Assembly: GCA_016882305.1 (NCBI GenBank)
Contig: VGQX01000007.1
Location: 1 to 47,583, forward strand
Length of the DNA stretch: 47,583 nt
Source: Cyanobacteria bacterium K_Offshore_surface_m2_239
Lineage (GTDB): Bacteria > Cyanobacteriota > Cyanobacteriia > PCC-6307 > Cyanobiaceae
Direction of reading: 5' to 3'
A program made the translations under genes and the position numbers. Numbering within the stretch: the first letter of the stretch is position 1; the number at the start of each line of letters is the position of its first letter. The notes beneath the pieces are model-generated. The model was not told the DNA's origin. It did no database searches and worked only from the letters and a program-made list of their open reading frames with translations. Positions 1-47,583 of this stretch are shown here, piece by piece.

Positions 1-513
1 CGCCTCATAGGGGCTGGAGATTCCGGTGAACTCCTTGATCTGCCCGGCGCGGGCCTTGGCGTAGAGCCCCTTGGTGTCCCGCTCTTCGCACACCTCCAGA
101 TCAGCGGCGCAGTGAATCTCGATGAAATCGCCGGGATCCACCAACGCTCGGGCCCGCTCGCGGTCGGCCTGGAAGGGGGACACAAAGGCGGTGAGCACCA
201 CCACGCCCGCATCCAGAAACAGCTTCGCCACCTCACCGATGCGGCGGATGTTCTGCACCCGATCGGCGTCGGAAAAGCCCAGATCCGCGCAGAGCCCGTG
301 GCGGATGTTGTCCCCATCGAGCACATAACAGGCCAGGCCCTGCTCGAAGAGGGCTGAGTTGACGGCGTTCGCCAGGGTGCTCTTGCCCGCCCCGCTCAGC
401 CCCGTGAACCAGAGGATGGCGCTGCGATGGCCCCGCTGATGGGCCCGGGCCGCCCGCGTCACCGTGGAGTGGTGCCACACGATGTTGGTGCTGACCGGAG
501 GACTGGTTGTCAT
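1..513 (-). CDS. cysC: Adenylylsulfate kinase (APS kinase), 3' end cut by window edge
   Basis: APS kinase phosphorylates adenylylsulfate to PAPS in sulfate assimilation. The visible 171 codons read [16 protein letters not shown] at the start, then a P-loop ([11 protein letters not shown], about residues 35-45), the DGDNIRHGL substrate-binding segment and the IRRIGEV and FVSPF segments typical of CysC, ending in [10 protein letters not shown] at the window border. The family is usually about 175-215 residues, so only the C-terminus is missing. The start ATG (513-511) overlaps the stop of the upstream ChaN-like gene as ATGA, which suggests translational coupling. The assignment is secure from the motifs. 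Confidence 0.95.
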
Positions 514-1715
514 GGGGCGACGGGACCGTCAAGGGCAGGGATGGGCTCCATTCTCTCTGGCGAACTCCCGCTGGCCCTCGGCGGCAGCCGCACCTCCAGC
601 CGCAGGGTGCGGCCCTGGCGTTCGATCGTGAGCCGCAACGGCACTCCCGACGGCTGGGCTCCCACCCGGCGGATCACCTGGCCGGCTCGCGTCACCGGCG
701 CGTCCTCCACCGCCAGGAGCCGATCACCCGGCCGCAGCCCCGCCGCCGCCGCCACCGACCCTGGCGCCACCCGTCGCACCCACACCGTGCCGTCCGCGCT
801 CTCCAAAAACGCCCCCAGCCGAACCCCGGCGGGCGGCGGGCCGCACCCCTCCGGCAACGACGGGCGCTCCAAGGCGGCCACCCGTTCCACCCCCAGCTGC
901 CGCAGCTGGGCCGGCACGCCATCCTCTCCCTCCCAATGCCCGCGGCCCAGCAGCACCACCAGCAGCCGGGTGGGATCCCGCCGCCGCGCGGCCGCCAGCC
1001 GTTCCGCCATGCCCCGATCGCGCAGCAGCTGGCTGTCGATGAAGCGCTCCAGGTCGGCGGCGGCGGCGGATCCGGGGGGGAGGGGCTGAGGCTGGTGCGC
1101 CCGCCAGGCGGTCCGCAGTCGCTCGCGGTAGGCCATCCCCGCTGGCGCTGGCTGGCCGATGGCCTCCCGCGCGCCCGGGGGCACCGCCGCCAGCCCCTGC
1201 CTGCGCACCCGCCGCACCACGTCGGGCTCCACATTCAGCGCCACAAGCGGCACGCGCTGGCGCCGGGCCCAACGCAGCAGAGGCAGGTAGAGCTCCGGAT
1301 CATGGCCCCAGATGGCGGGCCAATCGACGGCGGCCAGAACCTCGGCCTCGGTGAGCTGGCCGCTGGCGAAGCGCGACAGGGGCCCCTGCCGGGCCGCCGG
1401 CACCATCTCCAATCCCAGCGCCAGGGGCCGCCCCCCGCGCGCGAGCCGCTCCAGGGTCGCCAACTGCCAGGCGTGATCGGCGGCGCTGGTGTGAATCTCC
1501 CCGAGCAGCACCACCTCCAGGCGATCGGCGGCGGCGTCGAGCCAGGCGTCCTGAGCGCGGGCGGCCGCCTCGGCACGGGCGCAGTCGGCTTCGGGGGGCG
1601 GCGCTGCGGCGCGGGCAGCCGGCGGCAAGCCCAGGGCCAGCAGCAACGGCAGGGCCCGGATCAGCCGAGGGAGTGGGCCTGGCAGAGGCACGGAGCACGG
1701 GCGGAAGGCCTCCAT
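510..1715 (-). CDS. ChaN-family haem-binding (DUF399) lipoprotein-like protein with C-terminal PDZ domain
   Basis: The protein has 401 residues from the ATG at 1715; an in-frame upstream ATG at 1766 would place a charged stretch before the signal peptide, so I prefer 1715. Residues 17-36 ([20 protein letters not shown]) look like an export signal. The core opens with [14 protein letters not shown], the hallmark of the ChaN/DUF399 family, whose Campylobacter member binds haem at the cell surface. The last 100 residues form a PDZ-like domain ([20 protein letters not shown], then [14 protein letters not shown]). An exported or membrane-attached role in haem or iron handling, or in proteolysis, is inferred. 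It overlaps cysC by 4 nt, so the two are probably co-transcribed. Physiological function in cyanobacteria is unknown to me. Confidence 0.8.
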
Positions 1716-1825
1716 CTTGATCGACCCCGCTTGCGACACTTCAGGAGTAAATCCACCTCCCAACACCCAACACCCAACAAGGCTGGAACTTGCCTACGTT
1801 TTCGCCGCTTAAAGCACCTCTCCAG

Positions 1826-2431
1826 ATGAAGTTTTCGCGAAGCCTCCGCGCGCGCGCGGCCATGACCGGCACCGGCCTCCTGTCCACCCTGCTGCTGATC
1901 AGCCCCCTGGCCGCTCGGTCCTTCCAGGCCGCCACCCCCCTGCGCATGGACACCAACATCACCGAAGCGCAGGTGCTGCAGGCCCAGCAGGGTTGGTGCA
2001 AGGGACTGCTCGCGATCAGCGAGGCCTATGCCACCGGCGGCTTTGCCAAGGCCAAGGCCACGGCCAATCAGGTGCTGGATCAGGCTTATGCCTATCAATA
2101 CGGTCCCGTGGCCTTCAAGCCCACCCTCACCGTTTCTCCCCAAACCTTCCGCAGCACCAAAGCCGGCGCCCTGGCCTATTTCGTGGGTGGTGATCCCAAC
2201 TATCCGAACGACAACGGCTTTGCCATCAAGCCCTGGAAAACCTGCCGCGTGCGCAACCAGGTGATTCAGCTCCATGGCATGTTCGCCAACACCATGGGCA
2301 ATGTGGATCTCACCAATGACAAGGGCGCGGTGACCACGGTCGACAAGACCTGGACTTTCATCCGCGAGCTCGATGGCAGCATCCGCATCGTGCTGCATCA
2401 CTCCTCCCTGCCCTTCAGCCTGGCGAAATAA
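1826..2431 (+). CDS. Secreted SnoaL/NTF2-like conserved cyanobacterial protein
   Basis: The 201-residue product starts MKFSRSLRARAAMTGTG and carries a signal peptide (TGLLSTLLLISPLAARSFQA), so it is probably periplasmic. The upstream in-frame ATG at 1790 adds only 12 residues and is less likely. The mature part has an N-terminal helix with QGWCKGLLAI, a middle segment with GGDPNYPNDNGFAIKPW, and a strand-rich C-terminus ending TWTFIRELDGSIRIVLHHSS, which is typical of the SnoaL/DUF4440 NTF2-like fold. Such proteins bind small molecules or form dimers; no specific ligand can be named. It is divergent from the ChaN-like gene and followed by a strong hairpin at 2486-2515. Confidence 0.75.
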   Translation: MKFSRSLRARAAMTGTGLLSTLLLISPLAARSFQAATPLRMDTNITEAQVLQAQQGWCKGLLAISEAYATGGFAKAKATANQVLDQAYAYQYGPVAFKPTLTVSPQTFRSTKAGALAYFVGGDPNYPNDNGFAIKPWKTCRVRNQVIQLHGMFANTMGNVDLTNDKGAVTTVDKTWTFIRELDGSIRIVLHHSSLPFSLAK

Positions 2432-2485
2432 GCCCGCTGCTCCCACCTCCCCGCCTGGCCCCGCGCGCTGTCGCCCTGTTCTCCG

Positions 2486-2515
2486 AGACCACCACCGGGG
2501 CTGGGTTGGTGGTCT
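2486..2515 (+). terminator. Hairpin downstream of the NTF2-like gene
   Basis: A perfect 9-bp stem (AGACCACCA at 2486-2494 with TGGTGGTCT at 2507-2515) closes a 12-nt loop. It lies 55 nt after the upstream stop codon. There is no clear T-run behind it, so it may be a weak terminator or an mRNA-end stabiliser. Confidence 0.5.
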
Positions 2516-2564
2516 TAGCGTGGCCGTGTTGGGGGGATTGCCCCCCGCCCTCCAGCGCCCTTCC

Positions 2565-2990
2565 ATGGAGTCGCCGATGTCCCCCGAGGAGGCCTTCGCC
2601 TCCATCGCCCTGGCCGCCGTGGCCTGCGACGGCAGCGTCACTCGAGAGGAAGCGGCCCTCTTGCGCGGCACCCTGGAAGGGCGCCATCCTTACGGTGAGC
2701 GCAGCGAGGAGAGCATGGGACAGCTGTTTGAAGGCCTCCTGGATCAGCTCCAGACCCATGGCTGGGAGGTTCTGGTCAGTCGTGCGATCCCCCTGCTCCA
2801 GCCGCATCAGCGGGAGACGGCCCTGGCCATGGCAGCCCACCTCATCCATGCCGATCGCTCAGTGAGCTCTGAGGAACGTCGCCTGCTGGCGGAGATGGCC
2901 CGGCAGATGGCCCTGCCCGAGGGCCGAGCCGCGCAGATTCAGGAGGCGATCGAACTGTTGCACCGCGACTGCCTGCGACCTGGACGTTGA
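2565..2990 (+). CDS. TerB-like tellurite-resistance/TerB family protein
   Basis: The 141-residue acidic, all-helical protein starts MESPMSPEEAFASIALAAVA; an ATG at 2577 (MSPEEAF) is an equally good start. Two repeated patterns, ACDGSVTREEAALLRGTL near the N-terminus and HADRSVSSEERRLLAEMA near the C-terminus, are the paired D-G-x-(V/x)-S/T-x-E-E elements of the TerB fold. In cyanobacteria such single-domain proteins are often annotated as tellurite resistance TerB family, but a role in metal resistance is not established. There is no signal peptide, so it is cytosolic. It is transcribed alone, behind the 2486-2515 hairpin. Confidence 0.8.
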   Translation: MESPMSPEEAFASIALAAVACDGSVTREEAALLRGTLEGRHPYGERSEESMGQLFEGLLDQLQTHGWEVLVSRAIPLLQPHQRETALAMAAHLIHADRSVSSEERRLLAEMARQMALPEGRAAQIQEAIELLHRDCLRPGR

Positions 2991-3140
2991 TCCCTTGGAG
3001 GGGAACCGCGAGGACAGGCACGACTTCCATCAGGGACGGCTGGCCCGGATCCGTTGACGGATGCGCCGTGAGGCGTGCAGGCCAGCAAGAACTCCGGCGA
3101 GGGGGATCGGTGGCTGGCGCCTGCTGCGCACCATCGGGCC

Positions 3141-3734
3141 ATGACGCTCCCAGACCTCTGGCCCCGTCGACGCCTCCTGCGCCATGCCCTCGTCGGCGGT
3201 GGCCTGCTCAGCCTGGGCGGCTGTGCCCTCAACCCGCTTGGCCCGGGTTTGGCCAGCCTCACCCGACCGTTGAATGAAGCCCTGGAGATCGCCCTGCAAA
3301 GCCGAGGTGCGGTTCCCGAATTTCTCCCTGCCCAGGTGGAGCCCGCCGCCCTGCTGGTGAACAGCTTCAACGGCGTGCCAGCCATCGAAGCCGCCACGTT
3401 TTCCCTGCGGGTGGAGGGACTGGTGCGGCGCCCCCTGCGGCTGAGCCTCAAGGCGCTGGCGGCCCTGCCCCAGCACGAGATGGTGATTCGCCATGTGTGC
3501 GTCGAGGGCTGGGATCGGCGCACGGCCCTCCATCCCCAGACCCTGCTGGTGACCCGCATGAACGGCGCACCCCTGCCTGCCGCCAACGGAGCGCCGCTGC
3601 GGCTGGCCTCCCCCTTGAAGCTGGGCTACAAGCAGAGCAAATGGGTCACGGGCCTCCGGCTGCTGGCCACCCTCGATCCATTGCGACGCGGCACCTGGGA
3701 AGATCAAGGATACGAGTGGTTTGCCGGGCTCTGA
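3141..3734 (+). CDS. Molybdopterin-dependent oxidoreductase (sulfite oxidase/MsrP type) with an internal deletion
   Basis: The 197-residue product begins [20 protein letters not shown], with an arginine-rich Tat-like n-region, a hydrophobic stretch and an LGGC lipobox at residues 25-28; this supports export, and 3141 as the start rather than 3075. The core shows [18 protein letters not shown], then RHVCVEGW, where Cys120 corresponds to the molybdenum ligand, and ends with [33 protein letters not shown] and [12 protein letters not shown]. Family members have some 40-55 residues between CVEGW and the ALHPQTLL motif; here only DRRT (about 3513-3524) separates them. The reading frame stays open, so this is an in-frame loss of part of the cofactor domain. 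It may be inactive; an assembly error is also possible. Confidence 0.75.
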
Positions 3735-3811
3735 CGGTCCCGCACCCCTGCGGCCCGTGCGCAGGGCGACGGCCCCTTCCTAGGGTGATCGAAACCGTTT
3801 CCGGCCGCGCC

Positions 3812-5083
3812 GTGACCAGCACCCTTCCGCCCCCGAACGCCGGCCCGCGTCTTGATCCGGCCTCCCTCGCCCCCGCGAGCCGGCCCGATCCCCTCGGCCG
3901 TTTCGGGCCCTATGGCGGCCAATACGTGCCGGAGACCCTGATGCCCGCCCTGGCGGAGCTGGAAGCCGCCGCCAAGGAGGCCTTGGCGGATCCGGCCTTC
4001 CGCGACCGGCTCAACCACCTGCTGCGCACCTATGTGGGCCGCCCCTCCCCTCTCTATGAGGCGGAGCGGCTCACGGAGCACTACCGCCGGCCGGAGGGGG
4101 GGCCCCGCCTCTGGCTCAAACGGGAGGATCTCAACCACACCGGCGCCCACAAGATCAACAACGCCCTCGGGCAGGCCCTTCTCGCCCTGCGGATGGGCAA
4201 GAAGCGGATCATCGCCGAAACCGGCGCCGGCCAGCACGGCGTGGCCACGGCCACGGTCTGCGCCCGCTTCGGCCTGGAGTGCGTGATCTACATGGGCAAG
4301 GAGGACATGCGCCGCCAGGCCCTCAATGTCTTTCGCATGCGTCTGCTCGGCGCTACGGTGCAGCCGGTGACAGCGGGCACGGCCACCCTGAAGGACGCCA
4401 CCAGCGAGGCCATTCGCGACTGGGTGACCAACGTGGAGACCACCCACTACATCCTGGGCTCGGTGGCGGGCCCTCACCCCTATCCTATGCTGGTGCGCGA
4501 CTTCCACGCCGTGATCGGCGAGGAGGCGAAGCGGCAGTGCGCCGCAGCCTTCGGCCGACTGCCCGACGTGCTGGTGGCCTGCGTCGGTGGCGGCTCGAAC
4601 GCCATGGGTCTGTTCCATGTCTTCGTGCCGGAACCCTCCGTGCGCCTGATCGGCGTGGAGGCTGCCGGGGAGGGGGTGGCCAGCGGGCGCCACGCCGCCA
4701 CCATCACCGAGGGACGGGTGGGTGTGCTGCACGGGGCGATGAGCCTGCTGCTGCAGGACGCGGAAGGGCAGGTGCAGGAAGCCCACTCCATCAGCGCCGG
4801 CCTCGACTACCCCGGCGTGGGTCCAGAACACAGTTATCTGCGCCAGATCGGGCGGGCGGAATACGGGGCGGTGACCGATGACCAGGCCCTGGCGGCCCTG
4901 CAGCTCCTCTGTCGGCTGGAGGGCATCATCCCCGCCCTGGAAACAGCCCACGCCCTGGCCTGGCTCGACACCCTCTGCCCCACCCTGGCTCCGGGCACGG
5001 AGGTGGTGATCTCCCTCTCCGGTCGCGGCGACAAGGACGTCAACACCGTGGCGGAGCGACTCGGGGATGGCTTAACCCGTTGA
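3812..5083 (+). CDS. trpB: Tryptophan synthase beta chain
   Basis: TrpB condenses indole with serine to tryptophan using PLP. The 423-residue product starts at GTG 3812 ([15 protein letters not shown]), matching the usual picocyanobacterial length; the open frame extends further upstream but without family similarity. Diagnostic segments are [33 protein letters not shown] with the PLP lysine in [30 protein letters not shown], the phosphate loop [32 protein letters not shown] and SGRGDKDV near the end. It stands alone here without trpA, as is common in cyanobacteria. Confidence is very high. Confidence 0.98.
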
Positions 5084-5121
5084 AGAATCGACGAAAAAGT
5101 TCAGCCACTTCAATCATCTTT

Positions 5122-5146
5122 GCCGGGTGACAATCGTCCCCCGGCC
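5122..5146 (+). terminator. Possible terminator hairpin after trpB
   Basis: GCCGGG and CCCGGC form a perfect 6-bp stem around a 12-nt loop about 40 nt past the trpB stop. An A/T-rich stretch follows but without a true T-run, so this is a weak call. Confidence 0.35.
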
Positions 5147-5235
5147 AAACATAGCAAAATATATTTATTCCCAGACATTCCTGGGGATGGAGACTTATAT
5201 CTTTATCATGGAGACGAGGGCCTGCGCAAACAGAT

Positions 5236-5454
5236 TCAATACAAAAGATGGATGCGCTCCCCAAAAAGATGACTTAAAACCTCGCCCAAAAAACCTCTCT
5301 TGACAAATCCAACAACATAATTCTTCATCCACTGATTAACACCGTATGGGTCGAGACACATCGAGCAAGGCTCAGCCCAGTGATCAACTCTTTCCGGAAT
5401 AATCAGCCTCAAATAATCATGAAGAGCATTCGGGGCGCAAGGGGGAGCGTCAAG
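5236..5454 (-). pseudogene. Fragment of a polysaccharide-type (EpsG/Wzy-like) membrane protein
   Basis: Reading the minus strand from 5454 to the stop at 5238-5236 gives 72 codons with no good start: NALHDYLRLIIPERVDHW, then CSMCLDPYGVNQWMKNYV, then VGFVKRGFLGEVLSHLFGER. The DPYGVNxW...GFVKRGFLGE pattern resembles the N-terminal region of multi-spanning hypothetical membrane proteins found in surface polysaccharide loci; that resemblance is from memory and not verified. A stop lies directly upstream (5457-5455) and the reading stops after HLLY, so both ends are lost. The stretch is clearly more AT-rich than the flanking genes, which suggests a decayed, acquired gene. The rest of 5084-5524 shows no other gene. 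Confidence 0.45.
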
Positions 5455-5524
5455 TCAATTTGACGCAGAAAGATCCGAACAGAAGCAAGTAGCGGGAAGA
5501 CCAGAGAGGCCAGCGTTTTAGTGC

Positions 5525-6340
5525 TTACAAAGGATCCTCTTCCCATTGAAAACGGGGCAACTTTGCCAGGGTATCTTGCATGCCTCGGGCCCAGATTTCC
5601 ATCGAGCGGGTCACCTGGCGATTACCCTTCTCAAACTTCAGGCGCCGAGACACTCGCAGGGAGTCAGCGGGCACCAGGGCGAGCTCGAACGGCGGCCCCA
5701 CCGTAAGATTGGACCGACGCGTCACGATCTGAGACACGAGACAGAGGCGGGCGGCGTCCTCCAGGGACAAATGACTGTGCCCCACATAATCGAGCGGTGG
5801 CTTGCCGTACTTGCTCTCACCGATCTGGAGGAAGGGCGTTTCCGGCGTGGCCATGATCGCATTTCCCTGGGGATAGATGAGATAAAGACCATGGGGCTGT
5901 CCCGCGATCTGGCCTCCGAGAATGAAACTGGCCTCCCCGGTGGCGCCCGCCTCCCGCAGAGAATGGGCGTATTTGCGCTGCACGGCCACGCTCAAGGCAC
6001 CGATGTAGTCCGCCACCTCAAACAGATGACGAGCCTTGAGCAAATTCGGGGGAGCGTCGTCCGGACTTTTTCTCTTCTCCACTCCCGGGGAGTCGGCCTC
6101 TTCTCTACCTTCCGTGCTGAGCCCAGCATGATGATCATCAAGATGGCGAAGGATGCGGTTGAGAACTGCCTGCGTGGTGCCGAGATTACCCGCCGCCAAG
6201 ATCACAAAGATCCGATCAGGCGCCGGCTGAAAAACATGCATTTTGCTGTAGGTTGAAATATAATCAACACCCGCATTTGTTCTGGAATCCGAGGCAAAGA
6301 CAAGCCCCTGTTCCAACAAAAAAGCCACGCAATAAGTCAT
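5525..6340 (-). CDS. Anbu-type proteasome-like peptidase (bacterial ancestral beta subunit)
   Basis: The 271-residue product starts MTYCVAFLLEQGLVFASDSRTNAG at 6340. After Met removal Thr2 is the expected N-terminal nucleophile; Asp18 in ASDSR and Lys33 in YSKMH complete the proteasome-type catalytic set. ILAAGNLGTTQAVLNRI and the SFILGGQIAGQPHGLYLIYPQGN segment match the Ntn-hydrolase core of Anbu. Residues about 70-98 form a charged, probably disordered insertion (EGREEADSP... EKRKSPDD). Anbu genes usually sit beside alpha-E, ATP-grasp and transglutaminase genes; none is present here. It is 23 nt behind hrcA on the same strand, so co-transcription with the heat-shock repressor is likely. 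Substrate is unknown. Base composition is a little lower in GC than the neighbours. Confidence 0.85.
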   Translation of the reverse strand: MTYCVAFLLEQGLVFASDSRTNAGVDYISTYSKMHVFQPAPDRIFVILAAGNLGTTQAVLNRILRHLDDHHAGLSTEGREEADSPGVEKRKSPDDAPPNLLKARHLFEVADYIGALSVAVQRKYAHSLREAGATGEASFILGGQIAGQPHGLYLIYPQGNAIMATPETPFLQIGESKYGKPPLDYVGHSHLSLEDAARLCLVSQIVTRRSNLTVGPPFELALVPADSLRVSRRLKFEKGNRQVTRSMEIWARGMQDTLAKLPRFQWEEDPL

Positions 6341-6363
6341 GAGATCCCCCTTGATTGTTCCCC

Positions 6364-7377
6364 TCAGCTGAAACGGCGCTGCAGCAGCTGGGCCACTGAC
6401 TGCACCGCCGCCCGCGCCGTGGCGTAGGCCATGCGCATCGGACCCACAAGAGCCACCTGCCCGCGCCCGCCATCTCCCGTGCAATAGGGGCACTGCACCA
6501 CGGAACAGTGCGCCAACGCCGCATGGGGATGTTCGCTGCCGATCCACACCAGGCTCTGGAGATCCGATCCCCCCTGGCCCTGGGGCCCGAGCAACTGGTC
6601 GGGAGTGTTGTCAACCAGCCGCACCAAAGGCAGCAGGGAGGAGGTGCGGGCAAATTCCGGCTGGGACAGGAGCCCCCCCAAGCCAGCCACCAACACCGTG
6701 CCGGCGCCGTCCCCCGTCAACAGGTCATGGCTGTCCAGGGCTTGGCGCAGCAGGCGTCCGCCAGCACTCAATTCCGCCGGCAGACGATCCCAGGGAATCT
6801 GCCCATCGACCGTTGTGCTCAGCTGGCCATTCGCCCAGCCTTCCAGGATTGGCAACTGCCGTGACAGTCCCGGGGGAAGAGGCAGGTGCAGGCTGGTGCT
6901 CAAACCGCTCCCCTGAACCAGGATCACCAGCAGGCTTTCCCCGCTGGGCATGAGGCGCACCTCCCGCAGAAGGGGACCGCGCGTGCGCGGTCGGGTGATC
7001 AAGCTCAACAGCCCGGTGAGATCGGCCAGCCGCCGGGCGAAGTGCAGCAAAAGGTCGTCGAGGGCCGCCCACTGCAGGCTGAAACCCGCCAGCTCGCGAT
7101 CCAGCTGGGCTGCGGCCGCCCCGGGGGCGGGCAGAAGCTGATCCACGTAAAGGCGATAGCCCCGCTGGCTGGGGATGCGACCGGCGGAGGTGTGCGGCTG
7201 GGTCAGCAATCCTCGCGACTCCAGGGCACCCATCGCGGAACGCACCGTGGCTGGACTGGCTGGCAAGCCGAATCGCCGCACCAGGGCGTGACTCCCCACA
7301 GGCTCCATGGTGTCGACGTAGTGGCGAACTGTGGCCCGCAGAACCTCTTGTTGACGACGCGGCAGGGGGTCCACCAC
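6364..7377 (-). CDS. hrcA: Heat-inducible transcription repressor HrcA
   Basis: HrcA represses groE/dnaK-type chaperone operons by binding CIRCE elements. The 337-residue product begins at GTG 7377 (the next codon is also GTG) with LPRRQQEVLRATVRHYVDTMEPVGSHAL, a winged-helix N-terminus, followed by LPASPATVRSAMGALESRGLLTQPHTSAGRIPSQRGYR, the family signature. The long GAF-like middle and the C-terminal GPMRMAYATARAAVQSVAQLL are also present. It lies between a rhodanese gene (53 nt upstream) and the Anbu peptidase (23 nt downstream), all on the minus strand, suggesting one transcript. I saw no CIRCE inverted repeat in this neighbourhood. Confidence 0.95.
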   Translation of the reverse strand: MVDPLPRRQQEVLRATVRHYVDTMEPVGSHALVRRFGLPASPATVRSAMGALESRGLLTQPHTSAGRIPSQRGYRLYVDQLLPAPGAAAAQLDRELAGFSLQWAALDDLLLHFARRLADLTGLLSLITRPRTRGPLLREVRLMPSGESLLVILVQGSGLSTSLHLPLPPGLSRQLPILEGWANGQLSTTVDGQIPWDRLPAELSAGGRLLRQALDSHDLLTGDGAGTVLVAGLGGLLSQPEFARTSSLLPLVRLVDNTPDQLLGPQGQGGSDLQSLVWIGSEHPHAALAHCSVVQCPYCTGDGGRGQVALVGPMRMAYATARAAVQSVAQLLQRRFS

Positions 7378-7430
7378 CTTTTTGGGGGAAGGTGGTTGAT
7401 CTTAAGGGGACCACATGGGAGACGGCGTCT

Positions 7431-7793
7431 TCAATAGCGCGCGATGGAGGGATCCACGGCAACGCTCCAGGCGTCGATTCCACCCTCAAGATTCCACACG
7501 TCCCGGTAACCCCGCTCCGCCATCAGCCAACAGGCCATCCGCCAACTGCGCACACCGGCGTGGCACAGAACGACCACGGGGCGGTCGGGATCCAGGCGGG
7601 CCGCCACCGACGCCATCCACTCCGCGGCGCGGCTGAGGGGGAGATGCTCCGCGGGGTGGGGGATCCGGGCCAGGGCCAGCTCCTCGTCCTCGCGCACATC
7701 CACCAGTTGGAGCGCGTCGCCCGAGCGCAACCGGTCGGCCAGGTCGATGGCGCTGATGGAGCGGGGGGTGAGGTTCTCAGGGGCGGCGGTCAT
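7431..7793 (-). CDS. Rhodanese-like domain protein
   Basis: The 120-residue single-domain protein contains the rhodanese pattern ALQLVDVREDEELALARIP near the N-terminus, then VVVLCHAGVRSWRMACWLMAERGY with Cys in the CHAGVRS active-site loop, and VWNLEGGIDAW at the C-terminal end. Such proteins carry persulfide sulfur for transfer or thiol chemistry; the acceptor is unknown. No signal peptide is visible, so it is cytosolic. It is the first gene of a probable minus-strand unit with hrcA. The 240-nt region to the divergent DUF3352 gene holds only a G-rich stretch (about 7890-7925). Confidence 0.93.
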   Translation of the reverse strand: MTAAPENLTPRSISAIDLADRLRSGDALQLVDVREDEELALARIPHPAEHLPLSRAAEWMASVAARLDPDRPVVVLCHAGVRSWRMACWLMAERGYRDVWNLEGGIDAWSVAVDPSIARY

Positions 7794-8035
7794 CCACTGG
7801 TGAAGCGAGGGGACAGGTGGCGGGCAACGCGGGCGATCGCGCGGGACACGGCCGAAGCACCAGCCGACGAGTCACCGCACCGCATTTTGCCTGCGGCGGC
7901 GGAGGCGGCGGTGGGGGTGGACCTGAGGGTGTGGAAGGGGGAACCAGCGCCTCCGGGGAAAGGGGCGAAGGAAGGGAACGCCAGGGACAACGGGAACGAC
8001 GGGGGGCAGGATGGAAGACTCTCTGCTCAAGCGGA

Positions 8036-9721
8036 ATGAAGGGGCGGCCCTTCCTGGCGGTTCTCCTCGTCGTCGCGCTGCTGACCCTGGGTCTGGGGTG
8101 GGGCGGCTGGTGGCTGGTGTGGCGGCGAAGCCCCCTCCAGCTTCAGCGTCAGATCCTCACGGTGCCCCGCGCCGCCCGCTTCGTGCCGCGGCAGGCCCCG
8201 CTGAGCCTGTTCGTCTTCAGCGATGGCGAACAACCTGTCAACTACGCCCGCGCCGTGGCGCCCCTCCGCCAGCGGGACGCGGCCACGCGCGCCGTCGAAC
8301 GGTTGCGGGACGGGGCCTTTGCCGCCGCTGGTCTCGACTACCACGATGAGCTGGCCCCCTGGCTCGCCCCCGAGGTCGCCCTCGCCCTCTTCGACACCCC
8401 CGACACCCCGGCCGGCAGCGGTTGGCTTCTCATCCTTCACAGCAAGGACAGCGAGGGCGCCCGTCGCTTTCTGCAACGCTTCTGGCAGTCGCGCAGCCTC
8501 GCAGGCAGCGGCCTGCAGGTCAGCCAGTATCGGGGCATGGGCCTGATCAGCGGTCGCGGCGCCCTGGTCGGGCGCGACCCCGTGCCCCTGGCGACAGCGT
8601 TGGTGGAGGACGACCTCGTGCTGCTGGCCTCCGGGCGCACCACCCTGGAGCGCGCCCTTGATGTCTCCCAGATCGATGAGCTCAACCAGGCCGGACTGGC
8701 CGCCCTGGGGGAAGGGGTGGACCGCCTGGGCGAGGGCATGGCCCTGCTGGTGGCCCGATCAGGAGCCCTTGGTCCGTGGTTGGGACTGCCCTCCTTGGAC
8801 GTCGGTGAGCGCGGCTCAGGTCCGCTGCTGATCGGTGCGCTTCAGCCCCGTGGTCAGGAGCTGGTTCTGGAGGGGCTGCTTCAACGGCTCCCGGCCGCCC
8901 CTGCAGGCGCGCCTTCCCCCGCGGAGCCTCCCCTCGCGGACCAGCCTTCCCCCGCGGACCAGCGTTCCTCCGCCGACCAGCCCGCGGATGGGTCGACAGC
9001 GCTGACCTCAGCCCTGATCGAGGGTCTCGGCGCCGACTCCCTCAGCCTGGCCCTTCTGCGGAACCCGGCGGCCCTGCTGGCCCAACCCTGGCTGACCCCC
9101 CTTCTGGACACGATCACCCAGCCCCCGGGGGGAGGTCCCCTGCCGCCACTCCTGGCGGCGAAGGCATCCGGCCCGCTCCTCGTCTCCATGGACTCCGACG
9201 GCTGGCTGATCGGCACCAGCCGCACCAGTCCGCCTCTGGAGAGCCTGGAAGCTCCCCTGGCGGCGCAAGGTCTCATCGACGCCCCCTTGGACATCGATGG
9301 CGACAACGCCACGGTGTGGACCCGCCTCCAGGTCCCTGTCGCCGCCTCCGGCAGAAGCGCCGGCGGCGATGAACTGCGGGCCTCCGTGGTCGGTTGGCGC
9401 CAGGAGAGAGAGGAGCTGGCCTGGTGGGGCAGCGGTCTGGAGCGGCTCCAACACACGAACGCCCATCGGGGCGGGGGCGGGGGCGAACGCCAACGACAAC
9501 TCGCCTCGCTCGGAATGCCCCAAGCTCCCCTGCGCTGGGCGATGGGGCGCGAGGCCGCCATCGCGCTCCTGGGGCCATGGCGCCCATGGACGCTTCTCTC
9601 CTCCCTGGCCGGGGACTCCCTGAGCCGGGGCGTCCAAGGCCTGGCCGTCGCCGTCGAACCCGACGCCACCCCCGTACGCTGGATCGCGCAGCTTCAATTC
9701 GGCGCCGAACCCCATGGCTGA
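8036..9721 (+). CDS. DUF3352 membrane-anchored cyanobacterial protein
   Basis: The 561-residue product starts MKGRPFLAVLLVVALLTLGLG at 8036; codons upstream of it are glycine/arginine junk, so the longer frame from 7817 is rejected. Residues 5-30 form one membrane anchor (VVALLTLGLGWGGWWLVW). The body begins RAARFVPRQAPLSLFVFSDGEQP, the typical DUF3352 opening, and has repeated LALFDTPDT, LLILHSKDSEGARRFLQRFW and GLISGRGALVGRD patterns. Around residues 301-318 three 6-residue ADQ repeats form a low-complexity linker encoded by 18-bp tandem repeats. Function is not known; an envelope-side role is inferred. Its stop overlaps the sixA start by 8 nt. Confidence 0.85.
   Translation: MKGRPFLAVLLVVALLTLGLGWGGWWLVWRRSPLQLQRQILTVPRAARFVPRQAPLSLFVFSDGEQPVNYARAVAPLRQRDAATRAVERLRDGAFAAAGLDYHDELAPWLAPEVALALFDTPDTPAGSGWLLILHSKDSEGARRFLQRFWQSRSLAGSGLQVSQYRGMGLISGRGALVGRDPVPLATALVEDDLVLLASGRTTLERALDVSQIDELNQAGLAALGEGVDRLGEGMALLVARSGALGPWLGLPSLDVGERGSGPLLIGALQPRGQELVLEGLLQRLPAAPAGAPSPAEPPLADQPSPADQRSSADQPADGSTALTSALIEGLGADSLSLALLRNPAALLAQPWLTPLLDTITQPPGGGPLPPLLAAKASGPLLVSMDSDGWLIGTSRTSPPLESLEAPLAAQGLIDAPLDIDGDNATVWTRLQVPVAASGRSAGGDELRASVVGWRQEREELAWWGSGLERLQHTNAHRGGGGGERQRQLASLGMPQAPLRWAMGREAAIALLGPWRPWTLLSSLAGDSLSRGVQGLAVAVEPDATPVRWIAQLQFGAEPHG
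8936..8989 (+). repeat. Three 18-bp tandem repeats inside the DUF3352 gene
   Basis: Units at 8936-8953, 8954-8971 and 8972-8989 share the core GCSGACCAG and encode ADQPSP, ADQRSS and ADQPAD. They lie in a Pro/Ala-rich linker, so length changes by whole units would keep the frame. Confidence 0.85.
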
Positions 9722-10232
9722 AGCCGAACTCCTCTTGCTGCGCCACGGAGTGGCGGAACCCCGCGGCACCGTGGAGGAGTCGCTACGGGCCCTGACGCCC
9801 GTTGGCCGTGAACGTACGCGGCGGGTGTGCCAGCGGGCGCGACAGCTCGGCCTCGGGGCAGCCACCCTGATCAGCAGCCCCCTGGTGCGCGCCCGGCAGA
9901 CCGGCGAGCTCGCCTTGGAGGCTGGCCTGGCCGAAACGCTCACCTGCAGCGACGCGCTGGCCCCCGGGGCGGATCCCTGGCCCCTGCTGCGCGACTGGTG
10001 GTCAGGGGACAGGCCAGCGACCTCCGCCACCAACAGGCTGGTTCTGGTGGGCCACGAACCGGATCTCTCCCTCCTCGCCTGTCGCCTGATCGGTGCCCCC
10101 CCCGGCGCCCTGGCCCTCAAGAAGGCCGGGATCGCCGTTCTGGCCTGGCCTCTGGTCGCTCCCTTCCCCGACACCGCGCCTCCCGCCGAGCTGCGTCTTC
10201 TGTTGTCACCCAGAGCGCTCGACGCGATCTGA
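9714..10232 (+). CDS. sixA: Phosphohistidine phosphatase SixA-like
   Basis: The 172-residue histidine-phosphatase-superfamily protein opens with AELLLLRHGVAEPRG, where RHG is the catalytic motif, then LTPVGRERTRRVCQRARQLG, LISSPLVRARQTGELAL (the second conserved Arg) and LVLVGHEPDLSLLACRLIG, which carries the second catalytic His in GHEPD. SixA enzymes dephosphorylate histidines of phosphotransfer proteins; the actual substrate in cyanobacteria is not certain. The gene overlaps the DUF3352 gene by 8 nt and is 135 nt upstream of gltA. Confidence 0.9.
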   Translation: MAEAELLLLRHGVAEPRGTVEESLRALTPVGRERTRRVCQRARQLGLGAATLISSPLVRARQTGELALEAGLAETLTCSDALAPGADPWPLLRDWWSGDRPATSATNRLVLVGHEPDLSLLACRLIGAPPGALALKKAGIAVLAWPLVAPFPDTAPPAELRLLLSPRALDAI

Positions 10233-10367
10233 CCCTCCGTCAGGCCCCGAGGCGGGTCATCCGCCCGCCCGTGATCGTCCTGCGCTTTTGTGCGCAACTG
10301 GCAGCCAGGGCTACGCCTGCGGGCTTCCCCCGACGCCTAGGTTCATCCCTATCAAAACAGCGCGGCC

Positions 10368-11624
10368 ATGGCGGCAAAGAACACTGGCGGCAGCACCGCT
10401 GTCCAACCCAACCCCGAGAGCGCCGCTGGCGAACCGCTGGCCCCCCCCCCCCCCGCCGCTCCGGCCGTCGCAACGGAGACCACCGTTTCGTTCCGTCCCG
10501 GCCTGGAAGGGGTGCCGGCCACCCAGTCCGCCATTTGCGACATCGATGGCAACCGCGGCATCCTCACCTACCGCGGCTATCCCGTTGATCAGTTGGCCCG
10601 TCAAAGCAGTTTCCTGGAGACGGCCTACCTCTTGATCTGGGGAGAGTTGCCCACGATCTTCCAGCTGCGGGATTTTGAACATGAGGTGAAGATGCATCGG
10701 CGGGTGAGCTTCCGCATCCGCGACATGATGAAGTGCTTCCCGGCCTCCGGCCATCCCATGGACGCCCTACAGGCCAGCGCCGCCTCCCTGGGTCTGTTTT
10801 ATTCCCGCCGTGCCCTCAACGATCCCCAATACATCGTGGCGGCCGTGGTGCGGCTGATCGCCAAGATCCCCACCATGGTGGCGGCTTTTCAGCTGATCCG
10901 CAAAGGCCAGGATCCAATCCAACCGCGGGACGACCTGACCTACGCGGAAAACTTCCTCTACATGCTCACCGAGCAGGAGCCCGACCGCACCGCCGCCCGC
11001 ATCCTCGACGCCTGCCTGATCCTCCACGCCGAGCACAGCTTGAACGCGAGCACCTTCAGCGCCCGCGTCACCGCCAGCACCCTCACCGACCCCTATGCGG
11101 TGGTGGCCTCCGCCGTGGGCACCCTTGCTGGCCCACTCCATGGCGGCGCCAATGAGGATGTGCTCGACATGTTGGAGGAGATCGGCACGATCGATCAGGT
11201 GGAGCCCTGGCTGGACCGGGCCATCGCGGCCAAGCAAAAAATCATGGGCTTCGGCCATCGCGAATATCGCGTCAAGGATCCCAGGGCGGTGATCCTGCAG
11301 GGGCTGGCAGAGGAACTCTTCACCCGCTTTGGCACGGATCCGATGTACGACTTGGCTCGGGCCCTGGAGGCGGCCGCCGCTGGGCGCCTGGGTGCGAAAG
11401 GAATTTATCCGAATGTGGATTTTTATTCCGGCCTCGTCTACCGCAAATTGGGCATCCCCCGAGATTTGTTCACGCCAATCTTCGCCATCGCCCGCACGGC
11501 GGGCTGGCTGGCCCATTGGCGCGAGCAACTCGGCGCCAATCGAATCTTCCGCCCCAGCCAGATCTACACGGGTTATCCCGAGCGGACCTGGCTCCCCCTC
11601 GAGCAACGCCCCCTGCCCACCTGA
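10368..11624 (+). CDS. gltA: Citrate synthase
   Basis: Citrate synthase joins acetyl-CoA and oxaloacetate to feed the branched cyanobacterial TCA pathway and 2-oxoglutarate for nitrogen assimilation. The 418-residue protein carries GNRGILTYRGYPVDQLA, HAEHSLNASTFSARV (catalytic His), GPLHGGANEDVLDML (second His) and GFGHREYRVKDPRA, with VDFYSGLVYRKLGIP near the C-terminus (catalytic Asp). The first 45 residues are a low-complexity Ala/Pro/Thr extension not needed for the fold; it includes four prolines encoded by a run of 14 C (10441-10454). The start ATG at 10368 is the only reasonable one. Confidence 0.96.
   Translation: MAAKNTGGSTAVQPNPESAAGEPLAPPPPAAPAVATETTVSFRPGLEGVPATQSAICDIDGNRGILTYRGYPVDQLARQSSFLETAYLLIWGELPTIFQLRDFEHEVKMHRRVSFRIRDMMKCFPASGHPMDALQASAASLGLFYSRRALNDPQYIVAAVVRLIAKIPTMVAAFQLIRKGQDPIQPRDDLTYAENFLYMLTEQEPDRTAARILDACLILHAEHSLNASTFSARVTASTLTDPYAVVASAVGTLAGPLHGGANEDVLDMLEEIGTIDQVEPWLDRAIAAKQKIMGFGHREYRVKDPRAVILQGLAEELFTRFGTDPMYDLARALEAAAAGRLGAKGIYPNVDFYSGLVYRKLGIPRDLFTPIFAIARTAGWLAHWREQLGANRIFRPSQIYTGYPERTWLPLEQRPLPT
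10441..10454 (+). repeat. C14 homopolymer inside gltA
   Basis: Fourteen consecutive C residues encode part of Ala and four Pro codons about 25 codons after the gltA start. A change in length by one or two bases would shift the frame before the catalytic domain. Confidence 0.95.
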
Positions 11625-11700
11625 GAGGCCGGGCCGCGGGGGTTTTGCCCCATGGGCGCGGCTCTCCGTCTAAGTTGCCACCCAATTGGAGTTCGCCTTC

Positions 11701-12852
11701 ATGTTGCCGTCACCGCTGGTCACCCCAGGCTTCGTGGCCGCCGGGCTCGACCTTCAAGCCAGCTTCAGCTCCTGGCTGGAAAGTCTGGGTCTGAGCGTCG
11801 CCCTGGCCCGCGCGATCTGGCTCCCGCTTCCCATGTTGTTGGTGCTCACCGCGGCTGTGGTGGGGGTACTGGTCAACGTCTGGCTGGAGCGCAAGATCTC
11901 GGCAGCCGTTCAGCAGCGGATCGGTCCGGAATATGCCGGCGCCTTGGGCATCCTGCAGCCCCTGGCGGATGGCCTGAAGCTGCTGGTGAAGGAGGACGTC
12001 ATCCCCGCGCGGGCTGATGGGCTGCTCTTCACCCTGGGTCCCGTCCTGGTTCTGGTGCCGGTGATCCTCTCCTGGCTGGTGGTTCCGTTTGGCCAAAACC
12101 TCTTGATCAGCAATGTGGGTGTGGGAATCTTTCTCTGGATCTCCTTGAGCAGCATCCAGCCCATCGGCTTGTTGATGAGTGGCTACGCCAGTAATAACAA
12201 GTATTCCCTCCTTGGTGGGTTGCGAGCGGCAGCCCAGTCGATCAGCTATGAGATTCCCCTGGCTCTGGCGGTTCTGGCCATCGTCATGATGAGCAACTCT
12301 CTGAGCACTGTTGATATCGTCAACCAGCAAACAGGCGCTGGCATTCTCAGTTGGAACATCTGGCGGCAACCGGTTGGCTTTGTCATCTTCTGGATCTGTG
12401 CCTTGGCCGAATGCGAACGTCTTCCCTTTGACTTGCCCGAAGCGGAAGAGGAACTGGTGGCTGGCTATCAAACCGAATACGCGGGCATGAAATTCGCCCT
12501 CTTCTACTTGGGCAGCTACATCAACCTTGTTCTTTCCGCCCTGCTCGTTTCTGTTCTCTATCTCGGTGGCTGGGGCTTCCCGATTCCTGTCGAATGGTTG
12601 GCCCAGTGGCTCGGTCAACCGATTGACGCTCCATTGGTTCAAGTGATCACGGCGAGCGTGGGCATTGTGATGACAGTTCTCAAGGCCTATCTTCTGGTCT
12701 TTTTCGCCATCCTTCTCCGCTGGACGGTGCCACGGGTGCGGATTGATCAACTTCTCGATCTGGGTTGGAAGTTTCTGCTTCCGATCGCCTTGGTCAATCT
12801 GCTGGTCACAGCGGCCCTCAAGTTGGCCTTCCCCATGGCCTTTGGAGGTTAA
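11701..12852 (+). CDS. ndhA: NAD(P)H-quinone oxidoreductase subunit 1
   Basis: NdhA is the membrane subunit of NDH-1 that lies at the quinone-binding site between the hydrophilic arm and the proton pumps. The 383-residue product has about eight membrane segments, the [21 protein letters not shown] loop, [11 protein letters not shown], and the acidic loop [25 protein letters not shown], which is the family signature. ATG 11701 is preferred; a TTG five codons upstream is possible. It opens the ndhA-ndhI-ndhG-ndhE operon, which is the conserved cyanobacterial and chloroplast order. Confidence 0.97.
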
Positions 12853-12938
12853 CTGTCCATTTCGCCGCCTTCCGCGCCTCCGTGCAGCGGGATCTCCGGC
12901 ATCCTGATTCCACGTCCCCTCAACCTGCCTGCCACGTC

Positions 12939-13553
12939 ATGTTCGGGTTTCTCCAAAAAGTCGGCGACTACACCAAGGACGCGGTGAGCGCCGCCAAATA
13001 CATCACCCAGGGTCTGGGGGTCACCTTTGACCACCTGCGCAGAAGGCCTGTGACAATCCAATATCCCTATGAGAAGCTGATTCCATCGGAGCGGTATCGG
13101 GGACGCATCCACTATGAGTTCGACAAGTGCATCGCTTGCGAAGTCTGCGTCCGGGTCTGCCCCATCAATCTACCAGTGGTTGACTGGGTAATGAACAAAG
13201 CCACCAAGAAAAAGGAATTAAGAAATTATTCGATTGACTTCGGAGTGTGCATTTTTTGTGGGAACTGTGTCGAATACTGTCCCACCAACTGTCTCTCGAT
13301 GACAGAAGAGTATGAGTTGGCCGCCTTTGATCGCCACAGCCTCAACTACGACAATATCGCCCTCGGTCGCCTGCCAACGAGCGTGACGACGGATCCCTCC
13401 GTGATTCCGTTGCGCGAACTCGCCTATCTCCCGAAAGGGGAGATCGAGCCCCATGGCGTTCCGGCCACCGCAAGACGAGCAGGGCAACTGCCCAGTGAGA
13501 TCCTCGCCGAAACCACCGCAACCACCACCAGCCCCGCCGAACCCTCCTCATGA
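12939..13553 (+). CDS. ndhI: NAD(P)H-quinone oxidoreductase subunit I (2x[4Fe-4S])
   Basis: NdhI is the ferredoxin-like subunit that passes electrons through two [4Fe-4S] clusters toward plastoquinone. The 204-residue protein begins [16 protein letters not shown] at 12939. Two cluster motifs are visible: [12 protein letters not shown] and [12 protein letters not shown]. The N-terminal amphipathic helix and the C-terminal Thr/Pro-rich tail ([14 protein letters not shown]) match picocyanobacterial versions. The stop overlaps the ndhG start by 4 nt (ATGA), indicating coupled translation. Confidence 0.97.
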
Positions 13554-14164
13554 CAATCGCCACCACGACAGAGCAAATCTGCTTCCTGATTCTTGCGGCA
13601 ACGATTGTCCTCGGATCCCTTGGCGTTGTTCTCCTTTCCAACATCGTCTACTCCGCCTTCCTGTTGGGAGGTGTTTTCTTGGCTGTCGCCGGCATCTACC
13701 TTCTCCTCAACGCCAGTTTTGTGGCTGCCGCTCAGGTCTTGGTCTATGTGGGAGCGGTGAATGTGTTGATCCTTTTCGCGATCATGTTGGTCAACAAAAA
13801 GGAGTCCCTCAGCGCCATTCCCAGCCTTCTGCTTCGGCGTGTGCTCTCTGGTGCGGTTTGCCTGGGGTTGTTCACCCTTCTCCTGCGCGTGGCCTTCACC
13901 ACAGCTTGGCCGCTCCCTGGTCCCCAACCGATTGGCGAAGAGGCCACCCTACGAATCGGCGAACATTTCTTCAGCGATTATCTTTTGCCCTTCGAGCTGG
14001 CGTCTGTCCTTCTGTTGATGGCCATGATCGGCGCCATCGTTCTGGCTCGGCGGGATGTCTACGCCAGTGATGTGATCACGGGTGAACCCGCCGATCAAGG
14101 ACTCATCGAGAAGGCGCGCACACCGCTGTTGATCAACCGCTCCGAAACGTCCACCACACTCTGA
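13550..14164 (+). CDS. ndhG: NAD(P)H-quinone oxidoreductase subunit 6
   Basis: NdhG is a small membrane subunit of NDH-1 homologous to NuoJ. The 204-residue protein has five hydrophobic segments, with [31 protein letters not shown] as its central signature (including the pi-bulge helix region) and [22 protein letters not shown] near the end. The start codon overlaps the ndhI stop (ATGA) and ndhE follows after 14 nt. Confidence 0.96.
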
Positions 14165-14178
14165 CACTGCGGATTTCC

Positions 14179-14502
14179 ATGGATCTCTCCTCTCCAATTC
14201 CCCTTCAAGCCTTTCTGACGCTGGCCGCCTCTCTCTTTTGCATCGGTGTCTGGGGCCTGATCAACAGTCGCAATGCCGTGCGTGTGTTGATGAGCATTGA
14301 ATTAATGCTCAACGCTGTCAACATCAATCTAATGGCGTTCTCCAATTACATTGACGGGCAATTGATCAGGGGACAAGTCTTTGCGATTTTTGTCATCACC
14401 GTCGCTGCCGCCGAAGCCGCCGTTGGACTGGCCATCCTCCTCTCCCTCTATCGCAACAGAGAAACGGTCGACATGGAACGCTTCAACCTTCTCCGCTGGT
14501 AA
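14179..14502 (+). CDS. ndhE: NAD(P)H-quinone oxidoreductase subunit 4L
   Basis: NdhE is the NuoK-like membrane subunit. The 107-residue protein has three membrane segments, with [20 protein letters not shown] carrying the conserved membrane glutamate of the proton path and [22 protein letters not shown] the second one. It closes the ndhA-I-G-E cluster; nadK follows after only 10 nt, so the NAD kinase is probably on the same transcript. Confidence 0.97.
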
Positions 14503-14512
14503 GGGCTGATCC

Positions 14513-15466
14513 ATGCGCTTCGAACGGCTCTGGCTGATCGTTCGCCAAGACAGTCAGGCCGCCCGGCAGGAAGCCAAACGCTGCTGCCGCGAACTCAACG
14601 ATCTTGGCGTTCACGTCACTATTGCTGAAAGCGGACTGTCCAGCAATCCCTTTCCTGGTTTGCTGGCCAGTGAAAGCCAATTGCCCGATTTGGCGATCAT
14701 CCTCGGCGGCGATGGCACCGTTCTCGGTGCGGCGCGCCACTTAGCGCCGTTGAACATTCCACTGCTGTGTTTCAACGTCGGGGGCAATCTTGGCTTCCTC
14801 ACCCATGAGCGCCGCCTGCTGCGCGCCCATCGCGAGGCCAACGCGGCAGAACTTTGGACACGCCTGCGACAGGATCGCTTTGCCCTCGAACGCCGCATGA
14901 TGCTTTCGGCCAGCGTGGATCCCGGGGATGGCGTGTTGCCTGCCGAAGGGACCGCCGCCGACCAAGATGCCAACGGTCCCCATACAGCACTGAACGATTT
15001 TTACTTTCGACCCAGCCTGGAAGAGCGCTCACCCACCTGTCAGCTGGAGTTGGAGATTGATGGTGAGGTGGTCGATCAATACCAGGGGGATGGCTTGATC
15101 ATCGCCACACCCACCGGTTCCACAGGCTATTCGATGGCAGCAGGTGGGCCGATCCTGCATCCGGGAATTGAGGCGATGGTGATCAATCCCATCTGCCCAA
15201 TGAGCCTCTCAAGCCGTGCCGTGGTCGTGCCGCCCCGCGCCCGCCTCAGCATCTGGCCGCTGGGGGACACCTCCCGTCGCGTGCGTCTCTGGAAGGATGG
15301 CGCCCACGCCACCGTGCTGCAAACGGGCGATCGTTGCGTCGTTCAACGCAGTGCTGCGGTGGCCCTGCTCGTGGTTTTGGAGCAGAGCCCCTCCTACTAC
15401 CGCACGCTGACCCACAAACTCCACTGGGCGGGCAGCCTGATGGCGGCCCAGCCATCCCCCAACTGA
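14513..15466 (+). CDS. nadK: NAD(+) kinase
   Basis: NadK phosphorylates NAD to NADP, the electron carrier of photosynthesis. The 317-residue protein contains [20 protein letters not shown] (GGDGT motif) and the nucleotide-binding [23 protein letters not shown], followed by [14 protein letters not shown] slightly longer insert (about residues 140-160, with [12 protein letters not shown]) separates the two lobes. Its position 10 nt behind ndhE ties NADP supply to NDH-1 expression; this is seen in the gene order, the regulatory meaning is inferred. Confidence 0.96.
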
Positions 15467-15487
15467 CCCCTTCTGTGGACGAACGCC

Positions 15488-16021
15488 ATGGCCCTGGAGA
15501 TTGAGCGCAGGTTTGTTGTGACGGGCGAGGGCTGGCAAGACCATGTGGCCTGGCAAGCCCAACTCCTCCAGGGGTATCTCATCTGCAGAGACGATGGGCT
15601 GACGTCCCGGGTACGCGTGCAGCGACCCAGCACTGGCGAAGAGCTCGCCTGGCTCACCATCAAAGCGATGGCCGATTCCACGGCTCCCAGCCAGGCACGG
15701 TTGGAATTTGAGTATGCGATTCCCGTCGAAGATGCTCTGGCCTTGCTGCGGCTCTCAACCTGTCAGGTGAGCAAAACGCGATATGGACTTGTTTTGCCAG
15801 GTGGAGACTGGGTGCTGGATGTTTTTTCAGGAGCGAACGCGCCTCTGGTGATTGCGGAAGTGGAAATCGAGCGGCTGGACGACGCGCCGCCGATCCCCTC
15901 CTGGTGTGGCCAGGAGGTGACAGGTCTGCACCAACTGAGCAATGCCGCTTTGGCTCAACATCCCTGGCAAAACTGGAGCAACGCCGCCCGGAACGCCATG
16001 GTTCCAGGGCTCTTTGCCTGA
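15488..16021 (+). CDS. CYTH-domain (triphosphate tunnel metalloenzyme-like) protein
   Basis: The 177-residue protein opens with ALEIERRFVV, a variant of the ExExK motif of CYTH/TTM enzymes (E-I-E-R-R). Further features are QGYL, SRVRVQR, WLTIKAM, RLEFEYAIP, KTRYGL, LDVFSGAN and IAEVEIER, which form the alternating strands of the tunnel. Bacterial proteins of this type hydrolyse inorganic triphosphate or related substrates; adenylate cyclase activity is unlikely. It follows nadK by 21 nt and may end the ndh operon. Confidence 0.88.
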   Translation: MALEIERRFVVTGEGWQDHVAWQAQLLQGYLICRDDGLTSRVRVQRPSTGEELAWLTIKAMADSTAPSQARLEFEYAIPVEDALALLRLSTCQVSKTRYGLVLPGGDWVLDVFSGANAPLVIAEVEIERLDDAPPIPSWCGQEVTGLHQLSNAALAQHPWQNWSNAARNAMVPGLFA

Positions 16022-16141
16022 GCACATGGCCCACGGCCCAGTCAGCGACCTCGGGTGACCAAGTTTTCATGCAACTTAAAGTTGGATGGTCGCTCTAGCG
16101 GTGAGCCAGCGAAGAAGAACGGTACGGGTGAAAATCCTTGG

Positions 16142-16462
16142 TCAACCGTTTCGCGGCTCGATGGACTTCTGTATTGGGGGCGAAGGAAGCGCGCAACAAT
16201 TGAACCCATCACGGCAGATCTTGCCGTGATCCATGGCCCAGTTGATGAGAGCGATACGATTCTTGGCTCCTGTTTTCGCAAAAACATTGCTCACGTGATT
16301 ATCAACTGTTCGCTTGCTGATCATTAATTGGCTTGCGATTTCCGAGTTCGTTAATCCTGTTGCCACCAATTCAATGATTTCCAGCTCCCTGTCCGACAGT
16401 TCCGGCCTCAGGCTCTCTGTGGCCTCAGACACGGTGTCTTCGCGGGACTGGCGCTCAACCAC
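16142..16462 (-). CDS. pedR: LuxR-type regulator, PedR-like
   Basis: The 106-residue protein is essentially one LuxR helix-turn-helix: LSDRELEIIELVATGLTNSEIASQLMISKRTVDNHVSNVF, followed by NRIALINWAMDHGKICRDGFNCCALP. No receiver domain is present. The cysteines in CRDGFNCC fit PedR, a cyanobacterial redox-responsive regulator that reports photosynthetic electron flow through thioredoxin; that function comes from work on Synechocystis and is transferred here by similarity in memory. It is divergent from metF with 43 nt between the start codons. A 9-bp perfect inverted repeat lies inside the coding region at 16208-16230. Confidence 0.75.
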   Translation of the reverse strand: MVERQSREDTVSEATESLRPELSDRELEIIELVATGLTNSEIASQLMISKRTVDNHVSNVFAKTGAKNRIALINWAMDHGKICRDGFNCCALPSPPIQKSIEPRNG

Positions 16463-16505
16463 GGAGGCTCTCCAAGCGGTCGCATCCTAGAGAGGCTGGT
16501 GGGCC

Positions 16506-17435
16506 ATGATGTTGGGCAATCGAGCCGTTTCTGTGAAGCTTGCTGAAGCTCTGGCCGCAGGTCAGTTCACTGTGACCGCTGAAGTGACTCCACCCCGGGG
16601 CGGGGACGTGACCCGCACGCTGGAGGGGGCCTCAACGCTCAAAGGACTGGTGCACGCGGTCAATGTCACGGACGGCAGCCGGGCGGTGATGCGGATGAGC
16701 AGCCTGGCGGTGTGCCGCATCCTTCTGGACAACGGCATTGAACCGGTGCTGCAGATGACCTGTCGAGACCGCAACCGGATCGCCCTGCAAGCCGACCTGC
16801 TGGGAGCCCACGCCTTGGGCATAGCCAACGTGCTCTGTCTCACAGGCGATCCGGTCAGGGCCGGGGATCAACCCGATTCCCGACCCGTCAACGAATTGGA
16901 GTCCGTTCGCTTGTTGCGTCTTGTCTCCAGCCTCAATGCCGGGCAGGATCCCGTCCAAGGAGAGCTGCCGGATGGCGCCACCAATCTCTTCTGTGGCGCG
17001 GCGGCCGACCCCCATTCCGGCAATTGGAGCGCACTCGCGAATCGGGTACGCAAAAAATGGGAAGCCGGTGCCCGCTTCATGCAGACCCAGATGGTGATGC
17101 ATCCAGACTCTCTGAAACGCTTTGTGGAGGAGATCACCGGCCCGCTGGGTCTGCCTGTTCTCGCGGGAGTGTTTCTGCTGAAGTCCGCTCGCAACGCCAT
17201 GTTCATCAATCGTGTTGTTCCTGGCGCCGCGATTCCCCAGTCGTTGATCGATCGCCTGGCCAGCGCCACGGACCCGGCGGCGGAGGGTATCGCCATTGCG
17301 GCGGAGCAAGTGAGCAACTATGCGAGCCTCTGCCAAGGAGTGCATCTCATGGCTGTGAAGGCGGAGGAACGCATTCCGGAAGTGTTGCGGCTGGCCGGGC
17401 TTCCACCGGTGGGAAGTGGATCAATCTCTCGTTGA
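16506..17435 (+). CDS. metF: Methylenetetrahydrofolate reductase
   Basis: MetF reduces 5,10-methylene-THF to 5-methyl-THF for methionine synthesis, using FAD. The 309-residue TIM-barrel protein shows FTVTAEVTPPRGGDV, where the Glu is catalytic, then VNVTDGSRAVMRMSSLA, EPVLQMTCRDRNRIALQADLLGA, NVLCLTGDPV, KWEAGARFMQTQMV and LPVLAGVFLL. The N-terminal MMLGNRAVS may begin one codon later. Divergent from the PedR-like regulator; convergent to the NDP-sugar pyrophosphorylase. Confidence 0.95.
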   Translation: MMLGNRAVSVKLAEALAAGQFTVTAEVTPPRGGDVTRTLEGASTLKGLVHAVNVTDGSRAVMRMSSLAVCRILLDNGIEPVLQMTCRDRNRIALQADLLGAHALGIANVLCLTGDPVRAGDQPDSRPVNELESVRLLRLVSSLNAGQDPVQGELPDGATNLFCGAAADPHSGNWSALANRVRKKWEAGARFMQTQMVMHPDSLKRFVEEITGPLGLPVLAGVFLLKSARNAMFINRVVPGAAIPQSLIDRLASATDPAAEGIAIAAEQVSNYASLCQGVHLMAVKAEERIPEVLRLAGLPPVGSGSISR

Positions 17436-17487
17436 GAGAGACAGGTTTCGATAGAGAGAGACAGGCCCCGGTCAAAAGAGAGACGGG
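17434..17487 (+). repeat. Three degenerate tandem copies after metF
   Basis: The motif GAGAGACRGG recurs with ends at 17445, 17465 and 17487, so spacing is 20 and 22 nt. The array begins exactly at the metF stop codon and occupies a third of the convergent intergenic region. It has no T-run or strong hairpin. Confidence 0.6.
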
Positions 17488-17574
17488 CTCCGATTGCATG
17501 AAGCGCGGCCTCCGGAGTCGAGGATCCCCTATCAGTGCTCAAAGCTAAAGGGAATCCGACGCGGCAAACTTGGA

Positions 17575-18753
17575 TCAACTGGCCTTGAGCACAAAATTGG
17601 TGCCTAGCAATTCCGCCAGAGCTTTTTGTTGGGGAGAGGGCGAGATTTTGTCTTGGCGGCGAACATCAGTGATCAACCAATCCAAAGCTGCCTCCTGCAA
17701 ATCAAAGTGATCGCCGTTGCGGTCGACACAATAACGTCCGTAAACCAACTTTTCCACAAGGTTAACGCCTGGACCGATGCGCGAATAATCAAAGATGATG
17801 GAATTATCAATTGTTGCGCCGGCGCAAATGTGACAACTCGGTCCGATCATCGCTGGTCCGATAATGGTTGCACCATCCTCAATTTTTGTCATGCCGCCAA
17901 CATAAACCGGACCGGTTACATTGATTTTTTCCCAGTTGGCAGCTACGTTGAGACCGGTGTAGATGCCAGGCCTGACCTGAATTCCAGGAACCTGAACCTG
18001 ACGGACATCTCCCTGCAGGACGCTGCGAATGGCCTGCCAGTAGTCTGGTACTTTACCAATATCCACCCACTCAAATTCCATCGGCAGAGCATAGAAAGGG
18101 GCGTCAGCAGCAACCAATCGGGGAAATAAATCCGATGCGATATCAAATGCCTCACCGGAGGGAATGAAGTCGAGAACCTGAGGCTCGAAGATGTAAATAC
18201 CTGTATTAATCATATCGCTGGCAGCTTCATCGACGGCCGGCTTTTCTTGAAAAGACATCACTCGTCCCTCTTCATCTGTGACCACCACCCCATAACTGCT
18301 GACCTGCTCTCGCGGCACGCGCTTGGTGATCAAGCTGGCCATGGCGCCTATGGATTTGTGACGCCGCACAGCCTCCGTGAGATCAAGGTCGATCAATGCG
18401 TCGCCACAGAGAACAACGAACGTATCGTCAAAGAAAGCTTGAAAATCTTGAATTCGCTTGATTCCACCCGCCGAACCCATAGCTTCACCGATCAATTCTC
18501 CGTCTTCAATTCGCCCTTCAAAGCTATAAGCAATTTGCACACCAAAACGCTGGCCGTCCCTGAAGTAGTTTTCAATTTCCTCGGCCAAATGTGAAACATT
18601 GACCATGATTTGGTCAAAGCCATGTTCACGCAAAAGCTCCAAAAGAAATTCCATCACAGGCTTCTGAAGGATGGGAATCATCGGCTTCGGAGTCGTGTGG
18701 GTAATCGGGCGAACCCTGGTTCCCTTGCCAGCCGCGAGGATCATCGCCTTCAT
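17575..18753 (-). CDS. NDP-sugar pyrophosphorylase (glucose/mannose-1-phosphate nucleotidyltransferase type)
   Basis: The 392-residue protein starts MKAMILAAGKGTRVRPITHTTP, the nucleotide-binding GxGTRxxP loop, followed by KPMIPILQKPVMEFLLELL. VLCGDALIDLDL is the metal-binding GD segment and FQEKP, MINTGIYIFEP and FEWVDIGKVPDYW the sugar-binding parts. The C-terminal third is a left-handed beta-helix with INVTGPVYVGGMTKIEDGA and IGPSCHICAGATIDNSII repeats. Such enzymes make GDP-mannose or other activated sugars for the cell envelope; the sugar cannot be read from sequence. It is monocistronic and somewhat lower in GC than its neighbours. Confidence 0.9.
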   Translation of the reverse strand: MKAMILAAGKGTRVRPITHTTPKPMIPILQKPVMEFLLELLREHGFDQIMVNVSHLAEEIENYFRDGQRFGVQIAYSFEGRIEDGELIGEAMGSAGGIKRIQDFQAFFDDTFVVLCGDALIDLDLTEAVRRHKSIGAMASLITKRVPREQVSSYGVVVTDEEGRVMSFQEKPAVDEAASDMINTGIYIFEPQVLDFIPSGEAFDIASDLFPRLVAADAPFYALPMEFEWVDIGKVPDYWQAIRSVLQGDVRQVQVPGIQVRPGIYTGLNVAANWEKINVTGPVYVGGMTKIEDGATIIGPAMIGPSCHICAGATIDNSIIFDYSRIGPGVNLVEKLVYGRYCVDRNGDHFDLQEAALDWLITDVRRQDKISPSPQQKALAELLGTNFVLKAS

Positions 18754-18798
18754 TCGTAGGCGCTTGTCAAAAAGAATAAATTCATCTTACGACCTCTC

Positions 18799-19698
18799 TC
18801 AGGCCGCGATCGCGTCTGGAGCCGGAGGGGAAGCTGACCCCTCCGCGGCGGGTTCCCCATTGGCCTCCTCCACCGCGACAAGAAGCCGACGGAGGCGGAG
18901 GGGCCCGAACAGGCCACCCTCCTGGAGCAACTCCACCTTGCCCTGGGCGCTGAGAAACAGCAGGGCCCAGAAGACCCCCACCCGATCGCGGTCCAGATCC
19001 TCCTCCTGAGCCGCCGCCTCCACCCAGGCCCCCCAGGAGTCAACAAGGCTGTCGAAGCCCAGCCAGGACTGCCCATCCCCCGGCCAGGAGGCCTGGATGA
19101 AGCGGCTGAGAGCCGCCGTGGTTTCCGGCAGCTTCTCGCGGTGGGCCAGAGCGGCCACCTGAGCGATCGCCACACGTTCGCTGTAGCGCCGCCCTCGCCG
19201 CTCCCGGGGTCGCGGTCCGTCCTGCTCCAGCCGGGCGGCGATGTCCTCCAGCTGACGGATCAGTTCCCCAAGGCTCACAGGCCGCTGGAGAGGCGGAGGG
19301 GCCACGGGACGTCGCAGCAGTTGACGCTCCGGACGAAAAGGGAGCGCTGGCCAATCCGCTCCAGGCCCCCCGGGCGCCTCCTCCAGGCCTCCGTCCTCCT
19401 CATCCGCAGCGTCCAGCGGGACACTGCTGCTCTCCAGCAGCTCCGCCTTCAGTCCCACCAGGACAGAAGCGGCCAGGAAAGCCTCGCTGCTCTCGGCCAG
19501 ATCCTGTTCGAAGCGACCGCCTTGCGGCAAGGTCAGAGCCGAGGCGCTGATCCGTTGGTGGAGCCGATCGAGAAAACCGTCGATGACGGCGATCACATCC
19601 ACATCCCAAGGATCGATCTCGCCGCGAACGGCAGCCTCTTGCAACATTCGAATCGCCATGCGGGCGCCCGCTTCGGCCACAGCCACCCGTTCGCCCAA
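18799..19698 (-). CDS. scpA: Segregation and condensation protein A
   Basis: ScpA is the kleisin bridging SMC dimers for chromosome condensation. The 299-residue product from TTG 19698 includes RMAIRMLQEAAVRGEIDPWDVDVIAVIDGFL near the N-terminus, FEQDLAESSEAFLAASVLVGLKAELL, the acidic/proline linker EEDGGLEEAPGGPGAD and a C-terminal winged helix (GVFWALLFLSAQGKVELLQEGGLFGPL). No ATG precedes the TTG before an in-frame stop at 19729-19731; GTG 19686 or ATG 19659 are alternative starts. scpB is not nearby. Confidence 0.9.
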   Translation of the reverse strand: MGERVAVAEAGARMAIRMLQEAAVRGEIDPWDVDVIAVIDGFLDRLHQRISASALTLPQGGRFEQDLAESSEAFLAASVLVGLKAELLESSSVPLDAADEEDGGLEEAPGGPGADWPALPFRPERQLLRRPVAPPPLQRPVSLGELIRQLEDIAARLEQDGPRPRERRGRRYSERVAIAQVAALAHREKLPETTAALSRFIQASWPGDGQSWLGFDSLVDSWGAWVEAAAQEEDLDRDRVGVFWALLFLSAQGKVELLQEGGLFGPLRLRRLLVAVEEANGEPAAEGSASPPAPDAIAA

Positions 19699-19843
19699 GG
19701 AATGCTGCCAACGTAACCGCCCCGCCCGTCAGCCACCACCCCCTGCGGGATTTTGTGGACAACAAAAACTCCACCGGGGCAGGCCATGACGGTGAGCGCC
19801 GAGGTCAGGAAAGGACGGTTTGGTTTGGCCAACCGATCAGACG

Positions 19844-19954
19844 TTGTTCGGAATCAGGTTGTTCGGGATCACGACCTGCTCTTCGGGATCACGCCCTGTT
19901 CATGGTTGTGCCCTGTTCAGGGTCATGCCCTGATCAGGGTCATGCGTTGTTCGG
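19844..19954 (+). repeat. Degenerate direct/palindromic repeat cluster upstream of scpA
   Basis: About six units of 15-20 nt with cores TTCGGGATCACG and TCAGGGTCATGC are arranged head to tail. Two are self-complementary: CCCTGTTCAGGG (19911-19922) and the perfect palindrome CCCTGATCAGGG (19928-19939), the latter ending one base before the lapA stop. The last unit runs into the lapA 3' end. Confidence 0.75.
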
Positions 19955-20299
19955 GGGGGCCGTGCTCTCTCCAGCCGCCGGAAGGAGGGCCAACTGGGCG
20001 TCCACGGTGGCGCGGTAGCGCTGCAGGTCGTTTTCCAGCTCCTGAATGCGCACCCGCTGAGCTTCCTGTTCCCCCTCGCCCTGAAGGGATTCCACCTTGC
20101 GCACCACCCCGCTCCACACGGCATAAATCCAGGCGGCTGTGGCGCCCAACCCACCCACAAGCAGCAGAAGGGCGGCCAAGGGGAAGGTGAAACTGACTCC
20201 GGGCAGAAACCTCACGGTGGTTGGCGTGGTGTTCTCCAGAGTGAACATCACCATGGCCAGGCCAAAGATGAAGATCAGCAGAAAGTTGAGCTGACGCAT
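19940..20299 (-). CDS. lapA: LapA-domain (DUF1049) membrane protein
   Basis: The 119-residue protein begins MRQLNFLLIFIFGLAMVMFTLENTTPTTVRFLPG, the LapA signature of one membrane helix followed by the N-x-T-x-V-x-F motif, then a second helix (AALLLLVGGLGATAAWIYAVW). The C-terminal 50 residues form a coiled coil (ESLQGEGEQEAQRVRIQELENDL). In other bacteria LapA/YciS with LapB controls lipopolysaccharide synthesis, but a LapB partner is not visible here. It lies 27 nt behind ndhD on the same strand. Confidence 0.8.
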   Translation of the reverse strand: MRQLNFLLIFIFGLAMVMFTLENTTPTTVRFLPGVSFTFPLAALLLLVGGLGATAAWIYAVWSGVVRKVESLQGEGEQEAQRVRIQELENDLQRYRATVDAQLALLPAAGESTAPPNNA

Positions 20300-20326
20300 T
20301 GGCGGGGCTGCACTCCTCTTAATGGC

Positions 20327-21961
20327 TTAAGGGCTGGACAGGAGACTTGTCAATGGAGGCGCCTGGAGAGCGACGGCGGGAAGTCCCAGGGGAACCGGTT
20401 GCGGGCGCAGGATCCCCCGAATCGGCAGAGGCCCAACCTTGGCCAAGGCGGTGGTCTCCTGACGCACCAGCTGCTCGATCGAGGCCCGATAGCTGTCGGT
20501 CATGAGTCGGGGGTAGAGCCCGATGCCAACAATGGGGACGAGCAAGCAGGAAATCACATAAATCTCCCTTGGCTCCGCATCCACAAGCTTGGTGTGGGCC
20601 ACAAGTTCGCGGTTTTCCTGACCAAAGAAAATTTCGCGAAGCATCGAGAGGAGATAAATCGGGGTGAGGATCACGCCGATCGCCGCCAAGATGGAAATCG
20701 AAACACGGAATGCAAGGCTGTAGGCCTCGCTGGTGGCGAAGCCGACAAACACCATCAATTCAGAAACAAAACCGCTCATTCCCGGCAGGGCAAGAGAGGC
20801 GAGAGAACAAACAGTCCAGAGGGCAAACATCTTGCGCATTTTTTGCCCAACACCACCCATCTCGTCCAGCAGAAGAGTGTGCGTACGGTCGTAGGTCGCT
20901 CCAACCAGAAAAAAGAGACTGGCGCCGATCAAGCCGTGGCTGACCATTTGCAACATGGCACCGCTGGTTCCCAAGGCGCTGAGGCTACCAATGCCAATGA
21001 GAACGAAACCCATGTGACTGATCGAGGAATAAGCGATTTTTCTCTTTAGATTTCTTTGCGCAAAGGAGGTCAGGGCTGCATAAATAATATTGACTACACC
21101 TAAAATTATTAGAATTGGAGCAAACTTGACATGGGCGTCAGGCAGGATCTGCACATTGAAGCGAAGGAGGGCATAGCCGCCCATCTTCAATAGAATGCCA
21201 GCCAACAACATGTGCACGGGTGCCGTGGCCTCCCCGTGGGCGTCTGGCAACCAGGTATGCAATGGAACAATGGGCAATTTCACACCAAAAGCAATTAACA
21301 AACCCGCATAGCAAATCACCTGGAAGGATGTGCTGAACTCCTTGGCGGCCAAGGCGGTGTATTCAAATGTTGGCGAACCCCCTCCATAAAACCCCATGGC
21401 CAATGCTGCCAATAGGATAAACAGGGAGCTGCCGGCGGTATATAGAATGAATTTAGTGGCCGCATATTGCCTCTTCTTTCCACCCCAGATGGCCAGGAGA
21501 AGATAAACAGGAATCAGCTCCAACTCCCAGGCCAGGAAAAACAACAACATGTCCTGGACTGCAAAGACAGCAATCTGCCCCCCATCCATCGCCAGAAGCA
21601 GAAAGTAGAACAGGCGAGGCTTGAAGGTCACCGGCCAGGCGGCCAGGCACGCCAGGGCGGTGATGAAACTTGTCAGGAGGATCAGGGGCATGGAGAGGCC
21701 ATCGGCCCCGACAGACCAGGCGAGACCGAGTTCGGGCAACCAGGACCAGCGCTCCACCAGCTGCAGGCTCTCATTGGCGGGGTCATAACCGTTGAGATAG
21801 CCGCCAACAGTGAAAAGGAAGGTGAGCAACGCCACCCCGAGGGCATACCAGCGGACCTTCTTGCCGTCTCCATCGTCAGGAACGAACGGGATCAGAAGAG
21901 ACGCCGCGATGGGGACGAGGATCGCGGCACTGAGCCAGGGGAAGGGCACGGACTGGGCCAT
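20327..21961 (-). CDS. ndhD: NAD(P)H-quinone oxidoreductase chain 4 (NdhD)
   Basis: NdhD is an antiporter-like proton-pumping subunit of NDH-1. The 544-residue protein from ATG 21961 ([20 protein letters not shown]) has about 14 membrane helices. Family motifs include [35 protein letters not shown] (conserved membrane Glu), GFGVKLP-like [22 protein letters not shown] and [18 protein letters not shown]. The upstream in-frame ATG at 22069 is rejected because the added 36 residues are hydrophilic and unlike the family. Placed 267 nt behind ndhF, it belongs to the respiratory NdhF1/NdhD1-type pair. Confidence 0.95.
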
Positions 21962-22228
21962 CACTGCATTCGAGTGTAGAAATGCGCGTCGCTCCTCACC
22001 AGACGCGGTCGTGGTTGCCACACACGGGAGCCCGGGAGAGAAGCGCTCTTCGGCGGTTGAACCTCCCACGGGTGTGGAATGGAAATCCCTCCCTCAGGGC
22101 ACCGTTGCGGCTGCGGCAAGCCGACCAGGGGGACCCTGACCCTGGGGGCCTGGAGTCTTCAGCACCGGTGGCGAGCAGCGCGAGGGCCGGCGATTCGCTC
22201 CCGATCGCAGGCGGCAGTCCGGGAGGTC

Positions 22229-24244
22229 TCAGGCACCAAAAACGCTGAAGAGCACCACGAGAAGGATCACCCCAGCGAAGACAATCAAGGCATAGAACTG
22301 GGCACGACCAGTTTCAAAATATTTAAGCCCTTCTCCACTGCCGAGGGTGAGCAAACCCGTGAGGTTGACGACACCATCCACGACCTTGGAATCCACATCC
22401 AAAACCTGCTTGGCGAGCTTGCGACTGCCCTGAACGAAAATCTTGTCATTCAGATCATCGAGATACCACTTATTGGTGAGGAACGCGTTGACTGACGGAA
22501 ATCGTGCCGCCACCACCTGACCCAGATCAATGCGGTGAAGGGAATAAGCGGCAAAAGCAAGGGAAATGCCAACGATGGAAATCGCCACGGAAGCTCCCGC
22601 CAAAGGAAGGAATTCGCTCCAAGAGAAATGCTGGGCCATCTCTACGGCCTCCTCGGGGTCCAGGGCCATGGCAAAACGGCTGTTCCAGGGCGTTCCCAAA
22701 AGGCCAATCAGGATGGAGGGAACCGCCAGGATCACGAGGGGGGCGGTCATCTGCCAGGCCGATTCATGGGGGTGCTGGCGATGATTGGCGCCATGGCTTT
22801 CCGCATGGCCTTCTGAGGTGTCCTTGCCCGCTGCGGCGAGAAGATTGGCTCTCAGGCTCTGATCGTTGCCGCGAAAGTCGCCCTCAAAGGTAAGAAAATA
22901 TAAACGGAACATGTAAAACGCCGTCATGCCAGCCGTGAGGAAGCCAGCGGCCCAAAGCAAGGGGAAAGAAGCGAAGGCTTGTCCGAGAATTTCATCCTTG
23001 CTCCAGAACCCCGCCAGTGGCGGAATGCCGGCGATGGCGATGCAGCCAATGAGAAACGTGCTGGCCGTGATAGGCATGAACCGACGCAGCCCGCCCATCA
23101 GGCGCATGTCCTGCGCGAGGACGGGTTCGTGACCGACCACCTCTTCCATCGCATGAATCACCGACCCGGAACCCAGGAAAAGCATGGCCTTGAAAAAGGC
23201 ATGGGTCACCAGGTGAAACATCCCGGCGATGGGAGCACCACACCCCATCGCTAACATCATGTAGCCCAGCTGGGACACCGTGCTGTAGGCAAGACCTTTC
23301 TTGAGGTCTTGCTGGGTGAGGGCAATGGAGGCCCCCAGGAACAACGTGATGGTGCCGATCACCGCAATGACCAGCTGAACCTGGGGATAAGCGGCATATA
23401 CTGGCTGGAGCCGAGCCACAAGGAACACCCCTGCCGCCACCATGGTGGCGGCGTGAATCAGGGCGGAGATCGGGGTTGGCCCCTCCATGGCATCGGGTAG
23501 CCAGACATGAAGAGGAAATTGGGCCGATTTGGCCATGGGGCCCATGAAGACGAGCAAGCAAAGAATCACCGCCACGGTCTCGCTCACCCGCCCCTCAGCG
23601 ACGGTCTGCTGAAGCCGGAGGCCGATGTCCTCGAAACCGAAACTGCCGGTCGCCCAGAACAACCCAAGAATGCCGAGGAGCAGACCAAAATCTCCGACGC
23701 GGTTCACCACGAAGGCTTTCTGGGCGGCGTTGGCCGCGCCATCTCGGTCGTACCAGAACCCCACCAACAGATAGGAACACATCCCCACCAGCTCCCAGAA
23801 GACGTAGATCTCGAGGAGGTTCGGGCTGATCACCAAACCCAGCATCGAGCTGCTGAAGAGGGCGAGATAAGTGAAAAAGCGCACATAGCCCTTGTCGTGG
23901 GCCATGTAACCATCGGAATAAACCATCACCAGCAGGGCGATGGTGGTCACCAAGGCGAGCATCACGGCGCCAAGAGGATCCACGCGGTAGCCCATCTGCA
24001 GACTGAAGCTGCCCGCAGTCGACCAGTCAAAGAGCACCTCCTTTGGCGCCGCTCCCGCCAGCTGCTGAGCCAGGACGGCAAAGCTGAGCACCGCCGAGGC
24101 TCCGACGCAGCTGATGAGGAACCAGGCCACCGGTTTTCGCAACCGGTTCACGGTGCGGTTGAAGCTCAACAGGCCAAGGCCCGTGACGCAGGCCCCCAGC
24201 AGGGGAAGCAGAGGTATCAGCCAAGCCAGGTCAGCAGCGGGCAT
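22229..24244 (-). CDS. ndhF: NAD(P)H-quinone oxidoreductase subunit 5 (NdhF)
   Basis: NdhF is the distal proton-pumping subunit of NDH-1. The 671-residue protein begins MPAADLAWLIPLLPLLGACVTGLG and contains FWELVGMCSYLLVGFWYDRDGAANAAQKAF, MAKSAQFPLHVWLPDAMEGPTPISALIHAATMVAAGVFLVAR and KKGLAYSTVSQLGYMMLAMG, all diagnostic. A His-rich loop (EGHAESHGANHRQHPHES) precedes the long C-terminal lateral helix. With ndhD it gives the NDH-1L form used in respiration and cyclic flow. The 267 nt between ndhF and ndhD carry no gene I can recognise. Confidence 0.96.
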   Translation of the reverse strand: MPAADLAWLIPLLPLLGACVTGLGLLSFNRTVNRLRKPVAWFLISCVGASAVLSFAVLAQQLAGAAPKEVLFDWSTAGSFSLQMGYRVDPLGAVMLALVTTIALLVMVYSDGYMAHDKGYVRFFTYLALFSSSMLGLVISPNLLEIYVFWELVGMCSYLLVGFWYDRDGAANAAQKAFVVNRVGDFGLLLGILGLFWATGSFGFEDIGLRLQQTVAEGRVSETVAVILCLLVFMGPMAKSAQFPLHVWLPDAMEGPTPISALIHAATMVAAGVFLVARLQPVYAAYPQVQLVIAVIGTITLFLGASIALTQQDLKKGLAYSTVSQLGYMMLAMGCGAPIAGMFHLVTHAFFKAMLFLGSGSVIHAMEEVVGHEPVLAQDMRLMGGLRRFMPITASTFLIGCIAIAGIPPLAGFWSKDEILGQAFASFPLLWAAGFLTAGMTAFYMFRLYFLTFEGDFRGNDQSLRANLLAAAGKDTSEGHAESHGANHRQHPHESAWQMTAPLVILAVPSILIGLLGTPWNSRFAMALDPEEAVEMAQHFSWSEFLPLAGASVAISIVGISLAFAAYSLHRIDLGQVVAARFPSVNAFLTNKWYLDDLNDKIFVQGSRKLAKQVLDVDSKVVDGVVNLTGLLTLGSGEGLKYFETGRAQFYALIVFAGVILLVVLFSVFGA

Positions 24245-24308
24245 CCTGTGGAGTCAGCGCAGCAGGAGTGTAGGCAGAACTGGCCCATGCTTTTGGCGCA
24301 ATGGCGCC

Positions 24309-25043
24309 TCATCCCAGCCAATGGGCCAGGGCTGTCCGGGAAAACGCTGTGCTGGCGACCCCAATCCAGGGATGGGACCACCACAGCACGCCCACCGCCA
24401 CAGCGATGCCCAGCTGGGACGGCTTGAAAAACTCCTCCAGGCGGAGTTGCTGCCGCCCGGTCAACACAGCCTGAAACGGAAGGATGGAGGTGGAGGCGCG
24501 CACCTCCTCGAAGGCGGAGCCAAAACGCCGTCGCAGCCGTTGATCCCCGTGCCAGACGGCAAAGGCGTGGTGGGCGATCAGCCCCAGACAGGTGACGACC
24601 ATGAAGCTCGACCCGATCCAAAGCAGATGGGTGGCGCACCAGAGCACCTGGCCCACAGCCTGGGGATGGCGCGAGACCCGAATGATGCCCGTGGAGTAGA
24701 GGCGCACCTGGGGTCGCAACAGGGACGGGATCTCCAGAAGGTTGTAGGTGGCGGGATACAAGAAGAAGAAACTGATGGCGGTTCCACCCCAGACCACCGG
24801 CACGATCCAGGGTTGGTCCTGCAGATTCCAGAGGCGAACGCCGTCATAGCGGTGCGCGAGGAAGTAGGCGATCAGCAGGGTCGCGGAGGGGATGCTCACC
24901 GCCGCGAAGAGAAGGCGCCAGGCCCGTTCACCCAGTCGTTCCGCTCCCAGGGGCCTGAGGGCGGCCCCACCGCTGTGCAGAACCGCGAAGCCCAGCAGCA
25001 GGCAGGCCATGACCCAACTGCTGTGATGCGGGGAACCGAGCAT
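24309..25043 (-). CDS. 15-cis-zeta-carotene isomerase (Z-ISO), NnrU family
   Basis: Z-ISO isomerises the 15-cis bond of zeta-carotene between the two desaturase steps. The 244-residue membrane protein carries HSGGAALRPLGAERLGERAWRLLFAAVSIPSATLL and AYFLAHRYDGVRLWNLQ, matching plant and cyanobacterial Z-ISO rather than denitrifier NnrU, plus RVSRHPQAVGQVLWCATHLLWIG with the conserved RHP(Q) motif. About six membrane segments are visible. It is divergent from rbcR (131 nt apart) and 64 nt upstream of ndhF on the same strand. Phytoene desaturase and synthase lie 2.4 kb away. Confidence 0.85.
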   Translation of the reverse strand: MLGSPHHSSWVMACLLLGFAVLHSGGAALRPLGAERLGERAWRLLFAAVSIPSATLLIAYFLAHRYDGVRLWNLQDQPWIVPVVWGGTAISFFFLYPATYNLLEIPSLLRPQVRLYSTGIIRVSRHPQAVGQVLWCATHLLWIGSSFMVVTCLGLIAHHAFAVWHGDQRLRRRFGSAFEEVRASTSILPFQAVLTGRQQLRLEEFFKPSQLGIAVAVGVLWWSHPWIGVASTAFSRTALAHWLG

Positions 25044-25174
25044 GGGAGTGAACCCGTCCAGAGGCGCAGTCTGCCAACCGGCTGCCCCCGCCTAGAGTTA
25101 CATCCACATGCCGGTTCCGCCATCGGCCCACCCGCGGCCCAGTTCAAGGACCCCAGCGAGGACCAACAGAGCCC

Positions 25175-26164
25175 ATGGCTGATCTGCCCTTCACCCTCGA
25201 TCAACTCCGCATCCTCCGGGCCATCGCCAGCGAGGGAAGCTTCAAGAAGGCGGCCGACAGCCTTTATGTCACGCAGCCTGCCGTCAGCCTGCAGATCCAG
25301 AATCTGGAAAAGCAACTGGACGTTGCCCTGTTTGACCGCGGCGGACGCAAGGCTCAGCTCACGGAAGCGGGCCATCTGCTGCTGAGTTATTGCGACCGCA
25401 TCCTCAGCCAGTGCCAGGAAGCGTGCCGGGCGCTGGATGACCTCCACAACCTCAAGGGCGGCTCCTTGATCGTCGGTGCCAGTCAAACAACGGGCACGTA
25501 CCTCATGCCGCGCATGATCGGCCTGTTTCGCCAGAAATACCCTGATGTGTCGGTGCAGCTTCAGGTGCACAGCACCCGACGAACGGCCTGGGGCGTGGCC
25601 AACGGCCAGGTGGATCTGGCCATCATCGGCGGAGAACTGCCTCCGGATCTGAATGATCTTCTGCAGGTCGTCCCTTATGCCAATGACGAACTGGCGTTGG
25701 TGCTGCCACCGAAACATCCGCTCTCCCGTCTCCCGGAGTTGACGAAAGAGGACCTCTATCGGCTCGGATTTGTCTGCTTGGATGCCCAGTCCACCACCCG
25801 GAAAATGGTGGATCAGCTGCTCTCACGCTCCAAACTGGATGTGGGACGCATAAAGATCGAAATGGAGCTCAACTCTTTCGAGGCCATCAAAAATGCTGTG
25901 CAATCCGGCCTGGGCGCCGCCTTCCTCCCCGTCGTCTCCATTGAACGGGAGCTGGCCTCCGGCAGTCTGCACAGACCGCAGGTGTCCGATCTGCAGGTGC
26001 GACGTCAGCTAAAGCTGATCAGCCACCCCGCCCGTTATTGCTCCAGGGCTGCCGAGGCCTTTCGCAGAGAGGTTCTGCCGGTCTTCGCGAGCCCGGAGAG
26101 CCCCTTGCGGCAGAACGCCACCAACCGGGCCAACGAAGCGGTCGCCACGTCCCTGACTCCTTGA
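25175..26164 (+). CDS. rbcR: LysR-family regulator RbcR-like
   Basis: The 329-residue protein has an N-terminal LysR helix-turn-helix ([50 protein letters not shown] type pattern, residues 6-60) and a two-lobe effector domain ([37 protein letters not shown]). The sequence fits RbcR, the cyanobacterial and red-plastid regulator of RuBisCO, close to CmpR and NdhR. RbcR responds to carbon status in other cyanobacteria; whether this one acts on the adjacent ndhF/ndhD is inferred from position only. The divergent spacer has a 7-bp inverted repeat. Confidence 0.88.
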
Positions 26165-26244
26165 GCGCGCGGAGTGGTGAACCCCGCCGGGGCCCGCCGC
26201 ACGCGTGAGCGGCTGACGTGCAGGGCGTTCCGCGGGGTTGAGGC

Positions 26245-26985
26245 TTAGAACTGATCACCTTCCGGGGTGACCCCCACGGAATCATCTGCGGCACCAGCGG
26301 CGCCAGGTGTCTGAAACTTGTTGCCAGCGATGTCAGTTTGATAGACGCAGCGCACGATCGGCTTATCACGAATCGAACCGATATAAGCAAATGTGTTCAT
26401 GCGTTGCTTGCATTCCCGCATCTGCTCAGCGGTGACAGCCCCTTGTTTTTGCAACACCGCCCAGTTTTCCCGACGAATCACACAGCCAGGTTGCAGGGTT
26501 GGCTGCGTCACAAAACTGCTGCTCGGGTTCATGGTGGTGTATAGCTCGATATCCATCACAAACGCGCTGGCCCCCCATTGTTTGCAGAACTCTGGATCGG
26601 GCACAGCCATATCCAACTGTTGGCTGCTGGCAATGTTCCCCTGGTTGCCCTGGGTTGTGCTGGTGACCGCGCTGCCGATGCCGATGCCCACCACGAGCAC
26701 ACCCGCCAGCAGGGCTGCCGTGGCCACATTGAAGCTGGAACCACCCCCCGACTTTCCCGGACCCCCTGGCCCCCCGGGGGGAGGACCGGGTCGCCGGGGG
26801 TAGGAGGACCATGGGTCGCCCTCAGACCCGCTGCGGCGCGGAGACTCCCGCTCCCAAGCGCGGTCGCGCTCTGGACGGCCATAGGCCCGTGAGCGCTCCC
26901 AAGACTCTCGTTCCTCGCCCGGGAGGACCCGTGAGCGCCGATCGTCGGGCATCGGACGTCGATCGTCGGGGCGGGAGCGGGTCAC
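26245..26985 (-). CDS. DUF3172 cyanobacterial protein
   Basis: The product is 246 residues if it starts at GTG 26985, which overlaps the ndhM stop as GTGA; ATG 26952 would remove 11 residues. The first 85 residues are charged and low complexity ([14 protein letters not shown]-like, then [17 protein letters not shown]), followed by one membrane helix ([23 protein letters not shown]). The C-terminal domain has four cysteines ([43 protein letters not shown]), which could form disulfides outside the cytosol. DUF3172 is conserved in cyanobacteria; function unknown. The tight coupling to ndhM suggests an NDH-1-related role, which is inference. Confidence 0.8.
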
Positions 26986-27329
26986 AGGGTTTCCGGGCTG
27001 CGGGGTTGCCCCATGGAGTAGTTGAGCACCCGGCACTCGGGGTTGTAACGGAGCTCTCCGGCCTGCAGCAGCTGGCGGATCACGCCTTCCAGCTCCGATC
27101 CGATCCGGCGCAGGGTGTAGTCCGAGAGCTCCTCGCCAGCCCGGGCGTCCACCAGCTCCCGGAAGCGGTCCTGCACCTTGGAGACGCTCGAGGCCTCCCA
27201 CAGGAACTCGCTGTCTGGATCGAGATCGAGGGTGAGCTGGTTCCGATCCGCCACCAGATCGCCGTTCTCGACCCGAGCGGTGAAGAGGCGCACGTGGCGG
27301 GTGGTCGACTTCAGGAGGGTGTCGGTCAT
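26982..27329 (-). CDS. ndhM: NAD(P)H-quinone oxidoreductase subunit M
   Basis: NdhM is a cyanobacterial/plastid-specific stroma-side subunit of NDH-1 required for cyclic electron flow. The 115-residue product begins [20 protein letters not shown] at 27329, the family's usual start; an ATG 15 codons upstream adds a Pro/Ser tail and is rejected. Other conserved parts are [47 protein letters not shown] and [12 protein letters not shown]. It is divergent from crtP and overlaps the DUF3172 gene by 4 nt. Confidence 0.95.
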
Positions 27330-27422
27330 GGGCGAGGGGCGCGGCTGCGGGGAGGGGGAGGACAGGTTTGGCAACTCTAGGCAGGCGGTGAGGCGCTGCG
27401 GGCCGGATCTCCTGCCCGATAA

Positions 27423-28823
<1,401 letters not shown>

Positions 28824-28825
28824 GC

Positions 28826-29767
28826 GTGGCGGTGCCGACCCTTTCCTCCAGGCCTCCTCACCAGCCCTCCCGGGCTCGTCTTGAGGAGGCCTACGAACAG
28901 TGCCGTCAGGAAACAGCGCAATGGGCCAAGACGTTTTATCTCGGCACCCTTCTCATGCCCCCGGAGAAGCGGCGAGCGATCTGGGCCATCTATGTGTGGT
29001 GCCGTCGCACGGATGAACTGATGGATGCCCCTCAGGCTCAGGCCCTGCCAGCCGCCACACTTCTGGAGCGGCTGGATGCCTGGGAGGAACGCACCCGCGA
29101 CTTGTTCGATGGACGCATGAAAGACGACCTGGATCTTGTGATGCTGGACACCATCGAAAGATTTCCGCAACCCTTGCAAGCCTATCTCGACATGATTGAG
29201 GGTCAAAGAATGGATGTGACCAAACATCGCTACACGAGCTTTTCTGAACTTGAGCTCTATTGCTATCGCGTCGCCGGCACCGTCGGCCTCATGAGCCAAG
29301 CCGTGATGGGCCTGGATCCCGCCTACACTTCCGCGCCATGGAGCGAGAAGCCCGACCCAAGTCAGGCCGCCATCGCCCTGGGAATCGCCAACCAACTCAC
29401 GAACATCCTGCGCGATGTTGGTGAAGATCGCGCCCGGGGGCGCATTTATCTACCCCAGGACGAAATGAAGAAGTTTGGATATAGCGAGTCTGACCTTCTC
29501 GCCGGCAAGCTCAATGACAACTGGCGTGCTTTGATGGCCTTTCAACTTGCCCGCGCCCGCGCCTGGTTCGCCCGCTCCGAGGAAGGAGTCCGCTGGCTTT
29601 CCGGTGATGCCCGCTGGCCTGTATGGGCATCGTTGCGGTTATATCGTGGCATCCTTGATGTGATTGAACGTCAAAATTTTGATGTGTTCAATCGACGTGC
29701 CTATGTCCCCACAGCCGAGAAACTCCTCGACCTCCCGCTCTCCTACGTGCTGGCTCAGGTTCACTGA
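28826..29767 (+). CDS. crtB: Phytoene synthase
   Basis: CrtB condenses two geranylgeranyl diphosphates to phytoene. The 313-residue product starts at GTG 28826 (VAVPTLSSRPP), two bases after the crtP stop. Prenyl-transferase motifs are YVWCRRTDELMDAP (first Asp-rich motif, DELMD) and NQLTNILRDVGEDRARGRIYLP (second, DVGED), with YRVAGTVGLMS between them and LRLYRGILDVIE behind. The 3' end overlaps the convergent alpha/beta hydrolase gene by 7 nt, leaving no room for a separate terminator. Confidence 0.97.
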   Translation: MAVPTLSSRPPHQPSRARLEEAYEQCRQETAQWAKTFYLGTLLMPPEKRRAIWAIYVWCRRTDELMDAPQAQALPAATLLERLDAWEERTRDLFDGRMKDDLDLVMLDTIERFPQPLQAYLDMIEGQRMDVTKHRYTSFSELELYCYRVAGTVGLMSQAVMGLDPAYTSAPWSEKPDPSQAAIALGIANQLTNILRDVGEDRARGRIYLPQDEMKKFGYSESDLLAGKLNDNWRALMAFQLARARAWFARSEEGVRWLSGDARWPVWASLRLYRGILDVIERQNFDVFNRRAYVPTAEKLLDLPLSYVLAQVH

Positions 29768-30714
29768 TCCAGCGTCAGCCACCGCAACAGGATGGGGTTG
29801 ACCTGTTCAGGAGCCTCATCGTGGGGACAATGTCCCAGGCCCTCCAAAACCTTCAGCTCGCGAATGCTGGGAAAGTCACGGGCCCAACGCTCCGCCTCCT
29901 CGTGGGATTCCCAGGGATCCGCACCACCCCAGAGCATGCGGACCGGAAGATCCAGTTCCGCAAGGAAATCCGGCGCCAGGACATCGGCGAACAAATTGAC
30001 AAATCCCCGGAAGCTCTCCTGGGCCCCCGGCTCCCGGGAAGGCGCGTGGAGCAAGGCCACCAGCTCCGCATCCACATTGGCTCCCGTGGGGTAAGCAACG
30101 GCCAAAACCTGACGGATGAACGCTGGGCGCGCCAGAAAACGAAAAAGTGTCGCCGTCAACCAGCGTTCTCGCACCATTCGCTTCAACAGCGGACGGCTCA
30201 AACGTTCGAAGAATGGTAACTCTCCGACCCGGCGTTCATCCAGGGTGCGCTGGGCGCAATCGATCAAAATGACCTGGGCCGGTGGTGTGCCGCCGTCGCG
30301 AAGCCGCTGGGCGGCAGCCAGGGCAACAACACCGCCAATGGAATTGCCGACCAGGTGGACAGGCCGCCCCGAAGCAGGGCCCACCACTTGGCTGGCGACG
30401 AAATCGGCCACCAGCTCGGACCAGAGAGCAAAGCCATAGCGGATGGCACCAGGCCGTGACCTCTCCCCCTGAAGCCGAGAGGGTGGCTTGTCGCTGGCGC
30501 CGAAGCCAAGCAAGTCAAGGGCAAAAACCTCAGCCACCTCAGCCAAAACAGAACTGTTGTGGCGCCAATGGCGCAGGTTGGCGCCGAAGCCGTGGAGGAG
30601 AACCACAGCCCGAGGCGCGTCCGCCGCTCCCCATCGCATCCAGCTGACGCGATGGCCCCGCCAGTCCCAGAAGGAAGGGCGGGGCCAGGCGATCGCCTCC
30701 GGCTCAGACGCCAA
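29761..30714 (-). CDS. Alpha/beta hydrolase
   Basis: The 317-residue protein has the hydrolase order: APRAVVLLHGFGANLRHWRHN (oxyanion HG), FALDLLGFGASDKP, the nucleophile elbow VHLVGNSIGGVVALAAAQ (Ser in GNSIGG), an acidic residue near RMLWGGADPWE and the histidine in GLGHCPHDEAPEQV. There is no signal peptide. Substrate cannot be told; similar cyanobacterial genes are annotated as esterase or haloperoxidase-like. Its start overlaps the RRM gene stop by 11 nt. Confidence 0.92.
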   Translation of the reverse strand: MASEPEAIAWPRPSFWDWRGHRVSWMRWGAADAPRAVVLLHGFGANLRHWRHNSSVLAEVAEVFALDLLGFGASDKPPSRLQGERSRPGAIRYGFALWSELVADFVASQVVGPASGRPVHLVGNSIGGVVALAAAQRLRDGGTPPAQVILIDCAQRTLDERRVGELPFFERLSRPLLKRMVRERWLTATLFRFLARPAFIRQVLAVAYPTGANVDAELVALLHAPSREPGAQESFRGFVNLFADVLAPDFLAELDLPVRMLWGGADPWESHEEAERWARDFPSIRELKVLEGLGHCPHDEAPEQVNPILLRWLTLDQ

Positions 30715-31138
30715 CCGTCTGGTTGGCCAGGAGGTTCTTCAGCTTGGCCAGCTCGCCCGCCCAACGAGGGTCGGGGGCGTTGGCTTCCACGGTGTCGGCA
30801 TGCACGACTTTGTCCGCAGCCTTGCGGGAGCCATTGGCCGCAGGGGTGCTTGGCCGACGGTCGTCCCGCCCTTGAGAGGGATGGCGGCTCTCGCGGCGCT
30901 CAGAGATTTCAATGCGCAGAGCCTGGCCGCCGAAGGCCTGTCCGTTCAGCTGAGCGATCAGGGCCTCAGCCAGCTTGGGGTCATCCACGTTGGCGAAGCC
31001 GAAGCCACGGCACACGCCGGTGTCCCGATCGTTCACGGGCTTGAAGCGGATTCCCTCCCCCACGCCGTTGAACAGAGCCTCAAGCTCCTTGACATCAAAA
31101 GCGTTCGGCAGATTGCCGACATAAAGACGAACACTCAT
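30704..31138 (-). CDS. RNA-binding protein with one RRM (Rbp type)
   Basis: The 144-residue protein starts MSVRLYVGNLPNAFDVKELE, where RLYVGNLP is RNP2, and has CRGFGFANVDD as RNP1 at residues 44-54. After the RRM a basic and disordered linker (ERRESRHPSQGRDDRR) leads to a conserved C-terminal DPRWAGELAKLKNLLANQ segment instead of the Gly-rich tail of RbpA. Cyanobacterial Rbp proteins respond to cold and help localise mRNAs at thylakoids; which paralog this is remains open. The 11-nt overlap with the hydrolase suggests co-transcription. Confidence 0.9.
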   Translation of the reverse strand: MSVRLYVGNLPNAFDVKELEALFNGVGEGIRFKPVNDRDTGVCRGFGFANVDDPKLAEALIAQLNGQAFGGQALRIEISERRESRHPSQGRDDRRPSTPAANGSRKAADKVVHADTVEANAPDPRWAGELAKLKNLLANQTVGV

Positions 31139-31223
31139 GGGAGGGGTTGCGGAAGAAAAGTGAAAACCGTGCCAGGCAGTGGACGACGCCGTTACAGGAA
31201 GGCATCGCGCATGGTGTAGTTAA

Positions 31224-32549
31224 TCATGGCAGGGAGTCGGCCGTAGCGGCAATCCAGCGGCGGGCGAGCTGAAGGGTACGGGAATCGGCCGGGTCGTGGC
31301 GGGGAAGACGGCCGAAGGCGCGCTCGCGCATCAAGTGGTCGAGAAGTCGGCCGAGCCGGGGCCCGGGCGGCAACCCCAGGGCCTTCTGAAGCTCCAAACC
31401 ATCCACCGGCGGGCGGGGATGAAACAAGGGGTCCTCGGGATCGCGCCAGCGCCGCAGCGCCGCCGCCGCCTGCGATGGCGTCAGATCCAGCAACAGGGCC
31501 GGCAGATCGCCCTCCAGCTGTCGATGCAGCTCCAGCTGTTCCGCCTCCGGGAGCCCCCCCAGGCCCTGGTCGGCGCGATCCAGGGCCACCAGCCGCTGCC
31601 GCCATCGCCTGAGCTGGCGACAGCGCGAGCGAAGCTTGTTGCTGGCACGCAGAGCCCGCAGCGTCGACTCATCGAGCAGTGCCGCCAGGCGGGCGATCGG
31701 CAGAGCGGACCGGGCCTCCGCCTCCGTCAGGCCCCGCAGCCGGGCGGCTTCGGGGGTCAGGTGGGTCGCTGGCGGGAGGAGGGGGCTCGGGTGGGCGACG
31801 GCGAAAGCGGCAGGCGCGGAGGAAGCGGAGGGAGCGATCCAGCTGTCGAGCAGGCCGCCGCGGACCAGCAGGTCCACGCCTCTGGCGCCGTCATCGGCCT
31901 CCACCAACCGCAGCAGCTCCGCCAACACCCGCTCCCCCGCCACGGAGCCCAGGCGAGCGCGATGGCGCACGGTCCAGTCCCACGTTTCCGGCGTCATGGT
32001 GAACCCAAGCTCGGCGGCCAGCCGCGGCCCTCGCAGCAGGCGGAGGGGATCATCGAGGAGATTGGCCTCCGCGATCGCCCGCAGCCGTCGTTGGCGCAGG
32101 TCCTCCATCCCCCCGAGGGGATCGACCAGAGCCAGGGGCTGCCCGGCCAGCGGCAGGGCCACGGCCAGGGCGTTGATGGTGAAGTCGCGCCGGGCGAGGT
32201 CCTCGACCAGGGTGTCTCCCCGCTGTCGGGCCAGATCAATGGTCCAGCCCTGGAGCACGAGTCGGCCGATGGAACGCTCCGGATCCAGAACCACCGCCGT
32301 TCCGCCCAGCTCCCGAGCCAGCCGTCGCGACATGGCCAGCCCATCCCCGGGAACCACCAGATCCAGATCCGGTCGCTCCCGCAGCCGACCGAGCAGGCCA
32401 TCCCGCACGGCGCCCCCCACCAAGGCGGATCCTGGGGGCAGGAGGGACAGGGGGAGGGGCCAGGCCTCAATAGACAGGGCGTCCACGAGGCGCTGGTGCG
32501 GCGTTGTCCGCCGGGCCAAAATGGCGGGGTCCGTTGGATCAGGCGGCAT
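31224..32549 (-). CDS. CCA-type tRNA nucleotidyltransferase / poly(A) polymerase family protein
   Basis: Class II nucleotidyltransferases add or repair the tRNA CCA end. From ATG 32549 (MPPDPTDPAILARRTTP) the product has 441 residues; ATG 32555 and 32579 are also in frame. The catalytic core shows SALVGGAVRDGLLGR (GGAVRD), RPDLDLVVPGDG (DxD), DLARRDFTINALAV (motif B) and LRLLRGPRLAAELGF. Some cyanobacteria split CC- and A-adding functions, so full CCA activity is not certain. If the 32549 start is used, its ATG shares the CATG with the ycf34 start on the other strand. Confidence 0.88.
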   Translation of the reverse strand: MPPDPTDPAILARRTTPHQRLVDALSIEAWPLPLSLLPPGSALVGGAVRDGLLGRLRERPDLDLVVPGDGLAMSRRLARELGGTAVVLDPERSIGRLVLQGWTIDLARQRGDTLVEDLARRDFTINALAVALPLAGQPLALVDPLGGMEDLRQRRLRAIAEANLLDDPLRLLRGPRLAAELGFTMTPETWDWTVRHRARLGSVAGERVLAELLRLVEADDGARGVDLLVRGGLLDSWIAPSASSAPAAFAVAHPSPLLPPATHLTPEAARLRGLTEAEARSALPIARLAALLDESTLRALRASNKLRSRCRQLRRWRQRLVALDRADQGLGGLPEAEQLELHRQLEGDLPALLLDLTPSQAAAALRRWRDPEDPLFHPRPPVDGLELQKALGLPPGPRLGRLLDHLMRERAFGRLPRHDPADSRTLQLARRWIAATADSLP

Positions 32550-32799
32550 GTGCATCTGCGTCGATTGCCACTGGATCAACCGCTGCCAGGCCTACCACGC
32601 GGTCGAGCGACAACACGGGGTGCCCCATCTCAATCCGCGGCCGACGTTTCAACCCGAGCGTCCGAAGGTGCATGTGCAGATTCGCGAGCTGCCGGATGGG
32701 GCGGTTGGACTGGAATGGGATGTGCGCGCTTGTGACAGCTTCGCCCCCGATCCGGGCCACTGGCGGCGCCTGCGACCGAATGAGGCCCTTCCGGCATGA
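32548..32799 (+). CDS. ycf34: Ycf34 iron-sulfur protein
   Basis: The 83-residue protein begins MCICVDCHWINRCQAYHAVE, with Cys at positions 2, 4, 7 and 13, and ends with VRACDSFAPDPGHWRRLRP. Ycf34 is conserved in cyanobacteria and red-type plastids and was shown in Synechocystis to bind an iron-sulfur cluster and to affect photosynthetic electron transport; that knowledge is transferred. Its start coincides with the start of the opposite-strand tRNA nucleotidyltransferase, and its stop overlaps the tsaB start (ATGA). Confidence 0.92.
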   Translation: MCICVDCHWINRCQAYHAVERQHGVPHLNPRPTFQPERPKVHVQIRELPDGAVGLEWDVRACDSFAPDPGHWRRLRPNEALPA

Positions 32800-33467
32800 C
32801 GATGTCCACGCCACCGGTGGGCGATCACCACGAGGGCGGCTGGCTCCTGGCGCTCCACAGCTCCAGTGAAACTTTCGGGGTGGCCCTGCAACCCCTGGGC
32901 CGTCCCGCCGATCCCCTGCGGTTGGCGGCCTTCCCCTTGGGGCGCGCCTTGGCCAACAGCCTGCTGCCCTGCTTGGAGTCGGTCATGCCAGCGCGGGAAT
33001 GGCCCCGCCTGGCCCGTCTCGCGGTCGCCACGGGGCCAGGCGGCTTCACGGGCACCCGACTGACGGTGGCCTTGGCCCGCACCCTCGCCCAGCAGCTCGC
33101 TCTGCCTCTGGATGGCTTCAGCAGCTTTCATCTGATCGCCCGCCGACGGCTGGCGACCGAGCCCCAGGGCACCGCGCTGATCCTGAGCCAGGACCTGCCG
33201 CGCCATGGCGTGGTCGCCGGGCTTTACAAGGCCGAACCCACCGCGCTGGCCGGCGTGGCGGAGCTTTGCGCTCCCCGCCTCTGGCCCGGCGTGGACGACC
33301 TGACCCGCACCCTGGGCAGCCACGCCTGCCACGCCGCCGAACCTCTCCTGCCAGCGGATGCGGAGCAGCTGCTGGCCTTCAGCCAGGAGGCGGCCCGCAG
33401 CGGTCAGCCCGGGCCGTGGTCCGCCGTGGTGCCGCTGTACCCCACCAGCCCTGTGGCGACGCCGTGA
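32796..33467 (+). CDS. tsaB: tRNA t6A threonylcarbamoyltransferase subunit TsaB
   Basis: TsaB pairs with TsaD and TsaE for t6A modification of ANN-decoding tRNAs. The 223-residue actin-fold protein has LLALHSSSETFGVALQPLG at the N-terminus and RLAVATGPGGFTGTRLTVALARTLAQQL, the TsaB signature, in the middle. The remaining half is shorter and more divergent, as is usual. ATGA overlap with ycf34 upstream and GTGA overlap with the YdcF-like gene downstream show a compact operon. Confidence 0.92.
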   Translation: MTMSTPPVGDHHEGGWLLALHSSSETFGVALQPLGRPADPLRLAAFPLGRALANSLLPCLESVMPAREWPRLARLAVATGPGGFTGTRLTVALARTLAQQLALPLDGFSSFHLIARRRLATEPQGTALILSQDLPRHGVVAGLYKAEPTALAGVAELCAPRLWPGVDDLTRTLGSHACHAAEPLLPADAEQLLAFSQEAARSGQPGPWSAVVPLYPTSPVATP

Positions 33468-34075
33468 GACGAGTCCGGCGGCGCCAGCGACGGCCCTCCC
33501 GGCGGCCCCTGGTGGCCGCCGCGCTGACGGGTCTCGTGCTGGGAGCCCTCTCCCGCAGCTTGTGGTGGCCGGCGCCGCCGCCGGCGCAGCTCATCCTGGT
33601 GCTCGGCGGCGACGCCGACCGCGAACGGGTCGCCGCCCATCTGGCCCGCGCCGATGGTCTCCCCGTCGTGGTCAGCGGCGGCAGCAACCCGGAGTACGCC
33701 ACCTGGCTCTTCCGCGAGCGGGAAGGCCTGCCGGCCGAACAGGTGCATCTTGATTACCGCGCGCGCGACACCCTCACCAACTTCACCTCGCTGGTGGATG
33801 ACCTGCGCCGCTCGCGCATCCGCCACGCGCTCCTGGTCACGAGCAGCGACCACATGGCCCGCGCCTTGCTGGTGGGACGAATCGTGGCGGGCAGTCGGGG
33901 CATCCACCTCACGCCGGTCGCCGTGCCCTGCGGGTCGGCCTGCGTGGAGGAGCGCCCCGCCAAGATCTGGGGGGACGGCCTGCGGGCGGTGGTGTGGGTG
34001 CTCAGTGGCCGGGATCTGAGGGTGTGGGGGAGATCTGAGCTGGTGGGCTGGCTCCGCCGATCCGGGGCGTTTTGA
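33464..34075 (+). CDS. YdcF-like (DUF218) membrane-anchored protein
   Basis: The 203-residue product starts at GTG 33464, overlapping the tsaB stop. After an Arg-rich N-terminus (RRVRRRQRRPSRR) a hydrophobic segment (LVAAALTGLVLGAL) anchors it, then QLILVLGGDADRERVAAHLA, LPVVVSGGSNPEYA, DYRARDTLTNF and HALLVTSSDHMARALLVG form the DUF218 fold. Members are linked to envelope or sugar metabolism in other bacteria, without a defined reaction. Its last 74 nt overlap the 3' end of plsC on the opposite strand. Confidence 0.85.
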   Translation: MRRVRRRQRRPSRRPLVAAALTGLVLGALSRSLWWPAPPPAQLILVLGGDADRERVAAHLARADGLPVVVSGGSNPEYATWLFREREGLPAEQVHLDYRARDTLTNFTSLVDDLRRSRIRHALLVTSSDHMARALLVGRIVAGSRGIHLTPVAVPCGSACVEERPAKIWGDGLRAVVWVLSGRDLRVWGRSELVGWLRRSGAF

Positions 34076-34718
34076 TCAGGCCCTCCCCGAGGAGGCGGTG
34101 GATCTCCGCCTGAAGGGCCAGCGTGGTGGCCTTCACATCAGCGCCGCGAGCGGAGGCTGGAGGAGGAATAGGGGTGCCGATGCGCACATGCACCGGCACC
34201 AGGCGCAAGCGTCCACCACCGGGGCCAAGGGCCCGGTGGCTGTTGATGATCGCGACAGGCAACAGGGGAACGCCCATGCGGGCGGCGAGCCAGGCGGCCC
34301 CGTCATGGGGGTGGTTGACGCGACCATCCTCCTGACGAGTGCCATCAAGAAACACCCCCGTGGCCCAGCCCTCCGCAATTCGCTCACAGGCGGCGCGCAC
34401 GGCCCGCCGATCGCTGGCGCCCCGAGCGACGGGATAGGCCCCGCAGGAGCGGATCACCGCGCCCAGCAAGGGCACGCGGAAGAGCTCCTCTTTCGCCATG
34501 AAAGCCACGGGCCGGCGCAGGGAGCAGGCGAGGATCGGCGGGTCGAGATGGGAGCCGTGGTTGGCCACCACCAGCAGCCCCCCGCGGCGCGGAACGTTGC
34601 CAATTCCGGCGACGCGCCCCCGCAGCAATCCCCGGAACACGGGGATGACCATCAACCAGCACATCAGCCAGTAGGGCAGGGAGGGCTCGGGAGCGTGGTC
34701 GAGCGGGGAGCGCTTCAC
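34002..34718 (-). CDS. plsC: 1-acyl-sn-glycerol-3-phosphate acyltransferase
   Basis: PlsC adds the second acyl chain to lysophosphatidic acid. The 238-residue product from GTG 34718 (GTGA overlap with fabD) has the catalytic VVANHGSHLDPPIL (NHxSxxD), then ELFRVPLLGAVIRSCGAYPVARG, GVFLDGTRQED (the EGTR-type motif, here DGTR) and VPLLPVAIINSHRAL. An N-terminal hydrophobic segment (LPYWLMCWLMVIPVFRGLL) associates it with the membrane. Downstream of rpaB-plsX-fabH-fabD it completes a fatty-acid-to-phosphatidate unit. Confidence 0.93.
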   Translation of the reverse strand: MKRSPLDHAPEPSLPYWLMCWLMVIPVFRGLLRGRVAGIGNVPRRGGLLVVANHGSHLDPPILACSLRRPVAFMAKEELFRVPLLGAVIRSCGAYPVARGASDRRAVRAACERIAEGWATGVFLDGTRQEDGRVNHPHDGAAWLAARMGVPLLPVAIINSHRALGPGGGRLRLVPVHVRIGTPIPPPASARGADVKATTLALQAEIHRLLGEGLIKTPRIGGASPPAQISPTPSDPGH

Positions 34719-35617
34719 AAGCCCACATCCGCGGCGGTGGACACTTGGGCGGTCTCCAGGTCCGGGCAGCCGCGTTTGATCAAACCGCTGAGCACATTGC
34801 CCGGTCCGATCTCCACCGCCGCGCGAATGCCCTCCATCGGCAGACGGGCCATGGTTTCCCGCCAACGCACCCCAGAGGTCATCTGCTGGATCAGCCTGGC
34901 CTTCAACCGGTCGCCAACGCGCTCTGGGGTGGGATCCGTGTTGCTGAGCACCGGCACGGAGGCCTCCGCGAACGGCACCGACTCCAGCTCCTTGGCAAAC
35001 AGCGCTGCGGGCTCCTCCATGAAGGGCGAATGAAAGGCGCCTGAGACCGCCAAGGGGATGGCGCGCTTGCAACGGAGCGCACCGGTCACCGCCTCCACCG
35101 CTTCAGGAGTGCCAGAGAGCACCACCTGCGCCGCGCTGTTGTCATTGGCGATCACCACCCCCTCCGTGGCGGCCACCAGATCCTCCAGCTGCCGGGCGTC
35201 AAAACCGATGACGGCCGTCATGGCGCCGCCGCCAGCGGTGGCCATCAGCTCACCGCGACGCTGCATGAGCGCCAGGCCGGTCTCGGCGTCAAACACGCCA
35301 GCCGCGTAGAGCGCCACCAGTTCGCCAAGGCTGTGGCCCGCCACGAGCGCGGGTTGGCGTCCCTGGGCGTGCAAGGCATCCACGAGGAGACTCTCCACCA
35401 CGAACAGGGCGGGCTGGGTGTTGCGGGTGTCATGGAGATTCATGAGCCCATCGCCCACCGCGTCGGCGGAGCAGATCGCCAGCAGGTCGCGACCCAGACG
35501 TTCAGAAGCCAGGGCGAAGCGCTGGCGAGCCCCAGGGAGCGAAAGCACCCCCTCCGCCATGCCGCCCTTCTGCGATCCCTGCCCCGGAAACACCCAGGCG
35601 ACTGCCATGGCATTCAA
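34715..35617 (-). CDS. fabD: Malonyl-CoA:ACP transacylase
   Basis: FabD loads malonyl groups on ACP. The 300-residue protein carries AWVFPGQGSQKGGMAEG, the nucleophile motif ALVAGHSLGELVALYAAG (GHSLG), the conserved Gln in NTQPALFVVE, and the catalytic His in LAVSGAFHSPFMEPA-like VSGAFHSPFMEEP. A start at Met4 (MAVAWVF) is also possible. It lies 20 nt behind fabH and overlaps plsC by 4 nt. Confidence 0.96.
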   Translation of the reverse strand: MNAMAVAWVFPGQGSQKGGMAEGVLSLPGARQRFALASERLGRDLLAICSADAVGDGLMNLHDTRNTQPALFVVESLLVDALHAQGRQPALVAGHSLGELVALYAAGVFDAETGLALMQRRGELMATAGGGAMTAVIGFDARQLEDLVAATEGVVIANDNSAAQVVLSGTPEAVEAVTGALRCKRAIPLAVSGAFHSPFMEEPAALFAKELESVPFAEASVPVLSNTDPTPERVGDRLKARLIQQMTSGVRWRETMARLPMEGIRAAVEIGPGNVLSGLIKRGCPDLETAQVSTAADVGL

Positions 35618-35637
35618 TGCGTTGATGGGCCAGGAGA

Positions 35638-36738
35638 CTACGTGGAGGGCGGCTCGGCGGTGGCGGAACCCGACGGCGGGGGTCCGCTCCAGCGCAACAC
35701 CGCCGCCCCCCAGCTCAATCCGGCGCCAAATCCACTGGTGGCGAGCAGGTGGCCGGGTTGCACCCGGCCGTCGCGCACAGCTTCATCCAGCATCAACGGG
35801 ATCGTGGCCGCAGAGGTGTTGCCGTAGGACTCCAGGTTGCTGAGCACCCGCTCTGGGGCCACGGAGAAGCGCTCGGCCACGGCGTCAAGAATGCGCTGAT
35901 TGGCCTGATGAAGCAGGAGCCAATCCACCTGTCGCGCCTCCAAGTCCGCGTCCCGCAGCACCTGCGCCAGAACGATCGGCACTTCGCGCACCGCGAACTT
36001 GTAGACCTCCTGACCATTCATCGCGATGGGATGGAACCCCCCTTCCTCCGTGGTGAATCCCCCCTGAACATCCCGGAGACGCTCCCGATGGGCGAGGGTG
36101 AGGCAGGCCTGGCGACTGCCATCGGAGCGGAGGCGGAACGCCAGCAGGTCGTCCCGGTCGGGCGCGCAAGCCTCCAGGACCACAGCGCCCGCCCCATCGC
36201 CGAACAGCACGCAGGTGCGCCGATCGGTCCAATCGACCCAGCGGCTGAGCTGGTCGGCGCCGATCACCAGGGCCCGGCACATGCTCCCGGCGCGGATGTA
36301 CTGAGCGGCGGTGACAAGGGCGAAGAGAAAGCCGCTGCAGGCCGCTGTGAGGTCGAAGGCCACGGCCTGATGTGCCCCCAGGGCGGCCTGCACGCGGGGC
36401 GCGGTGCCGAACAGATCATCGGGGCTGGAGGTGGCCAGGATGATGAGGTCGAGTTGATCGGCGTCCCAGCCGGCATGGTTCAGGGCGGCACGGGCGGCCT
36501 CGGTGGCCATGGTGGTCACGGACTCGCCGGGACCGGCGAGGCGGCGAGCGCCGATTCCCGTGCGGCTGCGGATCCAGTCGTCAGAGGTGTCGACCAGGGC
36601 GCTGAGGTCGTCATTGCTGACACGGGTGCGCGGTAGGGCTCGTCCAGAGCCGACGACGGCCACCCCACGGAGATCGGCGGGGCTGCGGGGGCTGACAGTG
36701 TGCTCCGACACCCGTGGCGCTCGGTTCGGATCAGTCAA
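35638..36738 (-). CDS. fabH: Beta-ketoacyl-ACP synthase III
   Basis: FabH starts fatty acid elongation from acetyl-CoA and malonyl-ACP. The 366-residue protein shows GVAVVGSGRALPRTRVSNDDLSALVDTSDDWIRSRTGI, the active-site Cys in DLTAACSGFLFAL, the His in DWLLLHQANQRILDAVAERF and the Asn in YGNTSAATIPLML, completing the Cys-His-Asn triad. About 25 N-terminal residues extend beyond the fold, so the true start may be later. Its ATG overlaps the plsX stop (ATGA). Confidence 0.96.
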   Translation of the reverse strand: MTDPNRAPRVSEHTVSPRSPADLRGVAVVGSGRALPRTRVSNDDLSALVDTSDDWIRSRTGIGARRLAGPGESVTTMATEAARAALNHAGWDADQLDLIILATSSPDDLFGTAPRVQAALGAHQAVAFDLTAACSGFLFALVTAAQYIRAGSMCRALVIGADQLSRWVDWTDRRTCVLFGDGAGAVVLEACAPDRDDLLAFRLRSDGSRQACLTLAHRERLRDVQGGFTTEEGGFHPIAMNGQEVYKFAVREVPIVLAQVLRDADLEARQVDWLLLHQANQRILDAVAERFSVAPERVLSNLESYGNTSAATIPLMLDEAVRDGRVQPGHLLATSGFGAGLSWGAAVLRWSGPPPSGSATAEPPST

Positions 36739-38078
36739 TCACAGGTGGCTGCGGACGCCGCCTCACCCCCGAGCGCATGGAGGTCGTCCATCAGGTGGTG
36801 GCTGGCGGCGGAATGGGCCAGGCGCAGGGCACTGACCACCGACAGAGCCTTGCTGCTGCCATGGCCGATCACACAGACCCCGTCCACGCCAAGCAGTAGA
36901 GCGCCGCCGTGCTCCGCGTGATCCAGGCGCTTTTTGATGCGCACCAGATTGCTCCGCAGGAAGGCGGACCCCACTTTTCCACGCCGGCCCCGGGGCAGTT
37001 CCGCCCGCAAGACGTCGAGCAACACGCTGCCCACCGACTCCAGGAACTTCAACAGCACGTTGCCCGTAAAGCCATCGCAGACCACCACGTCAAACCGACC
37101 GGACAGCACATCCCGGCCCTCGCAGTTGCCGGCGAAGCGCAGGCGGGCGTCGCCCATCAGCAGGGGATGGGTCTTCAGCGCCAGGTCGTTGCCCTTGCAC
37201 TCCTCCTCGCCGATGTTGAGCAATCCCACCCGCGGGTTGGCCACCTGGAGCGCGTCTCGGCTGTAGATCGTTCCCAGAAGGGCGAATTGGTGCAGCCAGG
37301 CCGGCTTGCAGTCGGTGTTGGCTCCCACGTCGAGCACAAGCACCTGCCGCGCTGGATCCTTTGTGGGGAAGAGGGCGCCGATGGCCGGTCGTTCGATCCC
37401 GCGCAGGCGGCCGAGACGAAAGATGGCCGAAGCCATCACGGCGCCGGAGTTGCCAGCGGAGTAGACGGCCATGGCCTGACCGGACTTCACCAGGTCCATC
37501 GCCATGTTGATGCTGGCATCGCGCTTGCGACGGACCACGGTGGCCTCCTCGTCCATGCCCACGGAGCAGCCGCTCGCCACGAGCTGCAGCAGGCCTCGAT
37601 CCTGGGCTTCCGCCAGCTCCTGCTCAAGTCCGAGGCTGGCCACCGCACGCCGCAGGGGATCGCCCTCGACGACGAAGCGGATGCGCAGCGGCAGCACCCG
37701 AACGGCCCGCAGACAGCCCTCCAGGATCGGCCCGGGGGCGTTATCGCCGCCCATGCCGTCCACGGCGACCCAGAGGCGATCCCGGTCGTCGATGACGGGC
37801 CAGTCCTCGGGGCCGCCGGCCCCGAGCTGCAGGCGGCGGAGGGGATCCAGCACGAGGGGCTGGAGCACGGTGCCGGCCATGCTTCCGGCCATGGAGGTGG
37901 CGGCGCCGGCGACGGAGCCGGCGGCATTGGCCGTGTCCACCAGGGAGGTGACCGCAGCATTGCGCTTGTACCAGATCACCAACCGCCGGATCGTGCGGTT
38001 TTGCCGTTGACGCCGGCTCAGGGCCTGGCGCCCGGGGGATCGGAGGTTGTCAGAGTCCTTCGGGGGCAACGGAGTCAA
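36735..38078 (-). CDS. plsX: Phosphate acyltransferase PlsX
   Basis: PlsX makes acyl-phosphate from acyl-ACP for phosphatidic acid synthesis. The catalytic part begins at about residue 103 with VAVDGMGGDNAPGPILEG and includes GCSVGMDEEATVVRRKRDAS, YSAGNSGAVMASA, VLDVGANTDCKPAWLHQFA, GLLNIGEEECKGND and VVCDGFTGNVLLKFLES. The first 100 residues are an unusual extension with a basic part and a Gly/Ala/Met-rich helix (AGSVAGAATSMAGSMAGTVL), giving 447 residues against about 330-350 in most bacteria. The start at 38078 lies 29 nt inside the rpaB coding region. Confidence 0.93.
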   Translation of the reverse strand: MTPLPPKDSDNLRSPGRQALSRRQRQNRTIRRLVIWYKRNAAVTSLVDTANAAGSVAGAATSMAGSMAGTVLQPLVLDPLRRLQLGAGGPEDWPVIDDRDRLWVAVDGMGGDNAPGPILEGCLRAVRVLPLRIRFVVEGDPLRRAVASLGLEQELAEAQDRGLLQLVASGCSVGMDEEATVVRRKRDASINMAMDLVKSGQAMAVYSAGNSGAVMASAIFRLGRLRGIERPAIGALFPTKDPARQVLVLDVGANTDCKPAWLHQFALLGTIYSRDALQVANPRVGLLNIGEEECKGNDLALKTHPLLMGDARLRFAGNCEGRDVLSGRFDVVVCDGFTGNVLLKFLESVGSVLLDVLRAELPRGRRGKVGSAFLRSNLVRIKKRLDHAEHGGALLLGVDGVCVIGHGSSKALSVVSALRLAHSAASHHLMDDLHALGGEAASAATCD

Positions 38079-38796
38079 CGATGCGCTGGAAGAGGTAGCC
38101 AGTGCCCCGGGCCGTGAGGATCAGCTCGGGGTTGGCAGGATCATCCTCCAGTTTGGAACGCAGCCTGGAGATGTGGACATCCACCACCCGGGTGTCGACA
38201 TGACGCTCAGGGGTGTAGCCCCAGACTTCCTTCAGGATCTCGCCGCGACTGAAGGGCTCGCCGGAGCGGCTGACGAGCAGCTCCAGCAGGCTGAACTCCA
38301 TGCCGGTCAGGCGGATGCGCTCCTCGCCCCGGTAGACCTGGCGCTTGTTGGTGTCGATCCGGAGGTCCGCCACCTGGATCACGCCGGAGTTGGGGATGCC
38401 CGCCACCTGTTCCTTCTCGACCCGCCGCAGCACGCAGCGGATGCGGGCCTCCAGCTCCTTGGGGCTGAAGGGCTTCACCACATAGTCATCCGCGCCGAGC
38501 TCCAGACCGGTGATGCGATCCGCCACATCGCCCAAGGCGGTGAGCATCACGATCGGCACATCCGATTCCTTGCGCAGCTCCTGGCACACCCCGTAGCCGT
38601 CGAGCTTGGGCATCATCACGTCGAGAACCACCAGGTCGGGGTGGGCACGGTGGAAGGTTTCCAACGCCTCCTCGCCATCCGAGGCGGTGAGCACCTGATA
38701 GCCGATCATCGAGAGACGGGTTTCCAGAATCCTGCGAATGCTGGCCTCGTCATCCACGACAAGGATCGTTTCTTTGGCCGGGGAGGTCGCCGTCAT
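38050..38796 (-). CDS. rpaB: Response regulator RpaB (OmpR family)
   Basis: RpaB controls high-light, PSI and redox-responsive genes by binding HLR1 sites. The 248-residue product from ATG 38796 has a receiver domain (ETILVVDDEASIRRILETRL, phosphoacceptor Asp in LVVLDVMMPKLDG, LTALGD, Lys in YVVKPFSP) and a winged helix (GMEFSLLELLVSRSGEPFSR, WGYTPERHVDTRVVDVHISRLRSKLED). The near-invariant body matches RpaB/Ycf27. The longer frame to 38832 adds a Cys-rich tail unlike the family. It overlaps plsX by 29 nt, so lipid genes may be expressed from its promoter. Confidence 0.96.
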   Translation of the reverse strand: MTATSPAKETILVVDDEASIRRILETRLSMIGYQVLTASDGEEALETFHRAHPDLVVLDVMMPKLDGYGVCQELRKESDVPIVMLTALGDVADRITGLELGADDYVVKPFSPKELEARIRCVLRRVEKEQVAGIPNSGVIQVADLRIDTNKRQVYRGEERIRLTGMEFSLLELLVSRSGEPFSRGEILKEVWGYTPERHVDTRVVDVHISRLRSKLEDDPANPELILTARGTGYLFQRIVDSVAPEGL

Positions 38797-38890
38797 CGCC
38801 AGGACGCAGCACGTACAACGGATCGGATCCACTGAAAAGGCCTGAGGGCCGCTCTGTTCATCGACCGCTATTTTTCTTCACAAATTGATC

Positions 38891-40363
38891 GTGCCCCGCG
38901 CCACATCCCTCTACCTCTGTCAGACCTGCGGGGCCCGGAGCCGCCAGTTTTTCGGGCGCTGCTCCGCTTGCGGCAGCTGGAATTCCCTGGTGGAACAACC
39001 CGTGACCGGCCGGGAGGGACGCCCGGAGCGGCGACGGTCGGCGACGGCGGGCGACGCGGGCGCGCCGGCCCCATGGCGCTCCACGCCGATCGACGCCTCC
39101 GAGGAGAAGCCCCTTCGGCGTCTGGCCACCGGGTTTGGAGAGCTCGATCGGGTGCTCGGAGGGGGGTTGGTGCCCGGGGCGCTGGTGCTTCTGGGTGGCG
39201 ATCCGGGCATCGGCAAGTCGACCCTCCTCCTGCAGGCGGCTCAGGCCATGGCCGAGCACTGTCGCGTCTTGTATGTCAGCGCGGAGGAATCGGCGCAGCA
39301 GGTTCGGTTGCGCTGGCGCCGGCTCGTCCCGCGGGCTCCGGACCCTGCGGAGGGCCAGGCTCCTGCGGAGGGCCAGGCTCCCGCCGCTCGGCCCTTGGCG
39401 GAGACCGACCGCCAGGCCAGCCTTCAACTGCTGGCGGAGACCGACCTGGACCAGGTTCTGGAGGAGCTAGAGGCGCTCCAGCCGGCTGTGGCCATCCTCG
39501 ACAGCATCCAGGCCCTCCATGACGCCAACCTCAGCAGCGCCCCCGGCACGGTGGCCCAGGTGCGGGAGTGCGCGGCGGCCCTGCAACGGCTGGCCAAGCG
39601 CCAGGGCTCGGCGCTGCTTCTGGTGGGGCACGTCACCAAGGAGGGCCTGCTGGCAGGACCCAAGGTGCTGGAACACCTGGTGGACACGGTGCTGACGTTT
39701 GAGGGCGACCGCTTCGCCAGCCATCGCCTGCTGCGGGCCGTGAAGAATCGTTTCGGTGCCACCCATGAACTGGGCGTGTTCGAGATGCGTGATGGCGGAT
39801 TGGCGGAGGTGACCAATCCCAGCGAGCTGTTTCTCGGCGGTGACCAGCCCAGTCCAGGCACGGCGACGATTGTGGCCTGCGAGGGAACCCGCCCGCTGGT
39901 GGTGGAGCTTCAGGCCTTGGTGAGCCCCACGAGCTACGCCAGTCCACGGCGCACGGCCACGGGAGTGGGCATCAACCGGCTTCACCAGATCCTGGCCGTG
40001 ATCGAAAAGCACCTGAGCCTGCCCCTCTCCCGCTTTGACTGCTACCTGGCGGTGGCGGGTGGCCTGCAGGTGGAGGAACCGGCGGCGGATCTGGGCGTGG
40101 CTGCGGCCGTGGTGGCCAGCACCCGTGACCTGACACTGCCGCCAGGCACTGTCCTGATCGGGGAGCTGGGGCTCGGGGGGCAGCTCAGGCCGGTGGGGCA
40201 GCTGGAGCTGCGCCTGCAGGAGAGCGCCCGCCTGGGGTTCACGCGCGCTGTTGTGCCGCGGGGGAGCCTGTCGACGGCGGGGGCCGCGGGACAGCTCGGT
40301 TTGAACCTGTTGGAATCCTCGACGCTGGCCGAAGCCCTCACAAGGGCGCTGGCAGCCGATTAA
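38891..40363 (+). CDS. radA: DNA repair protein RadA
   Basis: RadA is a RecA-like ATPase that processes branched recombination intermediates. From GTG 38891 ([30 protein letters not shown]) it has 490 residues; TTG 38885 is possible. The zinc finger CxxC-x(n)-CxxC, Walker [17 protein letters not shown], the RadA motif VKNRFG, and a Lon-like C-terminal domain ([31 protein letters not shown]) are visible. An 18-bp tandem duplication puts APAEGQ twice in a linker. Its 3' end overlaps ycf3 by 4 nt. Confidence 0.95.
39344..39379 (+). repeat. Exact 18-bp tandem duplication within radA
   Basis: 39344-39361 and 39362-39379 are identical and encode two copies of a PAEGQA hexapeptide. They lie in the segment after the Walker A part where RadA tolerates insertions, so the frame is kept. 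Confidence 0.92.
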
Positions 40364-40881
40364 AAGTAAACATCCACTGTGCTGCGGCCGGAACTCTTCA
40401 GCCAGTTTTCGATGTCGAGATAGCCACCCGGGTAGAGCCGGACCGCTTTGCTCCAGTGCTGCGCGGCCAGGTCGAACCATTTGTCGGCACTGTCCTGATC
40501 GCCCTCTTCCTCCGCCATGCGTCCCCATTTCTCATAGATCAAGCCCATGTTCTTGAGACAGGAGGGAGAATTGGGATTGGCATCCAAAGATTGACTGTAG
40601 TAATCCAGAGATTTCTCCTCTTCACCAGTGCTCATGAAGATGATGGCCATGTTTTTCAAAATCTCTGCCCGGTCTGTCGTGTTGTCCTCGAGATTGAGAG
40701 CCTCCTCGTAATTCTGCAGGGCCTCGGCATAGTCGCCATCGTTCTGGGCTGACAGGCCATCGCGATAATAAACATAGGCTTCTTTCGCCTTGGCATCAAT
40801 CGGCAACAGCTTGACGATGAGGTCGGCCATCACCGTGAAACTTTTGTCGATGAAGTTGTCGTTGCGCTGGGAGCGGGGCAC
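40360..40881 (-). CDS. ycf3: Photosystem I assembly protein Ycf3
   Basis: Ycf3 is a thylakoid-peripheral TPR chaperone needed to assemble PSI. The 173-residue protein starts [24 protein letters not shown], followed by three TPRs: [61 protein letters not shown] and [21 protein letters not shown]. The C-terminal [19 protein letters not shown] is the usual Ycf3 end. It is convergent with radA (4-nt overlap) and divergent from the P-type ATPase gene. Confidence 0.96.
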
Positions 40882-40983
40882 GGCGCTGGAGCGGTCTTCC
40901 GTCCATCCTGCCTCCTGAGACCGCTGGTCGGGGTGTCTCCCCCGCCGCAGTGCCTAGGCTGAAGGGGCCTCCCGCCGCCTCCC

Positions 40984-43434
40984 GTGCTCACCTCCCCCAG
41001 CGGCCCCGCCACGGAGACGGTGGCCGACGCTCCGCTGGCGCCCCTGGCAACCCCCGGCTGCGGGGTGCTGCTGGACGTGGAGGGGATGAAGTGCGGCAGC
41101 TGCGTGCGCGCTGTGGAACAACGGCTGCGGCAGCAGCCCGGCGTGCGACAGGCGAGTGTGAACCTCCTCACCCGCACCGCCTGGATCGACCTGGATCCGG
41201 GCGCCGGGGGCTTGGAGCCCCTCCTCTCCAGCCTGAAGGCGCTGGGCTTTGCGGCGCAGCCCCGCGAGGAAGGCAGCCTGTCGCCCACCCGTCGCGAGCA
41301 ACGCCTTCAGCGGAGCTGGTGGCAGCAGTGGCGCCAACTGGTGACGGCGCTGGTTCTGGTGGCCCTCTCCAGCCTGGGGCATTGGGCGGAGGCGGAGGCC
41401 AGCGCCTGGGCCCCCCCCCTCCAGCTCTTCCAGGCCAGGTGGGTTCACGCTCTCCTTGCCCTGGCCGCCTTGGCGGGGCCGGGGCGCGCGATCCTGATCA
41501 CAGGCCTCCGAAACGCCCTGGCGGGCCATCCCAGCATGGACAGCCTGGTGGCTCTGGGCATGGGCAGCGCCACTGCGGCCAGCCTGGTGGGCTGGCTCTG
41601 GCCCCGCAGCCAGCTGCCATGTTTCTTTTTTGAACCGGTCATGCTGCTGGGCTTTGTGCTGGCGGGCCGGTTTCTGGAGGAACGGACCCGCTGGCGCAGT
41701 TGTCGGGCCATCGAGGAGCTGGCCGCGCTCCAGCCGGATGAGGCCCTGCTGGTGATGGAAGACGCCCCGCCCCGCAAGGTGCGCTCGGGTGGGCTGCGCC
41801 CGGGCGACCGTCTGCTGGTGCTGCCGGGGGATCGCCTGCCGGTGGACGGGGTGGTCCAGGCGGGCGCCTCCGCCGTGGACCGTTCCGCCCTCACCGGCGA
41901 GCCCCTCCCTTTGGAGGCGGAACCCGGATGCGAGCTGGAGGCGGGCAGCCTCAATCTGGAAGCACCGCTGGTGGTGGAGGCCAGGCGTTGCGGCCAGCAA
42001 ACCGCGATTGCCCGCATCGTGCGGCTGGTGGAGACAGCTCAGGCCCGCAAAGCACCGATTCAAGGACTGGCGGACCGGGTGGCCGGCCGCTTCACCCAGG
42101 GCGTGATCGTTCTCGCGCTGGCCACGTTTCTGTTTTGGTGGCGGTGGGGGACCCGGCTTTGGCCCGGGGTGCTGCAGGCCCTTCCCGCCGACGCCATGGC
42201 CCTGATGGACCACGGGGGTCACGGAGCGCTGACGGGCCCGATGACTCCCGTCAGCCTCGCGCTGCAACTGGCCATCGCCGTGCTGGTGGTGGCCTGCCCC
42301 TGCGCCCTGGGCCTGGCGACCCCAACGGCCATCAGCGTTGGCAGTGCCATTGCAGCCCGCTCGGGAGTGCTCTTTCGCGGCGGCGATGCCATCGAAATGG
42401 CTTCCCGGCTCAAGGCCGTCGTGTTCGACAAAACCGGCACCCTCACCGTGGGCCGACCGTTGGTGACCGCGCTGGAGGCCTTTCCCTCCGTCGATCAAAC
42501 CGATGGCCGCGCGGATGTGGAGGCCCTCTGGATGGTGCAACTGGCGGCCAGCCTTGAACAGCAGAGCCGCCATCCCCTGGCCCATGCCCTGCAACAGGAA
42601 GCCCAGCAACGGGGACTGCCGCCGCTGGCGGTGGCGGAAAGCCGCACCATCCCTGGACAGGGCATGGAAGGTCGGCTTGTGGGCCAGGCGGATCCCCTTC
42701 TGGTGGGACGCCTGCCCTGGCTGCGGGAGCGGGGTCTGCTGCTGCCCCCCGGGGCGGAGGCCACCCTGAGCAGCCCTCCCTTCGCGCGGGCCACCCTGAT
42801 CGGGGTGGGTCAGGGTCAGCGGCTTCTGGGGGTGATCGCCATTGAGGATCAGCCCCGTTCCGATGCCAGACGAGCCGTGGGCGCCCTGCGCGATCAAGGT
42901 CTGGCTGTGGGTGTGTTGAGTGGCGACCGAGAGGCCAGCGTGCGCCACCTGGCCTCCCTCCTGGGGTTGCGGGATGAGGATGTGGCCTGGAGCCTGCGGC
43001 CCGAACAGAAGGTGGAAGCCCTCTCCCGCTGGCGCTCTCGCGGCCCCGTGGCCATGGTGGGCGATGGCATCAACGACGCCCCGGCCCTGGCCGCCGCCGA
43101 TCTGGGGATCGCCGTGGGCACGGGCACGCAGATCGCTCAGGACTCCGCCGCGGTGGTGGTGATGGGCGATCAGCTGATGGATGTGGTGCGGGCCCTCGCC
43201 CTGGCCCGGGACACCATGGCCAAGGTGCGGCAAAATCTGTTTTGGGCTTTCGGCTACAACTTGATCGTGCTGCCGATCGCGGCCGGAGCCCTGCTTCCCG
43301 CCTTCTCCCTCCGCCTGACCCCACCCCTGGCCGCGTTGCTGATGGCGTTGAGCTCCATCACGGTCGTGGTCAATGCCTTGGTGCTCCGGCCGCCCGAGGA
43401 GCAGTCCTTGCCTGCCTCGCTCCATGGCCACTAG
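40984..43434 (+). CDS. Copper-type P1B ATPase (CtaA/PacS-like)
   Basis: The 816-residue protein pumps Cu(I) by similarity. One HMA domain has GMKCGSCVRAVEQRL; then come the TM pair with hairpin HPSMDSLVALGMG, the actuator DRSALTGEPLPLE, the CPC metal site VACPCALGLATPT, the phosphorylation site VFDKTGTLTVGRP, the HP motif SRHPLAHAL, and the hinge MVGDGINDAPALAAADLGIAVGTGT. A His-containing stretch (LMDHGGHGALTG) lies before the CPC helix. CtaA imports copper to the cytosol and PacS serves thylakoids; the sequence alone does not decide. It overlaps tmk by 11 nt. Confidence 0.92.
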   Translation: MLTSPSGPATETVADAPLAPLATPGCGVLLDVEGMKCGSCVRAVEQRLRQQPGVRQASVNLLTRTAWIDLDPGAGGLEPLLSSLKALGFAAQPREEGSLSPTRREQRLQRSWWQQWRQLVTALVLVALSSLGHWAEAEASAWAPPLQLFQARWVHALLALAALAGPGRAILITGLRNALAGHPSMDSLVALGMGSATAASLVGWLWPRSQLPCFFFEPVMLLGFVLAGRFLEERTRWRSCRAIEELAALQPDEALLVMEDAPPRKVRSGGLRPGDRLLVLPGDRLPVDGVVQAGASAVDRSALTGEPLPLEAEPGCELEAGSLNLEAPLVVEARRCGQQTAIARIVRLVETAQARKAPIQGLADRVAGRFTQGVIVLALATFLFWWRWGTRLWPGVLQALPADAMALMDHGGHGALTGPMTPVSLALQLAIAVLVVACPCALGLATPTAISVGSAIAARSGVLFRGGDAIEMASRLKAVVFDKTGTLTVGRPLVTALEAFPSVDQTDGRADVEALWMVQLAASLEQQSRHPLAHALQQEAQQRGLPPLAVAESRTIPGQGMEGRLVGQADPLLVGRLPWLRERGLLLPPGAEATLSSPPFARATLIGVGQGQRLLGVIAIEDQPRSDARRAVGALRDQGLAVGVLSGDREASVRHLASLLGLRDEDVAWSLRPEQKVEALSRWRSRGPVAMVGDGINDAPALAAADLGIAVGTGTQIAQDSAAVVVMGDQLMDVVRALALARDTMAKVRQNLFWAFGYNLIVLPIAAGALLPAFSLRLTPPLAALLMALSSITVVVNALVLRPPEEQSLPASLHGH

Positions 43435-44083
43435 GGGACGCTTCGTAGTGCTGGAGGGCATCGACGGCTGTGGCAAGACCACCCAGATCGCAGCCCTGCG
43501 GGAATGGTTGCCCCGAAGTGGCTTGATCCCGCCTCACAGGGAACTGGTGATCACCCGGGAGCCAGGGGGCACACCCTTCGGCGCCGCCCTGCGGGAGCTT
43601 CTGCTGCACCCTCCCGCGCGACAAACTCCCGGGGACCGGGCGGAGCTGCTGCTCTACGCCGCGGATCGCGCCCAGCATGTGGCGCAACGCATCGCCCCCG
43701 CCCTGGCCGCGGGGCATTGGGTGCTCTCCGATCGCTTCAGCGGATCGACGGAGGCTTACCAGGGCCATGGCCGCGGCCTGCCCTTGGAACCCATTCGCCA
43801 GTTGGAGCACTTCGCCACCGCTGGCCTCCAACCCGATCTCACCCTCTGGCTCGCCCTCCCCCTGGAGGAGGCCCTGCGTCGCCGACGCCATCAACAGAGC
43901 GATCGCATCGAAGCGGAGGGGGCCGCGTTCCTGGAGCGCGTCCATCAGGGTTTCGCGCGGCTGGCCCAGGGGCACGGCTGGTGGCGAGTCGAGGCCACAG
44001 GCGACCCGACCACGGTCGGTGAGCGCTGCCGCCAGGCCCTGCTGACACGCTTTGCCGCCGCCGATCCCGCCGACCATGGGTGA
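43424..44083 (+). CDS. tmk: Thymidylate kinase
   Basis: Tmk converts dTMP to dTDP. The 219-residue product from ATG 43424 (MATRGRFVVLEGIDGCGKTTQ) has the P-loop EGIDGCGKTT, LVITREPGGTPFG (DRX/REPGG region), RAELLLYAADRAQHV and WVLSDRFSGSTEAYQG. The C-terminal LEEALRRRRHQQSDRIEAEG carries the lid arginines. The earlier ATG at 43373 lies deep in the ATPase gene and is rejected. The gene ends inside a 24-bp tandem duplication shared with the holB start. Confidence 0.95.
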   Translation: MATRGRFVVLEGIDGCGKTTQIAALREWLPRSGLIPPHRELVITREPGGTPFGAALRELLLHPPARQTPGDRAELLLYAADRAQHVAQRIAPALAAGHWVLSDRFSGSTEAYQGHGRGLPLEPIRQLEHFATAGLQPDLTLWLALPLEEALRRRRHQQSDRIEAEGAAFLERVHQGFARLAQGHGWWRVEATGDPTTVGERCRQALLTRFAAADPADHG

Positions 44084-44113
44084 TGACGCCCCGCCGACCA
44101 TGGCTGAAGACGC
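44066..44113 (+). repeat. 24-bp tandem duplication over the tmk/holB junction
   Basis: 44066-44089 and 44090-44113 are adjacent copies differing at two positions. Each contains ATGGSTGAWGACGC, so the holB start codon and the tmk stop context occur twice. Confidence 0.9.
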
Positions 44114-45074
44114 GCTGTTCGCCGACCTGATCGGTCATGGTCTGGCGGTGCGGCTGTTGCGGGCCGCCCTGCGGAGCGCACGACTGGCGCCGGCCTATCT
44201 GTTCACCGGTCCGGAGGGAGTGGGTCGTCGGTTGGCGGCGCTGCGCTTCCTGGAAGGGGTGCTCAGCGGAGGCCAGGGCGATCCCGTGCTGAGGAGACGG
44301 CTGGACCAGGGCAATCTGGCCGACCTGCTCTGGCAGGAGCCCACCTTTGCGCATCAGGGGCAGATGGTGCCGGCTTCGCGGGCGGAGGAGCTGGGGGTGA
44401 GTCGCCGCACCCCACCCCAGATCCGGTTGGAGCAAGTGCGCGAGGTGAGTCGCTTCCTCGGCCGCCGCCCGATCGAATCCCCACGACCGCTGGTGGTGAT
44501 CGAGGCCGCCGAGGCAATGGCGGAGTCAGCGGCCAACGCTTTGTTGAAAACCCTGGAGGAACCGGGCGATGGCTTGTTGATCCTGATCACTTCCGCTCCG
44601 GAACGTCTCCTCGTCACCATCCGGTCCCGTTGTCAGGTCATTCCTTTTCTTCCCCTCTCCGTGGCGGAGATGGACGCGGTGCTGCGTCGGGAGCCGCCAC
44701 CCGCAGACGAGACGACGCCCATGGGAGCGGATCCAGAGGAGCTGCTGACCCTGGCGGCGGGATCCCCCGGGGCGCTTCAAAACCACCGTCAACAGTGGCG
44801 ACAGCTGCCGGAGGGGTTGGCCGATCGACTCGGCGAACGTTCCACCAATCCCTTGACCGCTCTTGAGCTGGCGCGGGAGATCAGCGAGAGCCTGGAGGGG
44901 GAACAGCAGCTCTGGCTGCTGCAGTGGTGGCAGAACAGACTCTGGGAAAGACACAGGGACCCGCGCCAGATCGTGCGCCTGGAGGTTCTGCGCAAACACC
45001 TGCTCAGCCACGTGCAACCCCGCCTGGCCTGGGAGGTCACCCTGCTGGATCTGGCGCGCGGCGGGGGGACCTGA
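44076..45074 (+). CDS. holB: DNA polymerase III subunit delta'
   Basis: HolB is part of the clamp loader. The 332-residue product from ATG 44076 (MGDDAPPTMAEDALFADLIGHGLAVRLLRAAL) has APAYLFTGPEGVGRRLAALRF (a P-loop without the usual Lys-Ser/Thr, so likely no ATPase activity, which is typical of delta'), QIRLEQVREVSRFLGRRP, VVIEAAEAMAESAANALLKTLEEPGDGLLILITSAPERLLVTIRSRCQVI. ATG 44100 is an alternative start; the 24-bp duplication created the choice. It follows tmk, as in many bacteria. Confidence 0.93.
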   Translation: MGDDAPPTMAEDALFADLIGHGLAVRLLRAALRSARLAPAYLFTGPEGVGRRLAALRFLEGVLSGGQGDPVLRRRLDQGNLADLLWQEPTFAHQGQMVPASRAEELGVSRRTPPQIRLEQVREVSRFLGRRPIESPRPLVVIEAAEAMAESAANALLKTLEEPGDGLLILITSAPERLLVTIRSRCQVIPFLPLSVAEMDAVLRREPPPADETTPMGADPEELLTLAAGSPGALQNHRQQWRQLPEGLADRLGERSTNPLTALELAREISESLEGEQQLWLLQWWQNRLWERHRDPRQIVRLEVLRKHLLSHVQPRLAWEVTLLDLARGGGT

Positions 45075-45089
45075 GACCTGGTCAGCCGG

Positions 45090-45881
45090 TCAGGGCGTGG
45101 CCGGATGGGGAGCTTTGCTGTCCTTTTGCGCTTGACGCGCCTGCGCCATGAGCGGACTCAGCTCCCGCAGCTGCTCGTCCGTGGGCAATTCCAGGCAGTA
45201 TCCCGCCCCGTACACCGTCTTGATGAACCGGGGTTTGCGCGGATCGGGCTCAAGCTTGGTGCGGAGATGACGCACATGCACGCGAATGGTTTCAATGTCG
45301 TCATCGGGTTCGTAGCCCCAGACCTCCTTGAGGATCAAGGAGGGTGCCACCGTTTGGCCGTGGCGCTGCAGCAAGCAGTGGAGCAGTTCAAATTCCAGAT
45401 GGGTAAGCCGCACCGGGGTGTCAAACCAGATGGCCTCGAAGCGTTCTGGCACAAGGGTGAGGCAGGAGTAGCTCAGGATTTCGTTGTGCTTGGTGGACAG
45501 CGGAGCCCGCTCGCTGCGACGGAGGAGGGCCTTGACCCGCACCATCAGCTCTTCGAGATCGAAAGGCTTGGTGAGGTAGTCGTCGGCACCGGAGTTGAAG
45601 CCGCTCACCTTGTCCTTGGTGCCGCCGAGGGCGGTGATCATGAGGATGGGAATGCGGGCGGTGCGGTCGTCTCGACGAAGGCGCTGGCAGAGAGTGAGGC
45701 CGTCGACCTTGGGGAGCATCAGATCGAGGAGGATCACATCCGGGCTGTATTGCAGGGCCAGGGCCTGCCCCTTGATGCCATCTTCCGCGCGCTGCACATT
45801 GAAACCGCCATGCTCCAGGTGACCGGCCACAAGGTCGCGCATGTCGCCGTCATCCTCGACGAGAAGAATGCAGGGTTTCAT
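45090..45881 (-). CDS. rpaA: Response regulator RpaA (circadian output)
   Basis: RpaA is the output regulator of the Kai clock and of PBS energy coupling. From ATG 45881 ([35 protein letters not shown]) the 263-residue protein has the receiver Asp in [38 protein letters not shown], and a winged helix with [51 protein letters not shown] and [15 protein letters not shown]. The sequence is nearly invariant across cyanobacteria. A 191-nt untranslated region lies between it and the tRNA-Asn terminator. It faces holB tail-to-tail with 15 nt between. Confidence 0.96.
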
Positions 45882-46072
45882 GACAGGCGACGGCAGGGTG
45901 TGCGTGGAGTGTGGCTGGGCTGGACACGATTCGCGCGATCGTCTGCCGCAACGGGAAAGGCCAACCTGGCAATCCATTCTGGGCTGATCTGAAGGTTTTG
46001 GGGCTCCTGTGAGGGAATGTTGTAAAGACCCGCCAACCCAACTCAGGCGGCCTCGCAAAAGAGACACAAATT

Positions 46073-46099
46073 AAGACCAGGGATCAATCCCACGGTCTT
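46073..46099 (-). terminator. Terminator hairpin downstream of tRNA-Asn
   Basis: On the minus strand AAGACC pairs with GGTCTT and an inner GGGAT with ATCCC around a 2-nt loop, about 14 nt past the tRNA 3' end. A moderately T-rich stretch follows. It probably separates tRNA-Asn from rpaA. Confidence 0.6.
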
Positions 46100-46113
46100 G
46101 GAAAAACAAAGAA

Positions 46114-46185
46114 CTCCCCGGGCGGGATTCGAACCTGCGACCAATCGGTTAACAGCCGACCGCTCTACCGCTGAGCTACCGAGGA
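46114..46185 (-). tRNA. trnN: tRNA-Asn (GUU)
   Basis: The minus strand starts TCCTCGGTAGCTCAGCGGTA and folds into a full cloverleaf: acceptor TCCTCGG/CCGGGGA with one G-T pair, a D-arm with GGTAGAGC, an anticodon loop CTGTTAA giving anticodon GTT, and the T-arm GGTTCGAATCC. The discriminator is G and CCA is not encoded. Its length is 72 nt. Confidence 0.97.
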
Positions 46186-46283
46186 ATGACAACCTTTCAA
46201 GGAGGCGGTCCTTGAAGGAGCTGTCTGAGAGCGACTCCACTCACCGAGGAACGGCCAATGGCGTGCTTCAGGACGCCCTGACC

Positions 46284-46988
46284 TTACCCGCCACCCCTGC
46301 CCGTGGGCAAGAGGCTGAACGAACGGACCAGCTCGGCACCGTCGTGCCAATGACCCACGCGTCCGCGCTCCATGCGGGCGGCCCCATCAGCGTGGGCCAG
46401 TTCCTCCAGCCTGTGGGTGACCCACAGAGCCGTCAACGGATTGGGTTGACGATCGCAGAGGGCACGGATCAAGGCCAGCACGTCCGCCTGGCTGTCGGGA
46501 TCCAGCAGAGCCGTGGGCTCATCCAGGAGGAGGAGGGTGGCCTCCGCGGCCAAGGCCCCGGCGATCGCCAACCGCTGCTTCTGCCCCCCGCTGAGGGTGT
46601 GAATCGGCCGGTGGGCCATCCCCTGCAAGCCCACCTGCTGGAGGAGCGCTTCCTCCCGATCTGCGGCTTGGCGATGGTTCAAGGCCAGGGGCAATCCCAG
46701 CCTCAGATCCGTGCCGCAGGTGGGCATGAGCAGTTGGTGGTCTGGATTCTGGAAGACCAGGGCCGGTCGCAGGGCCGTGTTGATACACCCCCGCACAGGG
46801 GACATCAAGCCGGCGATCAGGCGCAGAAGGGTGCTCTTGCCACTGCCATTGCTGCCGACCAGCATCCACAGGCCCGGCCGGGAAATCTCCAGCGAGCATC
46901 CGCGCAACATCGGTCGTTCGTGGGACCAGCCGAAATCCACCCCAGCGACGACCAAAGGAAGTTCCGACCCCGAGGTGGATGCGGGCAT
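46284..46988 (-). CDS. ABC transporter ATP-binding protein (CbiO/Ecf-like)
   Basis: The 234-residue ATPase has Walker A VGSNGSGKSTLLRLIAGL, the Q-loop FQNPDHQLLMPT, the ABC signature HTLSGGQKQRLAIAGALA, Walker B LLLLDEPTALLDP and the His switch WVTHRLEEL. The QNPDHQ pattern is like CbiO/EcfA ATPases for cobalt or vitamin uptake, but no membrane or substrate-binding partner is adjacent, so the cargo is unknown. It follows the UPF0367 gene by 6 nt on the same strand. Confidence 0.9.
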   Translation of the reverse strand: MPASTSGSELPLVVAGVDFGWSHERPMLRGCSLEISRPGLWMLVGSNGSGKSTLLRLIAGLMSPVRGCINTALRPALVFQNPDHQLLMPTCGTDLRLGLPLALNHRQAADREEALLQQVGLQGMAHRPIHTLSGGQKQRLAIAGALAAEATLLLLDEPTALLDPDSQADVLALIRALCDRQPNPLTALWVTHRLEELAHADGAARMERGRVGHWHDGAELVRSFSLLPTGRGGG

Positions 46989-46994
46989 GGACGG

Positions 46995-47258
46995 TCAGGC
47001 TTCAAAGCTGAAACCGGGCCGCTTCCCAGAGCCGCCGATGGTGGACTTTTCAAAGATCTGCACGGCCACGACTTCTGCAGTCAGCAGGCGGATGCGCTTG
47101 TGCGGGTCCTTTTCACAGCGCAGTTCCAGCACCTTGGGCTCGCCACTTTCGATGGCACGTCCCACCTCCTCGTACAACCCCTCCGCCGCCTCCAGCTCCT
47201 TGCGCTGAACGGAGATGGGCATGGGGGTGAGGCGGAGGGAAAGCTCGACGACGTACAT
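46995..47258 (-). CDS. UPF0367 conserved cyanobacterial protein
   Basis: The 87-residue protein begins MYVVELSLRLTPMPISVQRKE and contains AEGLYEEVGRAIESGEPKVLELRCEKDP and the conserved AVQIFEKS near the C-terminus. It matches the UPF0367 family of cyanobacteria and some plastids. It is cytosolic and has no known function. It sits 6 nt upstream of the ABC ATPase gene, probably in the same transcript, and is divergent from psbD. Confidence 0.88.
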   Translation of the reverse strand: MYVVELSLRLTPMPISVQRKELEAAEGLYEEVGRAIESGEPKVLELRCEKDPHKRIRLLTAEVVAVQIFEKSTIGGSGKRPGFSFEA

Positions 47259-47396
47259 GGTGGAAAGGGGCGCGCAGTCACTCTGGCGGAAGGTTGCGCG
47301 CCTTTATGAGAAAGGGCTGCTGAGCACAATTGCTCATTTGCCAGCAAAGCGCCAGTCCTGGCAACGCAGCCGGGCCTTCATGCCCTTACGATGTTG

Positions 47397-47416
47397 AACG
47401 TAAAGCTTCGTTAAGC
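47397..47416 (-). promoter_or_regulatory. HLR1-like direct repeat upstream of psbD
   Basis: On the minus strand two 8-mers TTAACGAA (47414-47407) and TTTACGTT (47404-47397) are spaced by 2 nt. They match the RpaB-binding HLR1 consensus KTTACAWW-NN-KTTACAWW at about 13 of 16 positions. The site lies 9 nt before the psbD start codon, thus probably in the leader or near +1. Confidence 0.4.
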
Positions 47417-47424
47417 TGCTTCCC

Positions 47425-47583
47425 ATGACGATCGCTGTAGGACGCGCGCCAGCGGCACGGGGATGGTTCGACATCCTGGACGACTGGCTCAAGCGCGACC
47501 GCTTCGTTTTTGTGGGGTGGTCAGGTCTGCTGCTGTTTCCTTGCGCCTATCTGGCACTGGGAGGCTGGCTGACCGGCACCACC
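47425..47583 (+). CDS. psbD: Photosystem II D2 protein, N-terminal part
   Basis: D2 is one of the two reaction-centre core proteins of PSII. The 53 visible codons start [20 protein letters not shown] and continue with [27 protein letters not shown] to the window end, covering the stromal N-terminus and the first membrane helix. The rest of the gene, and usually psbC, lies beyond. The residues [10 protein letters not shown] replace the usual FPTAYLAIGG, a conservative change. A 166-nt divergent region separates it from the UPF0367 gene. Confidence 0.97.

Follow-up and report, generated by a model that had tools for sequence, protein, structure and literature searches.

Anbu, the ancestral beta subunit, is a widespread relative of the proteasome. 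The literature drawn on here, in the sections accessible to us, comprises PMC6376114, PMC5666114, PMC8665760, PMC12316311 and PMC8400943. In these sections, those of PMC6376114 included, neither a function nor a substrate nor an interactor of Anbu is reported. Peptidase activity was not detected for the Yersinia protein, and pull-downs with the proteins of the Yersinia operon gave no specific interaction (PMC6376114). According to the same source, heat shock does not raise Anbu expression in microarray data (of the two references it gives, one is a study of heat shock and HrcA in Synechocystis), while Anbu levels are high under nitrogen starvation. Induction by nitrogen limitation in Pseudomonas putida is cited both there and in PMC5666114.

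A link between hrcA and anbu was not found in the accessible text of open-licence PMC papers; the sole mention of HrcA in an Anbu paper there is in the title of a reference. The Anbu family and the HrcA/CIRCE system are both known, and what is new at the locus described here is an Anbu variant set behind hrcA in a conserved unit. The locus lies in a stretch of 47.6 kb of picocyanobacterial DNA, which was analysed as a whole and is referred to as the window.

The rhodanese-hrcA-anbu unit

Three genes follow one another on the minus strand of the window. The first encodes a single-domain rhodanese (7431-7793; PF00581, E 4e-15) with the loop CHAGVRS, which we take to be the active-site loop. The second is hrcA (6364-7377), which has a GTG start and encodes a heat-shock repressor of 337 aa. 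Its product matches the Pfam HrcA domain PF01628 above the cut-off (E 1e-27), and matches the NCBIfam model TIGR00331 with E 4e-50 and 171 bits, which is below the cut-off of 197 bits. The third gene is anbu (5525-6340), which encodes an Ntn-hydrolase of 271 aa related to proteasome beta subunits; it is of the A-type, one of three types of paralogue distinguished below. It begins with ATG, and a longer, GTG-started reading frame (5525-6547) is not needed and would overlap hrcA.

The gaps within the unit are 53 nt between rhodanese and hrcA and 23 nt between hrcA and anbu, so that coordinates and domain matches agree with the original prediction of an anbu gene 23 nt behind hrcA, in a unit with a rhodanese. 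The hrcA-anbu junction (6341-6363, minus strand) contains the purine-rich stretch AAGGGGGA, which can be read as Shine-Dalgarno-like. On one side, trpB (TIGR00263) is convergent with the unit and ends at 5083; on the other, a DUF3352 gene is divergent from it and starts at 8036. The alpha-E, ATP-grasp and transglutaminase genes were said to be missing around anbu, and this holds for the 47.6-kb window, where tblastn (E up to 0.01, with several transglutaminase queries) found none of them. Glutaminase and N-formylglutamate amidohydrolase genes were likewise not found in the window at that threshold.

Identity of the protein

The window protein is a real Anbu, as judged by its catalytic residues, its fold and its best structural matches. 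It matches no Pfam or NCBIfam family at E 0.001, and it matches five distinct Anbu sequences from the PDB with E values from 5e-62 to 9e-47. The AlphaFold model has a mean pLDDT of 85.4 and a pTM of 0.83, and its best Foldseek matches are the Anbu entries 5loy, 5nyg, 5nyj and 5nyw. Subunits of the 20S proteasome appear from rank 32 onward, and HslV is not among the 50 matches listed. The C-terminal extension helix H5 of the Anbu fold is present, as helix 241-260 of the model.

The codon of the catalytic Thr1 (Thr2 of the reading frame) lies at 6335-6337 on the minus strand, directly after that of Met, and Asp18 and Lys33 correspond to D17 and K32. All 157 Anbu proteins aligned have Thr1, Asp17 and Lys32, without exception. 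By position number, with the Pseudomonas aeruginosa protein itself unaligned, the S1-pocket positions are T20/Y30/A48/L52/T55, where the accessible text of PMC5666114 gives T20/F30/T48/L52/S55 for the Anbu-1 subtype. They differ from the basic pocket of Anbu-2. Ala48 is found in 38 of 40 A-type rows of the alignment; the P. aeruginosa protein is reported to have Thr48.

The H1-H2 loop and the C-terminal tail

A charged insert had been noted at residues 70-98, and an insert is indeed there. The stretch between H1 and H2 measures 39 aa in the window protein, while the 109 canonical cyanobacterial, C-type and proteobacterial rows have 13-17 aa; its long loop takes up residues ~74-105 (6026-6121, minus strand). 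The length of the stretch ranges from 19 to 130 aa in 40 A-type proteins and from 20 to 22 aa in 8 of the B-type. What did not hold up is the idea of a shared, conserved charged domain. Among the 16 A-type loops listed, charged residues reach their highest share, 46%, in that of the window, and Ala, Gly and Pro abound in several others; this variable composition rules such a domain out. Model confidence is low for residues 71-100 (54, 55 and 62 in blocks of ten residues) and also for residues 24-27. Because low model confidence coincides with varying composition, the H1-H2 stretch of A-type Anbu is best read as a variable and probably disordered loop.

The C-terminal tail shows the opposite pattern. 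In the window it reads PRFQWEEDPL (residues 262-271; 5528-5557, minus strand), and LPRFxWE[EQH][DAS]PL forms the end of 39 of 40 A-type proteins, the exception being that of G070. The tail PRFxWExxPL is absent from the B, C, H and P endings listed, although one proteobacterial protein likewise ends in DPL, and nothing alike is seen among the 12 endings listed out of 90 other canonical rows. Residues R263, F264 and L271 occur at 5% or less at their alignment columns outside the A-type. Since this tail is constant where the endings of other Anbu proteins vary, it suggests a specific contact.

Conservation among relatives

Relatives were sampled as 119 genomes, including the window's own, with 42 of the same genus, probably Cyanobium or a near relative, and 31 others of the same family among them. 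An A-type anbu is present in 43 of the 119, namely in 40 of the 42 genus genomes and in three of the 31 other family genomes (G063, G070 and G072). The assignment was made by the tree for 41 of them, for G039 by a fragment of 48 aa (81% identical) at the end of a contig, and by position alone for G070. Every one of the 43 has it immediately behind hrcA and on the same strand, with the hrcA of G017 cut by a contig end. The hrcA stop and the anbu start overlap as TGATG (gap -1) in 17 of the 43 genomes, and the distance is 7 to 80 nt in the others; in G063, for example, anbu starts at L039:7222, 54 nt behind hrcA. The pair is missing from two genus genomes: G012 has a weak anbu match and no hrcA match, and in G032 hrcA is cut at a contig end and a B-type anbu alone was found. 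G048 likewise gave a weak match.

Thirteen family loci have hrcA and no A-type anbu. Ten of these retain an intact trpB-hrcA-rhodanese arrangement, which marks anbu as a piece that has been added or lost. At the remaining three, the rhodanese gene is 2.3 kb away (L108) or neither neighbour was found (L109 and L114). Of 11 A-type pairs tested, ten give a dN/dS ratio of 0.06-0.12, two of them with dS near 2, and the eleventh is saturated; these ratios indicate strong purifying selection on A-type anbu. The original prediction of a rhodanese-hrcA-anbu unit is thus borne out as a conserved arrangement. Co-adaptation of HrcA was also considered: HrcA proteins with anbu (33) and without it (13) are separated by three sites, which is no clear sign and may reflect phylogeny.

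A probable second joining of hrcA and anbu

A similar gene order is found in another, distant cyanobacterial family, f24. Here, G109, G152 and G151 have the full rhodanese-hrcA-anbu order and G095 and G119 have hrcA-anbu, which amounts to five of the 30 loci sampled from the order. The coupling looks looser, since three of the five gaps measure 182-420 nt. The Anbu proteins of G109 and G095 are canonical, with 71-72% identity to a further cyanobacterial Anbu of that kind and ~37% to that of the window.

A quick tree with a midpoint root and long-branch warnings was built from 217 gene readings reduced to 157 distinct rows. Readings with no nearby start codon, with no stop or shorter than 200 aa were dropped, and one mis-started reading (L039) was replaced by the full one. 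The linked f24 proteins, together with the unlinked one of G142, form a seven-row clade (support 96) inside the canonical clade (97). One gene labelled as hrcA-linked in the tree, L125/L154 of G148, has its upstream side cut by a contig end, and its product shows 94% identity with the G095 protein. The A- and B-types group in a clade of their own (100), which lies apart from the f24 proteins and joins an Acidithiobacillus plasmid pair with a support of 86 under a long-branch warning. This suggests that f24 most likely joined a canonical anbu to hrcA independently. An old link between hrcA and anbu, followed by many losses and a later swap of paralogues, is unlikely, and is graded no more strongly than that because of the quick build, the midpoint root and the long-branch warnings.

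Of 146 genomes drawn across the class, 96 have anbu, and it lies beside hrcA in five of them (G000, G009, G095, G109 and G152). In the other 91 it does not, with some cases hidden by contig ends. Given the conserved unit, the purifying selection and the recurrence in another family, the tie of anbu to the HrcA unit goes beyond an accident of one genome.

Other anbu paralogues and the usual partner genes

The window's anbu had been described as an orphan that lacks its usual partners, and this description fails at the level of the genome. Contig C6 carries genes for ATP-grasp (PF14403), alpha-E (PF04168), transglutaminase (PF01841), DUF2126 and a phosphorylase in one run, with no anbu match in the surrounding 17 kb. 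Moreover, contig C29 carries a second anbu, of the B-type and 57% identical, followed by a glutaminase gene that is cut by the contig end. A glutaminase gene stands behind the B-type anbu at all eight loci examined (one an 80-aa partial match), and the Pfam glutaminase family was confirmed on one of them.

A third type, C, is known from other genomes and was not found in the window's own, which is ~96% complete. Transglutaminase genes lie alongside it at six of seven loci (an 83-aa reading frame in the case of L040), and an N-formylglutamate amidohydrolase gene at five of seven. Apparent stop codons inside the C-type copies were taken as alignment past the natural stop, since these copies read as proteins of 242-254 aa. 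An Acidithiobacillus plasmid has two anbu genes near glnL/ntrC. A search of a phage collection gave two records, each of them labelled Acinetobacter phage. That the three paralogues differ in their neighbours suggests that Anbu has been split by function within one lineage.

It had also been held that Anbu normally travels with alpha-E, ATP-grasp and transglutaminase genes. Cyanobacteria do not follow this rule. Among the best 80 of 156 cyanobacterial anbu matches, 16 loci have alpha-E or ATP-grasp nearby, four have transglutaminase only, four have hrcA, two have a GTPase and 54 lack every gene queried; flanks of up to 4 kb were considered, many of them cut by contig ends, and the set leans to the f24 side of the phylum because the query came from f24. 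On these counts, anbu without close partner genes is the usual state in cyanobacteria, and the operon with ATP-grasp, alpha-E and transglutaminase is a frequent rather than a defining feature of Anbu.

Regulation of the unit

Heat induction of the unit had been proposed and finds no support. The best CIRCE-like site between 5000 and 8200 of the window has 7 mismatches out of 18, a search across the window's own genome found none at the operon, and no exact CIRCE core was seen near hrcA in the 42 genus genomes, where positions were compared by eye. Control of the operon by heat through CIRCE was dropped on these grounds, and induction through HrcA is thus not predicted. Elsewhere in the genome, a CIRCE-like site with 3 mismatches lies ~95 bp before a Cpn10 match (C19:11197-11223), and this is likely the HrcA operator before groES. 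A reversed control pattern likewise has one match in the genome at the level of 3 mismatches; the exact core has one site and its control none.

A consensus scan of positions 5050-8100 for promoters and terminators found neither. It is uninformative, since nothing was found even after anbu. Directly upstream of the rhodanese gene, near the DUF3352 start codon, 32 of the 42 genus genomes have the palindrome CAGGATGG-N(2-3)-CCATCCTG, which has zero control matches. In the window, one arm (CAGGATGG) is left at 8007-8014.

Possible function of A-type Anbu

What is observed is that the A-type paralogue holds a fixed place as third gene in a cyanobacterial rhodanese-hrcA unit. The reading preferred here, with a probability of roughly 0.4, is that A-type Anbu is a constitutively co-produced, ATP-independent peptidase that serves protein quality control. 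Judging by the spacing, Anbu would be made with HrcA from one transcript, with translation perhaps coupled through the overlapping stop and start in some species. By homology, removal of Met1 would expose Thr1, and the protein would act as an ATP-independent Ntn-hydrolase or peptidase in an open, lock-washer-like assembly. The conservation pattern of the long, probably disordered H1-H2 loop and the tail may mean that they fit Anbu to a dedicated partner or class of substrates. The likeliest job would be to clear away peptides or damaged proteins constitutively, on the GroE/HrcA side of protein quality control, rather than in a heat-induced response, since the search at the operon turned up no HrcA operator. 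Of the claimed tie between Anbu and protein quality control, the position beside hrcA stands, as it is conserved and recurs; that this operon means quality control is our inference. Several points count against it. The link to heat shock is one of position alone, the published Anbu data show no heat induction and no peptidase activity of the Yersinia protein, and the neighbours of the B- and C-types point to glutamine and nitrogen. The wide gaps in f24, the 91 of 96 anbu-bearing genomes of the class-wide draw without the adjacency and the lack of clear co-adaptation in HrcA also weigh on this side. A division of the paralogues by substrate or condition is probable, in view of the glutaminase beside the B-type and the transglutaminases and, mostly, N-formylglutamate amidohydrolase beside the C-type.

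The same neighbours feed the most serious alternative, a tentative but real possibility. Here, anbu would be kept behind hrcA for steady transcription, with a function that is unrelated to HrcA and lies, as in its paralogues, in the turnover of nitrogen or glutamyl peptides. The plasmid pair near glnL/ntrC, the nitrogen-limitation response cited for P. putida (PMC6376114 and PMC5666114, in their accessible sections) and the lack of CIRCE at the operon in the window and the 42 genus genomes are all in keeping with this. However, two joinings to hrcA have most likely occurred, in separate parts of the tree. By rough, post hoc estimates, a chance landing behind hrcA on the same strand would have odds of ~1 in 8000, and a second case among ~100 rearrangements a probability of ~1%. 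In addition, the tail and the long loop are confined to the hrcA-linked paralogue. The published picture of an Anbu that is not induced by heat and is raised under nitrogen limitation in P. putida fits the neighbours of the B- and C-types better than those of the A-type, and this is why quality control is held as the preferred reading and storage behind hrcA as the second.

It is unlikely that the A-type protein belongs to an ordinary but dispersed system and works with the alpha-E, ATP-grasp and transglutaminase proteins of contig C6. These partner genes do lie in one run, and the canonical cyanobacterial anbu is often dispersed as well. However, the genome has two anbu copies, of which the A-type need not be the partner, the C6 cluster has no anbu of its own within 17 kb, and the Yersinia pull-downs did not bring such proteins together specifically (PMC6376114, accessible text).

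A bolder form of the quality-control reading is quite unlikely as a whole. In it, the tail would dock HrcA, GroEL or the rhodanese, the long H1-H2 loops would select clients, and the proteasome-type ring and the GroE repressor would make up a single proteostasis module with at least two origins in cyanobacteria. The tight gene order and a tail that could dock a partner would also suit a feedback in which A-type Anbu degrades or processes HrcA, or GroEL-bound HrcA, and so sets the level of the repressor. Such a loop is highly improbable: it is pure conjecture, HrcA proteins with and without anbu differ at just three conserved sites, and 13 of the family genomes examined have HrcA without an A-type anbu. 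An inactive remnant or chance reading frame deserves practically no credence, being contradicted by the invariant catalytic residues, the strong purifying selection and the conserved gene order.

For quality control as for its rivals, a proteasome-like enzyme encoded by the last gene of an HrcA unit offers a concrete place to seek its role. With a fixed unit, a junction to hrcA made in two lineages and a tail that can serve as bait, the function of Anbu becomes testable in cyanobacteria with small genomes.

Comparison with known systems

The cyanobacterial HrcA/CIRCE system is represented in the window's genome by hrcA and the CIRCE-like site before groES. It differs here in having a peptidase gene as the last cistron of the hrcA operon, which itself has no detected CIRCE. 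With the subunits of the 20S proteasome and with HslV, the window protein shares the proteasome-type fold, whereas the structural match is much weaker than to Anbu, and the three-gene unit has no gene for an AAA+ unfoldase.

The closest described system is Anbu itself (COG3484, "proteasome-type protease", possibly the Anbu-1 subtype), with which the window protein has in common Thr1, Asp17 and Lys32, the lack of a propeptide, the C-terminal helix and the fold. Canonical cyanobacterial Anbu proteins belong to the same family and are 36-43% identical to it (33 compared). In contrast to known Anbu, the window gene lies downstream of hrcA and not in an operon with ATP-grasp, alpha-E and transglutaminase, and the A-type to which it belongs combines an H1-H2 stretch of 19-130 aa with the tail PRFxWExxPL in 39 of 40 proteins.

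A palindrome at the operon and its further copies

The intergenic region between the rhodanese gene of the hrcA-anbu operon and the divergent DUF3352 gene carries a palindrome, CAGGATGG-N(2-3)-CCATCCTG, in 32 of the 42 genomes of the genus, with no control matches. It is present in one or two copies in each genome, as at G002:C34:39343-39360 in a relative; the version in the window, at 8007-8014, is degenerate. In 14 genomes of the genus, a further copy with a spacer of 3 nt occurs outside the operon. In all three loci that were read (L244, L250 and L259, position about 1501-1519), this copy is found approximately 10 nt upstream of a gene that, judged by eye, looks like ureG.

Anbu paralogues and their neighbours

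The longest H1-H2 stretch, the variable-length loop of Anbu, is encountered in the A-type protein (encoded behind hrcA, at L039:7222-8310) of relative G063, where it spans 130 of 362 residues and consists in part of short repeats of the GREGVDREAV type.

The source genome has a second anbu, followed by a glutaminase gene (L033:10083-11772, contig C29). Genes of RND-pump and HlyD type lie upstream of it and, farther upstream, a gene for a TIR-TPR protein (L033:2433-3878). On contig C6 of the same genome, DUF2126, glycogen-phosphorylase-like, transglutaminase, alpha-E and ATP-grasp genes form one run (L002:1552-9607), from which anbu is absent.

At L034, L052, L056 and L059 the C-type paralogue belongs to a run of genes that also encodes transglutaminases, an N-formylglutamate amidohydrolase, an amylase-like protein, glycosyltransferases and an alpha/beta hydrolase, as determined by Pfam on one or two loci and BLAST comparison of gene order.

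Anbu in records assigned to other bacteria

An anbu on a contig labelled Candidatus Gracilibacteria (L230, JAAUUT010000002.1) is placed beside Xenococcaceae in the tree, and the contig is probably mis-binned. Two anbu genes, of which one bears the annotation 'hypothetical protein', are located on an Acidithiobacillus caldus megaplasmid (L234, NZ_CP005987.1); in their vicinity are glnL/ntrC, transglutaminase and ATP-grasp genes and an IS256 transposase.
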